Source: Buchananella sp. 14KM1171
GTDB taxonomy: Bacteria > Actinomycetota > Actinomycetes > Actinomycetales > Actinomycetaceae
Direction of reading: 5' to 3'
Assembly: GCF_041380365.1 (NCBI RefSeq)
Contig: NZ_CP159981.1
Location: 1,240,001 to 1,304,000, forward strand
Length of the DNA stretch: 64,000 nucleotides
The translations under genes were made by a program, and so were the position numbers. The first letter of the stretch is position 1, and each line of letters opens with the position of its first letter. Below the pieces are notes generated by a model. The model saw only the letters and a program-made list of their open reading frames with translations, was not told where the DNA came from and did not search any database. Shown piece after piece: positions 1 through 64,000 of this stretch.

Positions 1-736
<736 letters not shown>

Positions 737-757
737 GGGGTGCGCGGGCGGGCGCGG

Positions 758-1678
758 CTAGGCCTCGCGGGCCGCCAGACGCTGGGAGCCGACGCCGGCC
801 ACCACCACGAACGCCATGCCCACCAGGGGCACCGGGCCGGGAATCTGCTGCAGCACCACCGCGCCTGCCAGGGCCGCCACGGCGGGTTCCAGGGCCATGA
901 AGGTGCCAAAGGCCAGGGTGTTCATGCGGCGCAGCGCCACCAGCTCCAGCACGAACGGGACCAGCGGCACCAGCAGCGCGATCCCCAGGCTCTGCCACAC
1001 CACGGTCCAGGTCAGGCCCGGCAGGGCCTGCCCCACGCCGGGCACGGCCGCCACTGCCGCCGCGATGGGCACGGTCAGGGCCAGGCCGGACAGTCCCGTG
1101 TAGCGGTCCCCCACGCGCTGGGTGAGCACGATGTAGCCCGCCCACCCGGCGGCGGCCGCCAGGGCCAGCAGGACGCCCAGGGCGTCCACGCTGGCCCGCC
1201 ACGGCTCCTGCAGCAGCAACACGCCCGCCAGGGCCAGGGCGGGCCACAGCAGCGCCCTAGCGCCCACGCCACGGATCGCCCGCCAGGCGGCCACCCCCAG
1301 GGGACCCAGGAACTCGATAGCCACCGCCGTGCCCAGCGGCAACCGCGCTGCTGAGGCCAGGAAGCAGGTGGTCATCAGGCCGGTGGACAGGCCCAGCCCT
1401 AGCAGCAGGGGCAGGTCCGCGCGGCGCAGGGTGCGCAGCTTGGGCGGGGAGAGCAGCACGAAGAACAGGGCGCCGGCGCTCAGGCGCAGCCAGGCGGCCC
1501 CCGCCGGGCCCACCTCGTCGATCAGGGTCACCGTGAGGGCCGAGCCCATCTGCACCGAGAAGATCGCCCCCAGCACCAGCAGCCAGGCCGGCACGCGCCG
1601 GCCCGAGGCCGCGCGGCCAAGCGATGGGCGGCGCGGGGGCGGAACGTCGGCGGAAGAACCGGTGGGGCGGGCGGGCAT
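758..1678 (-). CDS. EamA/DMT-family exporter, RhtA-like
   Basis: A 306-residue membrane protein of the drug/metabolite transporter superfamily with about ten hydrophobic helices in two EamA halves. LPLGTAVAIEFLGPLGVA resembles the RhtA branch (threonine/homoserine exporters), and ALEPAVAALAGAVVLQQ is the usual second-half motif. The substrate is not readable from sequence, so amino-acid export is inferred only from branch resemblance. ATG at 1678 was chosen because the longer reading frame only adds about 80 Arg/Pro-rich residues with no membrane character. It converges with the preceding glycosidase, 21 bases away. Confidence 0.8.
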   Translation of the reverse strand: MPARPTGSSADVPPPRRPSLGRAASGRRVPAWLLVLGAIFSVQMGSALTVTLIDEVGPAGAAWLRLSAGALFFVLLSPPKLRTLRRADLPLLLGLGLSTGLMTTCFLASAARLPLGTAVAIEFLGPLGVAAWRAIRGVGARALLWPALALAGVLLLQEPWRASVDALGVLLALAAAAGWAGYIVLTQRVGDRYTGLSGLALTVPIAAAVAAVPGVGQALPGLTWTVVWQSLGIALLVPLVPFVLELVALRRMNTLAFGTFMALEPAVAALAGAVVLQQIPGPVPLVGMAFVVVAGVGSQRLAAREA

Positions 1679-1740
1679 CAGGCCATTTTGCCACCCCGGC
1701 GGCCGGACGACTTGGCGGGCCGGGCGAGGACGGTGGGATG

Positions 1741-1786
1741 GGCGGGAGCGGGCGTGAGGCGTGGGCGGGAGCGGGCGTGAGGCGTG
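1741..1786. repeat. two perfect 23-bp tandem repeats
   Basis: Two adjacent identical 23-base units (1741-1763 and 1764-1786), rich in GGCGGGAGCG. They lie in the 178-bp gap between the start of the EamA gene and the end of the TM2 gene. They may be replication slippage, and no function is visible. Confidence 0.8.
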
Positions 1787-1856
1787 GGCCGCAGGCTGCA
1801 GGCCGGGCGTGGGGCCGGCGGCATGGGCTTGCCCGCAGCACCGGGGACCGGCGCGG

Positions 1857-2273
1857 TCAGAGGACCAGGCGCTGGCCGTCCGCGTCGGTCTCGTAGATGC
1901 CCTTGCGCATCGCGACATTCAGGGTGGAGAAGACCGACCAGATCGAATTCGCGATCAGGAAGTAGCGGGGGTAGTTCACGACCTCCTGCAAGAAGCGCAG
2001 GCGGCCAAGCTGCCCACTGCGGTAACCGAACTCTGCCACGTCCTCAGCTGCGTCCACCAAGGCGTAGCCGATGTAAAGCATCAGCGCCACAGAGACCAGC
2101 GTTACCAACAGACGCGTGTATCCCTTGCTCTTGAAGCCCAGGTAGAAGTCTCCGAAACCCAGCGGGCCGGTAAACAACATCAACATCACCGCGACGGGCA
2201 TCGAGCGCCGCGTGTCAAAGGAATCCCCATCAACCTCGGACTGGTAAAGCTCGAAACGCGAGTGGTCAGACAC
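1857..2273 (-). CDS. TM2 domain-containing membrane protein
   Basis: A small membrane protein of about 138 residues. AVMLMLFTGPLGFGDFYLGF is the TM2 signature (first helix, then a G-x-x-x-F-Y-L-G turn), followed by a second helix around VTLVSVALMLYIGYALVD. Family function is unknown; many members are small inner-membrane proteins. The start is the GTG at 2273-2271. An AGGAGG sits five bases upstream of it, whereas the GTG at 2279 overlaps that AGGAGG and is unlikely. The last third (YPRYFLIANSIWSVFSTLN) adds a third moderately hydrophobic stretch. Confidence 0.8.
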   Translation of the reverse strand: MSDHSRFELYQSEVDGDSFDTRRSMPVAVMLMLFTGPLGFGDFYLGFKSKGYTRLLVTLVSVALMLYIGYALVDAAEDVAEFGYRSGQLGRLRFLQEVVNYPRYFLIANSIWSVFSTLNVAMRKGIYETDADGQRLVL

Positions 2274-2610
2274 GGGCACCTCCTGGGATCGTGGCTTTCA
2301 CCACACACCCTATGGACCTGTTCGGGTCCCCGGCAAGGAGAAACGGCCCGGCTGGGGATAGGGCTGGCAGGCAGACAGCTGGGGACGCGACCGGCGGGTG
2401 CGTGCCGGCCCAGCCGTCCCTCGATGCGCCGAGACTTGCCCAACCCTCACAAAACTTGTCCTTGGCGGGGTGGCTAATGACAAGGCCCGGCGCGGTTTGA
2501 CAAGTTTCGGCGGGGAAGCTCGGTGCCACGGCGCCTACGCAGGGTTGGCGGGCACCCGAACGGTGGTGTTCGGGCGACCCGGCAGCCCCCGACCGTACAA
2601 GAGTGAGCTT

Positions 2611-2662
2611 GGGGTACATGTGACCGCTTGGTGCCGTGGCCCCGAGCGGTCACATGTACCCC
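2611..2662. repeat. dispersed palindromic element, copy A
   Basis: A perfect 18-bp inverted repeat, GGGGTACATGTGACCGCT (2611-2628) with its complement at 2645-2662, around a 16-base loop. Homologous flanks extend the unit to roughly 2590-2686. The flank TGCAACATTTGCGAG reappears in opposite orientation at copy B (28016-28067). Related units form the tandem array at 50089-50411. Intergenic; no open reading frame. Confidence 0.85.
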
Positions 2663-2807
2663 GATGCAACATTTGCGAGTTCGGGGTTAAAGGCAGGGAG
2701 GTCGGGGTTAAAGGCAGCAATGCGTGTACGCCAAGCGCCGGCCAGCACCAGCACCCGCACCGGTGGTGATCGGGCAGCTTTGCCGCCCTCCAACAAACCG
2801 CAATTGC

Positions 2808-2842
2808 CTCGGGGTAGCACTGACGTGCTACCCCGAGAGTTT
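2808..2842 (+). terminator. T-tailed hairpin on the + strand, no gene upstream
   Basis: A perfect 13-bp stem, CTCGGGGTAGCAC (2808-2820) with its complement at 2825-2837, a TGAC loop, then AGTTTTT. It has the form of an intrinsic terminator for rightward transcription, but no rightward gene precedes it. Confidence 0.5.
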
Positions 2843-2892
2843 TTGGCTGGCGCTACGCCGTCGCGCGGGACCGCGCACGGCGCGCACCTGCC

Positions 2893-2936
2893 AAAAACGC
2901 CGAGTGGGGAGCAGAAAAACCTGCTCCCCACTCGGC
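2893..2936 (-). terminator. intrinsic terminator after tRNA-Ala
   Basis: A perfect 16-bp stem (GCCGAGTGGGGAGCAG at 2899-2914 with 2921-2936), loop of six, followed on the - strand by TTTTT (2897-2893). It starts 11 bases after the tRNA-Ala 3' end and ends the tRNA transcript. Confidence 0.85.
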
Positions 2937-2947
2937 GCAATTGTTTG

Positions 2948-3020
2948 TGGAGCCTAGGGGACTCGAACCCCTAACCCCCTGCTTGCAAAGCAGGTGCGCT
3001 ACCAATTGCGCCAAGGCCCC
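2948..3020 (-). tRNA. tRNA-Ala (anticodon TGC)
   Basis: A 73-base cloverleaf with anticodon loop CTTTGCAAG, so TGC. The acceptor stem GGGGCCT pairs with AGGCTCC and contains the G3:U70 pair that marks alanine tRNAs. The T-loop is GTTCGAGTC and the discriminator is A. CCA is not encoded. It lies 35 bases downstream of tRNA-Ile on the same strand, and the pair next to gyrA is common in actinobacteria. Confidence 0.97.
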
Positions 3021-3055
3021 GAGTCCTACTCGATCAGGCGATCGAAGGGATTGAG

Positions 3056-3129
3056 TGGGCCTAGCTGGACTCGAACCAGCGACCTCTTCCTTATCAGGGA
3101 AGCGCTCTAACCGACTGAGCTATAGGCCC
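3056..3129 (-). tRNA. tRNA-Ile (anticodon GAT)
   Basis: A 74-base cloverleaf beginning GGGCCTATAGCTCAG, with anticodon loop CTGATAA (GAT), T-loop GTTCGAGTC and discriminator A. CCA is not encoded. It is first in the tRNA-Ile/tRNA-Ala pair, downstream of the gyrBA-DUF3566 block. Confidence 0.97.
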
Positions 3130-3213
3130 TCACCGCACCGGAACGTGCTGGATGAGACTACCGCACCTTCCCGGGCACCACCAAATCGATACCCGGGAAA
3201 GTGCGGCAGATAA

Positions 3214-3606
3214 CTATTCGTCCGTCAGGGTGACGTGGATGCCACCCACCAGCGCGGCCGACAGGTTGTACAGGAACGCCCCGAGCGTGGCCAGCGCGGT
3301 GAACAGGATCGTGTTCACCACGCCGATCGCGGTCGCGGCCGCCACCACGCGGTTGAACTCCGTGTAGGCCAGCAGGTTCAGCAGCGAGTCGGCGCCCACG
3401 GCCGTGACCAGGTCGCGGATCTGCGCGAACACCTGCATGGAGTCCAGCACCTTCCAGATGAAGGCCGCCGCCACCACGCCCATGATCGCGAGCGCGACGC
3501 TGAGCAGGAACACCATCTTCATGATCGACCAGGCATCCACCTTGGCGATCACCAGGTTCACGCGGCGCGGCTCGTCAGCTACAACTACTTCTTCGCTCTG
3601 GCTCAC
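3214..3606 (-). CDS. DUF3566 membrane protein
   Basis: A 130-residue protein of the DUF3566 family, typically found just downstream of gyrA in actinobacteria. A hydrophilic N-terminus leads into RRVNLVIAKVDAWSIMKMVF, then two transmembrane stretches (about residues 33-55 and 85-115). Its molecular role is unknown; the position suggests co-transcription with gyrase. It begins with GTG 22 bases after the gyrA stop. Confidence 0.88.
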   Translation of the reverse strand: MSQSEEVVVADEPRRVNLVIAKVDAWSIMKMVFLLSVALAIMGVVAAAFIWKVLDSMQVFAQIRDLVTAVGADSLLNLLAYTEFNRVVAAATAIGVVNTILFTALATLGAFLYNLSAALVGGIHVTLTDE

Positions 3607-3628
3607 CGTTGCTCCGTCCTATCTGGGC

Positions 3629-6262
3629 CTAGTTAGAAGTTACCGCAGACTCGCCGCCCTCACCGGCTACTTCCACAGGCACGACGTCGCCGCCCTGCCC
3701 CTGCTCCCCCGCAGCCGCCCCCTGGCCGGCGCCCTCGTCGTCCTCGTCCTCGGCGGGCTCCAGGGAGCGGGCCACGGCGATGATGCGGTCGCCGTCGTCG
3801 GGACGGGCGAAGGTGACGCCCTGGGTGGTGCGGCCGGTGCGGGAGACCTCGGCAACACGAGAGCGCACGATCTTGCCGCCCTCCATGATCACCAGCACCT
3901 CGTCGTCCTCGCCGGTGATGAGGGCGCCGACCAGGCTGCCACGCTCTTCCACCAGGTTGGCCACCTTGATACCCAGGCCGCCACGGCCCTGCACCCGGTA
4001 CTGGTCCACTGCGGTGCGCTTGGCGAAACCACCCTCGGTGACCACGAACAGGTCCGCGTCGGGGCGCACCACGTCCATGCTCAGCAGCTCGTCGTCCTCG
4101 CGGAAGCGCATGCCGGTCACGCCCGAGGTGGCGCGGCCCGTGGGGCGCAGGCTCTCGTCGGAGGCCGTGAATCGCAGCGACTGCCCGGCGCGGCTGACCA
4201 GCAGAACGTCGTCCGTGGCATTGGCCAGCACGGCGGCCACCAGCTGGTCGGACTCGCCCTCGTCGTCGGAGCGCAGGTTGATCGCGATGACGCCGCCGGA
4301 ACGGTTGGAGTCGTAGGCGCTCAGGGCGGTCTTCTTCACCAGGCCGCGGCGGGTGGCCAGCAGCAGGTAGTCGCTCTGGTCGTAGTCCTTGATGGCGAGC
4401 ACCTGGGTGATGGCCTCGTCCGGCTGGAAGGCCAGCAGGTTGGCCACGTGCTGGCCCTTGGCGTCGCGGCCGCCCTCGGGCAGCTCGTAGGCCTTGGCGC
4501 GGTAGACGCGGCCGAGGTTGGTGAAGAACAGCAGCCAGTGGTGGGTGGTGGTGACGAAGAAGTGCTCCACCACGTCGTCCTGGCGCAGCGCCGCCCCGCG
4601 CACGCCCTTGCCGCCGCGCCGCTGGGAGCGGTAGTTGTCGGTGCGGGTGCGCTTGACGTAACCGGAGCGGGTGATGGTGACCACCACGTCTTCCTCCGGG
4701 ATCAGGTCCTCCACGGACATGTCACCGTCGTAGGGCAGGATCGTGGTGCGGCGCTCGTCGCCGTACTTCTCCACGATCTCGGCCAGCTCCTCGCTGACCA
4801 GGGCGCGCTGGCGGGCGTCGGAGGCCAGGATCTCTCGCATGTCGGCCACCTTGGCCTCCAGCTCGGCGTGCTGGTCCAGGATCTTTTGGCGCTCCAGGGC
4901 GGCCAAGCGGCGCAGCTGCAGCTCCAGGATGGCGTTGGCCTGCACCTCGTCCACCTTGAGCAGCTCCATCAGGCCCGTGCGGGCCTCCTCCACGGTGGGG
5001 GAGCGGCGGATCAGGGCGATGACCTCGTCCAGCGCGTCCAGGGCCTTGAGGTAGCCCTGCAGGATGTGGAGGCGCTTTTCCGCCTCGCGCAGGCGGAAGC
5101 GGGTGCGCCGCTGGATCACGTCGAGCTGGTGCTTGACCCAGTGGTGCACAAAACCGTCCAGGGACAGGGTGCGCGGCACGCCGTCCACCAGGGCCAGCAT
5201 GTTGGCCGGGAAGGCGGTCTGCAGGGCGGTGCGCTTGTAGAGGTTGTTGAGCACCACCTTGGCCACGGCGTCGCGCTTGAGCACGATCACCAGGCGCTGG
5301 CCGGAGCGGCCGGAGGACTCATCGCGCAGGTCGGCGATCCCCTGCAGGGAGCCGTCCTTGATGAACTGGCCGATCTTCTCAGCCAGGTTGTCCGGGTTGA
5401 CCTGGTAGGGCAGCTCGGTGACCACCAGGCACTGGCGGCCGTGGATCTCCTCCACCTCCACCACGGCGCGCTGCACGATCGAGCCGCGGCCGGTGCGGTA
5501 GGCGTCCTCGATGCCCTTGCGCCCCAGGATGGTGGCGGCGGTCGGGAAGTCGGGGCCCTTGATGCGCTCCATGAGCGCCTCCAGCAGCTCCTCGCGGCTG
5601 GCCTCCGGGTGGTCCAGGTACCACTGGACGCCTTCGGCCACCTCGCGCAGGTTGTGCGGCGGGATGCGGGTGGCCATGCCCACCGCGATACCCTCGGAGC
5701 CGTTGACCAGCAGGTTCGGGAAGCGCGCCGGCAAAACGGTCGGCTCCAGGGAGCGGCCGTCGTAGTTGGGCGTGAAGTCGACCGTCTCCTCGTCGATGTC
5801 GCGCACCATCTCCATGGCCAGGGGCGCCATCTTGCACTCGGTGTAACGCGGCGCGGCCGGGCCCAGGTTGCCGGGGGAACCGAAGTTGCCCTGTCCGGCC
5901 ACCAGCGGGGCGCGCATGGACCACGGCTGGACCAGGCGGGCCAGGGCGTCGTAGATCGCGCCGTCGCCGTGCGGGTGGTATTCACCCATCACGTCGCCGA
6001 CCACGCGGGCGCACTTGCTGAAGGCTGCGGTGGGTCGGTAGCCGCCGTCGTACATCGCGTACAGGACGCGGCGGTGCACCGGCTTCAGGCCGTCGCGCAC
6101 CTCCGGTAGGGCGCGGCCCACGATCACGCTCATTGCATAGTCCAGGTAGGACTTTTGCATCTCGCTCTTCAGGTCCACCGCCCGGATGCGGTCTTCGCCG
6201 CCGACGTTGCCGCCGTCCGCCCCCATCACCGTGGTGGTTTCCTCGTTTAGCTGCTCGCTCAT
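3629..6262 (-). CDS. gyrA: DNA gyrase subunit A
   Basis: GyrA, 877 residues, the breakage-reunion subunit of the A2B2 gyrase that introduces negative supercoils. Visible are the N-terminal [20 protein letters not shown], the DNA-cleaving tyrosine in [10 protein letters not shown] (Tyr140), the GyrA-box region with [10 protein letters not shown], and C-terminal beta-pinwheel blades. The quinolone-determining segment reads [11 protein letters not shown]: the position of E. coli Ser83 / M. tuberculosis Ala90 is Gly101, and the Asp87/Asp94 equivalent is Asp105. An acidic tail of about 45 residues follows the last blade. It lies 15 bases after gyrB, clearly one operon. Confidence 0.98.
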
Positions 6263-6277
6263 GTTCTTGGCTTTTCC

Positions 6278-8296
<2,019 letters not shown>

Positions 8297-8459
8297 CTAT
8301 TCGGGGCAAGAACCGGCCCCAAAATAGGACCTCGTCGATTCTACCCGCTTTTGCGGCCCTGAACCACCGTGGGGCTAGGTGGGTGGCACCGGCGGGGTCC
8401 AGGGCCTTCTAGGGGCCGCCACGGCCCTGCCTGGCTTCGCGGCCCGCCGCCCGCCCGGC

Positions 8460-9119
8460 TCAGCCGTAGGTGTCCCTGGGGCCGCGCCCGCGCACGCTGC
8501 GCGGCCCGTGCTTCCAGGAGGGCGCGGCCGGGCCCAGGATCTGCAGGTTGGTCACCACGCCCTCCCCCGCGATCTGCGCGATGTTGCGCAGCAGCTGCGG
8601 GGTGAGCATGCGCAGCTGGGTGGCCCAGGCGGTGGAGTCCACGCGGATCACCAGCATGGAGTTCTCGAAGGTCTCCACCCTGGTGTGGGCGGCGATCTGC
8701 TCACCCACGATCGCGTCCCATTGGGAGGCCACGCGCGCCAGCGCTACCGCCCCGCTCAGGCCCAGGCGCTCCAGCAGGCGGTCGCTCATCGCCCCGAGCT
8801 TCTTGGGGGTGCGCCGGGACTTGCCCGGCCCGCTGCCCCAGAACTTCACTCCGGGCGGGGGCTGGTAGCCGCCCTCGTTTTCGATCTGCTCGCCCTCCTC
8901 GAGGGCGGCGAGCCCGGCGGTGCGCTTGCGCAGGCTGGTGCGCTTGTCTCCGCGCTCGAAGGCGGCGGCGCGGAACCTATCCAGGCTGCGCAGCGCCAGC
9001 CCGGCCACGTCCGCCTCGGTCGGTTCCCAGGCCTGGCGCGGCAGGCCGCCGGTGGCCGACGCTCCACCCGCCTGCCCCCGTACCTCGGCCTGCCCACAAC
9101 TGTCCTGCTCGCCGTTCAC
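8460..9119 (-). CDS. DUF721/DciA-family protein, probable DnaB helicase loader
   Basis: A 219-residue protein. The DUF721 (DciA) domain occupies about residues 105-205 (WDAIVGEQIAAHTRVETFEN, LVIRVDSTAWATQLRML). DciA is the ancestral factor that loads DnaB in bacteria lacking DnaC/DnaI; in actinobacteria the gene sits between recF and gyrB, as here. The first 100 residues are low-complexity and poorly conserved. Its ATG overlaps the recF stop (ATGA), so the two are translationally coupled. The last codons (KHGPRSVRGRGPRDTYG) contain a 27-base sequence repeated exactly near 43.6 kb. Confidence 0.88.
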   Translation of the reverse strand: MNGEQDSCGQAEVRGQAGGASATGGLPRQAWEPTEADVAGLALRSLDRFRAAAFERGDKRTSLRKRTAGLAALEEGEQIENEGGYQPPPGVKFWGSGPGKSRRTPKKLGAMSDRLLERLGLSGAVALARVASQWDAIVGEQIAAHTRVETFENSMLVIRVDSTAWATQLRMLTPQLLRNIAQIAGEGVVTNLQILGPAAPSWKHGPRSVRGRGPRDTYG

Positions 9120-10411
9120 TGCGGCCCGCCCGGCGGGGATTCCTCGGTTTGCTCACCGGTGCCCTCTCCCCCCGCACTACCCACGCTGCCCCGGCCGTCG
9201 AGGCTGGTGACCTGCGAGCCGGCCACCGCGAACCTGGCCGCATCCAGCTCCGCTGGCACGTCCTCCCCCACGGCGGCGGTGATGAAGACCTGCTCCACCC
9301 CGGCCACCACGCCCACCAGGGCGGCGCGGCGCTTGGCGTCCAGCTCGGCAAAGACGTCGTCCAGGATCAACACCGGGTCGCCGTCCAGGCCGCGCAGCAA
9401 CTCGAAGGAGGCCAGGCGCAGCGCCAGCGCGCAGCTCCAGGACTCGCCGTGGCTGGCGTAGCCCTTGGCGGGCAGTCCGTTGAGGCTGATCGTAAGGTCG
9501 TCGCGCTGCGGGCCCACCAGGTTGACTCCCCGGCGCAGCTCGTCGGCGCGCCTGGCGGCGATGGCCGCGCGCAGCACCCGGCGCAGTTCGTCCAGCTCCG
9601 CCGCGCCGGCCCCCGCGGCCTCTGGCGGGGCGTAACCGCCCCGGGCGGCGTGCTCCCGGGCGCTGACCACCAGCTCCAGGCGCAGCAGGTCCTGGCTGTC
9701 AGCCACCTCGCGGTAGTAGCGCTCGGCCAGCGGGACCAGTTTTTCCACCAGCTCCAGGCGGGCGGCCAGGAGCTGGGCGCCCAGCTCCACCAGCTGCTCG
9801 TCCCACACGGCCAGCAGCGATTCCTCCGCCGCGCCGTACCCGGCATCGGGCCCGGTCCCGTAGCCGCCGCGAGGGCCACGACCGGTCCCGGCCAGTTGCT
9901 TGAGCAGGGCGCCGCGCTGGCGCAGCACCTTGTCCAGGTCCGCCTTCACGCCCGCCAGGCGGGGGGTGTGCTGGATCAGCAGGGCGTCCAGGAAGTCGCG
10001 CCTGCCGGCCGGGTCTCCCTTGACCAGGGAGAGGTCTTCGGGGGCAAACAGCACGGTGCGCAGCCGTCCCAGCAGCTCGCGCGGGCGGCAGGTGCCCCGG
10101 TTCAGGCGGGCCCGGTTGGCCCGCCCGGCCACGATCTCCAGCTCCAGCACCTCGGCGCGCTCGCCGCGCCGCACCTTGGTCCGCACCATCGCCCCGCCGG
10201 GCTGGGGGCCGCCGTCTAGGGCGCGGCGTACCAGGGCAGCGTCGGCCGCCACCCGGTGGGAGGAGAAGGTGGACAGGTAGACCAGGGACTCGACGATGTT
10301 CGTCTTGCCCTGCCCGTTGCGGCCGATGAAGGCCACCACCCCGGGCGGGAACTCCAGGACCAGGCGCCGGTAGGAGCGAAAGTCGTCCAGCGCCAGGTTG
10401 GAGACGTACAC
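9116..10411 (-). CDS. recF: DNA replication and repair protein RecF
   Basis: RecF, 431 residues, an ABC-type ATPase that helps load RecA at gaps in SSB-coated DNA. It shows the Walker A GRNGQGKTN near the N-terminus (FIGRNGQGKTNIVESL), the KGYASHGESWSCALALRLAS signature region and Walker B PVLILDDVFAELDAKRR. It starts with GTG three bases after the dnaN stop. A Gly/Glu-rich tail of about 30 residues and a small insert around residues 165-180 are not conserved features of the family. Confidence 0.97.
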   Translation of the reverse strand: MYVSNLALDDFRSYRRLVLEFPPGVVAFIGRNGQGKTNIVESLVYLSTFSSHRVAADAALVRRALDGGPQPGGAMVRTKVRRGERAEVLELEIVAGRANRARLNRGTCRPRELLGRLRTVLFAPEDLSLVKGDPAGRRDFLDALLIQHTPRLAGVKADLDKVLRQRGALLKQLAGTGRGPRGGYGTGPDAGYGAAEESLLAVWDEQLVELGAQLLAARLELVEKLVPLAERYYREVADSQDLLRLELVVSAREHAARGGYAPPEAAGAGAAELDELRRVLRAAIAARRADELRRGVNLVGPQRDDLTISLNGLPAKGYASHGESWSCALALRLASFELLRGLDGDPVLILDDVFAELDAKRRAALVGVVAGVEQVFITAAVGEDVPAELDAARFAVAGSQVTSLDGRGSVGSAGGEGTGEQTEESPPGGPQ

Positions 10412-10414
10412 GCG

Positions 10415-11554
10415 CTAGTTGCCGAAGCGGATCGGCATGAGCAGGTAGCGGAAGTCCGGCAGGGACTCGCCCTCCTCCTCGTTCTGCCCGGTCAGCACGG
10501 CCGGCTTGGAGGGGTGGGAGAAGGACAGGCGCACGTACTCGGTGCCCACGGCGCTCAGGCCGTCCAGCAGGTAGTGCGGGTTGTAGGCGGTGACCAGTTC
10601 CTCGCCGGAGAGCAGCACGCCGATCTCCTCGGCCGCGTGGGCGTCCTCGCCCTGCCCGGCCTCCAGGGTCAGGCCCTCGGAGGTGAAGGACAGGCGGATG
10701 GAGGTGTTGCGCTCGGCCACCAGGCTGACGCGCTTGACCGCACCGATCAGGTCATCAGTGCGGACCACGGCGTAGACGGGGGTCTCGGTGGGGAAGAGCC
10801 GCATCACGGGCGGGTAGTCGCCCTCGGTGAGCAGCGAGGTGGTGGTGCGCCCGCCGGCGGCGAAACCCACCAGGGAGGGCATGCCGGGCTCGGACTGGGT
10901 GGACAGCGCCAGTTCCACCGCGCCACCGCTAGACAGTGACTTCGAGACGTCAGAGAGGGTCTTGGCCTTGATGAGGGCCTGCACCTCCAGCCCGGTGGCG
11001 GAGGGGTGCCACAGCAGCTCGCGCACCGCCAGGCGGTAGCGGTCGGTCGCCATCAGGCGCATGCGCTCGCCGTCGATCTCCACGCGTACGCCGCCCAGCA
11101 GGGGCAGGGTCTCGTCGCGGGAGGCGGCCAGGGAGACCTGGGCCACGGCCTGCTGCAGCAGGTGGGCGTCCACGTTGCCGAGCACGGGCGGCAGGGCCGG
11201 CAGCTCGGGGTAGTCGTCCAGCGGCATGGTCATGAGGGTGAAGCGGGAGGAGCCGGAGCGCACCTCCACCTTGGCGCCCTCCAGGGCGAGGGTGACGGGG
11301 CGGTTGGGCAGCGCCTTGACGATGTCGGCCAGCAGGCGGCCCAGCACCAGCACGGTGCCCGCCTCCTCGACGTTGGCCTCGATCACGCTGCGGGCACTGA
11401 CCTCGTAGTCGAACGTGGAGATCGCCACCTCTCCGCTGGACTGCGCGGCCAGACGCACGCCCGCGAGCACGGGGACGGCGGGGCGGGCGGGCAGCGTGCG
11501 CGCGGTCCAAGAGACGGCTTCTGCCAGAACGTCGCGCTCCACAGTGAACTTCAT
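10415..11554 (-). CDS. dnaN: DNA polymerase III sliding clamp (beta subunit)
   Basis: DnaN, 379 residues, the ring-shaped clamp that tethers replicative polymerase to DNA. It has three clamp domains of normal length, starting MKFTVERDVLAEAVSW and ending with the typical RYLLMPIRF. ATG at 11554 follows AGGAGG by six bases. It is first of the leftward dnaN-recF-dciA run and is separated from dnaA by the 612-bp probable origin. Confidence 0.98.
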   Translation of the reverse strand: MKFTVERDVLAEAVSWTARTLPARPAVPVLAGVRLAAQSSGEVAISTFDYEVSARSVIEANVEEAGTVLVLGRLLADIVKALPNRPVTLALEGAKVEVRSGSSRFTLMTMPLDDYPELPALPPVLGNVDAHLLQQAVAQVSLAASRDETLPLLGGVRVEIDGERMRLMATDRYRLAVRELLWHPSATGLEVQALIKAKTLSDVSKSLSSGGAVELALSTQSEPGMPSLVGFAAGGRTTTSLLTEGDYPPVMRLFPTETPVYAVVRTDDLIGAVKRVSLVAERNTSIRLSFTSEGLTLEAGQGEDAHAAEEIGVLLSGEELVTAYNPHYLLDGLSAVGTEYVRLSFSHPSKPAVLTGQNEEEGESLPDFRYLLMPIRFGN

Positions 11555-12166
11555 CGATCCTCCTTGGCTTTGCCGCCATTATTCCGCAACTCGGTCAAAG
11601 TTTGCCGTCGCGGACAAACCCCTGATCAAGGCTAGAGCAACTCGGCGCGCCGAGAGAAGCCCAAGCTGCCACCCCCGGCCTGGGCGTCAGCAGCCTTGCG
11701 TTGGTGTTCCACAGATTTCCCCTCCCCTACTTGGTTAGTCCTAGTAGTAAGCCCTGTGGAAACTGGGGAAAATCCCGCTTTGGCTTGTAATTACAAGAAT
11801 CTGGCCTGTGTGCCCGCCGGTGGGTAGGCGGTGGGAGAAGCCCGGCGGTCTGTGGATTCCAAAACCGGCCCGCACCGCCCTCCACAGCAGATCTTGTAAT
11901 TACACACAAGAGAAGCCCGCTTGCCCACATCCTGCCCACACCCCCTGTGAATCACGCGGTTTTCGTTGCAATAACGCCGCTTGGTCGGGGCGGTAGGGCA
12001 AAAGGGTGAGGTCAGTGGTCGACGTCGGTCGCCGCCAAGTACAGCGCACGCTGCCTCTAGGGGGCGGCCGGCAGCACAGCGGCGCGGTGGTGCAGGGACG
12101 GCACGTAAGTTCCCGCGAGGGGGACGACGCTGCCGCCCCACCGCCCGGTTCCAGCGGGCCGCAGCG
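11555..12166. other. probable chromosomal origin region (dnaA-dnaN interval)
   Basis: A 612-bp gap without a gene between dnaA and dnaN, the usual actinobacterial oriC site, locally richer in A and T than its surroundings (about 11720-11970). It contains scattered DnaA-box-like nonamers with about two mismatches (TGTTCCACA near 11706, the inverted forms near 11754 and 11860), but no exact TTATCCACA or TTGTCCACA that I could find. It also holds two copies of CTTGTAATTACA (11784-11795 and 11893-11904), the first being part of a perfect 14-bp palindrome. The assignment rests on position. Confidence 0.6.
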
Positions 12167-13594
12167 CTAACGGGCGCGGGCCTGCTGCTTGATCCGGTTG
12201 GTCAGCTCGGTGACCTGCGTGTACGTCTCGCGCTTGGTCTTCATCTGCTCGGTGATCTTGCGGTAGGCGTGCATGACCGTGGTGTGGTCGCGCCCGCCGA
12301 ACTGCTGACCGATCTTGGGCAGCGAGAGGTCGGTGAGCTCGCGGCACAGGTACATGGCGATCTGGCGGGCGTTGACCAGCACGCGCGAGCGGTCGGTGGA
12401 GCGCAGCGCCTCGATCGTGATCTGGAAGTACTCCGCCGACTGCGCGATGATCGAGGAGGCCGTGATCACCTCATCCTCGGTGGAGATCAGGTCCTTCAAG
12501 ACCAGCTCCGCCAGCGCCAGGTCCACCGGCTGCTTGTTCAGGTTCGCGAACGCCGAGACGCGAATCAGCGCACCCTCCAGCTCCCGGATGTTGGAGGTGA
12601 TGCGGGAGGCGATGTACTCCAGCACCTCGGGGCTGACCTCGAGGCCGGTGGCCACCGCCTTCTTGGACAGGATGGCGATGCGGGTCTCCAGGTCCGGCGG
12701 CTGCACGTCCGTCATCAGGCCCCACTCGAAGCGCGAACGCAGGCGGTCCTCGAAACCATCGAGCTGCTTGGGCGGCACGTCGGAGGTGATCACCACCTGC
12801 TTCTCGCCGTTGTGCAGCGCGTTGAAGGTGTGGAAGAACTCCTCCATCGTCTGTTCCTTGCCCTGCAGGAACTGGATGTCGTCGATCAGCAGCACGTCCA
12901 CCTCGCGGTAGCGGCGCTGGAAGGCCTCGGCGCGGTCGTCGCGGATGGAGTTGATGAAGTCGTTGGTGAACTCCTCGGAGTTGACGTACTTGACCTTCAG
13001 GTGCGGGTAGAGGTTGCGGGCGTAGTGGCCGATCGCGTGCAGCAGGTGGGTCTTGCCCAGCCCGGAGCCACCCCAGATGAACAGGGGGTTGTAGGCGCGC
13101 GCCGGCAGCTCTGCCACCGCCGTGGCGGCGGCGTGTGCGAAGCGGTTGGAGGAACCCGGCACGAAGGTCTCGAACGTGTAGGAGGGGTTCAGGCGGGAGT
13201 TGTCCGCCTCCACCGGCGCCGGCGACTCGCCGCGCTCGGTCTCCCGCGCCGCGATCCGGGAGGAAAGGGCCAGGTCCTCCTCCGGCTCCACCGGCAGCAT
13301 CGTCACCTCCTCGCGCTCCTCCCCGCTGGCCAGCGAGGGATCCACGGTCACCGCGATGCGCATGGGCCGGCCCAGCACCTGGGTGAGCGCGTCGGTGATG
13401 ATGCTGCGCGCCCGCACCTCCACGTACTCCTTGGAGAAGTTAGAGGGCACCGCCAGCAGCAGGGTGCCGTCCACGTCACCCAGGATCTTGGCGCGCCGAA
13501 TCAGACCCATCTGGCCGCTGGAGATCTTGTCTCCCTCCTGCAGCAGACGCAGGACGTCGGGCCAGCTTTCGGTAATTGGCTGCGGTGCGGACAC
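12167..13594 (-). CDS. dnaA: chromosomal replication initiator DnaA
   Basis: DnaA, about 475 residues. It binds DnaA boxes and melts the origin. Domain I begins [18 protein letters not shown] short Glu/Ser-rich linker precedes the AAA+ domain III, with Walker [17 protein letters not shown], Walker [15 protein letters not shown] and sensor SRFEWGL. Domain IV carries the box-recognition signature [14 protein letters not shown]. The start is GTG at 13594-13592 after AAAGGAG; the longer frame adds 58 residues without homology. It is transcribed away from rpmH. Confidence 0.98.
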
Positions 13595-14043
13595 GTGGGG
13601 CTCCTTTCGGCGCCCCCAAACTACCCTGCCCGCTGCCTTGCGTCCACACAGTTTTCCACAATTGGGGATTGGGGGAGGCCCCGCCCAAAGAGCCCCGAAA
13701 TCACGGAAATACGGGCTTTGCGGGCTGCCGGTTCGCTCCCCCACTTTCCACAAGGTGGTAGCTACCACTACTCACACAGTGTGGGTAGGCTAGGCAGCGC
13801 GCCGCGCGCGGCCGCCTACGGGATAGCGCCGGCGGGCAGGAGGGCCGGCAGGGCCCGGGCGAGCGGGCGGCCACCGGGCGGGAGCAATTGGCGGCCCGAA
13901 ACGGGCGAAGTGTGATCGGTGACGCGCCCGTATTTCTTGACCGGCGGCGCTTTTGCTCCCTAGCATTGAAGGCCGTTGTGCCTATCTGGGCGCTAAAGGA
14001 CCAATACCGGCGATAGACGCCCTAACTGCAAGGAGGAGTGACC
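13595..14043. promoter_or_regulatory. dnaA/rpmH divergent intergenic region
   Basis: 449 bp between divergent dnaA and rpmH. It must hold both promoters. A DnaA-box-like TTTTCCACA (13652-13660, one mismatch to TTATCCACA) lies 58 bp before the dnaA start. Weaker ones are CTTTCCACA (13744-13752) and the inverted TGTGGGTAG near 13780, suggesting autoregulation. Gene polarity flips here: leftward before it, rightward after. No gene is visible. Confidence 0.55.
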
Positions 14044-14181
14044 GTGAGCAAGCGGACCTTCCAGCCCAACAACCGCCGCCGCGCCAAGGTGCACGGCTTC
14101 CGTCTGCGCATGTCCACCCGCGCCGGCCGCGCCATCCTGGCCATGCGCCGCCGCAAGGGCCGCGCCAAGCTGTCCGCCTGA
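14044..14181 (+). CDS. rpmH: 50S ribosomal protein L34 (bL34)
   Basis: A 45-residue basic protein beginning [20 protein letters not shown] and ending [11 protein letters not shown], the whole length of bL34. It starts with GTG after AAGGAGG (14031-14037). It is the first gene of the rightward rpmH-rnpA-yidD-yidC-jag-rsmG block next to the origin, with two bases before rnpA. Confidence 0.98.
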
Positions 14182-14182
14182 C

Positions 14183-14620
14183 GTGCTGCCGGGCCGCCAC
14201 CGGATGGTGCGGCCGGAGGACTTCCGCGCCGCCGCCCGTGCTGGCGTGACCGTGCGGAGCGCGGACCTCATCATTCACTTGGCCGATGCAGGCAGCGATG
14301 CTGCCCGCATCGGCCTCGTTGTACCCAAAAAGCAAATCCCCCTGTCCAGTCACCGCGCCCGCGTCAAGCGGCGGCTGCGCCACCTGTGCCGCGAGCTCCT
14401 GGCGGAGCTGGGCCCCGCCGCGCTCCTAGTGCTGCGGGTCCAGTCCGGTGCCGACGGGCTCACTAGCGCCCAACTGGGCGAGCAGCTGCGCACCGGCGTC
14501 AAGCGCGCCAAGCGGAAACTGGCGGCCCGGCAGGGCGAGGGGGAGGCCGGTGGGACGTCGGCCACCCAAACCGTCACCGCCAACCAGCCCACCACCCCGG
14601 GCGGCCAGGAGGAGCAATGA
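14183..14620 (+). CDS. rnpA: ribonuclease P protein component
   Basis: RnpA, 145 residues, the protein cofactor that helps RNase P RNA mature tRNA 5' ends. The N-terminus LPGRHRMVRPEDFRAAARAG and the basic helix SSHRARVKRRLRHLCREL are characteristic. The family RNR box normally has Asn in its centre (RNRxKR); here it reads RARVKR, so Asn is replaced by Ala. About 30 C-terminal residues are Gly/Thr-rich and not conserved. It overlaps yidD by four bases (ATGA). Confidence 0.95.
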   Translation: MLPGRHRMVRPEDFRAAARAGVTVRSADLIIHLADAGSDAARIGLVVPKKQIPLSSHRARVKRRLRHLCRELLAELGPAALLVLRVQSGADGLTSAQLGEQLRTGVKRAKRKLAARQGEGEAGGTSATQTVTANQPTTPGGQEEQ

Positions 14621-14895
14621 AACGCATCCTGTTGGGGATGATCGCCTTCTATCAGGACAAGATCAGCGCCGGGCGACCGCGCACCTGCCGGTACTACCCC
14701 ACCTGTTCGGCCTACGCCGCCGGCGCGGTCAAGCAGCACGGAGTGGGCAAGGGAATCCTGCTCACCACCTGGCGCCTGCTGCGCTGCTGGCCCTGGAGCC
14801 CCGGCGGCGTGGACATGGTCCCACTACCCGGACGGTGGCGCTCAACCGATGCGCAGAACCGGACGCTGCCTGACGGCACAAAGATTGACCTCTAA
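14617..14895 (+). CDS. yidD: membrane protein insertion efficiency factor YidD
   Basis: YidD family, 92 residues, a small membrane-associated protein that assists YidC-dependent insertion. Family signature: ISAGRPRTCRYYPTCSAYA with the conserved cysteines, then WRLLRCWPWSPGGVDMVP. Its start overlaps the rnpA stop, and a 102-base gap follows before yidC. Confidence 0.95.
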   Translation: MKRILLGMIAFYQDKISAGRPRTCRYYPTCSAYAAGAVKQHGVGKGILLTTWRLLRCWPWSPGGVDMVPLPGRWRSTDAQNRTLPDGTKIDL

Positions 14896-14997
14896 AGCGC
14901 TGTGACCAGGCCCCCTCGGCTGCGCAAGCAGGCCGGCGGGGGCGCACGGTAGATTTAGGACGTTGCGGGCACTGACGTGCCATTCCCAGAGGAGCCT

Positions 14998-16116
14998 GTG
15001 TTGGACACCATTCTGAAGCCCATCATGTACGTGGTCGCCTGGATCATGGTGAAGCTGCATGACCTTTTCGCCATCGTCCTCGGGGACGCCTCCTCGTGGG
15101 CGTGGGTGCTGGCCATCGTCGGCCTCACCGTGGTGGTGCGCATCGCCCTCATCCCGCTGTTCTTCCGCCAAATCAAGGCCTCGCGCGGCATGCAGATCAT
15201 GCAGCCGGAGCTGAAGAAGCTGCAGGAGAAGTACAAGGGCCGCAAGGACCCCGCCTCCAAGCAGGCCATGCAGCAGGAGATGATGGCCCTCTACAAGAAG
15301 CACGGCACCAACCCGTTCTCCTCCTGCATGCCCCTGCTGCTGCAGATGCCGATCTTCTTCGCGCTCTTCCGCGTGCTGAACAACGCCGGCGCGATCGCGG
15401 CTGGCACCGCGAACCCGATCGGTCCGCTCACCCGCGAGGTCGCCGCCAAGGTGCAGGACGCCACCCTGTTCGGGGCGCGCCTTTCTGAGACCTTCCTGTC
15501 CTCCTCCGACTCCCAGGTCAAGATCATCACCGTCGTGCTGATCGTGGCCATGAGCGCATCGCAGTTCCTCACCATGCGTCAGCTGACCATGAAGAACATG
15601 CCGTCCTCCGCCACTTCCGGCGAGAACCCGATGATGCGCCAGCAGAAGATCATGATGTACCTGTTCCCGCTGCTGTTCGCGGTCACGGGCATCAACTTCC
15701 AGATCGGTGTGCTCATCTACTGGCTCACCTCCAACGTGTGGACCGGTGGCCAGCAGTGGTACGCCATCCGCCGCATGCCGGCCCCGGGTTCCGAGGCCGA
15801 GCGCGCCATGAAGGAGCGCATCCGCGCCAAGCGCATCGCCAAGGGCCTGCCGCCGGAGACCGACGAGGAGCTGGCGGAGAAGGAGGCGGCCGCCGCAGCG
15901 GCAGCGCGCCAGGGCCAGCGAGTTCAGCCCGTGCGCAAGTCGCGCCAGAAGCACTCCGGTCCCGTGGCCTCCAGCGTCGATGAGCTGCTGGAGGGCCAGC
16001 AGGAGGCCGAGGCGAGCCAGGACGCGCGGGACGCGGGTGGCCTGACCGCCGCCGAGCGCGAGATGAAGCGCTACCAGGCCCGCATGGCGCGCCGCCGGCA
16101 GGGCAAGAAGAAGTAA
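14998..16116 (+). CDS. yidC: membrane protein insertase YidC/Oxa1
   Basis: YidC/Oxa1 insertase of about 372 residues, inserting membrane proteins alone or with SecYEG. The Gram-positive form lacks a large periplasmic domain. Five hydrophobic stretches are seen; FFRQIKASRGMQIMQPELK holds the conserved positive residue of the hydrophilic groove, followed by the coiled cytoplasmic loop and SCMPLLLQMPIFFALFRVLN. The C-terminal tail is long and basic and ends RRRQGKKK. The start is GTG 14998 or TTG 15001 after GAGGAG (14989-14994); spacing slightly favours TTG. Confidence 0.95.
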   Translation: MLDTILKPIMYVVAWIMVKLHDLFAIVLGDASSWAWVLAIVGLTVVVRIALIPLFFRQIKASRGMQIMQPELKKLQEKYKGRKDPASKQAMQQEMMALYKKHGTNPFSSCMPLLLQMPIFFALFRVLNNAGAIAAGTANPIGPLTREVAAKVQDATLFGARLSETFLSSSDSQVKIITVVLIVAMSASQFLTMRQLTMKNMPSSATSGENPMMRQQKIMMYLFPLLFAVTGINFQIGVLIYWLTSNVWTGGQQWYAIRRMPAPGSEAERAMKERIRAKRIAKGLPPETDEELAEKEAAAAAAARQGQRVQPVRKSRQKHSGPVASSVDELLEGQQEAEASQDARDAGGLTAAEREMKRYQARMARRRQGKKK

Positions 16117-16164
16117 CAAGGATTTTGTTTCGGGGGTATCCCCCACCCCGTGTAAAGGATGCAC

Positions 16165-16707
16165 ATGACTGAGATCAAGGTGGACGTTGCCCAGCTAGAG
16201 GCCGAGGGCGAGCACGCGGCCGACTACCTGGAGGAGCTGCTGGACATTGCCGACCTGGACGGCGACATCGACATCGACGTAGATGGCGACCGCGCCTCCG
16301 TGGCAATCGTGGTGGAGGAGTCCAGCCGGCAGCTGGAGCGCCTGGTGGGCCGCGACGGTGAGGTGCTGGACGCCCTGCAGGAGCTGACCCGCCTGGCGGT
16401 GCAGAACCAGACCGGCGAGCGCTCCCGCCTGATGCTGGACGTGGCCGGCTACCGCGCCGAGCGCCGCGCCGAGCTGACCGCCCTGACCGAGGCCGCGATC
16501 GCGCAGGTCAAGGAGAGCGGCGAGCCGGTGGAGCTGGAGCCGATGAACCCCTTCGAGCGCAAGGTTTGCCACGACGTGGTTGCCGCGGCCGGCCTGTTCA
16601 GCGATTCGGCCGGCGTGGCGCCCAAGCGCTACGTGGTGGTCTACGCCAGTGCGCCGGTGGAGGCGGACGACGCTGCCGCAGAGGCCGACGGAGCCGAGCA
16701 GGCGTGA
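16165..16707 (+). CDS. Jag/KhpB-type KH-R3H RNA-binding protein
   Basis: About 180 residues: a KH-like domain (VVEESSRQLERLVGRDGEVLDAL) then an R3H domain (LTALTEAAIAQVKESGEPVE, ending with the pattern E-R-K-V-x-H-D). Jag/KhpB binds RNA and influences cell division and wall synthesis in Gram-positives. The N-terminal Jag-N domain is absent, as usual in actinobacteria. ATG 16165 is preferred over 16159 because AAAGGA (16154-16159) overlaps the earlier ATG. The stop overlaps the rsmG start (GTGA). Confidence 0.93.
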   Translation: MTEIKVDVAQLEAEGEHAADYLEELLDIADLDGDIDIDVDGDRASVAIVVEESSRQLERLVGRDGEVLDALQELTRLAVQNQTGERSRLMLDVAGYRAERRAELTALTEAAIAQVKESGEPVELEPMNPFERKVCHDVVAAAGLFSDSAGVAPKRYVVVYASAPVEADDAAAEADGAEQA

Positions 16708-17357
16708 GCGAGCTAGAGCAGTTGTCGGGTCCGGCCCGCGCCTTCATGGGGGCGCGGGCCGTGCCCATGGAGGCGCTGGCGGAGTTGCTGGCGCGTGAGG
16801 GCGAGAAACGGGGCCTGATCGGGCCCAGGGAGCTGCCGCGCCTGTGGAGCCGCCACCTGCTCAATTCGGCCGCCGTGGCCGGCGTTTTTCCCTCCGGGGC
16901 ACTGGTTGCCGACGTGGGTTCCGGGGCGGGCTTTCCCGGCCTGGTGCTGGCTGTGCTGCGGCCGGACGTGGACGTGGTGCTGATTGAACCGATGCAGCGG
17001 CGGGTGGACTGGCTGGGCTACGCCGCAGACGAGCTGGGCTTGGACAACGTGTCGATCGCCCGGGCCAGGGCCCAGGAGCTGCACGGCGAGCTTCTGGCGG
17101 ACGCCGTGACGTGCAGGGCCGTGGCCTCCTTCGGTGAGCTGATCGCCTGGGTGGCGCCGCTGCTGGTGGACGGTGGCGAGTTCGTGGCGCTCAAGGGCGC
17201 TAAGGCCCAGTCGGAGCTGGACGAGGCCGTTAGCGCCGGTCTACTGAACCGGTTTAGGTTGGGTGGGGCGCGCGTGGAGGAAGTCGATCCGGTGGTGGAC
17301 GGTGAGCACATCTTCGAGGTGCCGGCCAGGCTGATCCGGGCCAGGCGGTTAGCATAG
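16704..17357 (+). CDS. rsmG: 16S rRNA (guanine527-N7)-methyltransferase RsmG
   Basis: RsmG (GidB), 217 residues, methylates N7 of G527 in 16S rRNA with S-adenosylmethionine; loss gives low-level streptomycin resistance in several bacteria. It shows ELPRLWSRHLLNSAAV, the SAM-binding ADVGSGAGFPGLVLAVLRP, and TCRAVASFGELIAWVAPLL. GTG at 16704 overlaps the jag stop, so the pair is translationally coupled. parA begins 33 bases later. Confidence 0.96.
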   Translation: MSELEQLSGPARAFMGARAVPMEALAELLAREGEKRGLIGPRELPRLWSRHLLNSAAVAGVFPSGALVADVGSGAGFPGLVLAVLRPDVDVVLIEPMQRRVDWLGYAADELGLDNVSIARARAQELHGELLADAVTCRAVASFGELIAWVAPLLVDGGEFVALKGAKAQSELDEAVSAGLLNRFRLGGARVEEVDPVVDGEHIFEVPARLIRARRLA

Positions 17358-17390
17358 GTTTGGCCGAATCCGGCAGAGAAAGGAACGCAG

Positions 17391-18320
17391 GTGACTGATT
17401 CCCTAGAGCGCTTTGCTGCGGGCGGCAGGCAGGACAGCCCGGTGGGCGCCCAGCTGGCGGCGGACATGCGGCTGCGGGCCAAGCTGGCCGGCGTCTCCTT
17501 CACTCCCCCGGCCGAGCCGCGCATCTTCACCGTCGTCAACCAGAAGGGTGGCGTGGGTAAGACAACGAGCGCCGTGAACCTGGCAGCGGCGTTCGCTGCG
17601 GGCGGGCTGAAGGTGCTGGCGATCGACTTCGACCCGCAGGGCAACGCCTCCACCGCCCTGGGCATCGAGCACCGGGTGGGGACGCCGTCAATGTACGACG
17701 TGCTGGTAGAGGAACGGACGCTGCGCGAAGTGGTGCAGCCGAGCCCGGAGGTCGAGGGTCTGTGGTGCGCCCCGGCCACGATCGACCTGACCGGCGCGGA
17801 GTTGGAGCTGGTGGCGGCGATGAGCCGCGAGCACCGGCTGCGCGCGGCCCTGAACGAGTTCTTCCGGGCCGAGGCGGAGGCCGGCGAGCGGCGCACGGAC
17901 GTGGTGGTGATCGACTGCCCGCCGAGCCTGGGCCTGCTCACGCTGAACGCGCTGGTGGCCGCGCGCGAGGTATTGATTCCGATCCAGTGCGAGTACTACG
18001 CGCTGGAGGGAGTCAGCCTGCTGAGTCGGAACATCGCGCGGATTCAGAAGCACCTGAACCCGGAGCTGCGGATCTCGACGATCCTGCTGACTATGTTCGA
18101 CGGTCGCACGCGGCTTAGCTCGGAGGTGGCGGCGGAGGTGCGAGCGCACTTCGCAGAGGAAACGTTGGAGGTGACGATTCCGCGGTCGGTGCGGATCGCC
18201 GAGGCCCCTAGTTACCAGCAAACGGTGCTGCAGTACGATCCAAAGTCGACGGGCGCGTTGGCCTACCGTGAGGCCGCGCGGGAGATCATGGCCAAGGAAG
18301 GCTGCGTGAAGAATGGCTGA
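17391..18320 (+). CDS. parA: chromosome partitioning ATPase ParA (Soj)
   Basis: ParA, 309 residues, a deviant Walker ATPase that moves ParB-parS complexes and so segregates replicated origins. VNQKGGVGKTTSAVNLAAAF is the deviant P-loop, DFDPQGNASTALG and DVVVIDCPPSLGLLTLNAL the switch motifs. About 40 residues precede the ATPase core. It starts with GTG after AGAAAGGA. Its end overlaps the parB start by eight bases. Confidence 0.97.
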   Translation: MTDSLERFAAGGRQDSPVGAQLAADMRLRAKLAGVSFTPPAEPRIFTVVNQKGGVGKTTSAVNLAAAFAAGGLKVLAIDFDPQGNASTALGIEHRVGTPSMYDVLVEERTLREVVQPSPEVEGLWCAPATIDLTGAELELVAAMSREHRLRAALNEFFRAEAEAGERRTDVVVIDCPPSLGLLTLNALVAAREVLIPIQCEYYALEGVSLLSRNIARIQKHLNPELRISTILLTMFDGRTRLSSEVAAEVRAHFAEETLEVTIPRSVRIAEAPSYQQTVLQYDPKSTGALAYREAAREIMAKEGCVKNG

Positions 18321-19842
18321 GCGGCGGGGGCTTGGGCGCGGATTGGGTGCGCTGATCCGGGACGACGAAGAGGCAATGCGGGCAAATGCGGAGCTCGGCA
18401 ATGCACAGTCCGGCTGGACGGGCGGTGGGGAACGCACGAGCCGACCGGTTGACCTCTACTTCGGTGGCGGCGACGTGCAGCGGCGCAGCGAGATATCCGC
18501 GCTGCTCTCTCCCCCGCTGAAGCGCGGCAAGAAGGACGTCGACTCTGTTTCACGTGAAACGGAGGAGAGTGGCAGGGGCGGCAAGCGAGCGACGAAGGCG
18601 CGCGCGTCGCAGGCGAAGCCGGCGGCAGCCGGTGAGACCGTTTCACGTGAAACGGGCGCTGCGGGTGCTGTGGCCGCGTCAAGCGAGGTGCTGGAGGCCC
18701 AGCGTGCCACCGCCAAGAAGAAGGTCGCATCGCCCTGCGTGCTTGAACGCGCGGGAGTAGGGCCAACGGCGGCCTCCCCCGTTTCACGTGAAACGGTTCA
18801 GGACGGTCGTGGAGAGGTCGCGAAGGCTAGCGATTCGGCGGTCGGCGCGGTTGCCGGTCCGGCGAGCGGGGAACCGGACGTTTCACGTGAAACGGAAGAG
18901 CCGGAGCTGGTGGCGGTGCCGGGCGTGTTCCTGGCGATGCTGAGCCCGGACGTGATCGTGCCCAATGCGAAGCAGCCGCGCCAGGTATTTGTGGAATCGG
19001 AAGTGGAGGAACTTGCGGCGTCGATCCGCGAGGTGGGACTGCTTCAGCCCATCGTGGTCCGCCCGCTGGCCGCTGACGACGAGCGGCGGCACAGCGGTCG
19101 CCGAGCGGGTGCGCCGGAGGACTCTGACGAGGTCATCGCCGGTGAGTACGAGCTCATCATGGGCGAGCGCCGGCTGCGGGCCTCCCAGCTCGCCGGCCTG
19201 GCAGAGGTGCCTGCGATCGTTCGCTCGACGGCGGATGAGGACATGCTGCGCGACGCGCTGCTGGAGAACCTGCATCGCGCTCAACTTAACGCGCTGGAAG
19301 AGGCGGCCGCCTACGAGCAGTTGCTGCGGGAGTTCGGTTGCTCCCAAGAGGAACTGGCGCGCCGGATCGCGCGGTCGCGGCCGCACATCTCCAACACGAT
19401 GCGTTTGCTGAAGCTGCCCGGCACGGTGCAGCGGCGCGTCGCCGAGTCCCGCATTTCCGCCGGCCACGCCCGGGCGTTGCTGGGCCTGCCCGACGCGGAG
19501 GCGATGGAGGCGCTGGCCGAGCGCATCGAGGCAGAGGGCCTTTCCGTCCGGGCGGTCGAGGAGCTGGTGGCTCAGGGCGACGAGCCCGTGGAGGAGCGGC
19601 GTGAGTACCGTCCGCGCCGGGGCGGCGGGGAGGGCGCGTTCACCGCGCTCAACTACCAGCTCGCCTCGCGCTTCGCCACGCGGGTCAAGGTGACGATGGG
19701 CGCCCGCAAGGGCAAGATCGCCATCGACTTCCGTGACGCTGAGGACCTGGAGCGCATCCTGGCGGTGCTCTCGCCGGAGATCGGCTACAAGGCGCCGGCG
19801 CCGGCGGGAGACGTTTCCGGGCAGGATGCGCCGGGAGCCTAG
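18313..19842 (+). CDS. parB: chromosome partitioning protein ParB with parS-encoding N-terminal extension
   Basis: ParB, 509 residues, a CTP-dependent clamp that loads at parS and spreads. The core starts near residue 200: QPRQVFVESEVEELAASIRE, the CTP/Arg patch MGERRLRASQ, ENLHRAQLNALEEA, the helix-turn-helix SQEELARRIARSRPHISNTM, and the C-terminal dimer domain. Family members are usually 300-350 residues. The surplus is a low-complexity stretch, residues about 35-200, holding four VSRET pentapeptides encoded by four parS palindromes. A second insert (about residues 250-275, DERRHSGRRAGAPEDSDE) lies within the core. Confidence 0.96.
   Translation: MAERRGLGRGLGALIRDDEEAMRANAELGNAQSGWTGGGERTSRPVDLYFGGGDVQRRSEISALLSPPLKRGKKDVDSVSRETEESGRGGKRATKARASQAKPAAAGETVSRETGAAGAVAASSEVLEAQRATAKKKVASPCVLERAGVGPTAASPVSRETVQDGRGEVAKASDSAVGAVAGPASGEPDVSRETEEPELVAVPGVFLAMLSPDVIVPNAKQPRQVFVESEVEELAASIREVGLLQPIVVRPLAADDERRHSGRRAGAPEDSDEVIAGEYELIMGERRLRASQLAGLAEVPAIVRSTADEDMLRDALLENLHRAQLNALEEAAAYEQLLREFGCSQEELARRIARSRPHISNTMRLLKLPGTVQRRVAESRISAGHARALLGLPDAEAMEALAERIEAEGLSVRAVEELVAQGDEPVEERREYRPRRGGGEGAFTALNYQLASRFATRVKVTMGARKGKIAIDFRDAEDLERILAVLSPEIGYKAPAPAGDVSGQDAPGA
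18547..18560. promoter_or_regulatory. parS site 1
   Basis: Exact palindrome GTTTCACGTGAAAC, the core of the bacterial parS consensus and the nucleation site for ParB. It lies within parB, in frame as Val-Ser-Arg-Glu-Thr (residues 79-83). Confidence 0.95.
18640..18653. promoter_or_regulatory. parS site 2
   Basis: Exact palindrome GTTTCACGTGAAAC inside parB, 93 bases after site 1 and in the same reading frame, again coding VSRET (residues 110-114). Confidence 0.95.
18781..18794. promoter_or_regulatory. parS site 3
   Basis: Exact palindrome GTTTCACGTGAAAC inside parB, 141 bases after site 2 and in the same frame, coding VSRET (residues 157-161). Confidence 0.95.
18880..18893. promoter_or_regulatory. 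parS site 4
   Basis: Exact palindrome GTTTCACGTGAAAC inside parB, 99 bases after site 3 and in the same frame, coding VSRET (residues 190-194), just ahead of the ParB core. Confidence 0.95.
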
Positions 19843-19886
19843 GAGCAAGCAGGGGAGCGGCCGTTCGTGGCGGCGCCGGACCAACG

Positions 19887-19900
19887 GTTTCACGTGAAAC
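19887..19900. promoter_or_regulatory. parS site 5
   Basis: Exact palindrome GTTTCACGTGAAAC in the non-coding DNA 44 bases after the parB stop, directly abutting the hairpin at 19901-19928. Confidence 0.95.
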
Positions 19901-19928
19901 GGGGGTGGATGCGCGGGCATCCACCCCC
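19901..19928 (+). terminator. hairpin terminator after parB
   Basis: A perfect 11-bp stem, GGGGGTGGATG (19901-19911) with CATCCACCCCC (19918-19928), and a six-base loop. It is followed by GCAGTCTTTCCC, a weak T-stretch. Probably ends the rightward parAB transcript. Confidence 0.6.
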
Positions 19929-20251
19929 GCAGTCTTTCCCCGAGCCGAATAATCCACAGGTTTACCCACCGAAGTGGAAAACGGAAAATCCTTTCCACAG
20001 GGAATGCACAGGGCCGAGCCCGCAGGAAGCGGGCCACGGGCCGGGGTGAGCGGGGCGGAGCGGTCGGGACGACCGACCCTTCCGCAACGACCCAGCCCCA
20101 GCGCCAAACAGCCAGCCACAATAGCCACCGGCCCCAACGTTATGTCAGGTAAGGGTCGAGAGGGGGAGCGGTCCGGGCCGCCCGCGCGGGCGGGCCCCGC
20201 CGAGCAGCGAGGAAACGGCCCTAGAAGCGCCCAGAATCCCTCCGGGTGGGC
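19929..20251. other. non-coding interval between parB and antiporter gene
   Basis: About 320 bases separating the convergent parB (+) and antiporter (-) genes. Two DnaA-box-like words (TAATCCACA 19950-19958, CTTTCCACA 19991-19999) and a GGTCGGGACGACCGACC hairpin (about 20062-20080) are visible. I see no gene. Confidence 0.6.
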
Positions 20252-22030
20252 CTAGTCATCAACCAGGCCCTCCATGCCCGCCCTGGCGGCTTCCAGGTGC
20301 ATCTCGTGGCGCACCTGGTCGGCGTCGAGCAGGCCCAGCGTGTAGCTGAACAGGCCCGCGTCCAACTTGCCGGCGTCGCGCTGCTCGATGATGGCCAGGC
20401 GCTCGGCACGGATGCGCGCCAGGGCCCACTCGATGGCCTCCACCTTGAGCTCGTCGCGTTCCTCTGCGGCGGCCACCACGTCGATCCGGTGGCACAGGTC
20501 CGCAGCGCTCGGCGCGGGCGCCCCGGCACGCCACCGCTTGCCCAGCCACTCGCGCAGATGCTCGGGGGGTTCCACCTGCCGGCCGGCGGCGTGGACCAGG
20601 TAGCGCACCTCCTCGCGCTCCTCGTGGCTGGTCACCCGCGCGGAGGTGGGGCGCAGCAGACGCACCACGAGGTTGAGGCTGCCGCCCTGCACGATGAGCG
20701 AGAACGCCGCCACCGCGAAGGCCGCGAACAGCAGCAGGGCGCGGTCCTGTGTGCCCGTGGGCAGCGTCTGCGCGGCGGCCAGGGTGACGCCGCCGCGCAT
20801 GCCGGCCCACCACATCATGGCGCCGTCGCGGGCGCCCAGGTGGGCGTCCTGGTAGTACTGGGCGTCCGAGACGCGCCTGGCCAGGCGGAAGCGGATGCGC
20901 TCGAGCCGCCGCTGGTCGATCTTGCGGGCGCCCGGGCCGGTGATCACGCCCTCCTCCATCGCGTCCAGCATGGCCGTGACCGTCTCCGCCCGGGAGGCGC
21001 GGGCCTGGCGGCGCACGGCGTTGCGGCGCATGGCACCGATCAGCGGGAAGACCACCAGCGCGCGCACGGTCAGCGCCACGGCGAGCGTGACGCCCGCCAA
21101 CACCGCTGCGTTGCCCAGGCCCTGCCCGGCGCCCCACAGCTCGTGCAGCAACGTCGAGGCCTGCAAACCCATCACCAGGAAGACGGCGGACTCCAGGATC
21201 AGGCCGATCGTCTGCCACGTCTGCTTGGCGTTGAGCCGGTGGGCGGGCGGCACGCAGCGCGCCACCTCCTTGCTGGTCACCAGCCCGGCCACCACGGCGG
21301 CCACCAGGCCGGAGGCACGCAGCTGCTCGGCCGGGACCGCCGCCAGGAAGGGGACCGTCAGGGAGATCACCGTGGAGGTGGAGGGCTCCTTGGCCTGGGC
21401 ACGCAGCCAGATCGTCACCCGGCCCACCACCCAGCCCACCAGGACCGCGCCGACCACGGCCCACAGGAAGTCCGCCCCGGCCTGCCAGATGGAGACGGCC
21501 CCGGCGGCCGCAGCCAGCGCGGAGCGCAGGATCACCAGCGCCGAGGCGTCGTTGATGAGCCCCTCGCCCTCCATGATGGTCACCAGGCGTTCGGCCACCC
21601 CCTGCTTGCGCACCACGATGGTGGCCACCGTGTCGGTGGGGCTCATGATGGCGCCCACCGCGATCCCGAGGGCGAGCGGCATGCCGGTCATGGCGCTGAT
21701 GATCGCCCCCAGCAGCACGGCGGTGACCACCACCAGCAGCACAGACAGCACCGAGATCGCGCCCAGGTTGCGCCGAAAATCCTGCACGGGCATGGCCACG
21801 GCGGTGGAGAAGACGAGCGGTGGCAGGATCACGTGCAGCACCAGGTCCGGTTCCACGTGCAGCTCGGGCATGCCGGGCACGAAGCTCACCGCAGCCCCCG
21901 CCAGCAGCAGCACCACCGGCGCGACGATGCCCACCCTCTCCCCGAGCGGTTCGGAGAACGCGATCACGAGGAGGGCGGCAACGGTAACGACGATGGCGAC
22001 TGTCATGGCCCAATTTTCCCAGGCGGGCAC
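20252..22030 (-). CDS. CPA1-family cation/proton antiporter
   Basis: An antiporter of about 592 residues of the NhaP/CPA1 family, exchanging Na+ or K+ for H+ across the membrane. About 12 helices fill residues 8-430. The transport core includes the SPTDTVATIVV stretch and GEGLINDASALVILRSAL, matching the conserved N-D pair of this family. The C-terminal 160 residues are soluble, helical and charged. GTG 22030 has GGAG eight bases upstream; ATG 22006 is an alternative that would clip the first helix. Ion specificity cannot be read. It lies about 144 bases downstream of the CYTH gene. Confidence 0.88.
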   Translation of the reverse strand: MPAWENWAMTVAIVVTVAALLVIAFSEPLGERVGIVAPVVLLLAGAAVSFVPGMPELHVEPDLVLHVILPPLVFSTAVAMPVQDFRRNLGAISVLSVLLVVVTAVLLGAIISAMTGMPLALGIAVGAIMSPTDTVATIVVRKQGVAERLVTIMEGEGLINDASALVILRSALAAAAGAVSIWQAGADFLWAVVGAVLVGWVVGRVTIWLRAQAKEPSTSTVISLTVPFLAAVPAEQLRASGLVAAVVAGLVTSKEVARCVPPAHRLNAKQTWQTIGLILESAVFLVMGLQASTLLHELWGAGQGLGNAAVLAGVTLAVALTVRALVVFPLIGAMRRNAVRRQARASRAETVTAMLDAMEEGVITGPGARKIDQRRLERIRFRLARRVSDAQYYQDAHLGARDGAMMWWAGMRGGVTLAAAQTLPTGTQDRALLLFAAFAVAAFSLIVQGGSLNLVVRLLRPTSARVTSHEEREEVRYLVHAAGRQVEPPEHLREWLGKRWRAGAPAPSAADLCHRIDVVAAAEERDELKVEAIEWALARIRAERLAIIEQRDAGKLDAGLFSYTLGLLDADQVRHEMHLEAARAGMEGLVDD

Positions 22031-22173
22031 GGTTAGCTCCACCTCCGCGCCGCGCCGCCTCGCACCGGCCCGCAGCGGGCGTCCGGCCGGCACCTGGGGG
22101 TGGTGGGTGGCCGACGTCGTCCACCTGCCGCCCCCTCACGGCGGCCGCGCCCCACCGGGCGCCATACGAGGGA

Positions 22174-22725
22174 TCAGCCGGCCAGCGGCGGATTGAAGGC
22201 CAGGGACTCGTTGGAGAAGGCGGCGTCCTCGGTGATCTCGCGGCCGCAGAAGGCCGGCGGCTGCACCCGCTCCACGCCGCTGGCCCGCTCGCACTCGGCG
22301 ATCACCAGGGGATGGTTGGCGCCGTGGAAGACGTCGATCTCCCACAGGTCCTCCCCCTCCACCAGCGAGTAGCGGGTCTTCAGCACGAAGGCCGAGCCCT
22401 GGCGGGCCAGCTCCACGCCCACGCTGGCGGGCAGCTCCATCTCCCGCTCGAAGCGCACCCCGCCCACGCCCGGGCCCTTGACCGCCAGCCAGGCAGCGGT
22501 GCACGCCGGAGCGCAGGACTCCACCAGCTCGGCCAGGCTCGCGGGTCCCTCCAGCTGGGCCGGGGAGAGGACGGAGTCGGCCACCTCCAGGCGCATCCGC
22601 ACCGAGAAACCGTCCCGGGCCGTCAGGTATACCTGCAGCAGCAGCGTGCCCCCGCGCAATTCCGGCAGGGCGCCGGCGGGCACCAGGAAGCGCCGCTCGA
22701 ACTCGAAGAACTCCTCTAGCTCCAC
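22174..22725 (-). CDS. CYTH-domain protein
   Basis: A 183-residue protein with the CYTH (triphosphate tunnel) fold pattern: an N-terminal EFERRFLV in place of the usual ExExK, alternating charged strands, LKTRYSLVEGEDLWEIDVF and a late ECERASG. Members include inorganic triphosphatases and adenylate cyclases; with the bacterial ygiF/NE1496-like pattern, triphosphatase is the likelier activity, but it is not proven. GTG start after AGGAGG. It sits 41 bases after ddl and probably belongs to the same transcript. Confidence 0.8.
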   Translation of the reverse strand: MELEEFFEFERRFLVPAGALPELRGGTLLLQVYLTARDGFSVRMRLEVADSVLSPAQLEGPASLAELVESCAPACTAAWLAVKGPGVGGVRFEREMELPASVGVELARQGSAFVLKTRYSLVEGEDLWEIDVFHGANHPLVIAECERASGVERVQPPAFCGREITEDAAFSNESLAFNPPLAG

Positions 22726-22766
22726 CGGATGCCTCCTAGGTGTATCGCCGGGCGGTGCGGGGAAAA

Positions 22767-23750
22767 TCAGGCCGGCGGGGCGTCGTCCATGCCGGTGGGG
22801 GCCGGAGCGATCACCGAACCGCCCCGGGCGGCGGCGCGCTCCACCAGGAAGGCCACCATCTCGTCAAAGCCGCGCTCGGCCTGCGCCGCCAGCGGGAACA
22901 GGGAGGTGTCCGTCATGCCGGGCGAGGTGTTGCAGTCGATGAACTGGGCGCGGCCCTCGGCGTCGACGATCAGGTCGGTGCGAGAGTAGTCGCGCAAGCC
23001 CAAAGCCACGTGTGCGCCCACGGCCGCAGCCTCAGCGGAGCGCCGCTCCTCCTCGCTCAGCCGGGCCGGCACAAAGTACTCGGAGCGGCCGGCGTTGTAG
23101 CGGGCGTCGTAGTCGTAGGCGCCCTCCGTGACGATCTCCACCGGGGGCAGGGCGACGGGGCCCTCGTCCGTGCAGATCACGGAGACCGCCACCTCCTTGC
23201 CCGCCACGTAGCCCTCGATCATCGCCGTCTCCCCGTAAGAGAAGGCGTTGACCAGGCCGATGCGCAGCTCGTCCTGGTTCTTCGCCACCGTCACCCCCAG
23301 CGAGGAACCGCCCTGGGCCGGCTTGATCACCATCGGGAAGCTGAAACGCTCCATCAGGGCCGCCACCACGCCGCCGGCACCCAACTGCTGGAACAGCACG
23401 CGCGGCAGCGAGACCGCCGGCGGCGTTTGGATGCCGGCGCGGCGCACCAGCTCCTTCGCGCTCGGCTTGTAGATGGTCAGCATCGCCCCGGCCGCGCCCG
23501 TGCCCACGTAGGGCAGGCCCATCAGGTCCAGCACGGCCTGCAGCGAGCCGTCCTCGCCCACGCTGCCGTGCACCAGCGGCCACACCACGTCCGGTTGGCT
23601 TTGCTCCAGCTGCGCGATCAGCTCGGAGGTCACGTCCAGCACCGCCACGTCGTGACCCAAGTGCCGCAGGGATTCGGCCACCCGGCGCCCGGAGCGCAGG
23701 GAGACATCGCGTTCGTGAGTAAGACCGCCGCAGATGATCGTGACCTTCAT
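22767..23750 (-). CDS. ddl: D-alanine--D-alanine ligase
   Basis: ATP-grasp ligase, 327 residues, joining two D-alanines for the peptidoglycan stem peptide. Visible are the N-terminal CGGLTHERDVSLRSG, VHGSVGEDGSLQAVLDLMGL, the ATP-binding FPMVIKPAQGGSSLGV and the metal/active-site stretch AQFIDCNTSPGMTDTSL. It is slightly shorter than E. coli DdlB-like proteins in the central part, but all core motifs are present. It starts after GGAGAG, 36 bases from the aminotransferase stop. The genome may carry another ddl; this cannot be seen here. Confidence 0.9.
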   Translation of the reverse strand: MKVTIICGGLTHERDVSLRSGRRVAESLRHLGHDVAVLDVTSELIAQLEQSQPDVVWPLVHGSVGEDGSLQAVLDLMGLPYVGTGAAGAMLTIYKPSAKELVRRAGIQTPPAVSLPRVLFQQLGAGGVVAALMERFSFPMVIKPAQGGSSLGVTVAKNQDELRIGLVNAFSYGETAMIEGYVAGKEVAVSVICTDEGPVALPPVEIVTEGAYDYDARYNAGRSEYFVPARLSEEERRSAEAAAVGAHVALGLRDYSRTDLIVDAEGRAQFIDCNTSPGMTDTSLFPLAAQAERGFDEMVAFLVERAAARGGSVIAPAPTGMDDAPPA

Positions 23751-23786
23751 TGCTCTCTCCTGTCTGCTTCGCCGGTGGGCTAACGC

Positions 23787-25145
23787 TTAAACCTGGTCCG
23801 GGGACGGGGCCTTGCCCTGCGGGGCCGTGGAGGCGTAGCGCTCCGCCGCGGCCCGGATCGAATTGACGTCGTCCGGGCCGTCCTCGCGCACGTTCGTGCC
23901 GAACAGACGCACCAGCTCGTATTCGGCCTTGATCACGCCGGAAAGGCGGCGCACGCCCTCGCGGATCGTGGCCTCGTTCGGGTAGCAGTAGGACAGGCGA
24001 ATGTGGTCGCTGCCCTGCCCGTCGCTGTAGAACGCGGTACCGCTGACGTAGGCCACCAGGGAGGTGATGGCGCGCGGCAGCATGGCGCGCGCGTCCAGGC
24101 CCTCCGGCAGCTTGACCCAGGAGTAGAAGCCGCCGGCCGGGACCGTCCACTTCGCCTCCGGCAGGTACTCCTCCAGCGCCCCCAGCAGGGCGTCGCGGCG
24201 CGAGCGGTACATGTCGCGGTACTCCACGATCTGCCCAAACCAGTCGAAGTCACGCAGGTAGGCCGCGATCGTCATCTGCCCAAAGTTGCCCGGGCACAAG
24301 ATGGCCGCCTCGGAGGCCAGGATCAGCTTGTCGCGCACCGCCGGGGGAGCGGCCGCCCAGCCCACCCGGAACCCGGGGGCGAACATCTTAGAAAACGAGC
24401 CCAGGTAGACCACGTCGTCCGGGGCCATTGACTTCATGGCCGTTTGCGTCTTGCCGTCAAAACCCAGCAGGCCGTAAGGGTTGTCCTCCAGGATGAGGAT
24501 GCGGTGGCGCTGGCAGATCTCCACGATCTGCGGGCGGCGCTCCTCAGAGAGCGTCACGCCGGCCGGGTTGTGGTAATTCGGGATCGTGTAGAGGAACTTG
24601 ATGCGCCGACCGGACTTCTTCACGTCCTTGATGGTTTCCTCTAGGGCGGCCGGGATCAGGCCCTCGTCGTCCATGGGGACGTGGACGACGTCGGCCTGGT
24701 AGGCGCGAAACACGCCCAGCGCGCCCACGTAGGACGGCGCCTCTGCCAGGATCACGTCGCCCGGATCGATGAAGATCTCGGTGACCAGGTCCAGGGCCTG
24801 CTGGCTACCGGTGGTGACCACGACGTCGTCCGGGTCCTCCCGGATCGCCTCGTGCTTCATCACCTCCACGATGCCCTCGCGCAGCAGCGGGTCGCCCTGG
24901 CCGGAGCCGTACTGCAGGGCGGTGGTACCGCGCTCGTAGGTCAGCTTGGCGATCGTGTCAGCCAGCGCCTCCATCGGCAGGCCGGCGATGTTGGGCATGC
25001 CACCGGCCAGGGAGACCACCTCGGGGCGGGAGGCGACGGCGAAGAGGGCTCGGATCTCGGAGGAGCGCAGGCCACCGGCCCGCTGCGCATAGGAATCGAT
25101 CCAGGGGTCCAGTCGCGTTCCGCGCCCGGGGGTGCTGTTAGTCAT
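23787..25145 (-). CDS. PLP-dependent aminotransferase (class I/II, 2-aminoadipate/MocR-like)
   Basis: About 452 residues of a fold-type I aminotransferase. The pyridoxal-binding lysine lies in YLGSFSKMFAPGFRVGW (about residue 250). NYHNPAGVTLSEERR and EDNPYGLLGFDGK are typical of the LysN/2-aminoadipate/alanine-type group. It lacks the GntR DNA-binding domain of true MocR proteins, so it is an enzyme. The substrate is not determined by sequence. The position immediately before ddl suggests a link with amino-acid or D-Ala supply (inference). ATG 25145 avoids a 22-residue leader without homology. Confidence 0.88.
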   Translation of the reverse strand: MTNSTPGRGTRLDPWIDSYAQRAGGLRSSEIRALFAVASRPEVVSLAGGMPNIAGLPMEALADTIAKLTYERGTTALQYGSGQGDPLLREGIVEVMKHEAIREDPDDVVVTTGSQQALDLVTEIFIDPGDVILAEAPSYVGALGVFRAYQADVVHVPMDDEGLIPAALEETIKDVKKSGRRIKFLYTIPNYHNPAGVTLSEERRPQIVEICQRHRILILEDNPYGLLGFDGKTQTAMKSMAPDDVVYLGSFSKMFAPGFRVGWAAAPPAVRDKLILASEAAILCPGNFGQMTIAAYLRDFDWFGQIVEYRDMYRSRRDALLGALEEYLPEAKWTVPAGGFYSWVKLPEGLDARAMLPRAITSLVAYVSGTAFYSDGQGSDHIRLSYCYPNEATIREGVRRLSGVIKAEYELVRLFGTNVREDGPDDVNSIRAAAERYASTAPQGKAPSPDQV

Positions 25146-25244
25146 CGCCAAGCCTTTCCGTACCCGCCGCGTCCGGCAAGGCGGTGCGGCGGTCCCGCCG
25201 GTAGCGGGCACCTGCCCAATGTTACGCCCAGGGCTGCCGGGGCC

Positions 25245-27317
25245 CTACTCTTCCCATGCGTCCTGCTTAAGCGTGTCCGCCAGCTCGGTGAAGCGGGTTT
25301 GGCCGGTCAGGCGGGTGAGGTCGCGCAGTTGATTGGAGACGATCTTGTGGTAGTCCATCGGCCTGAACTGTTGCGCCCAACAGAACAGCCCCGCACAGTA
25401 GGCAGAAGGATTGCCGGGCACCCGGAAATCGTTGAAGCCCGCCTCCACTGCGGTGATCGCCCCGTCGGCCAACAGGTTGACCTCCTCGTTGTGGGTGTGG
25501 AGCCAGTAGTAGCTCAGTCCGTCAACGGAGAAAAGGTGGCCGTTGATGACCTTGGTTTGGAAGGTGGAGCCGGGGTACTCCTCCAGCCACAGGTAGCCGT
25601 CGGGGTCGACCTGGGCGAACCAGTAGGGGTCTCCCGGGCGGGCGTAGTAGCCGGCCAGCACCTGATCGGCAGCTGCGCGCCACTTCCAGTCCCCGGTGAC
25701 CTGCTCCAGGCGCACGAAAGCGGCCAGGGCGTATCCCTGCGCCATAGAGGAAAACCACGGGTTGGGCAACGTGTTCTCCGAGTGGTGCATGGCCTCGTAG
25801 TCGAACGAGTAGGGGAACCACAGTTCGTCCTCATGCACGATTGCCTTGGAGAGCATGAGCTCGCCGGTGGCGACGGCGCGGCGCACATACTCCTTCCTGC
25901 GCTCATCATCGAAGGTGGAGATGGAATTCTCGCAGTTGCCTAACACGAACCGAGCGTGCGCCAGGGGGTGGAAAATCGGCTTGCCGCCTTCCAGGCCCTC
26001 CACCTTGATTATCGGAGTGCCGTCCGGGTTGACTTCGTGCCCCAGGTCTTTCTCCCGGTGAGAGTAGGCGTAGTTGAACTCCGCCAGGAACCGCGCACCG
26101 CTCAGGTTGTAGCCAAGGGAGGTGTCAAAGTCTCCGCCCGTTGGGATGTGTCCGCTCTGTGTGTTGGACCGCCGCCAAACGACATCAGTGGAGTCCTGCG
26201 TCCACAGAATGTTCTCGTTCGGGCCGGCCATGGGAATGAGACTCTTGGTGCTTTCCCATCCGTCGCTCACGAACACCGGCTCGGAAAAACCTGCGCCTTC
26301 CCCGGGATACAGCATCAGCCGACCATCATCGGTGAGCGCGAGCAGATCAGCGGTGCCGTCGTGGTTCCAGTCGTCCTGGCCGTAGATTGCGCGCACACCT
26401 ATGTCCAGGGTCCCCACTTCCTGCGCGGCAGCGAACTCGGTGTTTGGCTGGACCTGGCGGGCGAATACCCGCCCGTCGTCGCCTGCGAAGAGTACCCGCG
26501 CCGTCTTGCGGGGAGCCCCTTCCCCCTCTAGCGGGGCGGGGTCCGGGCCGACGGTGAAAAGCTTGGCTGTGCCCCATTCCCCCGCCAAGGGCGCGGGCTT
26601 TGTTGCCAATCCGCCGGCGCCGTCACCAGCGGCAAACAGCAACGAGCCGTTTTCTTGCAGCGCCAGCACGTCCGGGTGGTCATCTCCGGTCAGGTCAACG
26701 CCACCGGCCAAAATCCGGGTACCTTGCCAACCACCCTCCAACTCCCTGGCTGGCCACTGGAGCCGAGACTCGCCGACGGTCAAGTAGGCGACGAGCACCC
26801 CCTTAGGAGTTATTCGAAGAATGTCCTTAGACCCATTGGAGTCGAAGTCTCCACCCGGCGACATCGGGCCCGTCCACCCCTCGCCCATCTTGCGGTCGGG
26901 TCCCCAGCTGAATGAGTTTCTGGCGCTCCCGCTGGCATCGACGTGCGTCCGTGCGCGGAGCACCCACGACGTGGCGCCTGAAACGCAGTAGGTGTTCTTG
27001 TCCGTGCTCACTGCAGAAACAACCAGGCGGCGGCGTTCCTTTTCCGTCTGCAGCGGATGAAAACCGGCGTTCTTCGGGTGGCCGTTGACTAGCCACTGCA
27101 CACCCCTGGCCGACGGCAAGGAGTAACCGTCAGACTCCAGACTCGGTGCCGGCGCAGTGACGTCTTCGCGGGCACCGAACCGAGCACACATGCCCTGGTC
27201 CGGCATCGACGGGGGCGGTGTTTGCGCAGAGGTGGTTTGGTCACTACATGCACTCAAGGTGAGTGCCACTGCTACTGCGGCCACGGCGGCGCGGGCAGAA
27301 CTCCCAATCGCGCTCAA
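25245..27317 (-). CDS. lipoprotein with FG-GAP/VCBS-like repeats and a C-terminal glucuronyl C5-epimerase-like domain
   Basis: A secreted lipoprotein of about 690 residues. The N-terminus is a signal with lipobox LTLSAC (Cys24). Residues about 150-400 hold FG-GAP/VCBS-like calcium-loop motifs (GDFDSNGSKDILRI, VDLTGDDHPDVLAL, DDWNHDGTADLLAL), predicted to form a beta-propeller. Residues about 430-690 resemble the D-glucuronyl C5-epimerase C-terminal region: NPWFSSMAQGYALAAFVRLE, WLEEYPGSTFQTKVINGHLF and HTHNEEVNLL. That fold epimerises heparosan-type glucuronate or binds acidic glycans; activity here is inferred. TTG at 27317 after GGAGGA is chosen over TTG 27350. Confidence 0.7.
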   Translation of the reverse strand: MSAIGSSARAAVAAVAVALTLSACSDQTTSAQTPPPSMPDQGMCARFGAREDVTAPAPSLESDGYSLPSARGVQWLVNGHPKNAGFHPLQTEKERRRLVVSAVSTDKNTYCVSGATSWVLRARTHVDASGSARNSFSWGPDRKMGEGWTGPMSPGGDFDSNGSKDILRITPKGVLVAYLTVGESRLQWPARELEGGWQGTRILAGGVDLTGDDHPDVLALQENGSLLFAAGDGAGGLATKPAPLAGEWGTAKLFTVGPDPAPLEGEGAPRKTARVLFAGDDGRVFARQVQPNTEFAAAQEVGTLDIGVRAIYGQDDWNHDGTADLLALTDDGRLMLYPGEGAGFSEPVFVSDGWESTKSLIPMAGPNENILWTQDSTDVVWRRSNTQSGHIPTGGDFDTSLGYNLSGARFLAEFNYAYSHREKDLGHEVNPDGTPIIKVEGLEGGKPIFHPLAHARFVLGNCENSISTFDDERRKEYVRRAVATGELMLSKAIVHEDELWFPYSFDYEAMHHSENTLPNPWFSSMAQGYALAAFVRLEQVTGDWKWRAAADQVLAGYYARPGDPYWFAQVDPDGYLWLEEYPGSTFQTKVINGHLFSVDGLSYYWLHTHNEEVNLLADGAITAVEAGFNDFRVPGNPSAYCAGLFCWAQQFRPMDYHKIVSNQLRDLTRLTGQTRFTELADTLKQDAWEE

Positions 27318-27654
27318 TGCTCCTCCAAGGCGGGGTTGTGGGGATGCCAACTAGCATCGCGCGTGGCAACAACTGTTGGAATTTAGCCGATGTGGCGATC
27401 CTAGCGAGGCGCCGCAGGGCGGACAAGGACAACGAGCAGCCCCCAGATGGGGAGGCGACGGAGCGGGACGAGCCGCAAATAACCGGGCTCTTCCAAAGCC
27501 CCTGCGCATACGCCCGTTCCTCGGATCTCCCCCAATGACGGTGTTTGGTGGCCCCGGTTACCGTGCCGGTGCACGGGTGGGCTTTCGGTGCCGGGCGGGA
27601 GCCTGCTGCGAAGTTCGTGCGCGCGCAGTGCGTTCGGGGCCGGGGTGGGACCTG

Positions 27655-27951
27655 GACTCGGGATAGCGCCGGGGGCGGCGGTGCGCAAACGACTGTAGGG
27701 TTACTTGACCTTTTGAGCGTTTGGTGTAGCTCTTGAACCTTTAGTTCACCGATTGAGGGGTTACCCGATTGGGTAAGCCCTCAAGAGGTGAACCAACCCC
27801 ACGAGGGGTGAACCAACCCTACGAGAGGTGAACCAACCCTACGAGAGGTGCACTATCCCCTCAATCGCTTGCGCAAGGACCCTTCGGCGGTAGCCCGCCA
27901 CCTGTCAATGGGCATGGCCGGGACCGACTCGGGATAGCGCCGGGGGCGGCG
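27655..27951. repeat. 26-bp direct repeats flanking a structured segment
   Basis: An identical 26-base sequence containing GGGATAGCGCCGGGGG occurs at 27655-27680 and 27926-27951. The 245 bases between contain the tandem array and an imperfect 12-bp hairpin (GAGGGGTTACCC, loop GATT, about 27755-27782). It could be a small inserted element with a long duplication, or recombination between repeats. Confidence 0.7.
27784..27863. repeat. 20-bp tandem repeats (about 3.5 copies)
   Basis: Unit AGAGGTGAACCAACCCTACG in three nearly identical copies (27784-27803, 27804-27823, 27824-27843) plus a decayed fourth (27844-27863). An iterated operator or a slippage product are both possible. No spacer structure, so it is not a CRISPR array. 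Confidence 0.85.
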
Positions 27952-28015
27952 TCGACTCCAATTGCCGCGAACCCGGGTGTGCCCGGGCGGTCCCCAAGCT
28001 CGCAAATGTTGCACC

Positions 28016-28067
28016 GGGGTACATACGACCGCTTGGTGCCATGGCACCGGTCGGTCGGATGTACCCC
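28016..28067. repeat. dispersed palindromic element, copy B
   Basis: Outer arms GGGGTACAT-ACGACCG and CGGTCGGATGTACCCC pair with one mismatch. An inner perfect palindrome GGTGCCATGGCACC lies at 28035-28048. The left flank contains GCTCGCAAATGTTGCA, which is the reverse complement of copy A's right flank, and CTTGTACG on the right matches copy A's left. Full unit roughly 27990-28092. Confidence 0.85.
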
Positions 28068-28213
28068 GACCGCACGCTTGTACGCTCGGGGGCACCCGCC
28101 GCCACCCCGCCGCCACCGCCTGCCGCCTTTAGGGCGTGTCACGTGCGCCCCTCCCGGCGGCTTGTTTTGGACGCGGGCGCGGCTACCTGTCCGCGCACCT
28201 GGCCTGCAAGTCT

Positions 28214-28543
28214 CTACGCGCCCACGCGCTCCAGCGCCTTGACCAGCTCCGGCTTCGGGCGCGCCCCCACCAGCGTGGAGACCAGCTCGCCCTCCCAGAA
28301 CACCCCAAAGGTGGGGATAGAACGGATGCCGTACTTGCTGGCAGTGCGCGCGGCGTCGTCCACGTTCACCTTCACCACGCGGGCGCGGCCCTCAAACTGG
28401 CCGGCCAGCTCGTCCACGATCGGGCCCATCTGGCGGCACGGCGCGCACCACTTAGCCCAGAAGTCCACCAGCACCGGCACCGGGGAGTCCAGCACCACCT
28501 TCTTGAAGGTGGCGTCGTCCACGTGAATAGCTCCGCTCGCCAC
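28214..28543 (-). CDS. trxA: thioredoxin
   Basis: Thioredoxin, 109 residues, a dithiol-disulfide electron carrier. The active site is WCAPC instead of the common WCGPC; the buried Asp region (VPVLVDFWAKWC) and the cis-proline IRSIPTF are present. GTG start, three bases after the trxB stop, so trxB-trxA form an operon and TrxA is the likely substrate of the neighbouring reductase. The Gly-to-Ala change in the active site is known in other thioredoxins and may tune redox potential (inference). Confidence 0.95.
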   Translation of the reverse strand: MASGAIHVDDATFKKVVLDSPVPVLVDFWAKWCAPCRQMGPIVDELAGQFEGRARVVKVNVDDAARTASKYGIRSIPTFGVFWEGELVSTLVGARPKPELVKALERVGA

Positions 28544-28546
28544 CGC

Positions 28547-29485
28547 TCAGCCCTCCAACGCGGCCAGGTAACGCTCGGCATCCAGGGCGGCGCGGCAGCC
28601 CGTACCGGCCGCAGTGATCGCCTGACGGTAGAAGTGGTCCACCACGTCACCGCACGCGAACACGCCCGCCAGGTTGGTGCGGGTGGAGGGATCGGCCACC
28701 TTGATGTAGCCCTCGCCGTCCAGCTCCACCTGGCCGGCCACCAGCTCCACGCGCGGGTCATGGCCGATCGCCACGAACATCGCGCCGGCCGCCAGCTCGC
28801 GCTGCTCGCCGGTGCGAACGTCGTTCAACACCAGGCCGGTCATGGAGCCGCCGGCCTCGCCGCGCACCTCCGCCACCGTGGAGTGCCACGCGAATTCGAT
28901 CTTCTCGTTCGCCAGGGCACGCTCCTGCATGATCTTGGAACCACGCAGCTCGCCGCGGCGGTGCACCAGCGTCACCTTGGAGGCGAAACGGGTGAGGAAC
29001 ATGGCCTCCTCCAGGGCGGAGTCACCGCCACCCACCACCACGATGTGCTGGTCGCGGAAGAAGAAGCCATCGCAGGTGGCGCAGTAGCTCACGCCGCGAC
29101 CGGAGAACTCCTCCTCACCGGGCACGCCTAGCTTGCGGTGGGCAGAGCCGGTGGCCAGGATGACCGCGCGCGCCTGCAGGCTCTCGCCGCCCTCGCTCAC
29201 CACGGTCTTCACCGCGCCATCCAGCTGCACCCCGGTGACGTCCTCGTAGCGGATGTCCGCCCCGAACTTCTCCGCCTGCTCCCGCATGGCCTCCATCAGG
29301 TCCGGGCCGTCGATGCCGGCCGGGAAGCCCGGGTAGTTCTCCACCTCGGTGGTGTTCATCAGGGCACCACCGGCGGCCAGGGAGCCGGCGAAAACGATCG
29401 GCTTCAGGCCGGCGCGGGCCGTGTAAATGGCGGCGGTGTAGCCGGCCGGGCCGGAGCCCACGATGACAACGTCGTGCACAGTCAC
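28547..29485 (-). CDS. trxB: thioredoxin reductase (NADPH)
   Basis: Low-molecular-weight flavoprotein, 312 residues, transferring electrons from NADPH through FAD to thioredoxin. It has the FAD-binding [19 protein letters not shown], the redox-active disulfide CATCDG, NADPH-binding [16 protein letters not shown], and the C-terminal FAD site [15 protein letters not shown]. Upstream of trxA and downstream of murJ, a common actinobacterial neighbourhood. Confidence 0.97.
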
Positions 29486-29540
29486 AATTTCTTCCTTTCC
29501 TCGCCCCTACTAACGCAGGAGCGCTCCAGCCTGTTCCCGC

Positions 29541-32500
29541 CTAGCGGATCACGATTTCGCTGATCTCGGCGCGCAGCTTGCCGTCCGCCAACGACGTGGG
29601 CAGCTCGCTGATCCAGATCACCACCGACGACGCCTCCGTGGGCTCGAACGTGAAGTCCATCTTCTGCTTCATCGGCCCCTGCGCCAGCTGCTTGGCATCC
29701 GCCGGGGTCTGGCCGCCCACCAGCACCTGCACCAGGCCGCCCTCGCTATTGCACGTAGCGGAAACGGCGGAGATCTTGCGCGGCTCGGCCAGCTTCAGCT
29801 CGATACCAAAGCCCTGCTTCAGGCCACCGAACTGGGAGGTTTGGTAGAAGCGCGAATACCATTCGCTCTTCTCGTCGCCGTCGAACAGGTTGGCCACCAG
29901 CTCGGGGTGCTCGTCCCCGTCCCCGCCCGGGTCCACGATCGCCGCAGAAACCACCTGGGCCGGACCGGCCGGTGCCGGCGCGGCGCTCGCCTCAGACTGC
30001 CCGGGGGAGGCCGTTGCCACGGTGGCCGGGTTCTGGAACAGCCCGGAGGGGTCGCCCTGGATCAGCGTGGGCGGGGCCGTGATCGACTTATACGCCCACA
30101 CCGTCGCCGCCACCACGAAGACCAAGAAGACGGCCAGCACCACCGGGGTCGGGTTCACGCGCCGCAGGAAGAAGGACTTGCTGCCCGCAGTCGGTGCCTG
30201 CGCGCGCTGCACCTGCGCGTGCGCCACCACCGGAGCAAAGCCGAAGCCCGCCGCAGCGCCGCCGGACCCATCGCTGGGGGCGGGCGGGGCCGGCGGAGGC
30301 GGCGCGAGCACCCCCGCGCCACCCCCCGCGCCACCAGATTCGACGCCGAGCGCGCCAAGGTCTTCCTCACCGGCGCCGGCCTTCGCACCAAGCTGGGCGC
30401 CGCCCTCGCCGCCGGCCAAAGCGCCCGCATCGGCGTCGCCTGCGGTCTCCACGGGAACAAGCTGCGCCGTTCCTACCAGCGCGGCCGCAGCACCGGCCGT
30501 GGCCGCCTGCGCGGCTGCGTCACCGCCCGCGCCGCCCGGGCCCTCGGCGCCCCCCAGGTCCTCGGGGGCCGCCTGCGCCGGCGGTGCGCTCTCGCCAAAC
30601 CACTCCAGCAGCGCCGCGAAGGAGCGCGGGCCGGCGCCGTTGACCAGGGCGGTAACCACCTCGTCCAGGTCGGCGGGCACGTCGTCCACCAGCGTGCTCG
30701 GCGCGGTGTAGAGGCCACCTGCGCGCGGCGCACGCACAAATCCCTGCCCGGTGCCCGGCCAACGCCTGGTCAGGCACAGGTAGGCCACCTCGGCCAGGGC
30801 GCGCACGTCGGCTGCCTGCCTGGCGGCGGCGTCGTCGAACTCCACGCCCGTCGCGGCGGCGCGCACCTCCATCCCGCCGATCCGCAACTCGCCCTCAGAA
30901 ACGTAGATATCGCGCGGAGAGAGGGTGCCGTGGCCGACGCCCACCTCGGCCGCCTGGTGCATCGCGCCCGCCGCCTTGATCACCAGTTCGCGCACCTCCT
31001 GCGGCGCCAACGTCTGCGTGGCGAGCGTGCGGGCCAGGGACGGAGACAGGGCCGGTTCGGTGACCAGGAAGCCCTCGGCGGCGTCCGCCTCGTAGACGCG
31101 CAGGAACGACGGGCCGGTCAGCGCGGTGGCGCGCGTTGCTGCCGCCACGATCGCGTCTGTGCGTGCGGCGCCCGGGGAGAGCATGAACAGGTAGACCGGG
31201 ATGCCGGTGACCGTGTCCTTGGCCTCCCAGCGCACCGTGCCCGGCAGGGTGACCGGCATGGTGCGCACCAGCTCGTAGCGGTCGTCCACCTGGTGGCCGG
31301 CGCGCGGCACCAAGGACAGGTCCGCCATCACGATGCCGCTGGTCGCCTCCGCCACCAGGGTCTCCGGGCCAGGCGTGAACGGCACCGGGGCGGAGGAGGC
31401 CAGCTGGCCGCGCCACTTGGACGCGGCCGCGCTTACCACGGCCCCCGCCTTGCCCGGCAGCAGCGCGCCCACGCGGCCCAGGATCGCCAGGGCAGGGGAG
31501 AGCAGCTTGGAGATCTCCGGCACCCGCCACCACAGCAAGATCGCCACGTACACGGCCGTCATCACCACGGCCACCACGCCCAGGCGCCACAGCGCGCCCA
31601 AAAGCTGGCCGGCGGTGGCGCCCACCAGGCCGGAGAGCCAGGCGCCCGAGTTGGCCACGCCGATCAGCTTCAGCACGCCGTAGCCCACCAGGGCCGCGGG
31701 CGCCACGGCCACCAGGAGCTTGCCGTGGAAGATCGCGTGGGAGAGCAGGTTCAGCTGCGGCAGGCGGGTGCGGCGCAGCACCTCCAGGCCCACCACGGTG
31801 CCCAGGTACATCGCCACCACGTCACCCAGGGAGCCGCCCACCACCCACCACTTCGGGGAGAGCAGGAAGTAGGCGCCGTACGCGCCCACCAGGGTCATGA
31901 CCGCCATCGGGATCTGGATGAGGAACATGGTGCGCGTGTCCTCGTAGGCGAAGAGCACGCGCTGGGCCATGGTCCACCCGCCCTGCCCCACGATCCCGAG
32001 CGACAGGAAGGCCAGCACCATGGCCACCCCGCTGGCCTCCGCCACGCTCAATGTGGGGGCGATGGCCTGCACCAGCGGCAGGGCCAGCACCACCAGGCCG
32101 GCGGAGCACAGCACCGTGAACACGCCCACCGTGCGCAGGCCCAACTCCAGGTCCTTGTTGACGGCGGCGGAGTCGTCAGCCGCCGCGTGGTCGCTCATCC
32201 GCGTGAACATCGCCGTCACGATCGAGGTGGTGATCAGCGACTGCGGCAGGATCGAGAGCATGAAGGCCACCGTGTAGGCGGCCGTAGAGGGGTAGAACAT
32301 CCCGTCGGCCACGGCGGCGGCGTTAGCGGAGGAGGCCACGCGGGAGAAGCCGATGTAGCCCACCTGGCCCACCAGCAGGGCCGCGAACGCCCACATCGCC
32401 ACCCGGGAGGCCCGGCCCAGCCCGGCGGTGCCCCACTGGATCTTCCAAGTGAACCCCACCTGCCGCAGCGGCGGGATCAGCACCAGCGCCTGCACGATCA

Positions 32501-33137
32501 CGCCCAGCGTGGCCGAGCCGGCCAGCACCAGGATCGGCCCGGTGCCCCACGCGGTCGGGTCCCCAACGGAGTCCATGCGCCCGAAGGCGAACAGGAAGGC
32601 CAGCAGGCCGGCGATGCCGACCACGTTGTTGATGGCCGGGGCCCACATGGGCCACCCGAAGGAGTTCTTGGCGTTGAGCACCTGGGAGAGCAGGGCGAAC
32701 ACGCCGTAGAAGAACACCTGGGGCAGGCACCAGTAGGCGAAGACCACCGCCAGGTTGAACCAGCCGGCGTCCAGGCCGCCGGCGAACAGGCGCACCAGCA
32801 GCGGGGCGAAGGCCGTGGAGAGCACGGTCAGGCCCAGGATCATCGCACCGGTGACGGTTAGGAGCCGGTTGACGTACTCCTCACCGCCGGTCTTGGAGCG
32901 CAGCGCCCGGATGATCTGCGGCACCAGGATGGCGTTGAGCACGCCGCCGGCCAGCAGGTTGAACACGGTGTTCGGCAGCGTGTTGGCCACCGTGAACGCG
33001 TCGTTGGCGCCGGCGACGCCGATCACCGCCACCAGCAGCGCGTTGCGGATGAAGCCGAGCACGCGCGACACGAGGGTGCCGGAGAACATGATCGTTGAGC
33101 TGCGCGCCAGGGAAGTCGAGCGCTCTGGCTGACTCAT
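29541..33137 (-). CDS. murJ: lipid II flippase MurJ fused to a pseudokinase and extracytoplasmic domain
   Basis: About 1198 residues. Residues 1-570 are MurJ, with 14 helices and hallmark SRVLGFIRNALLVAVIGV and NLLAGGVLNAILVPQ; it flips lipid II. Residues about 610-860 are kinase-like (DDRYELVRTM) but the catalytic loop reads HGTLSPRDIYV and the DFG position is degenerate, so it is a pseudokinase. An Ala/Pro/Gly-rich linker, a single helix (about residue 1000, VVLAVFLVFVVAATVWAY) and a C-terminal beta-rich discoidin-like domain follow. The architecture matches mycobacterial MviN (Rv3910), whose pseudokinase recruits FhaA. Its ATG overlaps the stop of the upstream DUF6049 gene. Confidence 0.93.
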   Translation of the reverse strand: MSQPERSTSLARSSTIMFSGTLVSRVLGFIRNALLVAVIGVAGANDAFTVANTLPNTVFNLLAGGVLNAILVPQIIRALRSKTGGEEYVNRLLTVTGAMILGLTVLSTAFAPLLVRLFAGGLDAGWFNLAVVFAYWCLPQVFFYGVFALLSQVLNAKNSFGWPMWAPAINNVVGIAGLLAFLFAFGRMDSVGDPTAWGTGPILVLAGSATLGVIVQALVLIPPLRQVGFTWKIQWGTAGLGRASRVAMWAFAALLVGQVGYIGFSRVASSANAAAVADGMFYPSTAAYTVAFMLSILPQSLITTSIVTAMFTRMSDHAAADDSAAVNKDLELGLRTVGVFTVLCSAGLVVLALPLVQAIAPTLSVAEASGVAMVLAFLSLGIVGQGGWTMAQRVLFAYEDTRTMFLIQIPMAVMTLVGAYGAYFLLSPKWWVVGGSLGDVVAMYLGTVVGLEVLRRTRLPQLNLLSHAIFHGKLLVAVAPAALVGYGVLKLIGVANSGAWLSGLVGATAGQLLGALWRLGVVAVVMTAVYVAILLWWRVPEISKLLSPALAILGRVGALLPGKAGAVVSAAASKWRGQLASSAPVPFTPGPETLVAEATSGIVMADLSLVPRAGHQVDDRYELVRTMPVTLPGTVRWEAKDTVTGIPVYLFMLSPGAARTDAIVAAATRATALTGPSFLRVYEADAAEGFLVTEPALSPSLARTLATQTLAPQEVRELVIKAAGAMHQAAEVGVGHGTLSPRDIYVSEGELRIGGMEVRAAATGVEFDDAAARQAADVRALAEVAYLCLTRRWPGTGQGFVRAPRAGGLYTAPSTLVDDVPADLDEVVTALVNGAGPRSFAALLEWFGESAPPAQAAPEDLGGAEGPGGAGGDAAAQAATAGAAAALVGTAQLVPVETAGDADAGALAGGEGGAQLGAKAGAGEEDLGALGVESGGAGGGAGVLAPPPPAPPAPSDGSGGAAAGFGFAPVVAHAQVQRAQAPTAGSKSFFLRRVNPTPVVLAVFLVFVVAATVWAYKSITAPPTLIQGDPSGLFQNPATVATASPGQSEASAAPAPAGPAQVVSAAIVDPGGDGDEHPELVANLFDGDEKSEWYSRFYQTSQFGGLKQGFGIELKLAEPRKISAVSATCNSEGGLVQVLVGGQTPADAKQLAQGPMKQKMDFTFEPTEASSVVIWISELPTSLADGKLRAEISEIVIR

Positions 33138-35872
33138 CCGTCCTGCCTTTCGTCGGTGTCCAGCAGCTTCGCCCATTCGGGCTGGGGCGGCCGCGTTGTG
33201 GTCCGGGGCGGGATCCAGCCGTTGGCCGGCTCCCCGGGCGCGTTTTCCTCACCTGGTCCGGTGTGGCGTCGCTTTACGTAGTTTCGCACCAGCGCGAGGG
33301 CGAACAGGAGCAGACCGATCGCGGAGACCGTGCCAAACCCCAATTTCTCCCAGTCCGCGCGCACCCGCACCTGCAGCATGATGGGGCTGCCCACCACGGT
33401 GCCGTCGTACCCGTAGAGCTCCGCCAGCACGTCCACGTCCGCGTTGCCCACGGCCTTGACCGGCACGTGCACTACCTGGTGGCGCTTGGGTTCCAGGGAG
33501 ACCGTGACCTCCTCGAACCGCAGGTGCGCCGAGTGGGGGGTGAGCAGCAGCCCCACCCGCACGGGCACGGGCAGCGGATTGTGCATCGACAGGGGCACCT
33601 GGGCCGAGGAGTCGATCAGGTTGATGGTGGAGGGAGAGTTGATTCCCACCGCCTGGTTCACGGTGTCCAGGCGCTGGTGGAAGTCGGCGAACACCCCCGC
33701 CGCGGCCGGGTCCGTGGGGTGGGCCCACGCGCTCGAGCTGAGCTGGGCCGCCGCCCCCTCCACGGCCCAGTACGCGGACTGGGCGTTGGAGCGTTGCAGT
33801 AGCGCGTCGAGCGACTCCACCCCGGTGCGCACCTGCATCAGCCGGGCGACGTGGGCGGAGTCCGGCGGGGCCAGTTCCACCTGGGCGGCCGGCCCGGCGG
33901 AGTTGGCCTGCGCGTTGCCGGCGGCGTCCCCCGCTCCGGACCCCTCCTGCGGTAACGCGCTCTCCTGCGGTAACGCGCTCTCCTGCCGGGATGCGCTCTC
34001 CTGCGGGGATGCGCCTTCTGCGTCTGCCGCTGCGGCCTGCTCTGCGGGGACGCCCAGGACGCGGCTGAGCGGGACGGGGGTTGCCCACGGGCTGGCCTCC
34101 AGGGCCGCGGAGACGGCCGCCAGGTCCGCCGCGCTGACCGCGTTGCCGCGCTCGATAGCGGCCAGGAACACCGGCTCCCCGCTGGCGGCGCCGGCCAGCA
34201 GCGCGGTCTGGGAGATCAGCAGCTGCCGACGCTCCAGCGCGGTGAGCGCCTTGCCCTGCAGGTCCTTGCCGGCCGCAGCCAGGGAGAGGGGCCGGTCCGG
34301 TCGCACGCCGGCCACCTGGTAGGCGCCGCGCGCTCCGGCCAGCTGCAGCTCGGTGGCCGGCGGGGCGTCGTCCGCCTGCAAGGTGGGGGCGACGGGCGCG
34401 ATGACTGCGGAGAATTGGCCGCCTTCTACGGGGGAGTAGAGGGAGAGGCTGTCCCAGGAGGCCGAGTCTGCCCACGCGACCTTGCTGAGGGTGGGCACGC
34501 CCGGCAGGGCCTGCGGTAGCCAGTCGACCTCCGTCGGGTACTCCCGCCCGCCCGGCACATCCCAGGGCGTGAGCCACATGATCTCATCATCCGAGCGTAG
34601 GGCGTGGGCGAGCGGTAGCGCTGCCCACTTGTCGTTGGCCGCCACGCTCGGTTGGGGGGTAGGACTGGTCGACGCCGCCGCCCCACCTGTCTCACCCGGG
34701 GTGGCCGACGCTGCCGCCCCCGCCGCCTCGCTTTGCGGCGCACTAGGCGCAGCGGCCGCCGCGCCGGGCTCCGTGCCCGCAGTCGTGGCTGCCGGTGCGG
34801 CGGAAGCCGAAGCCAAGCCGGGCGCGCTTGGCGCAGCGCTCGGCCCGGTCGGGGCGGGGCCGGTGTCAGCAAGAGTGGCGGACGGCAAGGGGGTGGGGGA
34901 GGAGGCCAGCTTGAACGGCGTGGAGGCGCGGCGCGCGGAGGGATCTAGCGCGCTGATCGGGCTCAGGTCGGCCCGCAGGAACTGGCTGGTCTCCAGGTCA
35001 GGCTGCAGCAGCATCGGGTCCACCGCCAGCGTGATCCCGGGCAGCGCGCCGGCCTGGGCCAGGTCAGCCGCCCGCTGCTGCGCGACGCGGGCCACCGGGG
35101 CGCCGTGGCGCAGGGCCGCCGCGAGCTCGGCATCGGTGGCCGCCAGCGGGGCCACCACCCCCACCTCCACGGGCCGTGCCCGCTGCCCAGAATCGCCCAC
35201 CAGGAAGGTACGCGCCCATCCCTCCGGGCCGTCCTCGCCGCTATCCGTGGGCCACCGGTACTCCAGCGCCGCCGCCGGCTCGGGCGCGGACTGCAGCGCA
35301 TAGGCGGCCACCGTCAGGCCGCGCGGCCCGCCATCCTCCCCCCAGTCCGGCAGCTGCGCGGCCGGGATAGAAAGAGAAAACTCAGTGGCGGTGCCCGGCG
35401 CCAGCTCTACCGCCAACGGCAGCACCCCCACCAGCTGATCCACGCCGCCGTCCACCTCACCGGTGGAGAGGAACTGGTACAGACCCGCCCGTGTGAGCGA
35501 GGACGAGGAATGCAGCTGCAACTCCAGCTCCACCCCCTGCACGGTCTGCGCCAGCTGGTTCGTCACCCGCCCGCTCAGGGACACCGTGGCCCCGGCCTGG
35601 ATCACCGCCGGTTCCAGGGAAGTCAGCTCCACCCGCAGGCCCGGCGAGTCATGCGGGGCGGCGGGGGCGGCTGGGGCGGCGGCGGCAAGAAGGGCTCCAC
35701 CGGTCCGGGCGGCGGGGGCGCCAGCGTCGGCCACCCCAAAAGGCGCGGACAGGGGGGCGGAAGAAAGCGCGGCGGGGCCGGAAAAGGCGGCGGCAGGCAG
35801 GGCGGCCGGCACCAGCAAGAGGGCACCCAGCGCCGCCACGCCAGCCAGTACAGCGCGGCGCGCCATCCTCAC
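33134..35872 (-). CDS. DUF6049-family secreted membrane-anchored protein
   Basis: About 912 residues. A signal peptide (ARRAVLAGVAALGALLLVPA), an extracellular region with an Ala/Pro/Ser-rich linker, an immunoglobulin-like beta domain near the C-terminus, and one C-terminal helix (VSAIGLLLFALALVRNYVKRR). The family always sits beside murJ in actinobacteria, and its function is unknown; a role near lipid II flipping is inferred from linkage. Residues near 625-655 contain an imperfect six-residue repeat (QESALP) from an 18-bp tandem repeat. The start is GTG 35872, overlapping the Nudix stop (GTGA). Confidence 0.8.
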   Translation of the reverse strand: MRMARRAVLAGVAALGALLLVPAALPAAAFSGPAALSSAPLSAPFGVADAGAPAARTGGALLAAAAPAAPAAPHDSPGLRVELTSLEPAVIQAGATVSLSGRVTNQLAQTVQGVELELQLHSSSSLTRAGLYQFLSTGEVDGGVDQLVGVLPLAVELAPGTATEFSLSIPAAQLPDWGEDGGPRGLTVAAYALQSAPEPAAALEYRWPTDSGEDGPEGWARTFLVGDSGQRARPVEVGVVAPLAATDAELAAALRHGAPVARVAQQRAADLAQAGALPGITLAVDPMLLQPDLETSQFLRADLSPISALDPSARRASTPFKLASSPTPLPSATLADTGPAPTGPSAAPSAPGLASASAAPAATTAGTEPGAAAAAPSAPQSEAAGAAASATPGETGGAAASTSPTPQPSVAANDKWAALPLAHALRSDDEIMWLTPWDVPGGREYPTEVDWLPQALPGVPTLSKVAWADSASWDSLSLYSPVEGGQFSAVIAPVAPTLQADDAPPATELQLAGARGAYQVAGVRPDRPLSLAAAGKDLQGKALTALERRQLLISQTALLAGAASGEPVFLAAIERGNAVSAADLAAVSAALEASPWATPVPLSRVLGVPAEQAAAADAEGASPQESASRQESALPQESALPQEGSGAGDAAGNAQANSAGPAAQVELAPPDSAHVARLMQVRTGVESLDALLQRSNAQSAYWAVEGAAAQLSSSAWAHPTDPAAAGVFADFHQRLDTVNQAVGINSPSTINLIDSSAQVPLSMHNPLPVPVRVGLLLTPHSAHLRFEEVTVSLEPKRHQVVHVPVKAVGNADVDVLAELYGYDGTVVGSPIMLQVRVRADWEKLGFGTVSAIGLLLFALALVRNYVKRRHTGPGEENAPGEPANGWIPPRTTTRPPQPEWAKLLDTDERQDG
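33945..34016. repeat. 18-bp tandem repeats inside the DUF6049 gene
   Basis: Four consecutive 18-base units starting CTCCTGCGGTAACGCGCT (33945, 33963, 33981, 33999), with differences only in the last two. Being a multiple of three, they keep the frame and code a repeated QESA-type hexapeptide in the linker. Confidence 0.85.
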
Positions 35873-36378
35873 GCCGGCTCCGTCAGTAGGCGCAGGGCCA
35901 GGGCCACCACGCGACGCTCGTTGGGGTAAGACAGGCGCTCGGCGACCTGGTGGGCAGGCACCCACGCCACGTCCTCGGCCTCCTTGTCCGGGTCGTTCTC
36001 CACCGTCAGCTCCCCGCCGGTGGCCTCCAGCAGGTAGTGGTGCACCACCTTGTGGACGCGGCGGTCGTAGCCCGCAAACCAGTACTCGATGGTGTCCAGG
36101 TGAGCCAGCACCCGGCCCGAAATGCCGGTCTCCTCGCTGATCTCACGCACTGCGGCCTGCGGGGCGGTCTCGGTGCCCTCCAGGTGCCCCTTAGGCAGGC
36201 ACCACTCCAGGCGCCCGGCCCGGTTGCGGCGTGCGATTACCGCCACAAACGCCTTGCCGTCCACCACGTCCACCACGATCCCGCCGGCACTCACCTCGTC
36301 AACCACGGGAAGTTGCCGTTCCAAGGGAGAGCGCATACCCCGCAGGGGGGCGCGCGGCTTGGGCACGGGAATGGACAT
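35869..36378 (-). CDS. Nudix hydrolase
   Basis: 169 residues. The Nudix box GHLEGTETAPQAAVREISEE is intact (G-x5-E-x7-R-E-U-x-E-E-x-G-U), the metal site for cleaving nucleoside diphosphate-linked substrates. RRNRAGRLEWCLPKG precedes it. Substrate unknown. ATG 36378 is chosen; an upstream GTG at 36387 has no better ribosome-binding site. It is the first gene of the leftward Nudix-DUF6049-murJ operon, each overlapping the next, and is divergent from the CCA enzyme across 61 bases. Confidence 0.88.
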   Translation of the reverse strand: MSIPVPKPRAPLRGMRSPLERQLPVVDEVSAGGIVVDVVDGKAFVAVIARRNRAGRLEWCLPKGHLEGTETAPQAAVREISEETGISGRVLAHLDTIEYWFAGYDRRVHKVVHHYLLEATGGELTVENDPDKEAEDVAWVPAHQVAERLSYPNERRVVALALRLLTEPA

Positions 36379-36439
36379 GGGCACCACTTTAGGCGAGCGC
36401 GGCTATTAGTTCCCGTCCGGTCGTGGCACGCTTGTAGCG

Positions 36440-38011
36440 ATGGACACGCAAATCACCCCGGAACAGCCCGCTCTTCCCACCGTTTTGCCCGAGCTCGGCA
36501 GCCTGGACGAGCTGCGCGCTCGCGGCGCCCACGTGGGGGCCAACCTGCCGCGCAGCCTGATGGAGCTGGCCGACGCCTTTGTGCGCGCCGGCCACGAGAT
36601 CGCGCTGGTGGGCGGGCCGGTGCGCGACGCGTTCCTGGGCATCGCCCCGCACGACCTGGACCTGACCACCTCCGCCCGCCCCGAGCAGACTGAGGAGATC
36701 CTGGCCGCCTGGGGCAACACCACCTGGGACATGGGGCGCGACTTCGGCACCATCGGGGCAAGGCGCGGCAGCGTGGTGGTGGAGGTGACCACCTACCGCA
36801 CCGAGGCCTATGAGCCCGGCAGTCGCAAGCCCGTGGTCGAGTACGGCGACACCCTGGAGGGCGACCTGACCCGCCGCGACTTCACCGTCAACGCGATGGC
36901 GCTGCGCCTGCCCAGCCTGGAGCTGGTGGACCCCCACGGCGGACTGAACGACCTGGCCGACGGGCTGTTGCGCACCCCCGTGGGCGCCGCGCAGTCCTTC
37001 GACGACGACCCGCTGCGCATCATGCGTGCTGCACGCTTCACCGCCCAGCTGGGACTGGACGTGGACCCCGACGTCATGAGCGCCATGACGGCGATGGCCA
37101 CCCGCCTGGAGATCGTCTCCGCCGAGCGCGTGCGCGGCGAACTGGAACGCCTCATCCTCTCCCCGGCCCCCAGGCGCGGCCTGGAGCTGATGGTGCACAC
37201 CGGCGTCGCCGACGTGGTGCTGCCCGAGCTGTCCGGCCTGCAGGAGACCGTGGACGAGCACGGCCGCCACAAGGACGTCTACGAGCACACCCTGACCGTG
37301 TTGGACCAGGCCATCGCGCTGGAGACGGACGCGGACGGCCCCGTGCCGCGCCCCGACTTCCGCCTGCGCTTCGCCGCCCTGATGCACGACGTCGGCAAGC
37401 CCGCCACCCGGCGCTTCGAGGGCCGCCAGGTCACCTTCCACAACCACGACATCGTGGGCGCGAAGATGACCGGGGCCCGCATGAAGGCCCTGCGCTTCGA
37501 CAAGAAGACCACCAAGGACGTGGTCAAGCTGGTGGCCCTGCACCTGCGCTTCCACGGCTACGGCGAGGCCGCATGGACCGACAGTGCGGTCAGGCGCTAC
37601 GTCACCGACGCCGGGGAGATGCTGGAGCGGCTCCACCGGCTCACCCGAGCGGACGTCACCACCCGCAACCGCCGCAAGGTCCTCATTCTGCACGCTGCAT
37701 ACGACGACCTAGAGCAACGCATCGCTGCCCTGGCCCAGGCCGAGGAGATGGCCTCGTTGCGGCCAGACCTGGATGGCGCAGAAATCGGAGAAATACTCGG
37801 TATCTCCCCTGGAATCATGGTGGGACACGCCCGCCACTTCCTCATGGAATTGCGCTTGGAGCGGGGACTCCTAGGCCGGGAGGCCGCCCAGCAGGAGCTG
37901 CTGGCCTGGTGGGAGGCCGAGGGCAAGGCGATCAGCGAGCTGGACCCGCGCGAGCAGCGCGACCTGCTGGTGGCAAAGCGCAGGGAGTCCGACGTTCCGC
38001 ACACCACCTAG
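36440..38011 (+). CDS. CCA tRNA nucleotidyltransferase
   Basis: 523 residues, adding the 3' CCA to tRNAs (needed because both tRNA genes here lack encoded CCA). The nucleotidyltransferase motif is GGPVRDAFLGIAPHDLDLTT with the catalytic DxD. RRDFTVNAMALRL and the tRNA-binding region with FTAQLGLDVDP follow. HD-domain motifs (HDVGKPATRRF) appear in the C-terminal half, as in actinobacterial PcnA/PapS-like proteins. The leader of about 45 residues before the core is longer than in short forms. Confidence 0.94.
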   Translation: MDTQITPEQPALPTVLPELGSLDELRARGAHVGANLPRSLMELADAFVRAGHEIALVGGPVRDAFLGIAPHDLDLTTSARPEQTEEILAAWGNTTWDMGRDFGTIGARRGSVVVEVTTYRTEAYEPGSRKPVVEYGDTLEGDLTRRDFTVNAMALRLPSLELVDPHGGLNDLADGLLRTPVGAAQSFDDDPLRIMRAARFTAQLGLDVDPDVMSAMTAMATRLEIVSAERVRGELERLILSPAPRRGLELMVHTGVADVVLPELSGLQETVDEHGRHKDVYEHTLTVLDQAIALETDADGPVPRPDFRLRFAALMHDVGKPATRRFEGRQVTFHNHDIVGAKMTGARMKALRFDKKTTKDVVKLVALHLRFHGYGEAAWTDSAVRRYVTDAGEMLERLHRLTRADVTTRNRRKVLILHAAYDDLEQRIAALAQAEEMASLRPDLDGAEIGEILGISPGIMVGHARHFLMELRLERGLLGREAAQQELLAWWEAEGKAISELDPREQRDLLVAKRRESDVPHTT

Positions 38012-38236
38012 TGCGGGGCGCGCCCAAAGCCACCGGTTGCATCGGCCTCCCCTGCTGGAGAGCGTGAGCGTAACTGGTCGCTGTGGGTGCGTGTGCTTTC
38101 CTTCTCGGCATCTGAATACAGGAAGTCAGACAGGCCGCACCGGATAGCTGACTAATCGCTCGACGCACAATTGGGTAATACTCAATCCAGTTGGCAGAGA
38201 ATTCCGGGGGCGTGATGGCTTTACGGATGGCACGTG
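38012..38236 (+). promoter_or_regulatory. promoter region of the histidine-kinase operon
   Basis: 225 bases with no gene. It contains the palindrome at 38170-38186 and must contain the promoter of the HK-RR-HK operon. Base composition shifts to clearly less GC-rich here. Confidence 0.5.
38170..38186. promoter_or_regulatory. near-perfect 17-bp palindrome, candidate operator
   Basis: ATTGGGTAATACTCAAT: symmetric around position 38178 except for one mismatched pair (G/T at positions 5/13). It lies 51 bp before the start of the first kinase gene. Its size and symmetry suit a dimeric LuxR-type regulator, and autoregulation by the adjacent response regulator is an inference. Confidence 0.45.
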
Positions 38237-40546
38237 ATGAATAGGACCTACAAAGTCGGCGGGTCCTCGCATGCCGACTTCGTTCGACGCACCTACGCCT
38301 TGACAGGAGGCGTCACCGGGCTTCTGTGCGTGACAATGCTGCCCACGGCCCGAGCGGCAGCCTGGAAACTGCCAACAGCCAGCGTTGCCCAGTTACTGTT
38401 GGGCGTTACCCTACTCTTGCCTGTGCTGATCGCCGTTCTGGCGTTAGCTGGAACCCTGGTCGCGGGCTGGCGCAACGCGGACTTACCGACCTCGTTCGCG
38501 TGGATCATTTATTTTGTGGGCTGGCTCTACCTGGCTGTCTACTGGGCGGTTGCCATAATTCTGAGTTTCAACGCGTTGCATAGCAGCAAATCCGATCTAG
38601 CCCAGTTAGCGAACGTATTCGTCATGGTTAGCCCTGTGGTGCCACTGATGGCTGTCGCGTTCATGCCCTTAAGGTGGGGTAAGTGGGCCGTTTTGCTGGC
38701 CTCACCAGGCCTTTTCTTTGCGGGTTGGTTAGAAGCTGGACCTCTTTCTGACTTGGCGTGGCAACGCACTACCTACTACGTCCTTTTCCTACTGGTATTG
38801 ATCTACGCGTTGAGCTGGGTGCTTGACCGTGCCGAACAGCTGGACGAGGCTGAACTGGTGCAGGCGAAAAACGCCGCCGCACTGGTGACGGAACGGGCAG
38901 CAACGTTGGGGCGCCGGCGGGCAGAGGACTTCGTGCATGACGAGATACTCTCTGCGCTGATCCTGGTCAGTAGAGGGCAGCTCTCCACCGAGCGAGCCGC
39001 AGATATCGCCAGACAGGTGCTTACGAAACTGGAGGGTAGCGAACGCGAGCGTTTGCCTGGCAGCGCTAGCGAGCTCTTAGATTGGGTGCGTGCAGAGTCG
39101 GAGCAGTGGTTGGGGCGAGTGTCCGTTGACGGGCAGGTAGAAGTAGATCGTTTTCTCCCAGTAGGGGTGGCGCAGGCGCTGATGGCGGCGGTGCGGGAGG
39201 CGGTGCGCAATTCGATAGAGCACGCCGAAACCTCTACCCGGAAAGTGCGTCGAGAAGTGCGAGTCAACAGCGCGGTCGACACGCTTCGCATAGAGGTATG
39301 GGATGACGGCGTTGGCTTTGACCCCGGTCTGGCGCGTGATCGTCACGGCCTGAAGAACTCGATCATGCGCCGGGCGCAGGATAGCGGAGTGCGGGTCTCC
39401 CTTGTCTCCAGGCCTGGTGTTGGCACATTGGTCAGCTTCGAACTCAGTTCGGCGGTCAACAATGTAGTCACACCACTACACCATGCAGTGGACGCCGTCC
39501 CCCGCAGTGTGCTCACCCTTCTCTCGTTTTCTTACAGCATGATCGCGGCCATGTTTCACTGGGACGACTACACCTTGCCCGGTGTGGCTGTAGCTACTGT
39601 CGTGGCGTTGACGATTGCTACCTGGCTGGCTACCGCCAAGGGGGAAAACGGCGCCTCCAACGAGGGAAAAGCATGGGTGGTAGCTGCCTTGGCGTTTGGA
39701 GCAAACCTTGTGCAGCTCCCCTGTGTAACGGCAGGCACCCTGGTTTCATGGCAATCGTGGGCAACCGGAATTGGGACTCTCCTCATGTGCGTGCTAGCCC
39801 TTAGAAGGAGTTCGATTCCGGCCTGGGTGGGTATGGCAGGAATCTGTGTTGCGGCGGCGCTGGCGGCAGCTGTGTTTGTGGGCGGTCTATCCGACCTGTT
39901 CGTGTTCTTGGTCGGGCACGTGTTCCTGCTTTTTCTGTGGCAACTTTTGGCGGCTTGGTCAGAACGCTCCGCGCATCGAATTGCTGAACAGAATCTGCTA
40001 CGCCGCGAGTTGGAGTACTGGATGAGCGTGGAAGAAAAGGTGCAAGAACTACTCAGGGTAACGCGGGAACAACTCGAAAGCAGGGTACGGCCACTTATGG
40101 ATCAGGTCATCGGTGGTCATGCTCATGATCCAGATGTGCAACTGGAGTCACTACTCATCGAGGCGGAGTTGCGTGACGAACTGCGCGCGCCGTGTTTCAC
40201 TGGAAGTGGCGTGCCTGCGCGCGCGCGGGAATTACGCGCTCGCGGGCTAGAAGTTGTGCTCTTGGACGACTCAGACGGTCGCCTACCCCCTTGGCAGCAC
40301 ACCGTAATGGTGGAAGCAGTCAATGCTGCCCTTCACCTTGCCTCAAACTCAGGGGATGATGGGCAAGTGGTGGTGCGAGTTTTACCGGTCAGCCGGCCTA
40401 CGCTGGTGGTCGTGTCTCAAGGCGGCACCCAAATCGTGTCGATACCGCGCCCCCTTACTCCGATGCCAGAGGCTGTAGAGGCGAGACAAAGAACTGCGAC
40501 CTCGAAAGAGGCCCTATCCCAAGGACGAGAATGGCCCTTGCGTTAA
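38237..40546 (+). CDS. membrane sensor histidine kinase (paralogue 1)
   Basis: About 769 residues. Six hydrophobic helices (about residues 20-195) lead to the phosphoacceptor helix DFVHDEILSALILV (His234). An HATPase domain follows with N-box REAVRNSIEHAE and G-box WDDGVGFD. A second membrane region with about four helices (residues 420-570) and a soluble C-terminal domain (LRDELRAPCFT, ARGLEVVLLDDSDG) complete it. It is closely related in every segment to the kinase at 41291-43594. The catalytic core placed between two membrane domains is unusual. Signal unknown. GTG 38234 and ATG 38237 are both possible starts. Less GC-rich than neighbours. Confidence 0.85.
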   Translation: MNRTYKVGGSSHADFVRRTYALTGGVTGLLCVTMLPTARAAAWKLPTASVAQLLLGVTLLLPVLIAVLALAGTLVAGWRNADLPTSFAWIIYFVGWLYLAVYWAVAIILSFNALHSSKSDLAQLANVFVMVSPVVPLMAVAFMPLRWGKWAVLLASPGLFFAGWLEAGPLSDLAWQRTTYYVLFLLVLIYALSWVLDRAEQLDEAELVQAKNAAALVTERAATLGRRRAEDFVHDEILSALILVSRGQLSTERAADIARQVLTKLEGSERERLPGSASELLDWVRAESEQWLGRVSVDGQVEVDRFLPVGVAQALMAAVREAVRNSIEHAETSTRKVRREVRVNSAVDTLRIEVWDDGVGFDPGLARDRHGLKNSIMRRAQDSGVRVSLVSRPGVGTLVSFELSSAVNNVVTPLHHAVDAVPRSVLTLLSFSYSMIAAMFHWDDYTLPGVAVATVVALTIATWLATAKGENGASNEGKAWVVAALAFGANLVQLPCVTAGTLVSWQSWATGIGTLLMCVLALRRSSIPAWVGMAGICVAAALAAAVFVGGLSDLFVFLVGHVFLLFLWQLLAAWSERSAHRIAEQNLLRRELEYWMSVEEKVQELLRVTREQLESRVRPLMDQVIGGHAHDPDVQLESLLIEAELRDELRAPCFTGSGVPARARELRARGLEVVLLDDSDGRLPPWQHTVMVEAVNAALHLASNSGDDGQVVVRVLPVSRPTLVVVSQGGTQIVSIPRPLTPMPEAVEARQRTATSKEALSQGREWPLR

Positions 40547-40603
40547 CAGCGTTGGTAACCGAAGATAGCTGAAAGGTTTCTATGCGAAGGCAGGGCGGGA
40601 ACA

Positions 40604-41281
40604 GTGAACGAGGTTGATCCACCGGAAACTGCTGGTTCGGTGGTCTTGGTGATAGATGACCACCAAACTACAGGTGAAGGAGTAGGGCTATCGCTAGTGA
40701 ATGCGGGGGTGGCCTGCGGTTACGAATGGTTTGCCTCGTTTGCTGCCGCCCGCAAGGAGTTGCACCGCTTCCCTCCGTGCGTCGTGGTGCTGGATTTGCG
40801 ATTGCCTGACCCTATGGGGCCGGATCAGATGATCCCCATTTTGGCGGAGTCTAAGCACGAGGTGGTTGTGTTCACCTCCGGTGATAACCCGTTCCTAATC
40901 CGCCAGGCAATCAAAGGCGGAGCCCTTTCGGTTGTGCGGAAAAGCGCTCCCACTCAGGATCTCATTGATGCGGTCAGGGCCGCCCAGTGCGGGGAGGTGA
41001 GGGCGAACCTAGACTGGGCAAGCGCGTTGGATCAAGACGAGGACTTTGTTGCCAACTATCTCAGCAAGGTCGAGGCACGCGTGCTGGCTGCCTACGCGGC
41101 CGGCAAGTCCGCAACCCAGGTGGCACACACCGAGGGGATCAAGGAAAACACCGTCAACACCTACATTTCCCGCATTCGCACCCGATACCGGGAGGTGGGG
41201 CGTCCTGCAGATTCTCGCGTGGATCTCTACCGCCGCGCGGTGGAGGACGGTTTGGTGCCGCCTCCGGCTTGCGGCGAATAG
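40604..41281 (+). CDS. LuxR/NarL-type response regulator
   Basis: 225 residues. The receiver domain has acidic pair VIDDHQ, phosphorylatable Asp64 in VVVLDLRLPDP, conserved Ser/Thr in VVVFTSGDN and Lys in VVRKSAP. The C-terminal helix-turn-helix is LSKVEARVLAAYAAGKSATQ with VNTYISRIRTRYREVG. The GTG start lies 57 bases after kinase 1 and its stop nine bases before kinase 2, giving one operon. It is the probable target of both flanking kinases. The family member controls transcription; its regulon is not visible beyond the likely self-operator at 38170. Confidence 0.92.
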   Translation: MNEVDPPETAGSVVLVIDDHQTTGEGVGLSLVNAGVACGYEWFASFAAARKELHRFPPCVVVLDLRLPDPMGPDQMIPILAESKHEVVVFTSGDNPFLIRQAIKGGALSVVRKSAPTQDLIDAVRAAQCGEVRANLDWASALDQDEDFVANYLSKVEARVLAAYAAGKSATQVAHTEGIKENTVNTYISRIRTRYREVGRPADSRVDLYRRAVEDGLVPPPACGE

Positions 41282-41290
41282 AGTCTTATT

Positions 41291-43594
41291 ATGAATCAAC
41301 CTGGCGGGGTTCCTGCTCCGCCCGGCTTCAAGCTCAGTTGCCATGGCGGACACAATGGCAAAGTGTGTAGCCGATACCGCCACGCCGACTACGGACGCAG
41401 CGCATTTGCCGTCGGGAGTGGAGCTACCGCTCTGTTTCTGGCTCTGCGGCAAGAACCCTCCTCCCCGCCGGCCGGACACGGGTGGATGGTCCAAGTGCTG
41501 GAGGTATCGCAGACGATTGTCACCACGGTTCCCGTTCTCGTGGGCGCCATGGCAGTGGTGGCGATCGCCCTGCGAAAAACCCCTTACCAAAACAGTGCGT
41601 GCAAAGTGTCTCAGGCCTGGCGCGCCGTCGGGCACCTCTACCCGCTTGCCTTTTTCTTCTTCTCGCTCACCGCAGGGATTCTGCTCCTAGCGCCGATTGG
41701 TGATGTCAGAGAAGCCGCCATTGGGTTAACCGACGCCACAGCATCGGCCGGATCTGTCATGACGCTCTATTTCTCGGTACTGAGCCAGGTGTCGGTGGCA
41801 GCACTTTCGCCCGCCTGGGCCAAACGCGTCGTGTTCAGTGCCATGCCATTTCTGTTGTTGAGTGGGCTTACGCAGTCGCAGGGAGAACTCCTAGAAGCAA
41901 TACAGCACGCCCTCTTCTTCGGTCTCTACAACCTGGTCCACCTGTACGCGATGCTCTGGGTGATCGGGCGGTGCGAACAACTGGACACCTCAGAACGCGA
42001 AAGCGCAGCCCAGCGGATCGCGCTAGCCAACCAAAGGGGCGTCACCCTTGCCAAGGAACGGGCTGACGACTTTGTACACGACGAGGTCCTCTCGGTGCTG
42101 CTGCTTGTGAGCAAGGGAGAAATCGGCGCGTTGAGTATGGCTGCGACCTCCAATTCCCTCATGGAAAAGTTGTGTCCTGATTCACCCATCGTCACCGCGA
42201 ACTGCGCCACCGAGCTTAAACAGTTACTGAGCGAGGAATTAACACACTGCAGTGAGCCAGTGGCGGTGGAGGCGGCAATAGAGAACGACTTCCTCCTGGT
42301 CAGTGGAGTGAGCAGAGCCCTGCAAGACGCCGTCAAGGAGGCGGTGCGAAACTCGCTGCGGCACGCGGGAACGTCGGGCCAACCAGTGCAACGCAAAATC
42401 CGCCTCCAAAGCGATGCCAACGCTCTCAGCGTCGAAGTGTGGGACAACGGGGTGGGCTTTAACCACGCAGCCGCCTCAAACCGGCACGGGCTGGCAAACT
42501 CGATAAAGCGGCGGGCCCAAGAATCCGGTATCGAAGTCAAGCTGAAGAGTGCCCCAGGTCAAGGAACCAGCATCGTCTTTCGAGTCCGAGCAGTCGAAAG
42601 TAAGCACGCTCCATTTCAGCAACTGTTGCTCTCTAGCGTCGCGCGCAGGTTTGCGCCCCTGGCAATCCTCTACATAGCGGTGGCGACCGTATTCCAGTGG
42701 AACGCATACACCGTCCCCGGAGTACAGGTGGCCGCCCTGGCCCTGATGGCCGGGGCCGTCTGGGGCGTGATGCGGCCGCAGTGGAAGGGGAGTAGACCCC
42801 GCCTCACTGCGGCCCTGATCGTTGGCGCAGTACTGGTCTCCACGGGCCTACAAAACGCGTTCTCGACCTCACCGACCATTGCGAGCTGGGACCACTGGGC
42901 TCCCAGCGTCGGGGTGTTTGTGCTCTGCGCCCTGCTATTGCGGGGACTGCCGGGCTTTGGCTGGGCCGGCATGGTCGGCATCTGCCTGCTGTCCGTAGCC
43001 TCCACAGCCCACTTCGCACAAGACTGGAACAAGCTCACCGAGTACCTGGCCGGACACGTCTTCCAACTAATCATCTGGCACGTCTTCAGCGCATGGTCAG
43101 AGCGGGCATCCCAAAGCATCGCCGCAGAGAATCACCACAGCAACGAGCTCGAGTACTGGATGCAGGTGGAAGGGCTGGCGCAGAAGGAACTGAATCGGAC
43201 CCGCAGCGAACTTCGCGCACGCATCCAGCCACTCTTGATCCGGCTCGTTAACGGGGAGGGCGCCAGTGCGGCCGTGAGGCTAGAGGCGCAACTCCTGGAA
43301 GCCGAGCTGAGAGACGAACTGCGTGCGGCGTGCTTCACGCGCACCCCGGTGGCCCGCTGCGCCCGGCAGCTTCGAGCGCAGGGCTTGGAGGTCATCCTGC
43401 TGGACGACTCGAAAGGAGCCCTGCCCGCAGCCGAGCAGCAACAGGTGGTGCAGGCCGCCACGCAGGCGCTGGAAAGGGTACGGGAACGCGGAGAGACGGG
43501 CCGGGTGGTGGTGCGCGTGCCGCCAGCTACCCGGGACTGTCTGCTCCAGGTTTCCCAGGCCGGTATCGATTTGGTGGTTGTGTCCCGGGCCTGA
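41291..43594 (+). CDS. membrane sensor histidine kinase (paralogue 2)
   Basis: 767 residues with the same architecture as the kinase at 38237: N-terminal membrane domain (about residues 60-235), phosphoacceptor DFVHDEVLSVLLLV (His263), HATPase with KEAVRNSLRHAG and WDNGVGFN, a second membrane domain (about 440-590), and the soluble end LRDELRAACFT ... LEVILLDDSKG. It probably arose by duplication around the regulator gene. The first about 45 residues are Gly/His-rich and may be mis-started; ATG 41291 has no strong ribosome-binding site. Signal unknown. Confidence 0.85.
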   Translation: MNQPGGVPAPPGFKLSCHGGHNGKVCSRYRHADYGRSAFAVGSGATALFLALRQEPSSPPAGHGWMVQVLEVSQTIVTTVPVLVGAMAVVAIALRKTPYQNSACKVSQAWRAVGHLYPLAFFFFSLTAGILLLAPIGDVREAAIGLTDATASAGSVMTLYFSVLSQVSVAALSPAWAKRVVFSAMPFLLLSGLTQSQGELLEAIQHALFFGLYNLVHLYAMLWVIGRCEQLDTSERESAAQRIALANQRGVTLAKERADDFVHDEVLSVLLLVSKGEIGALSMAATSNSLMEKLCPDSPIVTANCATELKQLLSEELTHCSEPVAVEAAIENDFLLVSGVSRALQDAVKEAVRNSLRHAGTSGQPVQRKIRLQSDANALSVEVWDNGVGFNHAAASNRHGLANSIKRRAQESGIEVKLKSAPGQGTSIVFRVRAVESKHAPFQQLLLSSVARRFAPLAILYIAVATVFQWNAYTVPGVQVAALALMAGAVWGVMRPQWKGSRPRLTAALIVGAVLVSTGLQNAFSTSPTIASWDHWAPSVGVFVLCALLLRGLPGFGWAGMVGICLLSVASTAHFAQDWNKLTEYLAGHVFQLIIWHVFSAWSERASQSIAAENHHSNELEYWMQVEGLAQKELNRTRSELRARIQPLLIRLVNGEGASAAVRLEAQLLEAELRDELRAACFTRTPVARCARQLRAQGLEVILLDDSKGALPAAEQQQVVQAATQALERVRERGETGRVVVRVPPATRDCLLQVSQAGIDLVVVSRA

Positions 43595-43738
43595 GCGGGG
43601 CCTGACTAGGGGCCGCGCCCGCGCACGCTGCGCGGTGCCCACCGACAGCGCGGTCGCTGGCGACACCATCCAGGTGCGCCCGCGCACGCTGCGCGGGGCC
43701 TGACTTAGGGGTGCGCCCCTCACCTGGGCGGAGACGAG
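43595..43738. repeat. direct repeats, one unit identical to a 27-bp stretch in dciA
   Basis: After kinase 2, two related units contain GCGCCCGCGCACGCTGCGCGG (43615-43635, 43675-43695), each with a nearby GGGGCCTGACT. The first copy extends to 27 bases (43609-43635) identical to 8478-8504 in the dciA 3' end. No gene is evident. Confidence 0.7.
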
Positions 43739-43775
43739 AGTTGGGGGCGCGGGCCTTTGCCACGCACCCCCAACT
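43739..43775. terminator. GC-rich hairpin between convergent genes
   Basis: AGTTGGGGGCGCG (43739-43751) pairs with CGCACCCCCAACT (43763-43775) with one mismatch. It lies between kinase 2 (+) and inositol-3-phosphate synthase (-) and can form on either transcript, but has no T-tract. Confidence 0.5.
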
Positions 43776-43783
43776 GGAGAAGA

Positions 43784-44863
43784 TCAGCGTTCGCGCTGGC
43801 CCTGAATGAACTCCTCCACGCAGGCGCGGGCGTAGTCGTCCGGGCGCTGCTCCATCGGGGACTTCATGAAGTAGGCCGAGGCGCTCAGCAGCTCGCCGCC
43901 CACGCCCCGGTCCATGGCGATCTTGGCGGCGCGCACGGCGTCGATCACGATGCCGGCGGAGTTGGGGGAGTCCCACACCTCGAGCTTGTACTCCAGGGAG
44001 ATCGGGGCGTCGCCGAAGTTGCGGCCCTCGAGGCGCACGTAGGCCCACTTGCGGTCGTCCAGCCAGGCCACGTGGTCGGAGGGGCCGATGTGGACGTCGT
44101 GCGGGTCCAGCCCGTCGCGCAGGTTGGAGGTGACGGCCTGGGTCTTGGAGATCTTCTTGGATTCCAGGCGGGTGCGCTGCAGCATGTTCTTGAAGTCCAT
44201 GTTGCCGCCCACGTTCAGCTGGTAGGTGCGGTCCAGGATGGCGCCGCGGTCCTCGAAGAGCTTGGCCAGCACGCGGTGGGTGATGGTGGCGCCCACCTGG
44301 CTCTTGATGTCGTCGCCCACGATGGGCAGGCCGGCGGCCTCGAACTTGTCGCTCCACTCCTTGGTGGAGCCGATGAACACGGGCAGGCAGTTGACGAAGC
44401 CGCAGCCGGCGTCGATGGCGCACTGGGCGTAGAACTTCGCGGCCTCCTCGCTGCCCACGGGCAGGTAGCAGACCAGCACGTCCACGCGCGCCTCCTTCAG
44501 GGCGGCCACCACGTCCACGGGCTCCTGGTCGGATTCCTCGATGGTGGCGCGGTAGTACTCGCCCAGGCCGTCCAGGGTCTGGCCGCGCAGGACGGTCACG
44601 CCGGTGGGGGCGACGTCGGCGATCTTGATGGTGTTGTTCTCGGAGGCGTTGATCGCGTCGGCGAGGTCCAGGCCCACCTTGGCGGCGTCCACGTCGATGG
44701 CGCACACGAACTTCAGGTCGGAGACGTGGTAGTCGCCGAACTGCACGTGCATCAGGCCGGGCACGGTGTCGGTCGGCTTGGCGTCACGGTAGTAGGTGAC
44801 TCCCTGCACCAGGGATGAGGCGCAGTTGCCCACGCCCACGATTCCTACGCGAATCTCACTCAT
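43784..44863 (-). CDS. inositol-3-phosphate synthase
   Basis: 359 residues, the actinobacterial Ino1 type, converting glucose-6-phosphate to myo-inositol-3-phosphate (with NAD) for mycothiol and inositol lipids. The Rossmann start [16 protein letters not shown], the catalytic-region [15 protein letters not shown], and [14 protein letters not shown] with [19 protein letters not shown] are visible. It forms a pair with the upstream PadR gene 15 bases away, which may regulate it, as in other actinobacteria. Confidence 0.95.
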
Positions 44864-44878
44864 CTCAAACTCCTAGAT

Positions 44879-45433
44879 TCAGGAAACAACACTGGTGGAG
44901 GGAATCTGTACGGCGCGTTCGGCGCCGATCACCTCATCGATCCAGGCCAGGTGGGCTTCGAGCTGGGTTTCGAGGTGACGTGCAAGGGCCGCCGCGTAGG
45001 CGTCGGCGTGTGTTTGCGCGGCGCTGGTGGCGCTGCGGGCGTTGGCCAGCCGTTCCAGGGTCAGCGCGCGGCGGCCTTCGAGTAGCCGCATGCGGGTGGG
45101 GGTGTCGGCGGAGCCGAAGGAGGCGAAGTGGACCGCGAAGGAGGCGTCGCTCCAGGCGTCGGGGCCGGCCAGCATGAGTAGCTGGGAGAGGTGGCGGGTG
45201 CCGGCCTGGGTGAGGCGGTAGACGATCTTGTTGCGCGCGCCGGTGGGGGCGGATTCTGCGGCGATGAGACCGGCGCCGGTGAGCCGGCGCAGCGCGGGGT
45301 AGAGCGAGCCGAATGACCAGGTGCGGAGCGTGCCGAGCGAGGCGGCCAGGCGTTTGCGCAGCTCGTAGCCGTGGGCAGGCCGGCGCAGCTGGCCCAGGAT
45401 GGCCAGGTCCAGAACGTCGCTTCTTGCGCCCAG
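44879..45433 (-). CDS. PadR-family regulator with a non-standard start codon
   Basis: About 184 residues. The winged-helix N-terminus (VLDLAILGQLRRPAHGYELR, with SFGSLYPALRRLTGAGLI) is typical PadR, followed by the AS-type coiled-coil tail. The frame is open back to an in-frame TAG at 45463-45461, and no ATG, GTG or TTG occurs between that stop and the domain. Start is either CTG (45433-45431), six bases after GGAAGGA, or ATT (45436). CTG fits spacing better. It sits immediately upstream of ino1 and in the opposite direction to the PBP gene. It is probably a repressor sensing small ligands, unidentified. Confidence 0.75.
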   Translation of the reverse strand: MGARSDVLDLAILGQLRRPAHGYELRKRLAASLGTLRTWSFGSLYPALRRLTGAGLIAAESAPTGARNKIVYRLTQAGTRHLSQLLMLAGPDAWSDASFAVHFASFGSADTPTRMRLLEGRRALTLERLANARSATSAAQTHADAYAAALARHLETQLEAHLAWIDEVIGAERAVQIPSTSVVS

Positions 45434-45689
45434 AATGCTTCCTTCCGCAGGCGCCTCCCACTAGGGTGGCTTGGGTCACGGTCGCTGTGAGCCTACCACC
45501 GAACCTATCGGATTGATATATCGACGCGCGTTGGTCGGGGTGGCCGACGCTGCCGCGCCCGCGCCCGGATTTGCCGGCGTGGACTGTGCCGCCGGCCGCC
45601 CGACGTGGAGGAAAATCCCAGCTTCGGCGCGATACTGGTTTAGTAGAGACAGCAGCTTGCTAAAGACCGAACCGCAATTGGAGGCCATC

Positions 45690-48095
45690 TTGACGTCAAG
45701 CGCACCCGGCTCTCAGCCCACCAAACCAGTTCGCTCCCGCGCGGTTTCCACCCCGGCCTGGCCCAGCCCGGAGCCCGGGGGCGCGCCCGCCCCTACCCGG
45801 CGCTCGCGGCGGGCCGCGCAGGCGCAGGCTCAGGCCGGCGGGCCCGGCCGGTCGGGCGGCAAGCACGGCGGCGGCAATGGCGGTGGCAAGGGCGGCAACG
45901 GTAAGAACGGCAAGGGAAAGGGCAAGCGGCGCCGGCCGCTGTGGCGCACCATCTTGCTGTGGGTGACCGGGTTCTTCCTGCTCTCCGGCATCCTGGGGTC
46001 GCTGGCGTTTCTGTGGGCCTACAACGCGCTGGAGCTGCCGGACCCGGACAAGTACGCCGGGGCGCAGACCACCACCGTCTACTTCGCGGACGGCACCACG
46101 GAGCTCGGGCGCCTGAGCGAGTACAACCGCACCATCGTGGACTTCTCCACCCTGCCCTCCTACGTGGGCAACGCGGTGGTGGCCTCTGAGGACCGCGGCT
46201 TTTGGACCAACCCGGGCGTGGACATCAAGGGCACGGTGCGCGCCCTGTGGAACAACCTCAAGGGCGGGGACCGCCAGGGTGGCTCCACCCTGACCCAGCA
46301 GTACATCGAGCGCTACTACCAGGGCGACACCTTCAGCTACGTCGGCAAGGCCAAGGAGGCCATCTTGGCGCTGAAGGTGACCCGGTCGCAGACCAAGGAG
46401 GAGATCCTTGGCAACTACCTCAACACGATCTACTTTGGGCGCGGCGCCTACGGCATCGAGGCCGCCTCGCAGGCCTACTTCGGGGTGCCGGCGGCCAAGA
46501 TGACCCTGTCCCAGGCGGTCTTGCTGGCCGGGGTGATCCCGGCCCCCAGTGAGTACGACCCGCGCGTCTCCCCGGACATCGCGCAGGCCCGCTTCGACCG
46601 GGTGCTCGGCTACATGCAGGAGGGCGGTTTCATCACTGCGGCGCAGGCCAAGGAGGCCAAGATGCCGGAGACGCTGGAGGTCAAGACCACCGAGTGGTTC
46701 GCCGGCCCGAACGGTTACCTGCTGGAGGAGGTGCGCTACGAGCTGACCGCCAAGGCGGGCCTGACCAAGGACCAGATCGCCACCGGCGGCTACAAGATCG
46801 TCACCACGTTCGACCCGGCCATGCAGGCCAAGGCCGTGGAGGCGGTGGGCGAGCTGCCGGAGGACAAGCCCAACAACCTGGGGGTGGCGCTGCTGAGCGT
46901 CGAACCCAACACGGGCGAGGTCAAGGCCATGTACGGCGGCCCGGACTACCTGACCATCCAGCGCAACGCCGCTACGGACGACCGCGTCCAGGCCGGCTCC
47001 ACGTTCAAGCCCTTCACCCTGATGGGCGCGCTGGAGAACAAGGTGCCGCTTACCGACACCTTCGACGGCGATTCCCCCTACAACGTGGAGGGCACGGACC
47101 TGTGGTACGCCAACTTCGGTGAGGTTTCCTACGGCGAGATCGACCTGGTGGAGGCCACCGCGAACTCCGTGAACACGGCCTACATCCAGTTGAACGAGCA
47201 GATCGGCCCTGCCACCACCAAGCAGGTGGCGGTGCGCGCCGGTATCTCTGCGGACGCCCCTGGCCTGGACGAGTCGGTGGGTAACACCCTGGGCTTTGCC
47301 TCCACCACGGTGCAGGACCTCGCCACCGCCTACAACACCTTCGCCTCGGGCGGTAACCGCTACGAGACCCACGTGGTGCGCTCGGTGACGGCGGCCAACG
47401 GGGACGTGCTCTACTCCGGCCCTACCAACGGCACCCGCCAGTTCTCCGGCGACAACACCGCGGCCCTCACCTACGCCCTGGAGCAGGTGGTCAAGGACGG
47501 CTCGGCTGAGACGGCCCTCGAGCTCAACCGCCCGGTGGCCGGAAAGACCGGTTCTTCCTCAGACAACAAGTCGGCCCTGTTTGCCGGCTACATCCCGCAG
47601 CTGACCACCGTGGTGGCGCTCTACCAGGTGGGCGCGGACGGCGCCGAGGAGTCCATCACCCCGTTCGGCGGCTATGGCGAGATCACCGGCTCCACGGTCC
47701 CGGTGGACCTCTGGACGGCGTACATGGCCAAGGTGACCGATGGCATGGAGGTCAAGAACTTCCCCACCCCGCCGTGGGGGGAGGGGGCGCCCAAGGCGCG
47801 CCGCACCGCCACGCCTAGCGCCTCACCCAGCACCGCCTCGCCGAGCCCGGCGCCATCCACGGTGGCGCCGCCGCCGGCCGCCACGCCCACGGAGGTTGCG
47901 CCCACCCCGTCCAAGCCGGCGGAGCCGGAGGAGCCCAGCGCCGAGCCCACCCAGGAGCGCCCGGGCGGCGAGGCCACCGACTCCCCGCCGGGCGGCGGGG
48001 AGGCCACGCCGCCTGGGAGTGGTGGCGAGGACCGCCCAAACCCACCAGAGAGAGGCGGGCAACCGGAGGCGCCCGGCGGTGACTCCGGTAACTGA
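45690..48095 (+). CDS. class A penicillin-binding protein (glycosyltransferase-transpeptidase)
   Basis: 801 residues. A Gly/Arg-rich cytoplasmic N-terminus, one membrane anchor (about residues 88-115), GT51 domain with SEDRGFWTNPG and GGSTLTQQYIERYY, then the transpeptidase with SxxK (AGSTFKPF, about residue 437), SxN (ANSVNT, about 491) and KTG (KTGSSSDN, about 619). A Pro/Ser/Thr/Glu-rich tail of about 110 residues ends it. It polymerises and cross-links peptidoglycan. TTG 45690 follows GGAGG (45680-45684) by five bases, so the longer upstream frame is rejected. Confidence 0.92.
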   Translation: MTSSAPGSQPTKPVRSRAVSTPAWPSPEPGGAPAPTRRSRRAAQAQAQAGGPGRSGGKHGGGNGGGKGGNGKNGKGKGKRRRPLWRTILLWVTGFFLLSGILGSLAFLWAYNALELPDPDKYAGAQTTTVYFADGTTELGRLSEYNRTIVDFSTLPSYVGNAVVASEDRGFWTNPGVDIKGTVRALWNNLKGGDRQGGSTLTQQYIERYYQGDTFSYVGKAKEAILALKVTRSQTKEEILGNYLNTIYFGRGAYGIEAASQAYFGVPAAKMTLSQAVLLAGVIPAPSEYDPRVSPDIAQARFDRVLGYMQEGGFITAAQAKEAKMPETLEVKTTEWFAGPNGYLLEEVRYELTAKAGLTKDQIATGGYKIVTTFDPAMQAKAVEAVGELPEDKPNNLGVALLSVEPNTGEVKAMYGGPDYLTIQRNAATDDRVQAGSTFKPFTLMGALENKVPLTDTFDGDSPYNVEGTDLWYANFGEVSYGEIDLVEATANSVNTAYIQLNEQIGPATTKQVAVRAGISADAPGLDESVGNTLGFASTTVQDLATAYNTFASGGNRYETHVVRSVTAANGDVLYSGPTNGTRQFSGDNTAALTYALEQVVKDGSAETALELNRPVAGKTGSSSDNKSALFAGYIPQLTTVVALYQVGADGAEESITPFGGYGEITGSTVPVDLWTAYMAKVTDGMEVKNFPTPPWGEGAPKARRTATPSASPSTASPSPAPSTVAPPPAATPTEVAPTPSKPAEPEEPSAEPTQERPGGEATDSPPGGGEATPPGSGGEDRPNPPERGGQPEAPGGDSGN

Positions 48096-48100
48096 CAGAG

Positions 48101-48141
48101 GCGGCCCCTTTCACCCACCGGCGTGGGTGGGAGGGGCCGCC
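48101..48141 (+). terminator. hairpin terminator after the PBP gene
   Basis: A long stem: GGCGGCCCCT ... AGGGGCCGCC with inner CACCC/GGGTG pairs (48101-48141), followed by CCCTGTTTGG. It starts 6 bases after the PBP stop. Confidence 0.75.
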
Positions 48142-48328
48142 CCCTGTTTGGGCCAGCCGGGGATGGACGACGTTCCACCGGCCGCGCAGTTCACAGCCGC
48201 CTAGCCGTGACGCGCCACCGCACGATGCGGTAGCGTTGTCGTTTGGTCCGTGCCGCGCATGGCGCGGGGCCAACACTCACTCCTGTCACGGAAAGACCGT
48301 GACCGTTTAGACCGAAGGAGAACACTGC

Positions 48329-48619
48329 ATGCGCAAGTACGAGCTCATGCTCATCCTCGACCCGGAGGTGGACGAGCGCACCGTCGCCCCGTCCCTCGAC
48401 AAGCTCCTGGCCGTGGTGAAGACCGATGGTGGCAGCGTTGACAGCGTTGACATCTGGGGTAAGCGTCACCTCGCTTACGAGATCAACAAGAAGTCCGAGG
48501 GCATCTACGTGGTTGTCGACATGACCACCACCCCCGCCCAGGCTAAGGAGCTGGACCGCCAGCTGGGCCTCAACGAGGCCGTGCTGCGCACCAAGCTGCT
48601 GCGCCCGGACGCCGCCTGA
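48329..48619 (+). CDS. rpsF: 30S ribosomal protein S6 (bS6)
   Basis: 96 residues, full-length bS6, starting [19 protein letters not shown] and containing [19 protein letters not shown]. It forms a heterodimer with bS18 on the 30S platform. First of the rpsF-ssb-rpsR-rplI operon, preceded by AAGGAG. Confidence 0.98.
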
Positions 48620-48657
48620 TTTAGGGCCCGCATTAGCCGCACTGAGAAGGACGAACA

Positions 48658-49239
48658 ATGGCTGGCGAAAACGAAATCACCATTACCGGCAACCTTGCCG
48701 CTGACCCGGAGCTGCGCTTCATTCAGAACGGCACCCCGGTTGCTAACTTCCGCGTTATTTCCTCTTCTCGCCAGTTCGACCGCGCCACCAACGAGTGGAA
48801 GGACGGTGCGTCCATTTCGATCCGCGTCGAGGCCTGGAACGAACTGGCTGAGAACGTGGCGGAGACCCTGACCAAGGGAACCCGCGTGATCGTGCGCGGC
48901 CGCCTGTCCCAGAACATCTACGAGGGCCGCGACGGCGTGGAGCGCACCAGCGTTGAGCTGCGTGCGGAGGACGTCGCCGTGTCCCTGCGGTGGGCAACCG
49001 GGCAGATCACCCGCAAGCGCCGCGAGGGCGGCCAGGGTGGCGGCGGCTACGGCGCTCCTCAGGGCGGTGGCGGCTACGGCGCGCCCCAGGGCGGTGGCTA
49101 CGGTGCACCGCAGGGCGGCCGCGGCGGCGGTTACGGCCAGGGCAACACCGGTTACGGCGCCCCGCAGGGCGGCCGCAACGATGACCCGTGGGCCAGCCAG
49201 GGTGGCTCGAGCGCTTACAGCGACGACGCCCCCTTCTAA
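48658..49239 (+). CDS. ssb: single-stranded DNA-binding protein
   Basis: 193 residues. An OB-fold (residues 1-115: [30 protein letters not shown]), a glycine-rich linker of repeated GYGAPQGG units (about residues 125-175), and the conserved acidic tip DDAPF that recruits repair and replication partners. It lies between rpsF and rpsR, as in most bacteria. The repetitive linker is a likely hotspot for repeat-length variation. Confidence 0.97.
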
Positions 49240-49294
49240 ACAACAGATCTTTTAAGCGGGTGGCTCGCCCGCCCCAGAAACCAAGGAGACCAAC

Positions 49295-49537
49295 ATGGCG
49301 AAGGCATCTCTTCGCAAGCCCATGAAGAAGAAGGTCAGCCCGATGAAGGCCGTCAAGGTCACGGGCCCGATCAACTACAAGGACGTTGCGCTGCTGCGCA
49401 AGTTCGTGTCCGACCGCGGCAAGATCCGCTCTCGTCGCGTCACCGGTGTGTCCGTGCAGGACCAGCGCAAGATCGCTCGCGCCGTGAAGAACGCCCGCGA
49501 GATGGCCCTGCTGCCCTACTCCCACGCGGCTCGCTGA
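49295..49537 (+). CDS. rpsR: 30S ribosomal protein S18 (bS18), zinc-free form
   Basis: 80 residues. [20 protein letters not shown] and [20 protein letters not shown] are typical. The Cys residues (CxxC) of zinc-binding bS18 are absent: residues 12-24 read [13 protein letters not shown], so this is the C-minus form. It is the copy in the main operon, not a visible second paralogue. In mycobacteria the C-minus copy is Zur-regulated, but in related Actinomycetales the form here is common. Confidence 0.97.
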
Positions 49538-49553
49538 GAAAGGATCGACTGAT

Positions 49554-50003
49554 ATGGCAAAGCTGATCCTCACGCACGAGGTTCCGCAGCTCGGCAAGGC
49601 CGGCGACGTGGTGGAGGTCAAGGACGGTTACGCCCGTAACTACCTGGTTCCCCGCAACCTGGCCACCCCGTGGACCAAGGGCGCCCAGCGTCAGATTGAC
49701 CAGATGAAGGCCGCCGCGCGCGCGCGCGAGATCTCCTCGATCGACGCCGCGCAGAACGCCCGCGACAAGGTGCAGTCTGGCCCGGTCACCGTCACCGCCA
49801 AGGTGGGCCAGGCCGGCCGCCTGTTCGGTGCCGTCTCCACCGCTGACGTGGCTGCCGCGATCAAGGCCGCTCACGACGTGGCCGTGGACCGTCGCAAGAT
49901 CCACATCGAGAACCCGATCAAGAACGTGGGCACCTACACCGTCTCCGTGCGCCTGCACGACGACGTGGTCGCCAACGTGAAGGTTGCCGTGGTGGCTGCC
50001 TGA
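49554..50003 (+). CDS. rplI: 50S ribosomal protein L9 (bL9)
   Basis: 149 residues, complete bL9: AKLILTHEVPQLGKAGDVVE, YARNYLVPRNLATPWTKG, a long helix, and a C-terminal domain ending NVKVAVVAA. It lies 16 bases after rpsR and is last in the operon. Followed by a strong terminator. Confidence 0.97.
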   Translation: MAKLILTHEVPQLGKAGDVVEVKDGYARNYLVPRNLATPWTKGAQRQIDQMKAAARAREISSIDAAQNARDKVQSGPVTVTAKVGQAGRLFGAVSTADVAAAIKAAHDVAVDRRKIHIENPIKNVGTYTVSVRLHDDVVANVKVAVVAA

Positions 50004-50019
50004 CCTTTGGTCGCGAGGG

Positions 50020-50059
50020 CCGGGCCGCAGGGGTTTTCCCTGCGGCCCGGCTCCTTTTG
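50020..50059 (+). terminator. intrinsic terminator after rplI
   Basis: A perfect 14-bp stem, GCCGGGCCGCAGGG (50020-50033) with its complement at 50039-50052, loop GTTTT, then TCCTTTT. Ends the rpsF-ssb-rpsR-rplI transcript. Confidence 0.9.
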
Positions 50060-50088
50060 CGCGTGCCTGGGGGTGTGGGGTGGACGTG

Positions 50089-50411
50089 TGGGGTGGTGGG
50101 ATGGTGGGTGCGACCGGTTGGGGTTGGTGTGACCGGTTGGGGGTGTGGGTTGGGCGCGTGGGGTGGTGGGATGGTGGGTGCGACCGGTTGGGGTTGGTGT
50201 GACCGATTGGGGGCGTGGCCCGGTTCGGTCGGATTTACCCCGTGCGTACTCATGTGCGGTTGGGGCTGGTGTGACCGATTGGGGGCGTGGCCCGGATCGG
50301 TCGGATTTACCCCGTGCGTACTCATGTGCGGTTGGGGTTGGTGTGACCGGTTGGTGCCGTGGCCCGGATCGGTCGCATTTTCCCGGGGCGTACGTTTGTG
50401 CGGTTGGGGAC
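50089..50411. repeat. tandem array of 70-72-bp units of the dispersed palindrome family
   Basis: Three 72-bp units (50196-50267, 50268-50339, 50340-50411) begin GGTGTGACCGATTGGGG and contain CGGTCGGATTTACCCC. Two earlier partial units of about 70 bp (from about 50089 and 50159) share GGGATGGTGGGTGCGACCGG. The third unit (TGTGACCGGTTGGTGCCGTG) is closest to copy A at 2611. It lies between convergent rplI and the MATE gene. Confidence 0.85.
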
Positions 50412-50618
50412 GCACGCGGCCCGGCAATGCGTGGGAGCAGGTGCACGTCGTCGGCTCGGCGGAGGAAGCTGGCTTGGCGGCGGCTGTGAGGCTCGCGCAG
50501 GCCGCTGCCGCAGGCAGTAAGTGAGCGCAGCGCGGTAGACACGGCGCGTGGAGAAACCGCGTGCCCGCCATTGGCTACCTTCCTTGGCTGCCGCCTACTG
50601 CGGGGTGGTTTGAGTGGA

Positions 50619-52421
50619 TCAGCTGGTGGAGGGGATGGCATACCAGTACGACGTTGCCGCCCGGCGCCCGTTTGCTATCGCCCGCCCCACCATGAAGACG
50701 CCGGCAAAGCCTAGGGTGAGGATGGAAAGAGCCCAGGGCTCTGCGGCTGAGCGGGCCACGAGGGTCAGGCCAGCCAGAGTGGGCAGGTGAACGGCCAGGA
50801 TGATCAGGCTGGCCTTGGCCAGGTAGCGGCCGTCGCCAGCTCCGATCAGCACGCCGTCCAGGATGAAAACGTAGGCAGCCAGCGGGAAGAGTAGGCCAGC
50901 CAGGGCCAGGGCCCAGGTTGCCGAGGCGTGTACGGTTCCTCCCGCCAAAAGGGCGGCCCATTGTGAGGCCCACCAGGCACCCTGGGAGATATCTGCGGCT
51001 AGCGTTGGGGCGGCGGTAGCGCTGGGAGGCGGCCCTATTAGTGCCGCTTCGCCGGTGTTGGTGGCGCTGGGGGATGGTGTGGCGGTGCTAATCCCGCCCC
51101 CAGGTGTTGCCCCGAACTCTCCCGGATGTGCACCAAAAATGAGTGGTAGCAGTGGAGAGAGAAGCGTTATTGCGGCTCCAACTACCAGGCCGGTGCCAAC
51201 CGCCCAGCGCGTGCAGCGTGCCAGTGTGGCCCGGAGGCGGGTGTGGTCACCGGCGCCGATTGCGGCGCCGGTGAGGGCCTGTGCCGCGATGGCCAGTGCG
51301 TCCAGGCCGTTGGCCGCCAGGTTCCACACCGAGTTGACCACCTGGTATCCGGCCAACGTCACGGCGCCGGCTGCGGTGGCACTCCACACGGCGGCCACCA
51401 TCGCCACCCGCATAGCGAGGGTGCGGACGAACAGCGGCCAGCCTTGGCTGGCGCTGGCTAGCACCCCCGCCCCGTGCGGCAGCAGCGAGACTCCCTGTGC
51501 GCGGGCGGCACGCACTACCGCCGCGACCAGTGCCCCGCCCATGAGTAGCTCGGCGATCGCTGTGCCCAGCCCTGCCCCGGCCACGCCAAGGCCGGCCACG
51601 TAGATGAATAGGTAGTTCAGCGGCACGTTGATCACTGCGCCTGCAGTGGCTACCCACAGTGGGGTGCGGGCATCGAGCATGCCGCGCAGTGCGCCCGTGG
51701 CCGCCATCGCAACCAGCATCCCCACCATCCCGGGGGAGATGAAACGAAGGTAGGCGGTGGCACCCGGGGAGACGTCGGCAGGGGGAGAAAACAGCCCCAC
51801 AATCGGGTCTGCGCCCAGGAGTAGCAGCGCAAACAGCGCCGTGCCCAGGAGCGCTGCCAACCAGGTTCCATCCATGCCGGCTCGCAAGGCGAGGTCGGGC
51901 CGGCCGGCACCCAGGTGAGTCGAAGCGGTGGCGGTGGTGGCGTAGGCCAGGAATATGCACAAACCCGCAAGTGTGGACACGATCGTGGAGGCCAGCGCTA
52001 GGGCGGCCAACGCAGTGGTGCCCAAGTGTCCCACCATCGCCGAATCCACGATTAGTAGGAGTGGCTGAACCAACAGCGTCCCCAGAGATGGCAGCGCGAT
52101 CGCGAGGATCTGCCGATCCAGTGAGCGCCGCTCGGTGGCCCTGCTGTTGGCAGGAGCTTCGGGTGCCGCATCGTCCGGGCCTTTAAGCTCCCCGCCGCTT
52201 GCAGGTGCACCCGGCCCGCCGCTTGCAGCTCCGCCCGGACCTTTGTCAGTTTCCGCGGCTGCCTGGGCTCCTGGAATGGCAACACCCGCCCCAGAATGCC
52301 CGTGATTACCGGCATCGGCAGGGGCTGCTGCGCTGATTGATCGCGTGGACGCAGCAGATGGCGTGGCGGGGGCGTCGGGGCCGGTTTGACCGGGCAGGCC
52401 TGGCGAAGTTGGCGAGGGCAT
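50619..52421 (-). CDS. MATE-family efflux transporter
   Basis: 600 residues. Twelve hydrophobic helices carry the two-fold MATE repeat, with PLLLIVDSAMVGHLG early and conserved middle motif TAGAVINVPLNYLFIYVAG. MATE proteins export drugs or metabolites using Na+ or H+ gradients. Two features are unusual: a Gly/Ala/Pro-rich N-terminal extension of about 95 residues and a low-complexity insert of about 50 residues (about 430-485) between helices 10 and 11. It is adjacent to dnaB, a linkage also seen elsewhere. No promoter evidence beyond AGGAAA before the start. Confidence 0.88.
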   Translation of the reverse strand: MPSPTSPGLPGQTGPDAPATPSAASTRSISAAAPADAGNHGHSGAGVAIPGAQAAAETDKGPGGAASGGPGAPASGGELKGPDDAAPEAPANSRATERRSLDRQILAIALPSLGTLLVQPLLLIVDSAMVGHLGTTALAALALASTIVSTLAGLCIFLAYATTATASTHLGAGRPDLALRAGMDGTWLAALLGTALFALLLLGADPIVGLFSPPADVSPGATAYLRFISPGMVGMLVAMAATGALRGMLDARTPLWVATAGAVINVPLNYLFIYVAGLGVAGAGLGTAIAELLMGGALVAAVVRAARAQGVSLLPHGAGVLASASQGWPLFVRTLAMRVAMVAAVWSATAAGAVTLAGYQVVNSVWNLAANGLDALAIAAQALTGAAIGAGDHTRLRATLARCTRWAVGTGLVVGAAITLLSPLLPLIFGAHPGEFGATPGGGISTATPSPSATNTGEAALIGPPPSATAAPTLAADISQGAWWASQWAALLAGGTVHASATWALALAGLLFPLAAYVFILDGVLIGAGDGRYLAKASLIILAVHLPTLAGLTLVARSAAEPWALSILTLGFAGVFMVGRAIANGRRAATSYWYAIPSTS

Positions 52422-52529
52422 GGATTTCCTTGCGTCGGGTGCTCCCAGCCTATGCGCGCACAGCTTTAAAGCTGTACTTGAGAGTGCGTGCAGCTGCCGG
52501 GCGTGTCGATCCGGGGGAAATGCACAGGT

Positions 52530-52933
52530 TTATCCACAGCTTGTGTGTATCCCCTGGGGAAAACGAGGCGCCAATGCCTGAAAACATGCTGGAAGTTCGC
52601 TGTGGATGGTGTGGAGTGGGCGGGCGCTTTCGTCCACAGTCAGTTGCAGCGAGGGTCGTGGCGGGCGCGTGTCCGGCTTGAGCGAAACGGGTGAGCAATG
52701 CGCAAGACGCGCCCGATGCGGGCGTCTAGCTCAACCTTGGCTGGAGGGTTGTGGATAGAAAACCCGCTAATTGTCCGCATCTCAGCATTTGGAAACTGGG
52801 TGGGTATGTGAATTGAAATCCGCACGATTCCGCCACAAACTCCAGGTGGTGGGCGGCGGCAGCATCGGACAATCCCCACGTTACCCACAGGGGCGGTGCG
52901 GTTTCCCGGCACGTCGTCCACATGTTATCCACA
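52530..52933. promoter_or_regulatory. DnaA-box cluster upstream of dnaB
   Basis: Two exact TTATCCACA boxes (52530-52538, 52925-52933) and one-mismatch relatives: TCGTCCACA (52630-52638 and 52914-52922), inverted CTATCCACA (52750-52758), TTGTCCGCA (52771-52779), TTACCCACA (52881-52889). They occupy the 404 bp ahead of dnaB, with no gene between. It is denser in good boxes than the dnaA-dnaN interval. Possible DnaA-titrating or dnaB-control region; not shown to be an origin. Confidence 0.6.
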
Positions 52934-53000
52934 GGCAATTTGCGGGGGCGGAATCGAGGCGGTACCTTCGCGCGAGGCCAGCAAAGGACGGGAGGGCGCA

Positions 53001-54335
53001 ATGGACAGCAGGGACGACTTTGACCGCACGCCCCCGCAAAACGTGGAGGCGGAGCAGTCCGTGCTGGGTGCCATGCTGCTGTCCAAGGAGGCCATCAGCG
53101 AGGTCAGTGAGATCCTGCGCGCGGAGGACTTCTACAAGCCGATCCACGCGATGATCTACGACGTCATCATCTCCCTGTTCGGCAAGAACGAGCCGGCGGA
53201 CAACATCACCGTGGCCGGCGAGCTCTCTCGGCGCGGCGAGCTGGCCCGCGTGGGTGGAGCCGACTATCTGCACACCCTGGTCGCCTCGGTGCCTACCGCC
53301 GCCAACGCCATGTATTACGCGGCCCTGGTGCGCGAGCGGGCCATGCTGCGCCGCCTGGTGGAGGTGGGCACGCGCATCGTCCAGCTGGGATACGCCAGTG
53401 ACGGCGGCGATGCCTACGAGATCGTCAATCAGGCCCAGGCGGAGGTTATGCGGGCCACCGAGTCGCGCCAGCGCACCGACTACGTGCGCCTGGGGGAGAC
53501 CCTCAACCCCGTCTTCGACGAGCTGGAGGCCATCCGGGGCGGCAAGGTCAGCGAGGGAATGGTTCCCACGGGCTTCCGCGACCTGGACAACCTCACCCAC
53601 GGCTTCCACCCCGGCCAGATGATCATCGTGGCCGCCCGCCCCGGTGTCGGTAAGTCCACCTTCTCCCTGGACGTGTGCCGCCACGCCGCGATCCGCAACA
53701 ACCAGACCTGCGTGATCTTCTCCCTGGAGATGAGCGCCGCTGAGATCACCAAGCGCCTGCTGTCCGCGGAGGCGCAGGTGTTCCAGAACGCCATGGCCAA
53801 CGGCGCGCTCACCGAGGACCAGATGCTCAAGCTGGGTGACGTGATCGGTCGCATCGCCGACGCCCCGCTCTTCATCGACGACTCGCCCAACCTGACCCTG
53901 CCGGAGATCCGCGCCAAGGCCCGCCGCCTGAAGATGGAGCACGACCTGAAGCTGATCGTGGTGGACTACCTGCAGCTGATGAGCTCTGGTCGCAAGGTGG
54001 AGTCGCGCCAGCAGGAGGTCTCGGAGTTCTCCCGCGCGCTGAAGCTGCTGGCCAAGGAGCTGGAGGTGCCGCTCATCGCGGTGGCGCAGCTCAACCGCTC
54101 CTCCGAGCAGCGCTCCGACAAGAAGCCCACCATGAGCGACCTGCGCGAGTCCGGCTCGCTGGAGCAGGACGCGGACATCGTCATCCTTTTGCACCGTCCC
54201 AACTACGAGAAGGAGGACGAGCGCAAGGGCGAGGTGGACATCATCGTGGACAAGCACCGCGCCGGCCCCACCGACACGATCCCCGTGATCCACCAGGGCC
54301 ACTACTCGCGCTTCGTGGACAAGCACCTGGACTAA
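53001..54335 (+). CDS. dnaB: replicative DNA helicase DnaB
   Basis: 444 residues, hexameric helicase. The N-terminal domain PPQNVEAEQSVLGAMLLSKE is followed by the RecA-like domain with Walker A ARPGVGKSTFSLD, LKLIVVDYLQLMSS (Walker B) and SLEQDADIVILLHRP. No intein is present, unlike some actinobacterial DnaBs. ATG 53001 after GGAGGG is chosen over the longer frame from 52896, whose first 35 residues overlap the DnaA boxes and lack homology. Confidence 0.97.
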   Translation: MDSRDDFDRTPPQNVEAEQSVLGAMLLSKEAISEVSEILRAEDFYKPIHAMIYDVIISLFGKNEPADNITVAGELSRRGELARVGGADYLHTLVASVPTAANAMYYAALVRERAMLRRLVEVGTRIVQLGYASDGGDAYEIVNQAQAEVMRATESRQRTDYVRLGETLNPVFDELEAIRGGKVSEGMVPTGFRDLDNLTHGFHPGQMIIVAARPGVGKSTFSLDVCRHAAIRNNQTCVIFSLEMSAAEITKRLLSAEAQVFQNAMANGALTEDQMLKLGDVIGRIADAPLFIDDSPNLTLPEIRAKARRLKMEHDLKLIVVDYLQLMSSGRKVESRQQEVSEFSRALKLLAKELEVPLIAVAQLNRSSEQRSDKKPTMSDLRESGSLEQDADIVILLHRPNYEKEDERKGEVDIIVDKHRAGPTDTIPVIHQGHYSRFVDKHLD

Positions 54336-54475
54336 GAGTTCTCGCTGGGGGACGACGTTGCCGTTGCGGCCTTCGCTACGTGCGGCCGGTCTTAGTGGCG
54401 GGCACGGTCATGGGGTGCCGCTGCGGGCGTGGCCATGTGCGCTAGCCGACAGGGGCGCTCCCACCCATCCTTAGT

Positions 54476-54496
54476 GCGAATGGTTATCATTTCGAG
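54476..54496. promoter_or_regulatory. possible Zur box
   Basis: GAATGGTTATCATTTC (within 54476-54496) is an AT-rich near-palindrome 35 bp before the surface-protein start, resembling actinobacterial Zur boxes (AATG-rich arms around GTTATCATT). Choice-of-anchor M proteins are often zinc/manganese linked. Site identity is inferred by eye only. Confidence 0.35.
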
Positions 54497-54530
54497 GTCA
54501 CTTGTGTAGGCCTGTCTTAGAAAGAGACTG

Positions 54531-57500
54531 ATGACCAACTCCACCCTCGCCACCACGCGCGGCGCGCGCGCTGGGCGCCTGGGCGCCCTGGCAGCCGCCA
54601 TCGCCCTGACGGCGGCAGGAATCCTCCTGCCCGCCGACGCGCTCGCCGCCACCGCACCCGTTCCCGCCCCCGCCGCCCCGCAGCCGGCCACCAACGCGCT
54701 GCCGGACGACTCCGGGCTCACGGTGGCCCCGATCGGCCACGTGGACAGCCCAAAGACCTACTTTGAAAACGGCAACTTTGAGCTCTACGCAGACTTGAGT
54801 GCCACCACCAAGGAGCGGGTGGACGCCACCATCAACCACCTGGGCAAGAGCTACCGGCGAGGGGTGCAAAAGTACGCCTTCACGATCCCGGCCGATGCCC
54901 CAGAGCTCGCCTTCCTGGGCAGCGAGGGCGAGACCTGGTACATGGCCCACTTCAACTCGGAAGTCGCCAAGATTGCTATCTGGTCCGGCTTCGGGGCGGA
55001 CACCAACATCCCGACCGAGGAGTTTAGAAACGCGACCTTCTCTCTGGACCTGGTTAGCGTGGATGGGCCCGGCCGGGTAGAGCTGCTCAACTGGTTTGCT
55101 GGGGACGACGAAGAATCGGCTGGACAGGCCACCCGCTTGTTGTCCTCCACGGACCCGGCTTACCGCAGCTACTTCCTCTCTCCGGGCAGCCACACGCACA
55201 ACTACACGATGTTTTCTGCGCCGGGCCGCTACGAGATGACCTATCGCGTCACCGCCCGCAAGACTGACGGCACCCTCCTAACCAGTCCCGAGCGGGTGCT
55301 GCGCTGGCAGGTGGGTGGTGCCCGCCCCGGTGCCACGGTCACCTCCACCTCAGCCACAGCCGAGGCCTCTACCCCCACCCTGACCGTAGGTGCGGCAACG
55401 GGCGCGAGGGAGCCGGATGCCTCCGTTGTGCCTCTGCTGGACCGCCTGCGCGTAGACATGGGCGCCGACGTTGCAGGCACGGCCACCTTCCTGCTTAACG
55501 GCTACAAGCTTGCCGACGTTGCCCTCAGCGGCGGTGTGGCCGAGTTTGCCGAGCTCCTGGGCAGTGCCCAAAACCAGATTCAGGTCCAGGTGAAGGGGGC
55601 CGATGGGCAGGTCCTTTTCACCTCCGCCCCGGTGACCTACCGGCACGGCGGCCAGAGCGCTACCACCAGCCAGAACGCGCCAGAACTCGCCCCGCGCACG
55701 CCCGCCCCCACCAATGTCTTCGCCGCGACCGAAGTGCGGGCTGACAAGGACCCCAACGTGGCCGTGGAGGTTTCCTCCGGCCCCAAGGACACCCTGGTTG
55801 CCAAGTTCAAGTTGGACGACGCTGCCGCCGCAGGCATTACCGAGTTGGCGCTCTTTGCCGACAAGGCCGACAAGTCGCCGGAGGCCACCTTGCGATTTGT
55901 GGCCGGCGGACCCACCGAGTACGAGCTCGCGCTGAGCGGAGCCGACTACTACTACAACGGCTACTACCTGCAGCTGCGCTTTGTCCCCCACCCGCTGGTG
56001 ACAAACCTGCAGCGCGCAACCGCAGAGGTGGTCGCCTCCTACGATCCGGCCCAAACCGTCACCGCTACCATGCGGATCCCGCGCTTTGAGGAAACCCAGC
56101 CGCAACCGTCTGCCAGCGCCGACGTCACCGCCGCGCCCAGCGTGAGCGCGTCGGCGAGTGTGAGCGCCTCGGCCTTTGCGGATCCCGCGCCGTCGGCCTC
56201 AGCTTCGGCAGGTGCGACTGTAGAACCGAGCGCATCGGCAACGTCGTCCCCGTCCCAGGGCACAAGCGCCAGCCCGGCGCCCAGCGTGAGTGCCTCCCAA
56301 GGCAGCCCGCAGGCAGAGGAGCAGTGCCCCGCTGGCCAGCCGCAGGTGGACCAGGGCATGGAGTTCGAGACGTATAAGGGGCGCATCGCCGTCGAGTCCG
56401 GGCACCTTGACCTGGCTGCAGTGGAAGAGGCAGACTCGATCGCCCTGCGCGTGAAGGACGATTCCCGCACCGCCAGCCGTGCTTCGGTGCTGCGGTCGGC
56501 CTGCCACGTCGCCATCGTGGTGCCGGCAGCGGCCAAGCTGAAGCGTGCCCCCTCCGGCGAGGGGTGGGAGCAGATTCTGCCGGCCGACGGCAGCCTGGGC
56601 TGGCACCTACCGCAGGTGCAAAAGGCGGGAATGCCGTGGCCCGGCTACTCCACCGACCACCTGACCTACTCCAAGTACAACCGCGCCACCTTCCTGGACC
56701 TGGTCTCCGTGGAGGGCCCCGGCGAGGTCGCGCTCTACACCTTCGACGCCGTTGAGCGCCAGGTGAGCGTGCTGCTCGGCAACCGCGCCGGCAACCCCAC
56801 CACCCTCGAGATCGACGGCGCCGTGCACGCCCACCCCGCATGGGCCTTCTCTCAGCCCGGCGAGTACAAGGTCAACCTGCGCTACCGCCTCACCACCAAG
56901 GAGGGTGCGGCGCTGTCCACCCCGATCTCCCAGATCGTGTTCGTGGTCAAGGACCGCGCACAGGAGACGCAGGAGCCGGCCCCGAGTGCGTCCGTCACGC
57001 CGTCTGCGAGTGCGGCGCCGTCTGCGAGTACGTCCGTCACGCCGTCTGCGAGCGTGTCCGTCACGCCGTCCGTTTCGCCCGCTCCCACTACCTCCGTCAA
57101 GCGATTGGCGGGCGCTAACCGCGTAGATACCGCGCTCGCGGTCGCCAAGGAGATGCCGGTGGCCTCGGACGCCGCCGTGCTCTCCACGGGGCGCAACTGG
57201 CCCGACGCGCTGGCCGCCGCCCCGCTGGCGCGGGCCCTGAAGGCACCGCTCTACCTCACCTCCGCCGGCCAGTTGGAGGCGAAGGTGGTCACCGCCCTGA
57301 CCGAGCGCGGGGTGAAGAAGGTCTACGTGGTGGGCGGCCTGAACGCCGTTCCCGCCGCCGTGGCCGCCCAGCTCACCGCCGCCAAGATCGAGGTGGAGCG
57401 CGTGGCCGGCACCGACCGCTACAGCACCTCCCTCGAGGTCGCCAAGCGCGCCAAGCAGATCGACCCGGCCATCGGGCGAGTCCTGGTTGCCACCGGCACC

Positions 57501-57980
57501 AACTACCCCGACGCCCTGGCGGCGGGCAGCATCTCCGGCCCGGCCAAGTCAGTCACCGTCCTGTCCGCCGGCGCCAAGCTGCCGGCCCAGGTGGCCGACT
57601 TCCTGACCAAGTCCGGGCTGGAGATCTCCGTGGTGGGCGCGGGCGCCTCGGCGGCAGTCGCGGCGGCCAAGCTCCCGGTGGCGCATAAGTTCGTGGGCCC
57701 GGACCGCTACGAGACCGCCGCAGCGCTGGCCAAGCAGTTCGCCCCGCAGGGCGCCACCGTTGTGGTCGCCTCCGGTGAGGTCTTCGCCGACGCCCTGGGC
57801 GGCGGCGCCCTGGCCGCCAACAGCAACGGCGTCCTGGTGCTGACCAAGGCGGGCCTACTGCCCGCCCCCAGCCGGACGGTCCTGGCCCACCTGGGCAAGC
57901 CCGCCAGCGTCATCATCACCGGCGGTGAGCGTTCCGTGAGCGGCGTGGTGCTGGCCGAGCTGAACAAGCTGATGCGCTGA
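54531..57980 (+). CDS. secreted surface protein: two choice-of-anchor M domains and CWB2 repeats
   Basis: 1149 residues. A signal peptide (residues 1-40) precedes two choice-of-anchor M (actinobacterial surface-anchored) domains: first with IGHVDSPKTYFENGNFELY and FLGSEGETWYMAHFN, second with HLDLAAVEEADSIALRVKDD and LPQVQKAGMPWPGYSTDHLT. They are joined by Ser/Ala-rich linkers. From about residue 855 three cell-wall-binding repeat 2 (CWB2) units begin (NRVDTALAVAKEM, DRYSTSLEVAKRA, DRYETAAALAKQF), attaching the protein noncovalently to the wall. Family function is unclear; in relatives it accompanies metal ABC transporters. None of these is in the window. Confidence 0.88.
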   Translation: MTNSTLATTRGARAGRLGALAAAIALTAAGILLPADALAATAPVPAPAAPQPATNALPDDSGLTVAPIGHVDSPKTYFENGNFELYADLSATTKERVDATINHLGKSYRRGVQKYAFTIPADAPELAFLGSEGETWYMAHFNSEVAKIAIWSGFGADTNIPTEEFRNATFSLDLVSVDGPGRVELLNWFAGDDEESAGQATRLLSSTDPAYRSYFLSPGSHTHNYTMFSAPGRYEMTYRVTARKTDGTLLTSPERVLRWQVGGARPGATVTSTSATAEASTPTLTVGAATGAREPDASVVPLLDRLRVDMGADVAGTATFLLNGYKLADVALSGGVAEFAELLGSAQNQIQVQVKGADGQVLFTSAPVTYRHGGQSATTSQNAPELAPRTPAPTNVFAATEVRADKDPNVAVEVSSGPKDTLVAKFKLDDAAAAGITELALFADKADKSPEATLRFVAGGPTEYELALSGADYYYNGYYLQLRFVPHPLVTNLQRATAEVVASYDPAQTVTATMRIPRFEETQPQPSASADVTAAPSVSASASVSASAFADPAPSASASAGATVEPSASATSSPSQGTSASPAPSVSASQGSPQAEEQCPAGQPQVDQGMEFETYKGRIAVESGHLDLAAVEEADSIALRVKDDSRTASRASVLRSACHVAIVVPAAAKLKRAPSGEGWEQILPADGSLGWHLPQVQKAGMPWPGYSTDHLTYSKYNRATFLDLVSVEGPGEVALYTFDAVERQVSVLLGNRAGNPTTLEIDGAVHAHPAWAFSQPGEYKVNLRYRLTTKEGAALSTPISQIVFVVKDRAQETQEPAPSASVTPSASAAPSASTSVTPSASVSVTPSVSPAPTTSVKRLAGANRVDTALAVAKEMPVASDAAVLSTGRNWPDALAAAPLARALKAPLYLTSAGQLEAKVVTALTERGVKKVYVVGGLNAVPAAVAAQLTAAKIEVERVAGTDRYSTSLEVAKRAKQIDPAIGRVLVATGTNYPDALAAGSISGPAKSVTVLSAGAKLPAQVADFLTKSGLEISVVGAGASAAVAAAKLPVAHKFVGPDRYETAAALAKQFAPQGATVVVASGEVFADALGGGALAANSNGVLVLTKAGLLPAPSRTVLAHLGKPASVIITGGERSVSGVVLAELNKLMR

Positions 57981-57996
57981 GCAAGCCCAGCTACCC

Positions 57997-58047
57997 GGGG
58001 CGGGTGGGGAGAACGAACCAAACGGTTCTCCCCACCCGCCCCTTTTT
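57997..58047 (+). terminator. strong intrinsic terminator after the surface-protein gene
   Basis: A perfect 18-bp stem, GGGGCGGGTGGGGAGAAC (57997-58014) with its complement at 58025-58042, nine-base loop GAACCAAAC(G), then TTTTT (58043-58047). Confidence 0.92.
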
Positions 58048-58144
58048 GGTGCCGCATCAGCCCGCCGCGCGCCGGCCCGCGCCGGCAGTGCCAAGATGAG
58101 CCCGCGTTCGGGAGCCCGGCGCCCCTTGGGGCCGCCGCCAGTGC

Positions 58145-60979
58145 CTAGATGAGCCCGCGCCGCTCGGCGCTTTTGAGGGCGAACCAGCCGACGATGCACG
58201 GCGCCCACATGGTCATGAGGCGGAAGACCAGCGCCACGGAGAAGGCGGCGCCGGCGGGCACGCCGGCCAGGGAGAGTCCACCGGTGAGGGCGGCCTCCAC
58301 GGGCCCGATGCCGCCGGGGGCGGGGATGAGGGAGCCCACGGCGTTGGAGGCCAGGAAGGTGATGGCCACGGTGGCCAGCGGGATGTGCTGGTCGAAGGCG
58401 AGCAGCACCAGGTCCAGGGTGAGCACGAAGGCCAGGGTGAGCAGCAGGTTGCCGCTCACGCCGCGGGCCAGGCGCAGCGGGTTGCCGGCCATCCACACCA
58501 GGCGGGGCCAGATCTGCTTCAGGGTGGGCCCGGTGATCTTCCACAGCCAGGCGCGTACGGGCTTGAGCAGGAGCAGCAGGCCGATCAGCACCAGCGCGCC
58601 GGCGGTGGCGTAGATGACGGTGGAGCTGGGCAGGGAGAAGTCTATGAAGTCCCCGGAGAACAGGCTCAGGATCGCCAGGAAGACCAGGGTGACGGTGACC
58701 TGGGAGGTCTGCCAGAGGGCCACGGTGGCCAGGGCCTGGGGCATGGTCTCGCCGCGGGTGAGCACGAAGCGCAGGTTGACGGCCACGTGGCCCATGCCGG
58801 CGGGCGCCACCAGGGAGACGATGGTGGAGGCGGCCTGCACCACGATGGCGTCCCACAGCCGGAAGGCCTTGAGCGCGAAGGACTGCAGGGCTAGGGCGCC
58901 GCCCAGGAAGTAGAAGAGGCCCATGCCGAACGCGGCGGCCAGGTACCACGGGTTGGCGGTGCCCATGGCGGTGGCGATCTCTGAGAAGTTCATGGATCCC
59001 AGCACGCCCCAGACCAGGAAGACGACGAAGACGATCATCACCAGGTTGCGCACGGAGAAGCGGGCGACCTGCACTGGCGGTGCGGCGGCCTCGCCCTCGG
59101 GCATGAGGCTGACCAGGACGTCTCGCAGCAGCTGCATGCCGTCCTTGCCGACGGCGGCGAGCGTGCTGCGGGGCATGGTCAGTCGCTGCATGACGGGCGC
59201 CAGGGTGGCCAGCTGCTGCTCGCTGATGTACTCGGCGGCGGTCTGCAGGGCAACCTCGGCGCCGTATTGGGCGGTGAGCAGCGCCAGGGTCTGGGCCAGG
59301 TCGATGCGGCGGGCCAGGTCGTTGGTGGCGACCTCGCCGTTGTCCCAGTCGGTGATCCACACCTGCCCGTCCTGGTCCAGCCACACGGTGTTCTCGTCCA
59401 GGGAGCGGTGGGAGAGGCCGGCGTTGTGGGCGCGGCGCACGGATTCCCAGACGCGGCGGGCCGCGTCCTCCGGCGAGATGGGCTCGGGGAGGGCGGCGAG
59501 CGCGAAGAGGGGCAGGAGCTGCGGGGGGTGCTGGGCGGTGAGCACCAGTGAGTCCTCCACGCCGGTCACGCCGGTGAAGGTATGGGTGTTGATCCCGGCG
59601 GCCTTGGCCTGCTGGGTCATGAGCAGGGCGTGGTTGGCGGTGGTGGTGAGGGTGACGGCCGGGGTGGTGCGCAGGCCTTGGAGGCGCAGGCGGTCCCACA
59701 GGTGGGAGAGGATGGAGATGACCTCGCGGTCGTCGTCCAGCACCACCACGTCGGTGCGCTGCCCGGAGTCGTCCAGGGCGGCGTAGATGCGGGAGGCGGG
59801 CACGTGGAGGCGAGGCACCACGCCGGTCTCGACGTCGGCGAGCATCGCGGGCACGTCGATGAGCGGGGCGGGGGCCACGCCGAAGCCGATCAGGTCGCGT
59901 TCGGCGCTCGCGGTGGCGCTGGTGGCGAATTCGCGCGAGCGGACCTCGGCTGCGCCCAGGCTGGTCTCGGTGGTGACGAGGACGGCCTCGGCGCTGGCGG
60001 GGTTGGCCACGCCTAGGCGGATGAGCTGGTTGGCGGGGATGCCGGCGCGGCGTACTGCGGCCACGAGCTTGGCGTCGGTGGCGCGGGAGGGCTCGACGCC
60101 GTGGATGTAGCGCACGGCGTGGCCGACTGCGCGGCCCAGCAGGATGGTGATGATCGCGCCGGGCAGGGTGAGTGCGCCGCGCACCACGGACAAGGCCATG
60201 ACGAGGCCGAGTAGGTACCAGCTCCAGCGCACGGAGGGGAGGCGGTCGCGGTTGCCGACGCCGGCCAGGAGCGCAGTGATGGCGGCCAGGGCCATGTTGA
60301 TGGAGGCCACGGCCACGCCGTCGTTGGTGATGGTCAGGCCGCTCACCAGGGCCTCGGGGGCCCAGTTGGACAGCAGGTAGGAGACGCCGAGGCCGGTGGC
60401 CGCCGCGAGCACGGCGCACACGAGGGCGGTGGCGGTCTCCTGGTAGCGGCGGCGTAGCAGGAGCTCGGCCAGCACCAGCATGGGGGCGAAGAAGGTGAGG
60501 ATGCTCTCCACCACGTTGACGGGCACCAGCAGTACCTGGCGCATGGCGGTGGTGACGGCGTTTTGCACGTCGAGGGTGACGCCGTGGGTGACGTTGCTGG
60601 CGACGACGGACAGGAGGAGCACGGCCAGGAGCCCCAGCAGGTTGAGGACCATGGAGACCAGGTCGGTGACCTTGCGGGTGCGGTGCTCGGGGACGTCGAT
60701 CACCAGGCAGTTGACGGAGGGGCTGTGCCCGAAGTCGGTGGCGCTGAGTTGGGCACGCCGCGCGGTGCCGGCCTCCACGGCTTGGCGGCCGGCGGCCTGG
60801 CGGGGGTCGATTTCCTCTTCTTGGGCCATGGACATGGCTTCGGAGAGGTCGCCGGCCTGCCACCAGCGCCTCTTGGTGGACGACGTTGCCTCCGCCTGCC
60901 CCCCTTGTTCCGGCGCGTGCGTGGACTGCGCAGGTTCGGCAGTTGGCTGTGGCTGCTTTTCCTGCGGTTCCTTAGTCAT
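58145..60979 (-). CDS. flippase-like membrane protein with degenerate kinase domain (LPG synthase TM family)
   Basis: 944 residues. Residues about 110-290 form an N-terminal set of helices. Residues about 300-610 hold a kinase-like region; LSHRSLDENTVWLDQDG (about residue 518) retains the H-R-x-L-x-x-N scaffold but the catalytic Asp is Ser, and the following motif is TDWDNG rather than DFG, so activity is doubtful. Residues about 640-940 carry a UPF0104/lysylphosphatidylglycerol synthase-type transmembrane domain with SNAVGSLIPAPGGIGPVEAA. The aminoacyltransferase domain of MprF is absent. Likely lipid flipping; substrate not readable. Confidence 0.75.
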   Translation of the reverse strand: MTKEPQEKQPQPTAEPAQSTHAPEQGGQAEATSSTKRRWWQAGDLSEAMSMAQEEEIDPRQAAGRQAVEAGTARRAQLSATDFGHSPSVNCLVIDVPEHRTRKVTDLVSMVLNLLGLLAVLLLSVVASNVTHGVTLDVQNAVTTAMRQVLLVPVNVVESILTFFAPMLVLAELLLRRRYQETATALVCAVLAAATGLGVSYLLSNWAPEALVSGLTITNDGVAVASINMALAAITALLAGVGNRDRLPSVRWSWYLLGLVMALSVVRGALTLPGAIITILLGRAVGHAVRYIHGVEPSRATDAKLVAAVRRAGIPANQLIRLGVANPASAEAVLVTTETSLGAAEVRSREFATSATASAERDLIGFGVAPAPLIDVPAMLADVETGVVPRLHVPASRIYAALDDSGQRTDVVVLDDDREVISILSHLWDRLRLQGLRTTPAVTLTTTANHALLMTQQAKAAGINTHTFTGVTGVEDSLVLTAQHPPQLLPLFALAALPEPISPEDAARRVWESVRRAHNAGLSHRSLDENTVWLDQDGQVWITDWDNGEVATNDLARRIDLAQTLALLTAQYGAEVALQTAAEYISEQQLATLAPVMQRLTMPRSTLAAVGKDGMQLLRDVLVSLMPEGEAAAPPVQVARFSVRNLVMIVFVVFLVWGVLGSMNFSEIATAMGTANPWYLAAAFGMGLFYFLGGALALQSFALKAFRLWDAIVVQAASTIVSLVAPAGMGHVAVNLRFVLTRGETMPQALATVALWQTSQVTVTLVFLAILSLFSGDFIDFSLPSSTVIYATAGALVLIGLLLLLKPVRAWLWKITGPTLKQIWPRLVWMAGNPLRLARGVSGNLLLTLAFVLTLDLVLLAFDQHIPLATVAITFLASNAVGSLIPAPGGIGPVEAALTGGLSLAGVPAGAAFSVALVFRLMTMWAPCIVGWFALKSAERRGLI

Positions 60980-61050
60980 GGGGGCGAGTCTACGAAGCTA
61001 TGCGGGCGCGCGGAACTGCGGCGGGGCCGTGCGGCCCCAAATCGGTGCCT

Positions 61051-61968
61051 CTAGCGGTGGGCGTGTTCCGGGTTGGCGCTGGTGAGCAGGACGCCGGACT
61101 GGGTCTGGGCCCACTCGGAGACCAGGGTGACGATGTACGACATCTGGGTGCTGAGGTTGGCCCACCACGGGTCCAGGCTGTCTTCCTCGGTCGGGGCCAG
61201 GGTGACCTGGTCCAGGTCGTCGTCGCTGGTGGTCTCTAGGGCCAGCAGGGCGTCCTCGTCGATGGGGGCCGGGCAGGGCAGGTCGGTGACTGAGAAGTCG
61301 TTGTCGTGGTAGAAGCTCCACTGCGCCCGGTTGAGGGCGTCGTGGGAGTAGTCCACGAGTTCCTTGGCGAACTGCGTCCACGGGGTGGAGAAGGCGATGT
61401 GCACGATCGCGCGGTCGCCGGGCGCGGCGATCCAGTAGTCGACGCACAGGACGGGGGTGGACTCGCCGTCCTCCTCGGCCTGGCCGGAGGCGATGCGCAC
61501 GCGCCGGAAGGCGCACACGCCCGCCAGGCGCAGCTGCTCGAACTCGTCGCCCGGGAGGGCGGCGGCCCTGATGGAGCGGGCGACCACGGGCAGGGTGATG
61601 GGCCGGTTCGGGGTGGACAGGTAGTGCCAGAAGCTGGCGGCGGAGATCGGGATTCCTGCGGGCAGGCCATGCGGGGTGTCGGCGCAGGCGAAGAGGAAGG
61701 CCAGGGAGCGCCCGTCGTTGAGCGCAACCTGCTCGGCGATCTCGCCCAGCCAGGTGCGGGCGCGCTGGCTCTCGGGGAAGTGGATGGAAGAGAGGTCCTC
61801 GACCTGCTTGACCAGCTCGTTCTCCGACGCGGTCAGGTCCAGGGCGGTCCATCCGCTCCCCATGGGCACGCACAGGCCCCGGGCTTCGGGGGACTGGGGG
61901 GAGGAGGCAGTCTGCTTCTGCTGACCGGGATCCTGAGGGGAACCGGTGGACTGTTGTGCTGATGACAC
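61051..61968 (-). CDS. protein of unknown function
   Basis: 305 residues. I do not recognise the family. The first 30 residues are Gln/Ser/Pro-rich, followed by a mixed alpha/beta region (VEDLSSIHFPESQRARTWLG, VHIAFSTPWTQFAKELVDY), and an acidic C-terminus (ETTSDDDLDQ). No signal peptide, membrane helix or cysteine motif. GTG start after AAAGGGG. 71 bases before the flippase start and on the same strand, so probably co-transcribed. Confidence 0.6.
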   Translation of the reverse strand: MSSAQQSTGSPQDPGQQKQTASSPQSPEARGLCVPMGSGWTALDLTASENELVKQVEDLSSIHFPESQRARTWLGEIAEQVALNDGRSLAFLFACADTPHGLPAGIPISAASFWHYLSTPNRPITLPVVARSIRAAALPGDEFEQLRLAGVCAFRRVRIASGQAEEDGESTPVLCVDYWIAAPGDRAIVHIAFSTPWTQFAKELVDYSHDALNRAQWSFYHDNDFSVTDLPCPAPIDEDALLALETTSDDDLDQVTLAPTEEDSLDPWWANLSTQMSYIVTLVSEWAQTQSGVLLTSANPEHAHR

Positions 61969-62119
61969 GTTTTCCCCTTTCGTCTGGCAGTGCCCACGTA
62001 ACTGTAGGGCCTTTGTCCTAGAGCGCTAAATCCGCTCAGCTATGGCGATAGTTAATACCAGTCTTCCACTGCTGGAAGGCGGAGTGGGGGACCGGCGAGA
62101 GCGATTTTAATAACGGCTG
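61969..62119 (+). ncRNA. possible small + strand transcript or micropeptide
   Basis: Between two leftward genes lies a terminator-like hairpin whose T-tract faces rightward (62120-62149), without a rightward gene before it. A tiny frame (62042-62110, MAIVNTSLPLLEGG..., 22 codons) ends 10 bases before it but has no ribosome-binding site. Either a small RNA or a leaderless peptide; could also be chance. Confidence 0.25.
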
Positions 62120-62149
62120 GCCCGCCGCGCGCGGCGCGGCGGGCTTTTT
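62120..62149 (+). terminator. intrinsic-type hairpin with T-tract on the + strand
   Basis: GCCCGCCGCG (62120-62129) with CGCGGCGGGC (62135-62144), loop CGCGG, followed by TTTTT (62145-62149). It could also stop the leftward ATPase transcript, but the T-run fits rightward transcription. Confidence 0.65.
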
Positions 62150-62159
62150 GTGGACGGGC

Positions 62160-64000
62160 CTAGGCCGGCAGGGCGGCGCGCAGGCGCAGCGAGTTGCTCA
62201 CCACCAGCACGGATGAGAATGCCATCGCCAGGGCGGCGATCATCGGGTTGAGCCAGCCGAACGCGGCCAGGGGGATGGCGGCCACGTTGTAGAAGAAGGC
62301 CCAAAAGAGGTTCTGCTTGATGGTGCGCAGCGTGGCGCGCGCCAGGCGGATCGCTGCGGGAACCGCCAGCAGGTCCGTGCGCACCAGCGTGACGTCCGCG
62401 GCGGCGATCGCCACGTCGGTGCCGGTGCCCAGGGCGATACCCAGGCCGCGCTTGCCGGCGGCGGCAAGCGCGGCCGCGTCGTTCACGCCGTCGCCCACCA
62501 TGCCCACGGTGGCGCCCGAGCGCTGGAGCTCCTCCACGATGGCCAGCTTGTCTGCCGGCAGCACGCCGGCGCGCACGTTTTCTATGCCGACCTGTTGGGC
62601 CACGAACTGGGCGCTGGCCGGGTTGTCGCCGGTGACCAGCCACGGGGTCAGCCCCAGCGCCTTCAGTTCCGCCACGGCCTGCGCGGCCTCGGGCTTGAGC
62701 GGGTCGCGCAGCACCAGCAGGGCGCGGCTCTGCCCACCCCAGCCCACGGCCACCACCGTGGCGCCCTGGGCGGAGAGCTCCCGTGCCCGCCGCTCCCAGG
62801 CCGCCGCCTCATCCGCGTCCGCGCCGGCCGCATCCGCTGCGGCCCGGTCTGCGCCGTCCGTTCCGTCGGTCGCGCCGCCGCCGAGCTGCTGAGCCACCCA
62901 CTGCGGGCGTCCGACCGCAACCTCGGCCCCCTCGACGGTGGCGCGCACCCCGTAACCGGTGGAGGAGTTAAACGCGGCGACCGGCGGGAGCGCGCCGGCG
63001 CCAAGCCGCTCCGAGGCCTCCCGGGCGGCTTCGGCCACCGCCGCAGCGATGGGGTGCTCGGAGTTCGCCTCCACCGCGCCCGCCAGCCGCAGCGCGGTCA
63101 ACGCCTCGCCGTGGGCGGGGCCGGCGGCAACGTTGGCCAACCCCGCCAGCGGAAGCGGGGCCGCCCCCGGCGAGGCGGCCAGCACGGCCTCCACGCGCAT
63201 CCGGGCCTGGGTGAGCGTGCCGGTCTTGTCCAGCACCACCGTATCCAGCGCCCGCGTGGACTCCAGGATCTCCGGCCCCTTGATCAGGATGCCGCGCCGG
63301 GCGGCCGCAGAGGTGCCCACCAGCAGCGCCGTGGGCGTGGCCAGGCCCAGCGCGCACGGGCAGGCGATGATCAGCACCGCCACCCCGGCGGTGAACGCCG
63401 CCGTCAGGGACGGGCCCCACAGCCACCAAGCCCCGAAGGTGAGCAGGCTCAACGAGATCACCACCGGCACGAACACCGCGGAAATCCGGTCCGCCAGGCG
63501 CTGCACCGGCGCCTTGCCCGCCATCGCGTTCGTCACCAGCGCGCTGATCTGCGCCAGCGCCGTGTCCTGCCCCACCGCCGTGGCGCGCACCAGCAGCGCC
63601 CCGGAGGTGTTCAGCGTGGCGCCGGTGACCCGGTCGCCGGGGGCCACGTCCACAGGCACCGGCTCCCCGGTGAGCAGGGACTCGTCCAGGGCGGAGGTGC
63701 CGTCAACCACCACACCGTCCGTGGCGACCTTCTGGCCGGGGCGCACCAGGAAGTGGTCCCCCACCCGCAGCTGCTCCACCGGCACGCTCACGGTGGCGCG
63801 CGTGGTCAGGTCCGTGACCAGGTCCACCTCCTTCGCGCCCAGCTCCAGCAGTGCGCGCAGCGCGTCTCCGGCTTGGCGCCGGGAGCGGCCCTCCAGGAAC
63901 CGGCCCAGCAGCAGGAAGACGACGATCGCCGCAGCGCCCTCGAAGTAGAGCTCCGCGCCCATCGAGTGGGTGGAGTGGCGCGGCAGCAGCGTCATGGACA
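62160..64000 (-). CDS. copper-type P1B ATPase (5' end outside window)
   Basis: More than 612 residues, cut at the window end. CPC-type heavy-metal pump: ALDESLLTGEPVPV (actuator), IIACPCALGLATP (metal-binding CPC helix), VLDKTGTLTQ (phosphorylated Asp), and MVGDGVNDAAAL. The HP-motif position is EHPIAAAV (SEHPIAAAVAEAA). This suits Cu(I) export, with Ag(I) possible. An Asp/Ala/Gly-rich insert (about 30 residues) lies in the nucleotide-binding domain. The N-terminal metal-binding domain and first helices lie beyond base 64000. Converges toward the hairpin at 62120. Confidence 0.9.
   Translation of the reverse strand, partial: SMTLLPRHSTHSMGAELYFEGAAAIVVFLLLGRFLEGRSRRQAGDALRALLELGAKEVDLVTDLTTRATVSVPVEQLRVGDHFLVRPGQKVATDGVVVDGTSALDESLLTGEPVPVDVAPGDRVTGATLNTSGALLVRATAVGQDTALAQISALVTNAMAGKAPVQRLADRISAVFVPVVISLSLLTFGAWWLWGPSLTAAFTAGVAVLIIACPCALGLATPTALLVGTSAAARRGILIKGPEILESTRALDTVVLDKTGTLTQARMRVEAVLAASPGAAPLPLAGLANVAAGPAHGEALTALRLAGAVEANSEHPIAAAVAEAAREASERLGAGALPPVAAFNSSTGYGVRATVEGAEVAVGRPQWVAQQLGGGATDGTDGADRAAADAAGADADEAAAWERRARELSAQGATVVAVGWGGQSRALLVLRDPLKPEAAQAVAELKALGLTPWLVTGDNPASAQFVAQQVGIENVRAGVLPADKLAIVEELQRSGATVGMVGDGVNDAAALAAAGKRGLGIALGTGTDVAIAAADVTLVRTDLLAVPAAIRLARATLRTIKQNLFWAFFYNVAAIPLAAFGWLNPMIAALAMAFSSVLVVSNSLRLRAALPA

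Follow-up and report, generated by a model that had tools for sequence, protein, structure and literature searches.

The window, by which we mean the whole stretch of 64,000 nucleotides analysed here, carried recF-like, dnaN and dnaA genes on the minus strand, followed on the plus strand by rnpA, yidC, a jag-like gene (R3H), rsmG (GidB), parA and parB. The ParB protein comprised an N-terminal GLGRGLGALI motif, a linker predicted to be disordered, ParB_N (CTPase), an HTH and a C-terminal dimerisation domain. Its leading PDB matches included Spo0J (the best, 6sdk, E 9e-41), ParB and Noc, and the residues GERR at positions 284-287 were invariant across 25 aligned sequences. As in chromosomal ParABS systems, a ParA-type Walker ATPase gene adjoined parB, and parS palindromes lay near the presumed replication origin, 4.8-6.1 kb from the dnaA ORF to which the distance was taken (Bac_DnaA at 12167-13768). 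Judged by its domains and gene neighbourhood, the window ParB is a canonical ParB in a standard parAB locus. In the AlphaFold model, ParB residues 66-189 lacked secondary structure and scored below 50 in pLDDT, with the fourth parS site at the edge of this region, and the low linker confidence could partly reflect the thin alignment (25 rows, pTM 0.38). The gap between dnaA and dnaN held no DnaA-box-like sequence within one mismatch, and a cluster of such sequences lay at 52530-52933, close to where the dnaB ORF (52896-54335, longest reading) begins, with two exact copies of the DnaA box consensus TTATCCACA and two copies with one mismatch.

Features of the parAB locus, in window coordinates
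Feature	Coordinates	Strand	Remarks
parA, 309 aa	17391..18320	+	Pfam AAA_31 E 6e-53; overlaps parB by 8 bases
parB, 509 aa	18313..19842	+	Pfam ParB_N, HTH_ParB and ParB_C above cut-offs
ParB N-terminal linker, about residues 16-205	18358..18927	+	mostly predicted disordered; contains parS 1-4
parS 1	18547..18560		exact match; in frame, VSRET at residues 79-83
parS 2	18640..18653		exact match; in frame, VSRET at residues 110-114; aligned place in L005 is a probable decayed site
parS 3	18781..18794		exact match; in frame, VSRET at residues 157-161
parS 4	18880..18893		exact match; in frame, VSRET at residues 190-194; aligned place in L006 has one synonymous mismatch
parS 5	19887..19900		exact match; 44 bases past the parB stop codon

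A search of the window with the 14-mer GTTTCACGTGAAAC gave exact matches at the five parS positions of the table, the same five that an earlier note on this DNA had reported. That note had also described the four inner copies as sharing one frame, and all four were indeed in frame 0 of parB and read VSRET each time, so that parS here forms part of the parB coding sequence, lying in its reading frame with synonymous positions conserved. These five were the only exact copies in the genome (one contig of 2,364,007 bases), all at the parAB locus and all within 1354 bases, which agrees with the compact centromere that had been proposed. One extra genomic match with up to two mismatches lay about 472 kb away. 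Genome-wide, GTTTCACGTGAAAC matched at five sites with at most one mismatch and at six with at most two, against none and three, respectively, for a control pattern read backwards. At up to three mismatches the window held six sites, one besides the five exact ones, against a mean of 1.3 in shuffled sequence; six were reached in 1 of 100 shuffles, so that the loose matches alone are not impressive. Given their resemblance to parS and their place in a canonical parAB locus adjoining dnaA, the sites would be expected to load ParB onto the parB gene itself. A possible terminator role of parS 5 was considered: directly after it lay a strong G+C-rich hairpin (19900-19929), possibly the end of the parAB transcript, but a terminator pattern scan that required a T-run listed none there. 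No promoter-like sites were found by a sigma-70 pattern in 17300-20300.

We evaluated the frequency of this arrangement among relatives. The family comprised 213 genomes, of which 211 had ParB and 210 had exact parS, and 143 family loci were examined: the window, its two congeners (L005 and L006) and 140 among the matches listed, with seven family places (G042, G051, G111, G146, G159, G168 and G201) left out of the placement set. Five of 221 loci were dropped for a missing N-terminal motif, start or core edge (L018, L072, L148, L202 and L225), which left 216, namely 140 of the 143 family loci and 76 others. The latter were drawn from the best 80 of 112 matches of a similarity search and included many Bifidobacterium, Promicromonospora and Microbacterium; Bifidobacterium loci such as L012 and L037 had parS in this linker too. 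A class sample of 60 loci was hand-picked across families among the matches listed, and became 57 when L301, L309 and L314 were dropped. Linker edges were set by motif patterns and starts were taken as the nearest ATG rather than from gene annotation. The loci are skewed towards the ParBs most like that of the window and are related to each other, so the counts that follow are not independent. At least one linker parS was found in 91 of the 140 family loci (59 with one, 24 with two, six with three and two with four), in 22 of the 76 loci outside the family and in 10 of the 57 loci of the class sample. The arrangement of parS in parB is real, widespread among relatives and not unique to the window.

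Linkers held 133 of the 694 exact parS of the 140 family loci, and the most linker sites were found in the window and L133. Among the 32 genomes carrying at least two linker sites, the window had the largest linker share, four of five; four genomes with three of four came next. In both single-site genomes examined for placement (G060 and G114) the one exact parS lay outside the linker, so genomes with one linker site stay at a share of one half or below. On the family tree, linker parS changed between presence and absence at least 19 times, a rough minimum from a FastTree tree on which 47 of 137 inner branches were well supported and gain and loss were not separable. The family genome G005 had 19 exact parS, of which 18 were among the matches listed, all on contig C33 at 1736-10011; a run at 5668, 6060, 6451, 6839 and 7233, about 390 bases apart, suggests a repeated unit.

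The density of parS differed strongly by region. In the 140 family loci the ParB linker had 1.69 sites per kb, the rsmG-parA gap together with the N-terminal extension of parA 2.95, and the 300 bases after parB 1.57, compared with 0.055 in the parB core, 0.067 in parA, 0.014 in rsmG and none in jag or yidC; the linker was about 54 times denser than the five structured coding classes combined, and all six sites in family parB cores fell within the last nine codons. The 76 other loci gave 1.17 per kb for the linker, 2.51 for the gap and only 0.35 for the 300 bases after parB, and the likeness between linker and flanking DNA is therefore loose. Densities in the class sample were 0.68 per kb in the linker, 0.02 in the parB core and none in parA. 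A linker density like that of the flanking stretches, in a single frame, is a quantitative signature of the arrangement. In the aligned part of ParA, 19 parS were seen across the 216 loci (L007, L013, L016, L020, L021, L022, L024, L025, L027, L034, L048, L242 and seven others), all reading VSRET, and 12 of them lay at an SRE stretch aligned with residues 142-144 of the window ParA.

Of the three frames of parS, one reads VSRET, one reads FHVK and one puts a TGA in the gene. With only two open frames, four sites would be alike by chance in one case of eight, so the window alone is not surprising. It is the relatives that make the shared frame significant, since all 167 exact linker parS of the 216 loci were in frame 0, as were all 11 of the class sample. 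As loose controls, sites upstream of the aligned part of parA were divided 37 to 36 between the two open frames (with the third excluded by construction), and those upstream of the aligned part of rsmG 14 to 3. The FHVK frame is used elsewhere, with parS read as MFHVK in two Bifidobacterium rsmG genes, and in L007 jag and L230 rsmG a parS overlapped the gene end, with its inner TGA as the stop codon. A single inherited choice of frame is unlikely to account fully for the bias, given at least 19 presence changes on the tree, unless most of these changes were losses.

We consider it highly probable that the five sites are the ordinary parS of a chromosomal ParABS system, four of which lie in parB since the disordered linker is permissive DNA. 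A long disordered N-terminal linker would make little demand on amino acids, leaving its DNA as free to carry binding sites as non-coding DNA. One reading of parS would stop translation, FHVK would be hydrophobic and VSRET alone would suit a polar linker, hence the shared frame. By analogy with the ParB family, dimers would load at parS, close with CTP and slide over parAB and the neighbouring DNA, and the loaded ParB would give ParA (and SMC) a handle near the origin for segregation. Against permissive linker DNA as the whole account, 49 of the 140 family loci had no linker parS, which shows that the linker is not used throughout. Nor is disorder strictly required, as the 19 parS in the ParA core indicate that structured protein tolerates parS where the residues fit. 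The locus would be a natural case of a cis-acting DNA element written into a disordered protein region, and offers a direct way to study which positions a bacterial centromere can occupy.

A more far-reaching reading is that in this lineage the main centromere of the chromosome has moved into parB, with the linker retained in part because its DNA carries parS and placed under two demands, as polar spacer and as binding array; loading of ParB on its own gene would then provide a built-in brake and ensure joint inheritance of the centromere and its binding protein. We regard this as rather unlikely. It is more doubtful still that the inner sites serve autoregulation, with ParB clamps loaded on parB impeding its transcription and thereby keeping the amount of ParB constant. 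Four sites inside the parB frame and a fifth just past it would fit such a role, and in Pseudomonas aeruginosa raised ParB potentiates repression of promoters adjoining parS3 and parS4 (PMC5521831, excerpt). However, ParB spreads over kilobases (PMC4442127, excerpt), so that even a parS lying some hundreds of bases away from the gene would be expected to cover parB. The relatives' sites lay upstream of, inside or downstream of parB depending on the clade, and L005 had a parB without an exact inner site, which likewise speaks against this role. Autoregulation of ParB through the inner parS is at best a possibility, the evidence from other bacteria being mixed (PMC7022226, PMC5521831). Synonymous recoding would part DNA function from protein function, and the locus is also a handle on whether loading inside parB matters for expression.

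Sites within parB have a precedent. In Bacillus subtilis presumably only one of about ten parS sits in the spo0J/parB gene, whereas the window has four of five there, all in a linker predicted to be disordered. Excerpts of the published work place a parS within B. subtilis parB (spo0J) (PMC4333373) and put the number of parS bound by ParB there at about ten (PMC7022226). Corynebacterium glutamicum resembles the window in having an actinobacterial, oriC-proximal parS cluster bound by ParB (binding in the window being predicted), but there ten parS are spread over 35 kb, nine intergenic and one in trpCF (PMC7083940, excerpt), as opposed to five in 1.35 kb with four in coding DNA. In-frame parS repeats in ParB linkers were not found in the open-licence PubMed Central literature searched, and titles and opening lines of abstracts in that literature gave nothing related to VSRET; an older parS survey outside it (Livny and others, 2007) may already list sites within parB.

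The earlier note had proposed that duplication of parS grew a coding linker of about 165 residues absent from standard ParB. The size was roughly right, but a long and variable linker is normal in the family, with a median of 158 aa and a range of 54-525 in the 140 loci. Four copies in a low-complexity region would suit such growth, as would the positive rank correlation between linker length and parS number when the tree is ignored (0.24, p 0.004 in the family; 0.65 in other actinobacteria), though this correlation fits more room for sites as well as it fits growth. On the other side, the longest linker (525 aa) had no parS and a linker of 121 aa had four. Nine independent tree pairs, a small number and a weak test, showed no association: on average, length changed in step with parS presence in 1.5 pairs, against it in 2.6 and not at all in 4.9. 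Beyond the 14-mer, the flanks of the four window copies shared only two bases (GG) in all four.

The two congeners bear on the same question. L005 is B. hordeovulneris DSM 20732 (NZ_MQVS01000008.1) and L006 a metagenome assembly labelled B. hordeovulneris (JAUMWR010000057.1); both have yidC, jag, rsmG, parA and parB in the same order as the window. L005 thus shares genus, gene order and a similar linker length with the window, yet no exact parS was found in its ParB linker of 177 residues. Its stretch aligned with the second site read VSRAA, again in that frame; there the first 10 bases of parS were unchanged and three bases mismatched in total, and from its sequence this stretch is probably a decayed parS. 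A further difference from the window is that 11 exact parS, spaced by 114-824 bases, lay at 7526-12756 of L005, a stretch of about 5.2 kb after parB in which no gene-like long ORF was found by eye (ORFs of at least 110 aa); this stretch is possibly a large non-coding centromere. The congeners, the tree pairs and the flanks led us to reject the view that parS duplication made the linker grow, which we consider very improbable.

Slightly less credible again is the reverse explanation, in which VSRET itself is a functional motif of ParB, such as a partner-binding repeat, and parS a by-product. Its appeal lies in the occurrence of up to four copies and in the VSRET frame of every exact linker copy noted above. 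Yet the motif was never spelled far from parS: VSRET occurred 169 times N-terminally in ParB across the 216 loci, 167 times as exact parS and twice as parS with one mismatch. The codons used are rare in the window, where GTT, TCA, CGT and GAA made up 3.7, 1.3, 6.1 and 10.8% of the codons for their own amino acids in 13 ORFs, and the joint frequency of the four in window genes is 3.1e-6 per site. L006 had VSRET at all four aligned places; three of these were exact parS, the fourth differed by one synonymous mismatch, and a further parS lay after parB. Between the window and L006, the four sites kept 20 of 20 residues and 17 of 20 codons, compared with 61 of 142 aligned residues in the remaining linker and 26 of 61 codons at those kept residues (p 5e-7 for residues and 0.0015 for codons).

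Linker sites with one mismatch pointed the same way. Nine were in frame and none out of frame; seven of the nine changed the peptide, and the two that were synonymous are close to the 10 in 39 single non-stop changes of parS that are expected without selection on the peptide, although the sample is small. The L005 linker, moreover, has no VSRET. Taken from these comparisons, selection acts on the DNA of the linker, and the VSRET peptide would need only to be tolerated. VSRET as a peptide motif was rejected on the codons and on the relic sites with one mismatch, and VSRET repeats in actinobacterial ParB should not be taken as a protein motif.

Chance placement of a common palindrome, for which nothing speaks but the shortness of the motif and the shuffle control for loose matches, has next to no credence and is already refuted, since the pattern read backwards had no match at up to three mismatches in the linkers of the 216 loci, and base composition predicts about 0.0014 exact copies of GTTTCACGTGAAAC per genome against the five seen, all clustered at one locus.
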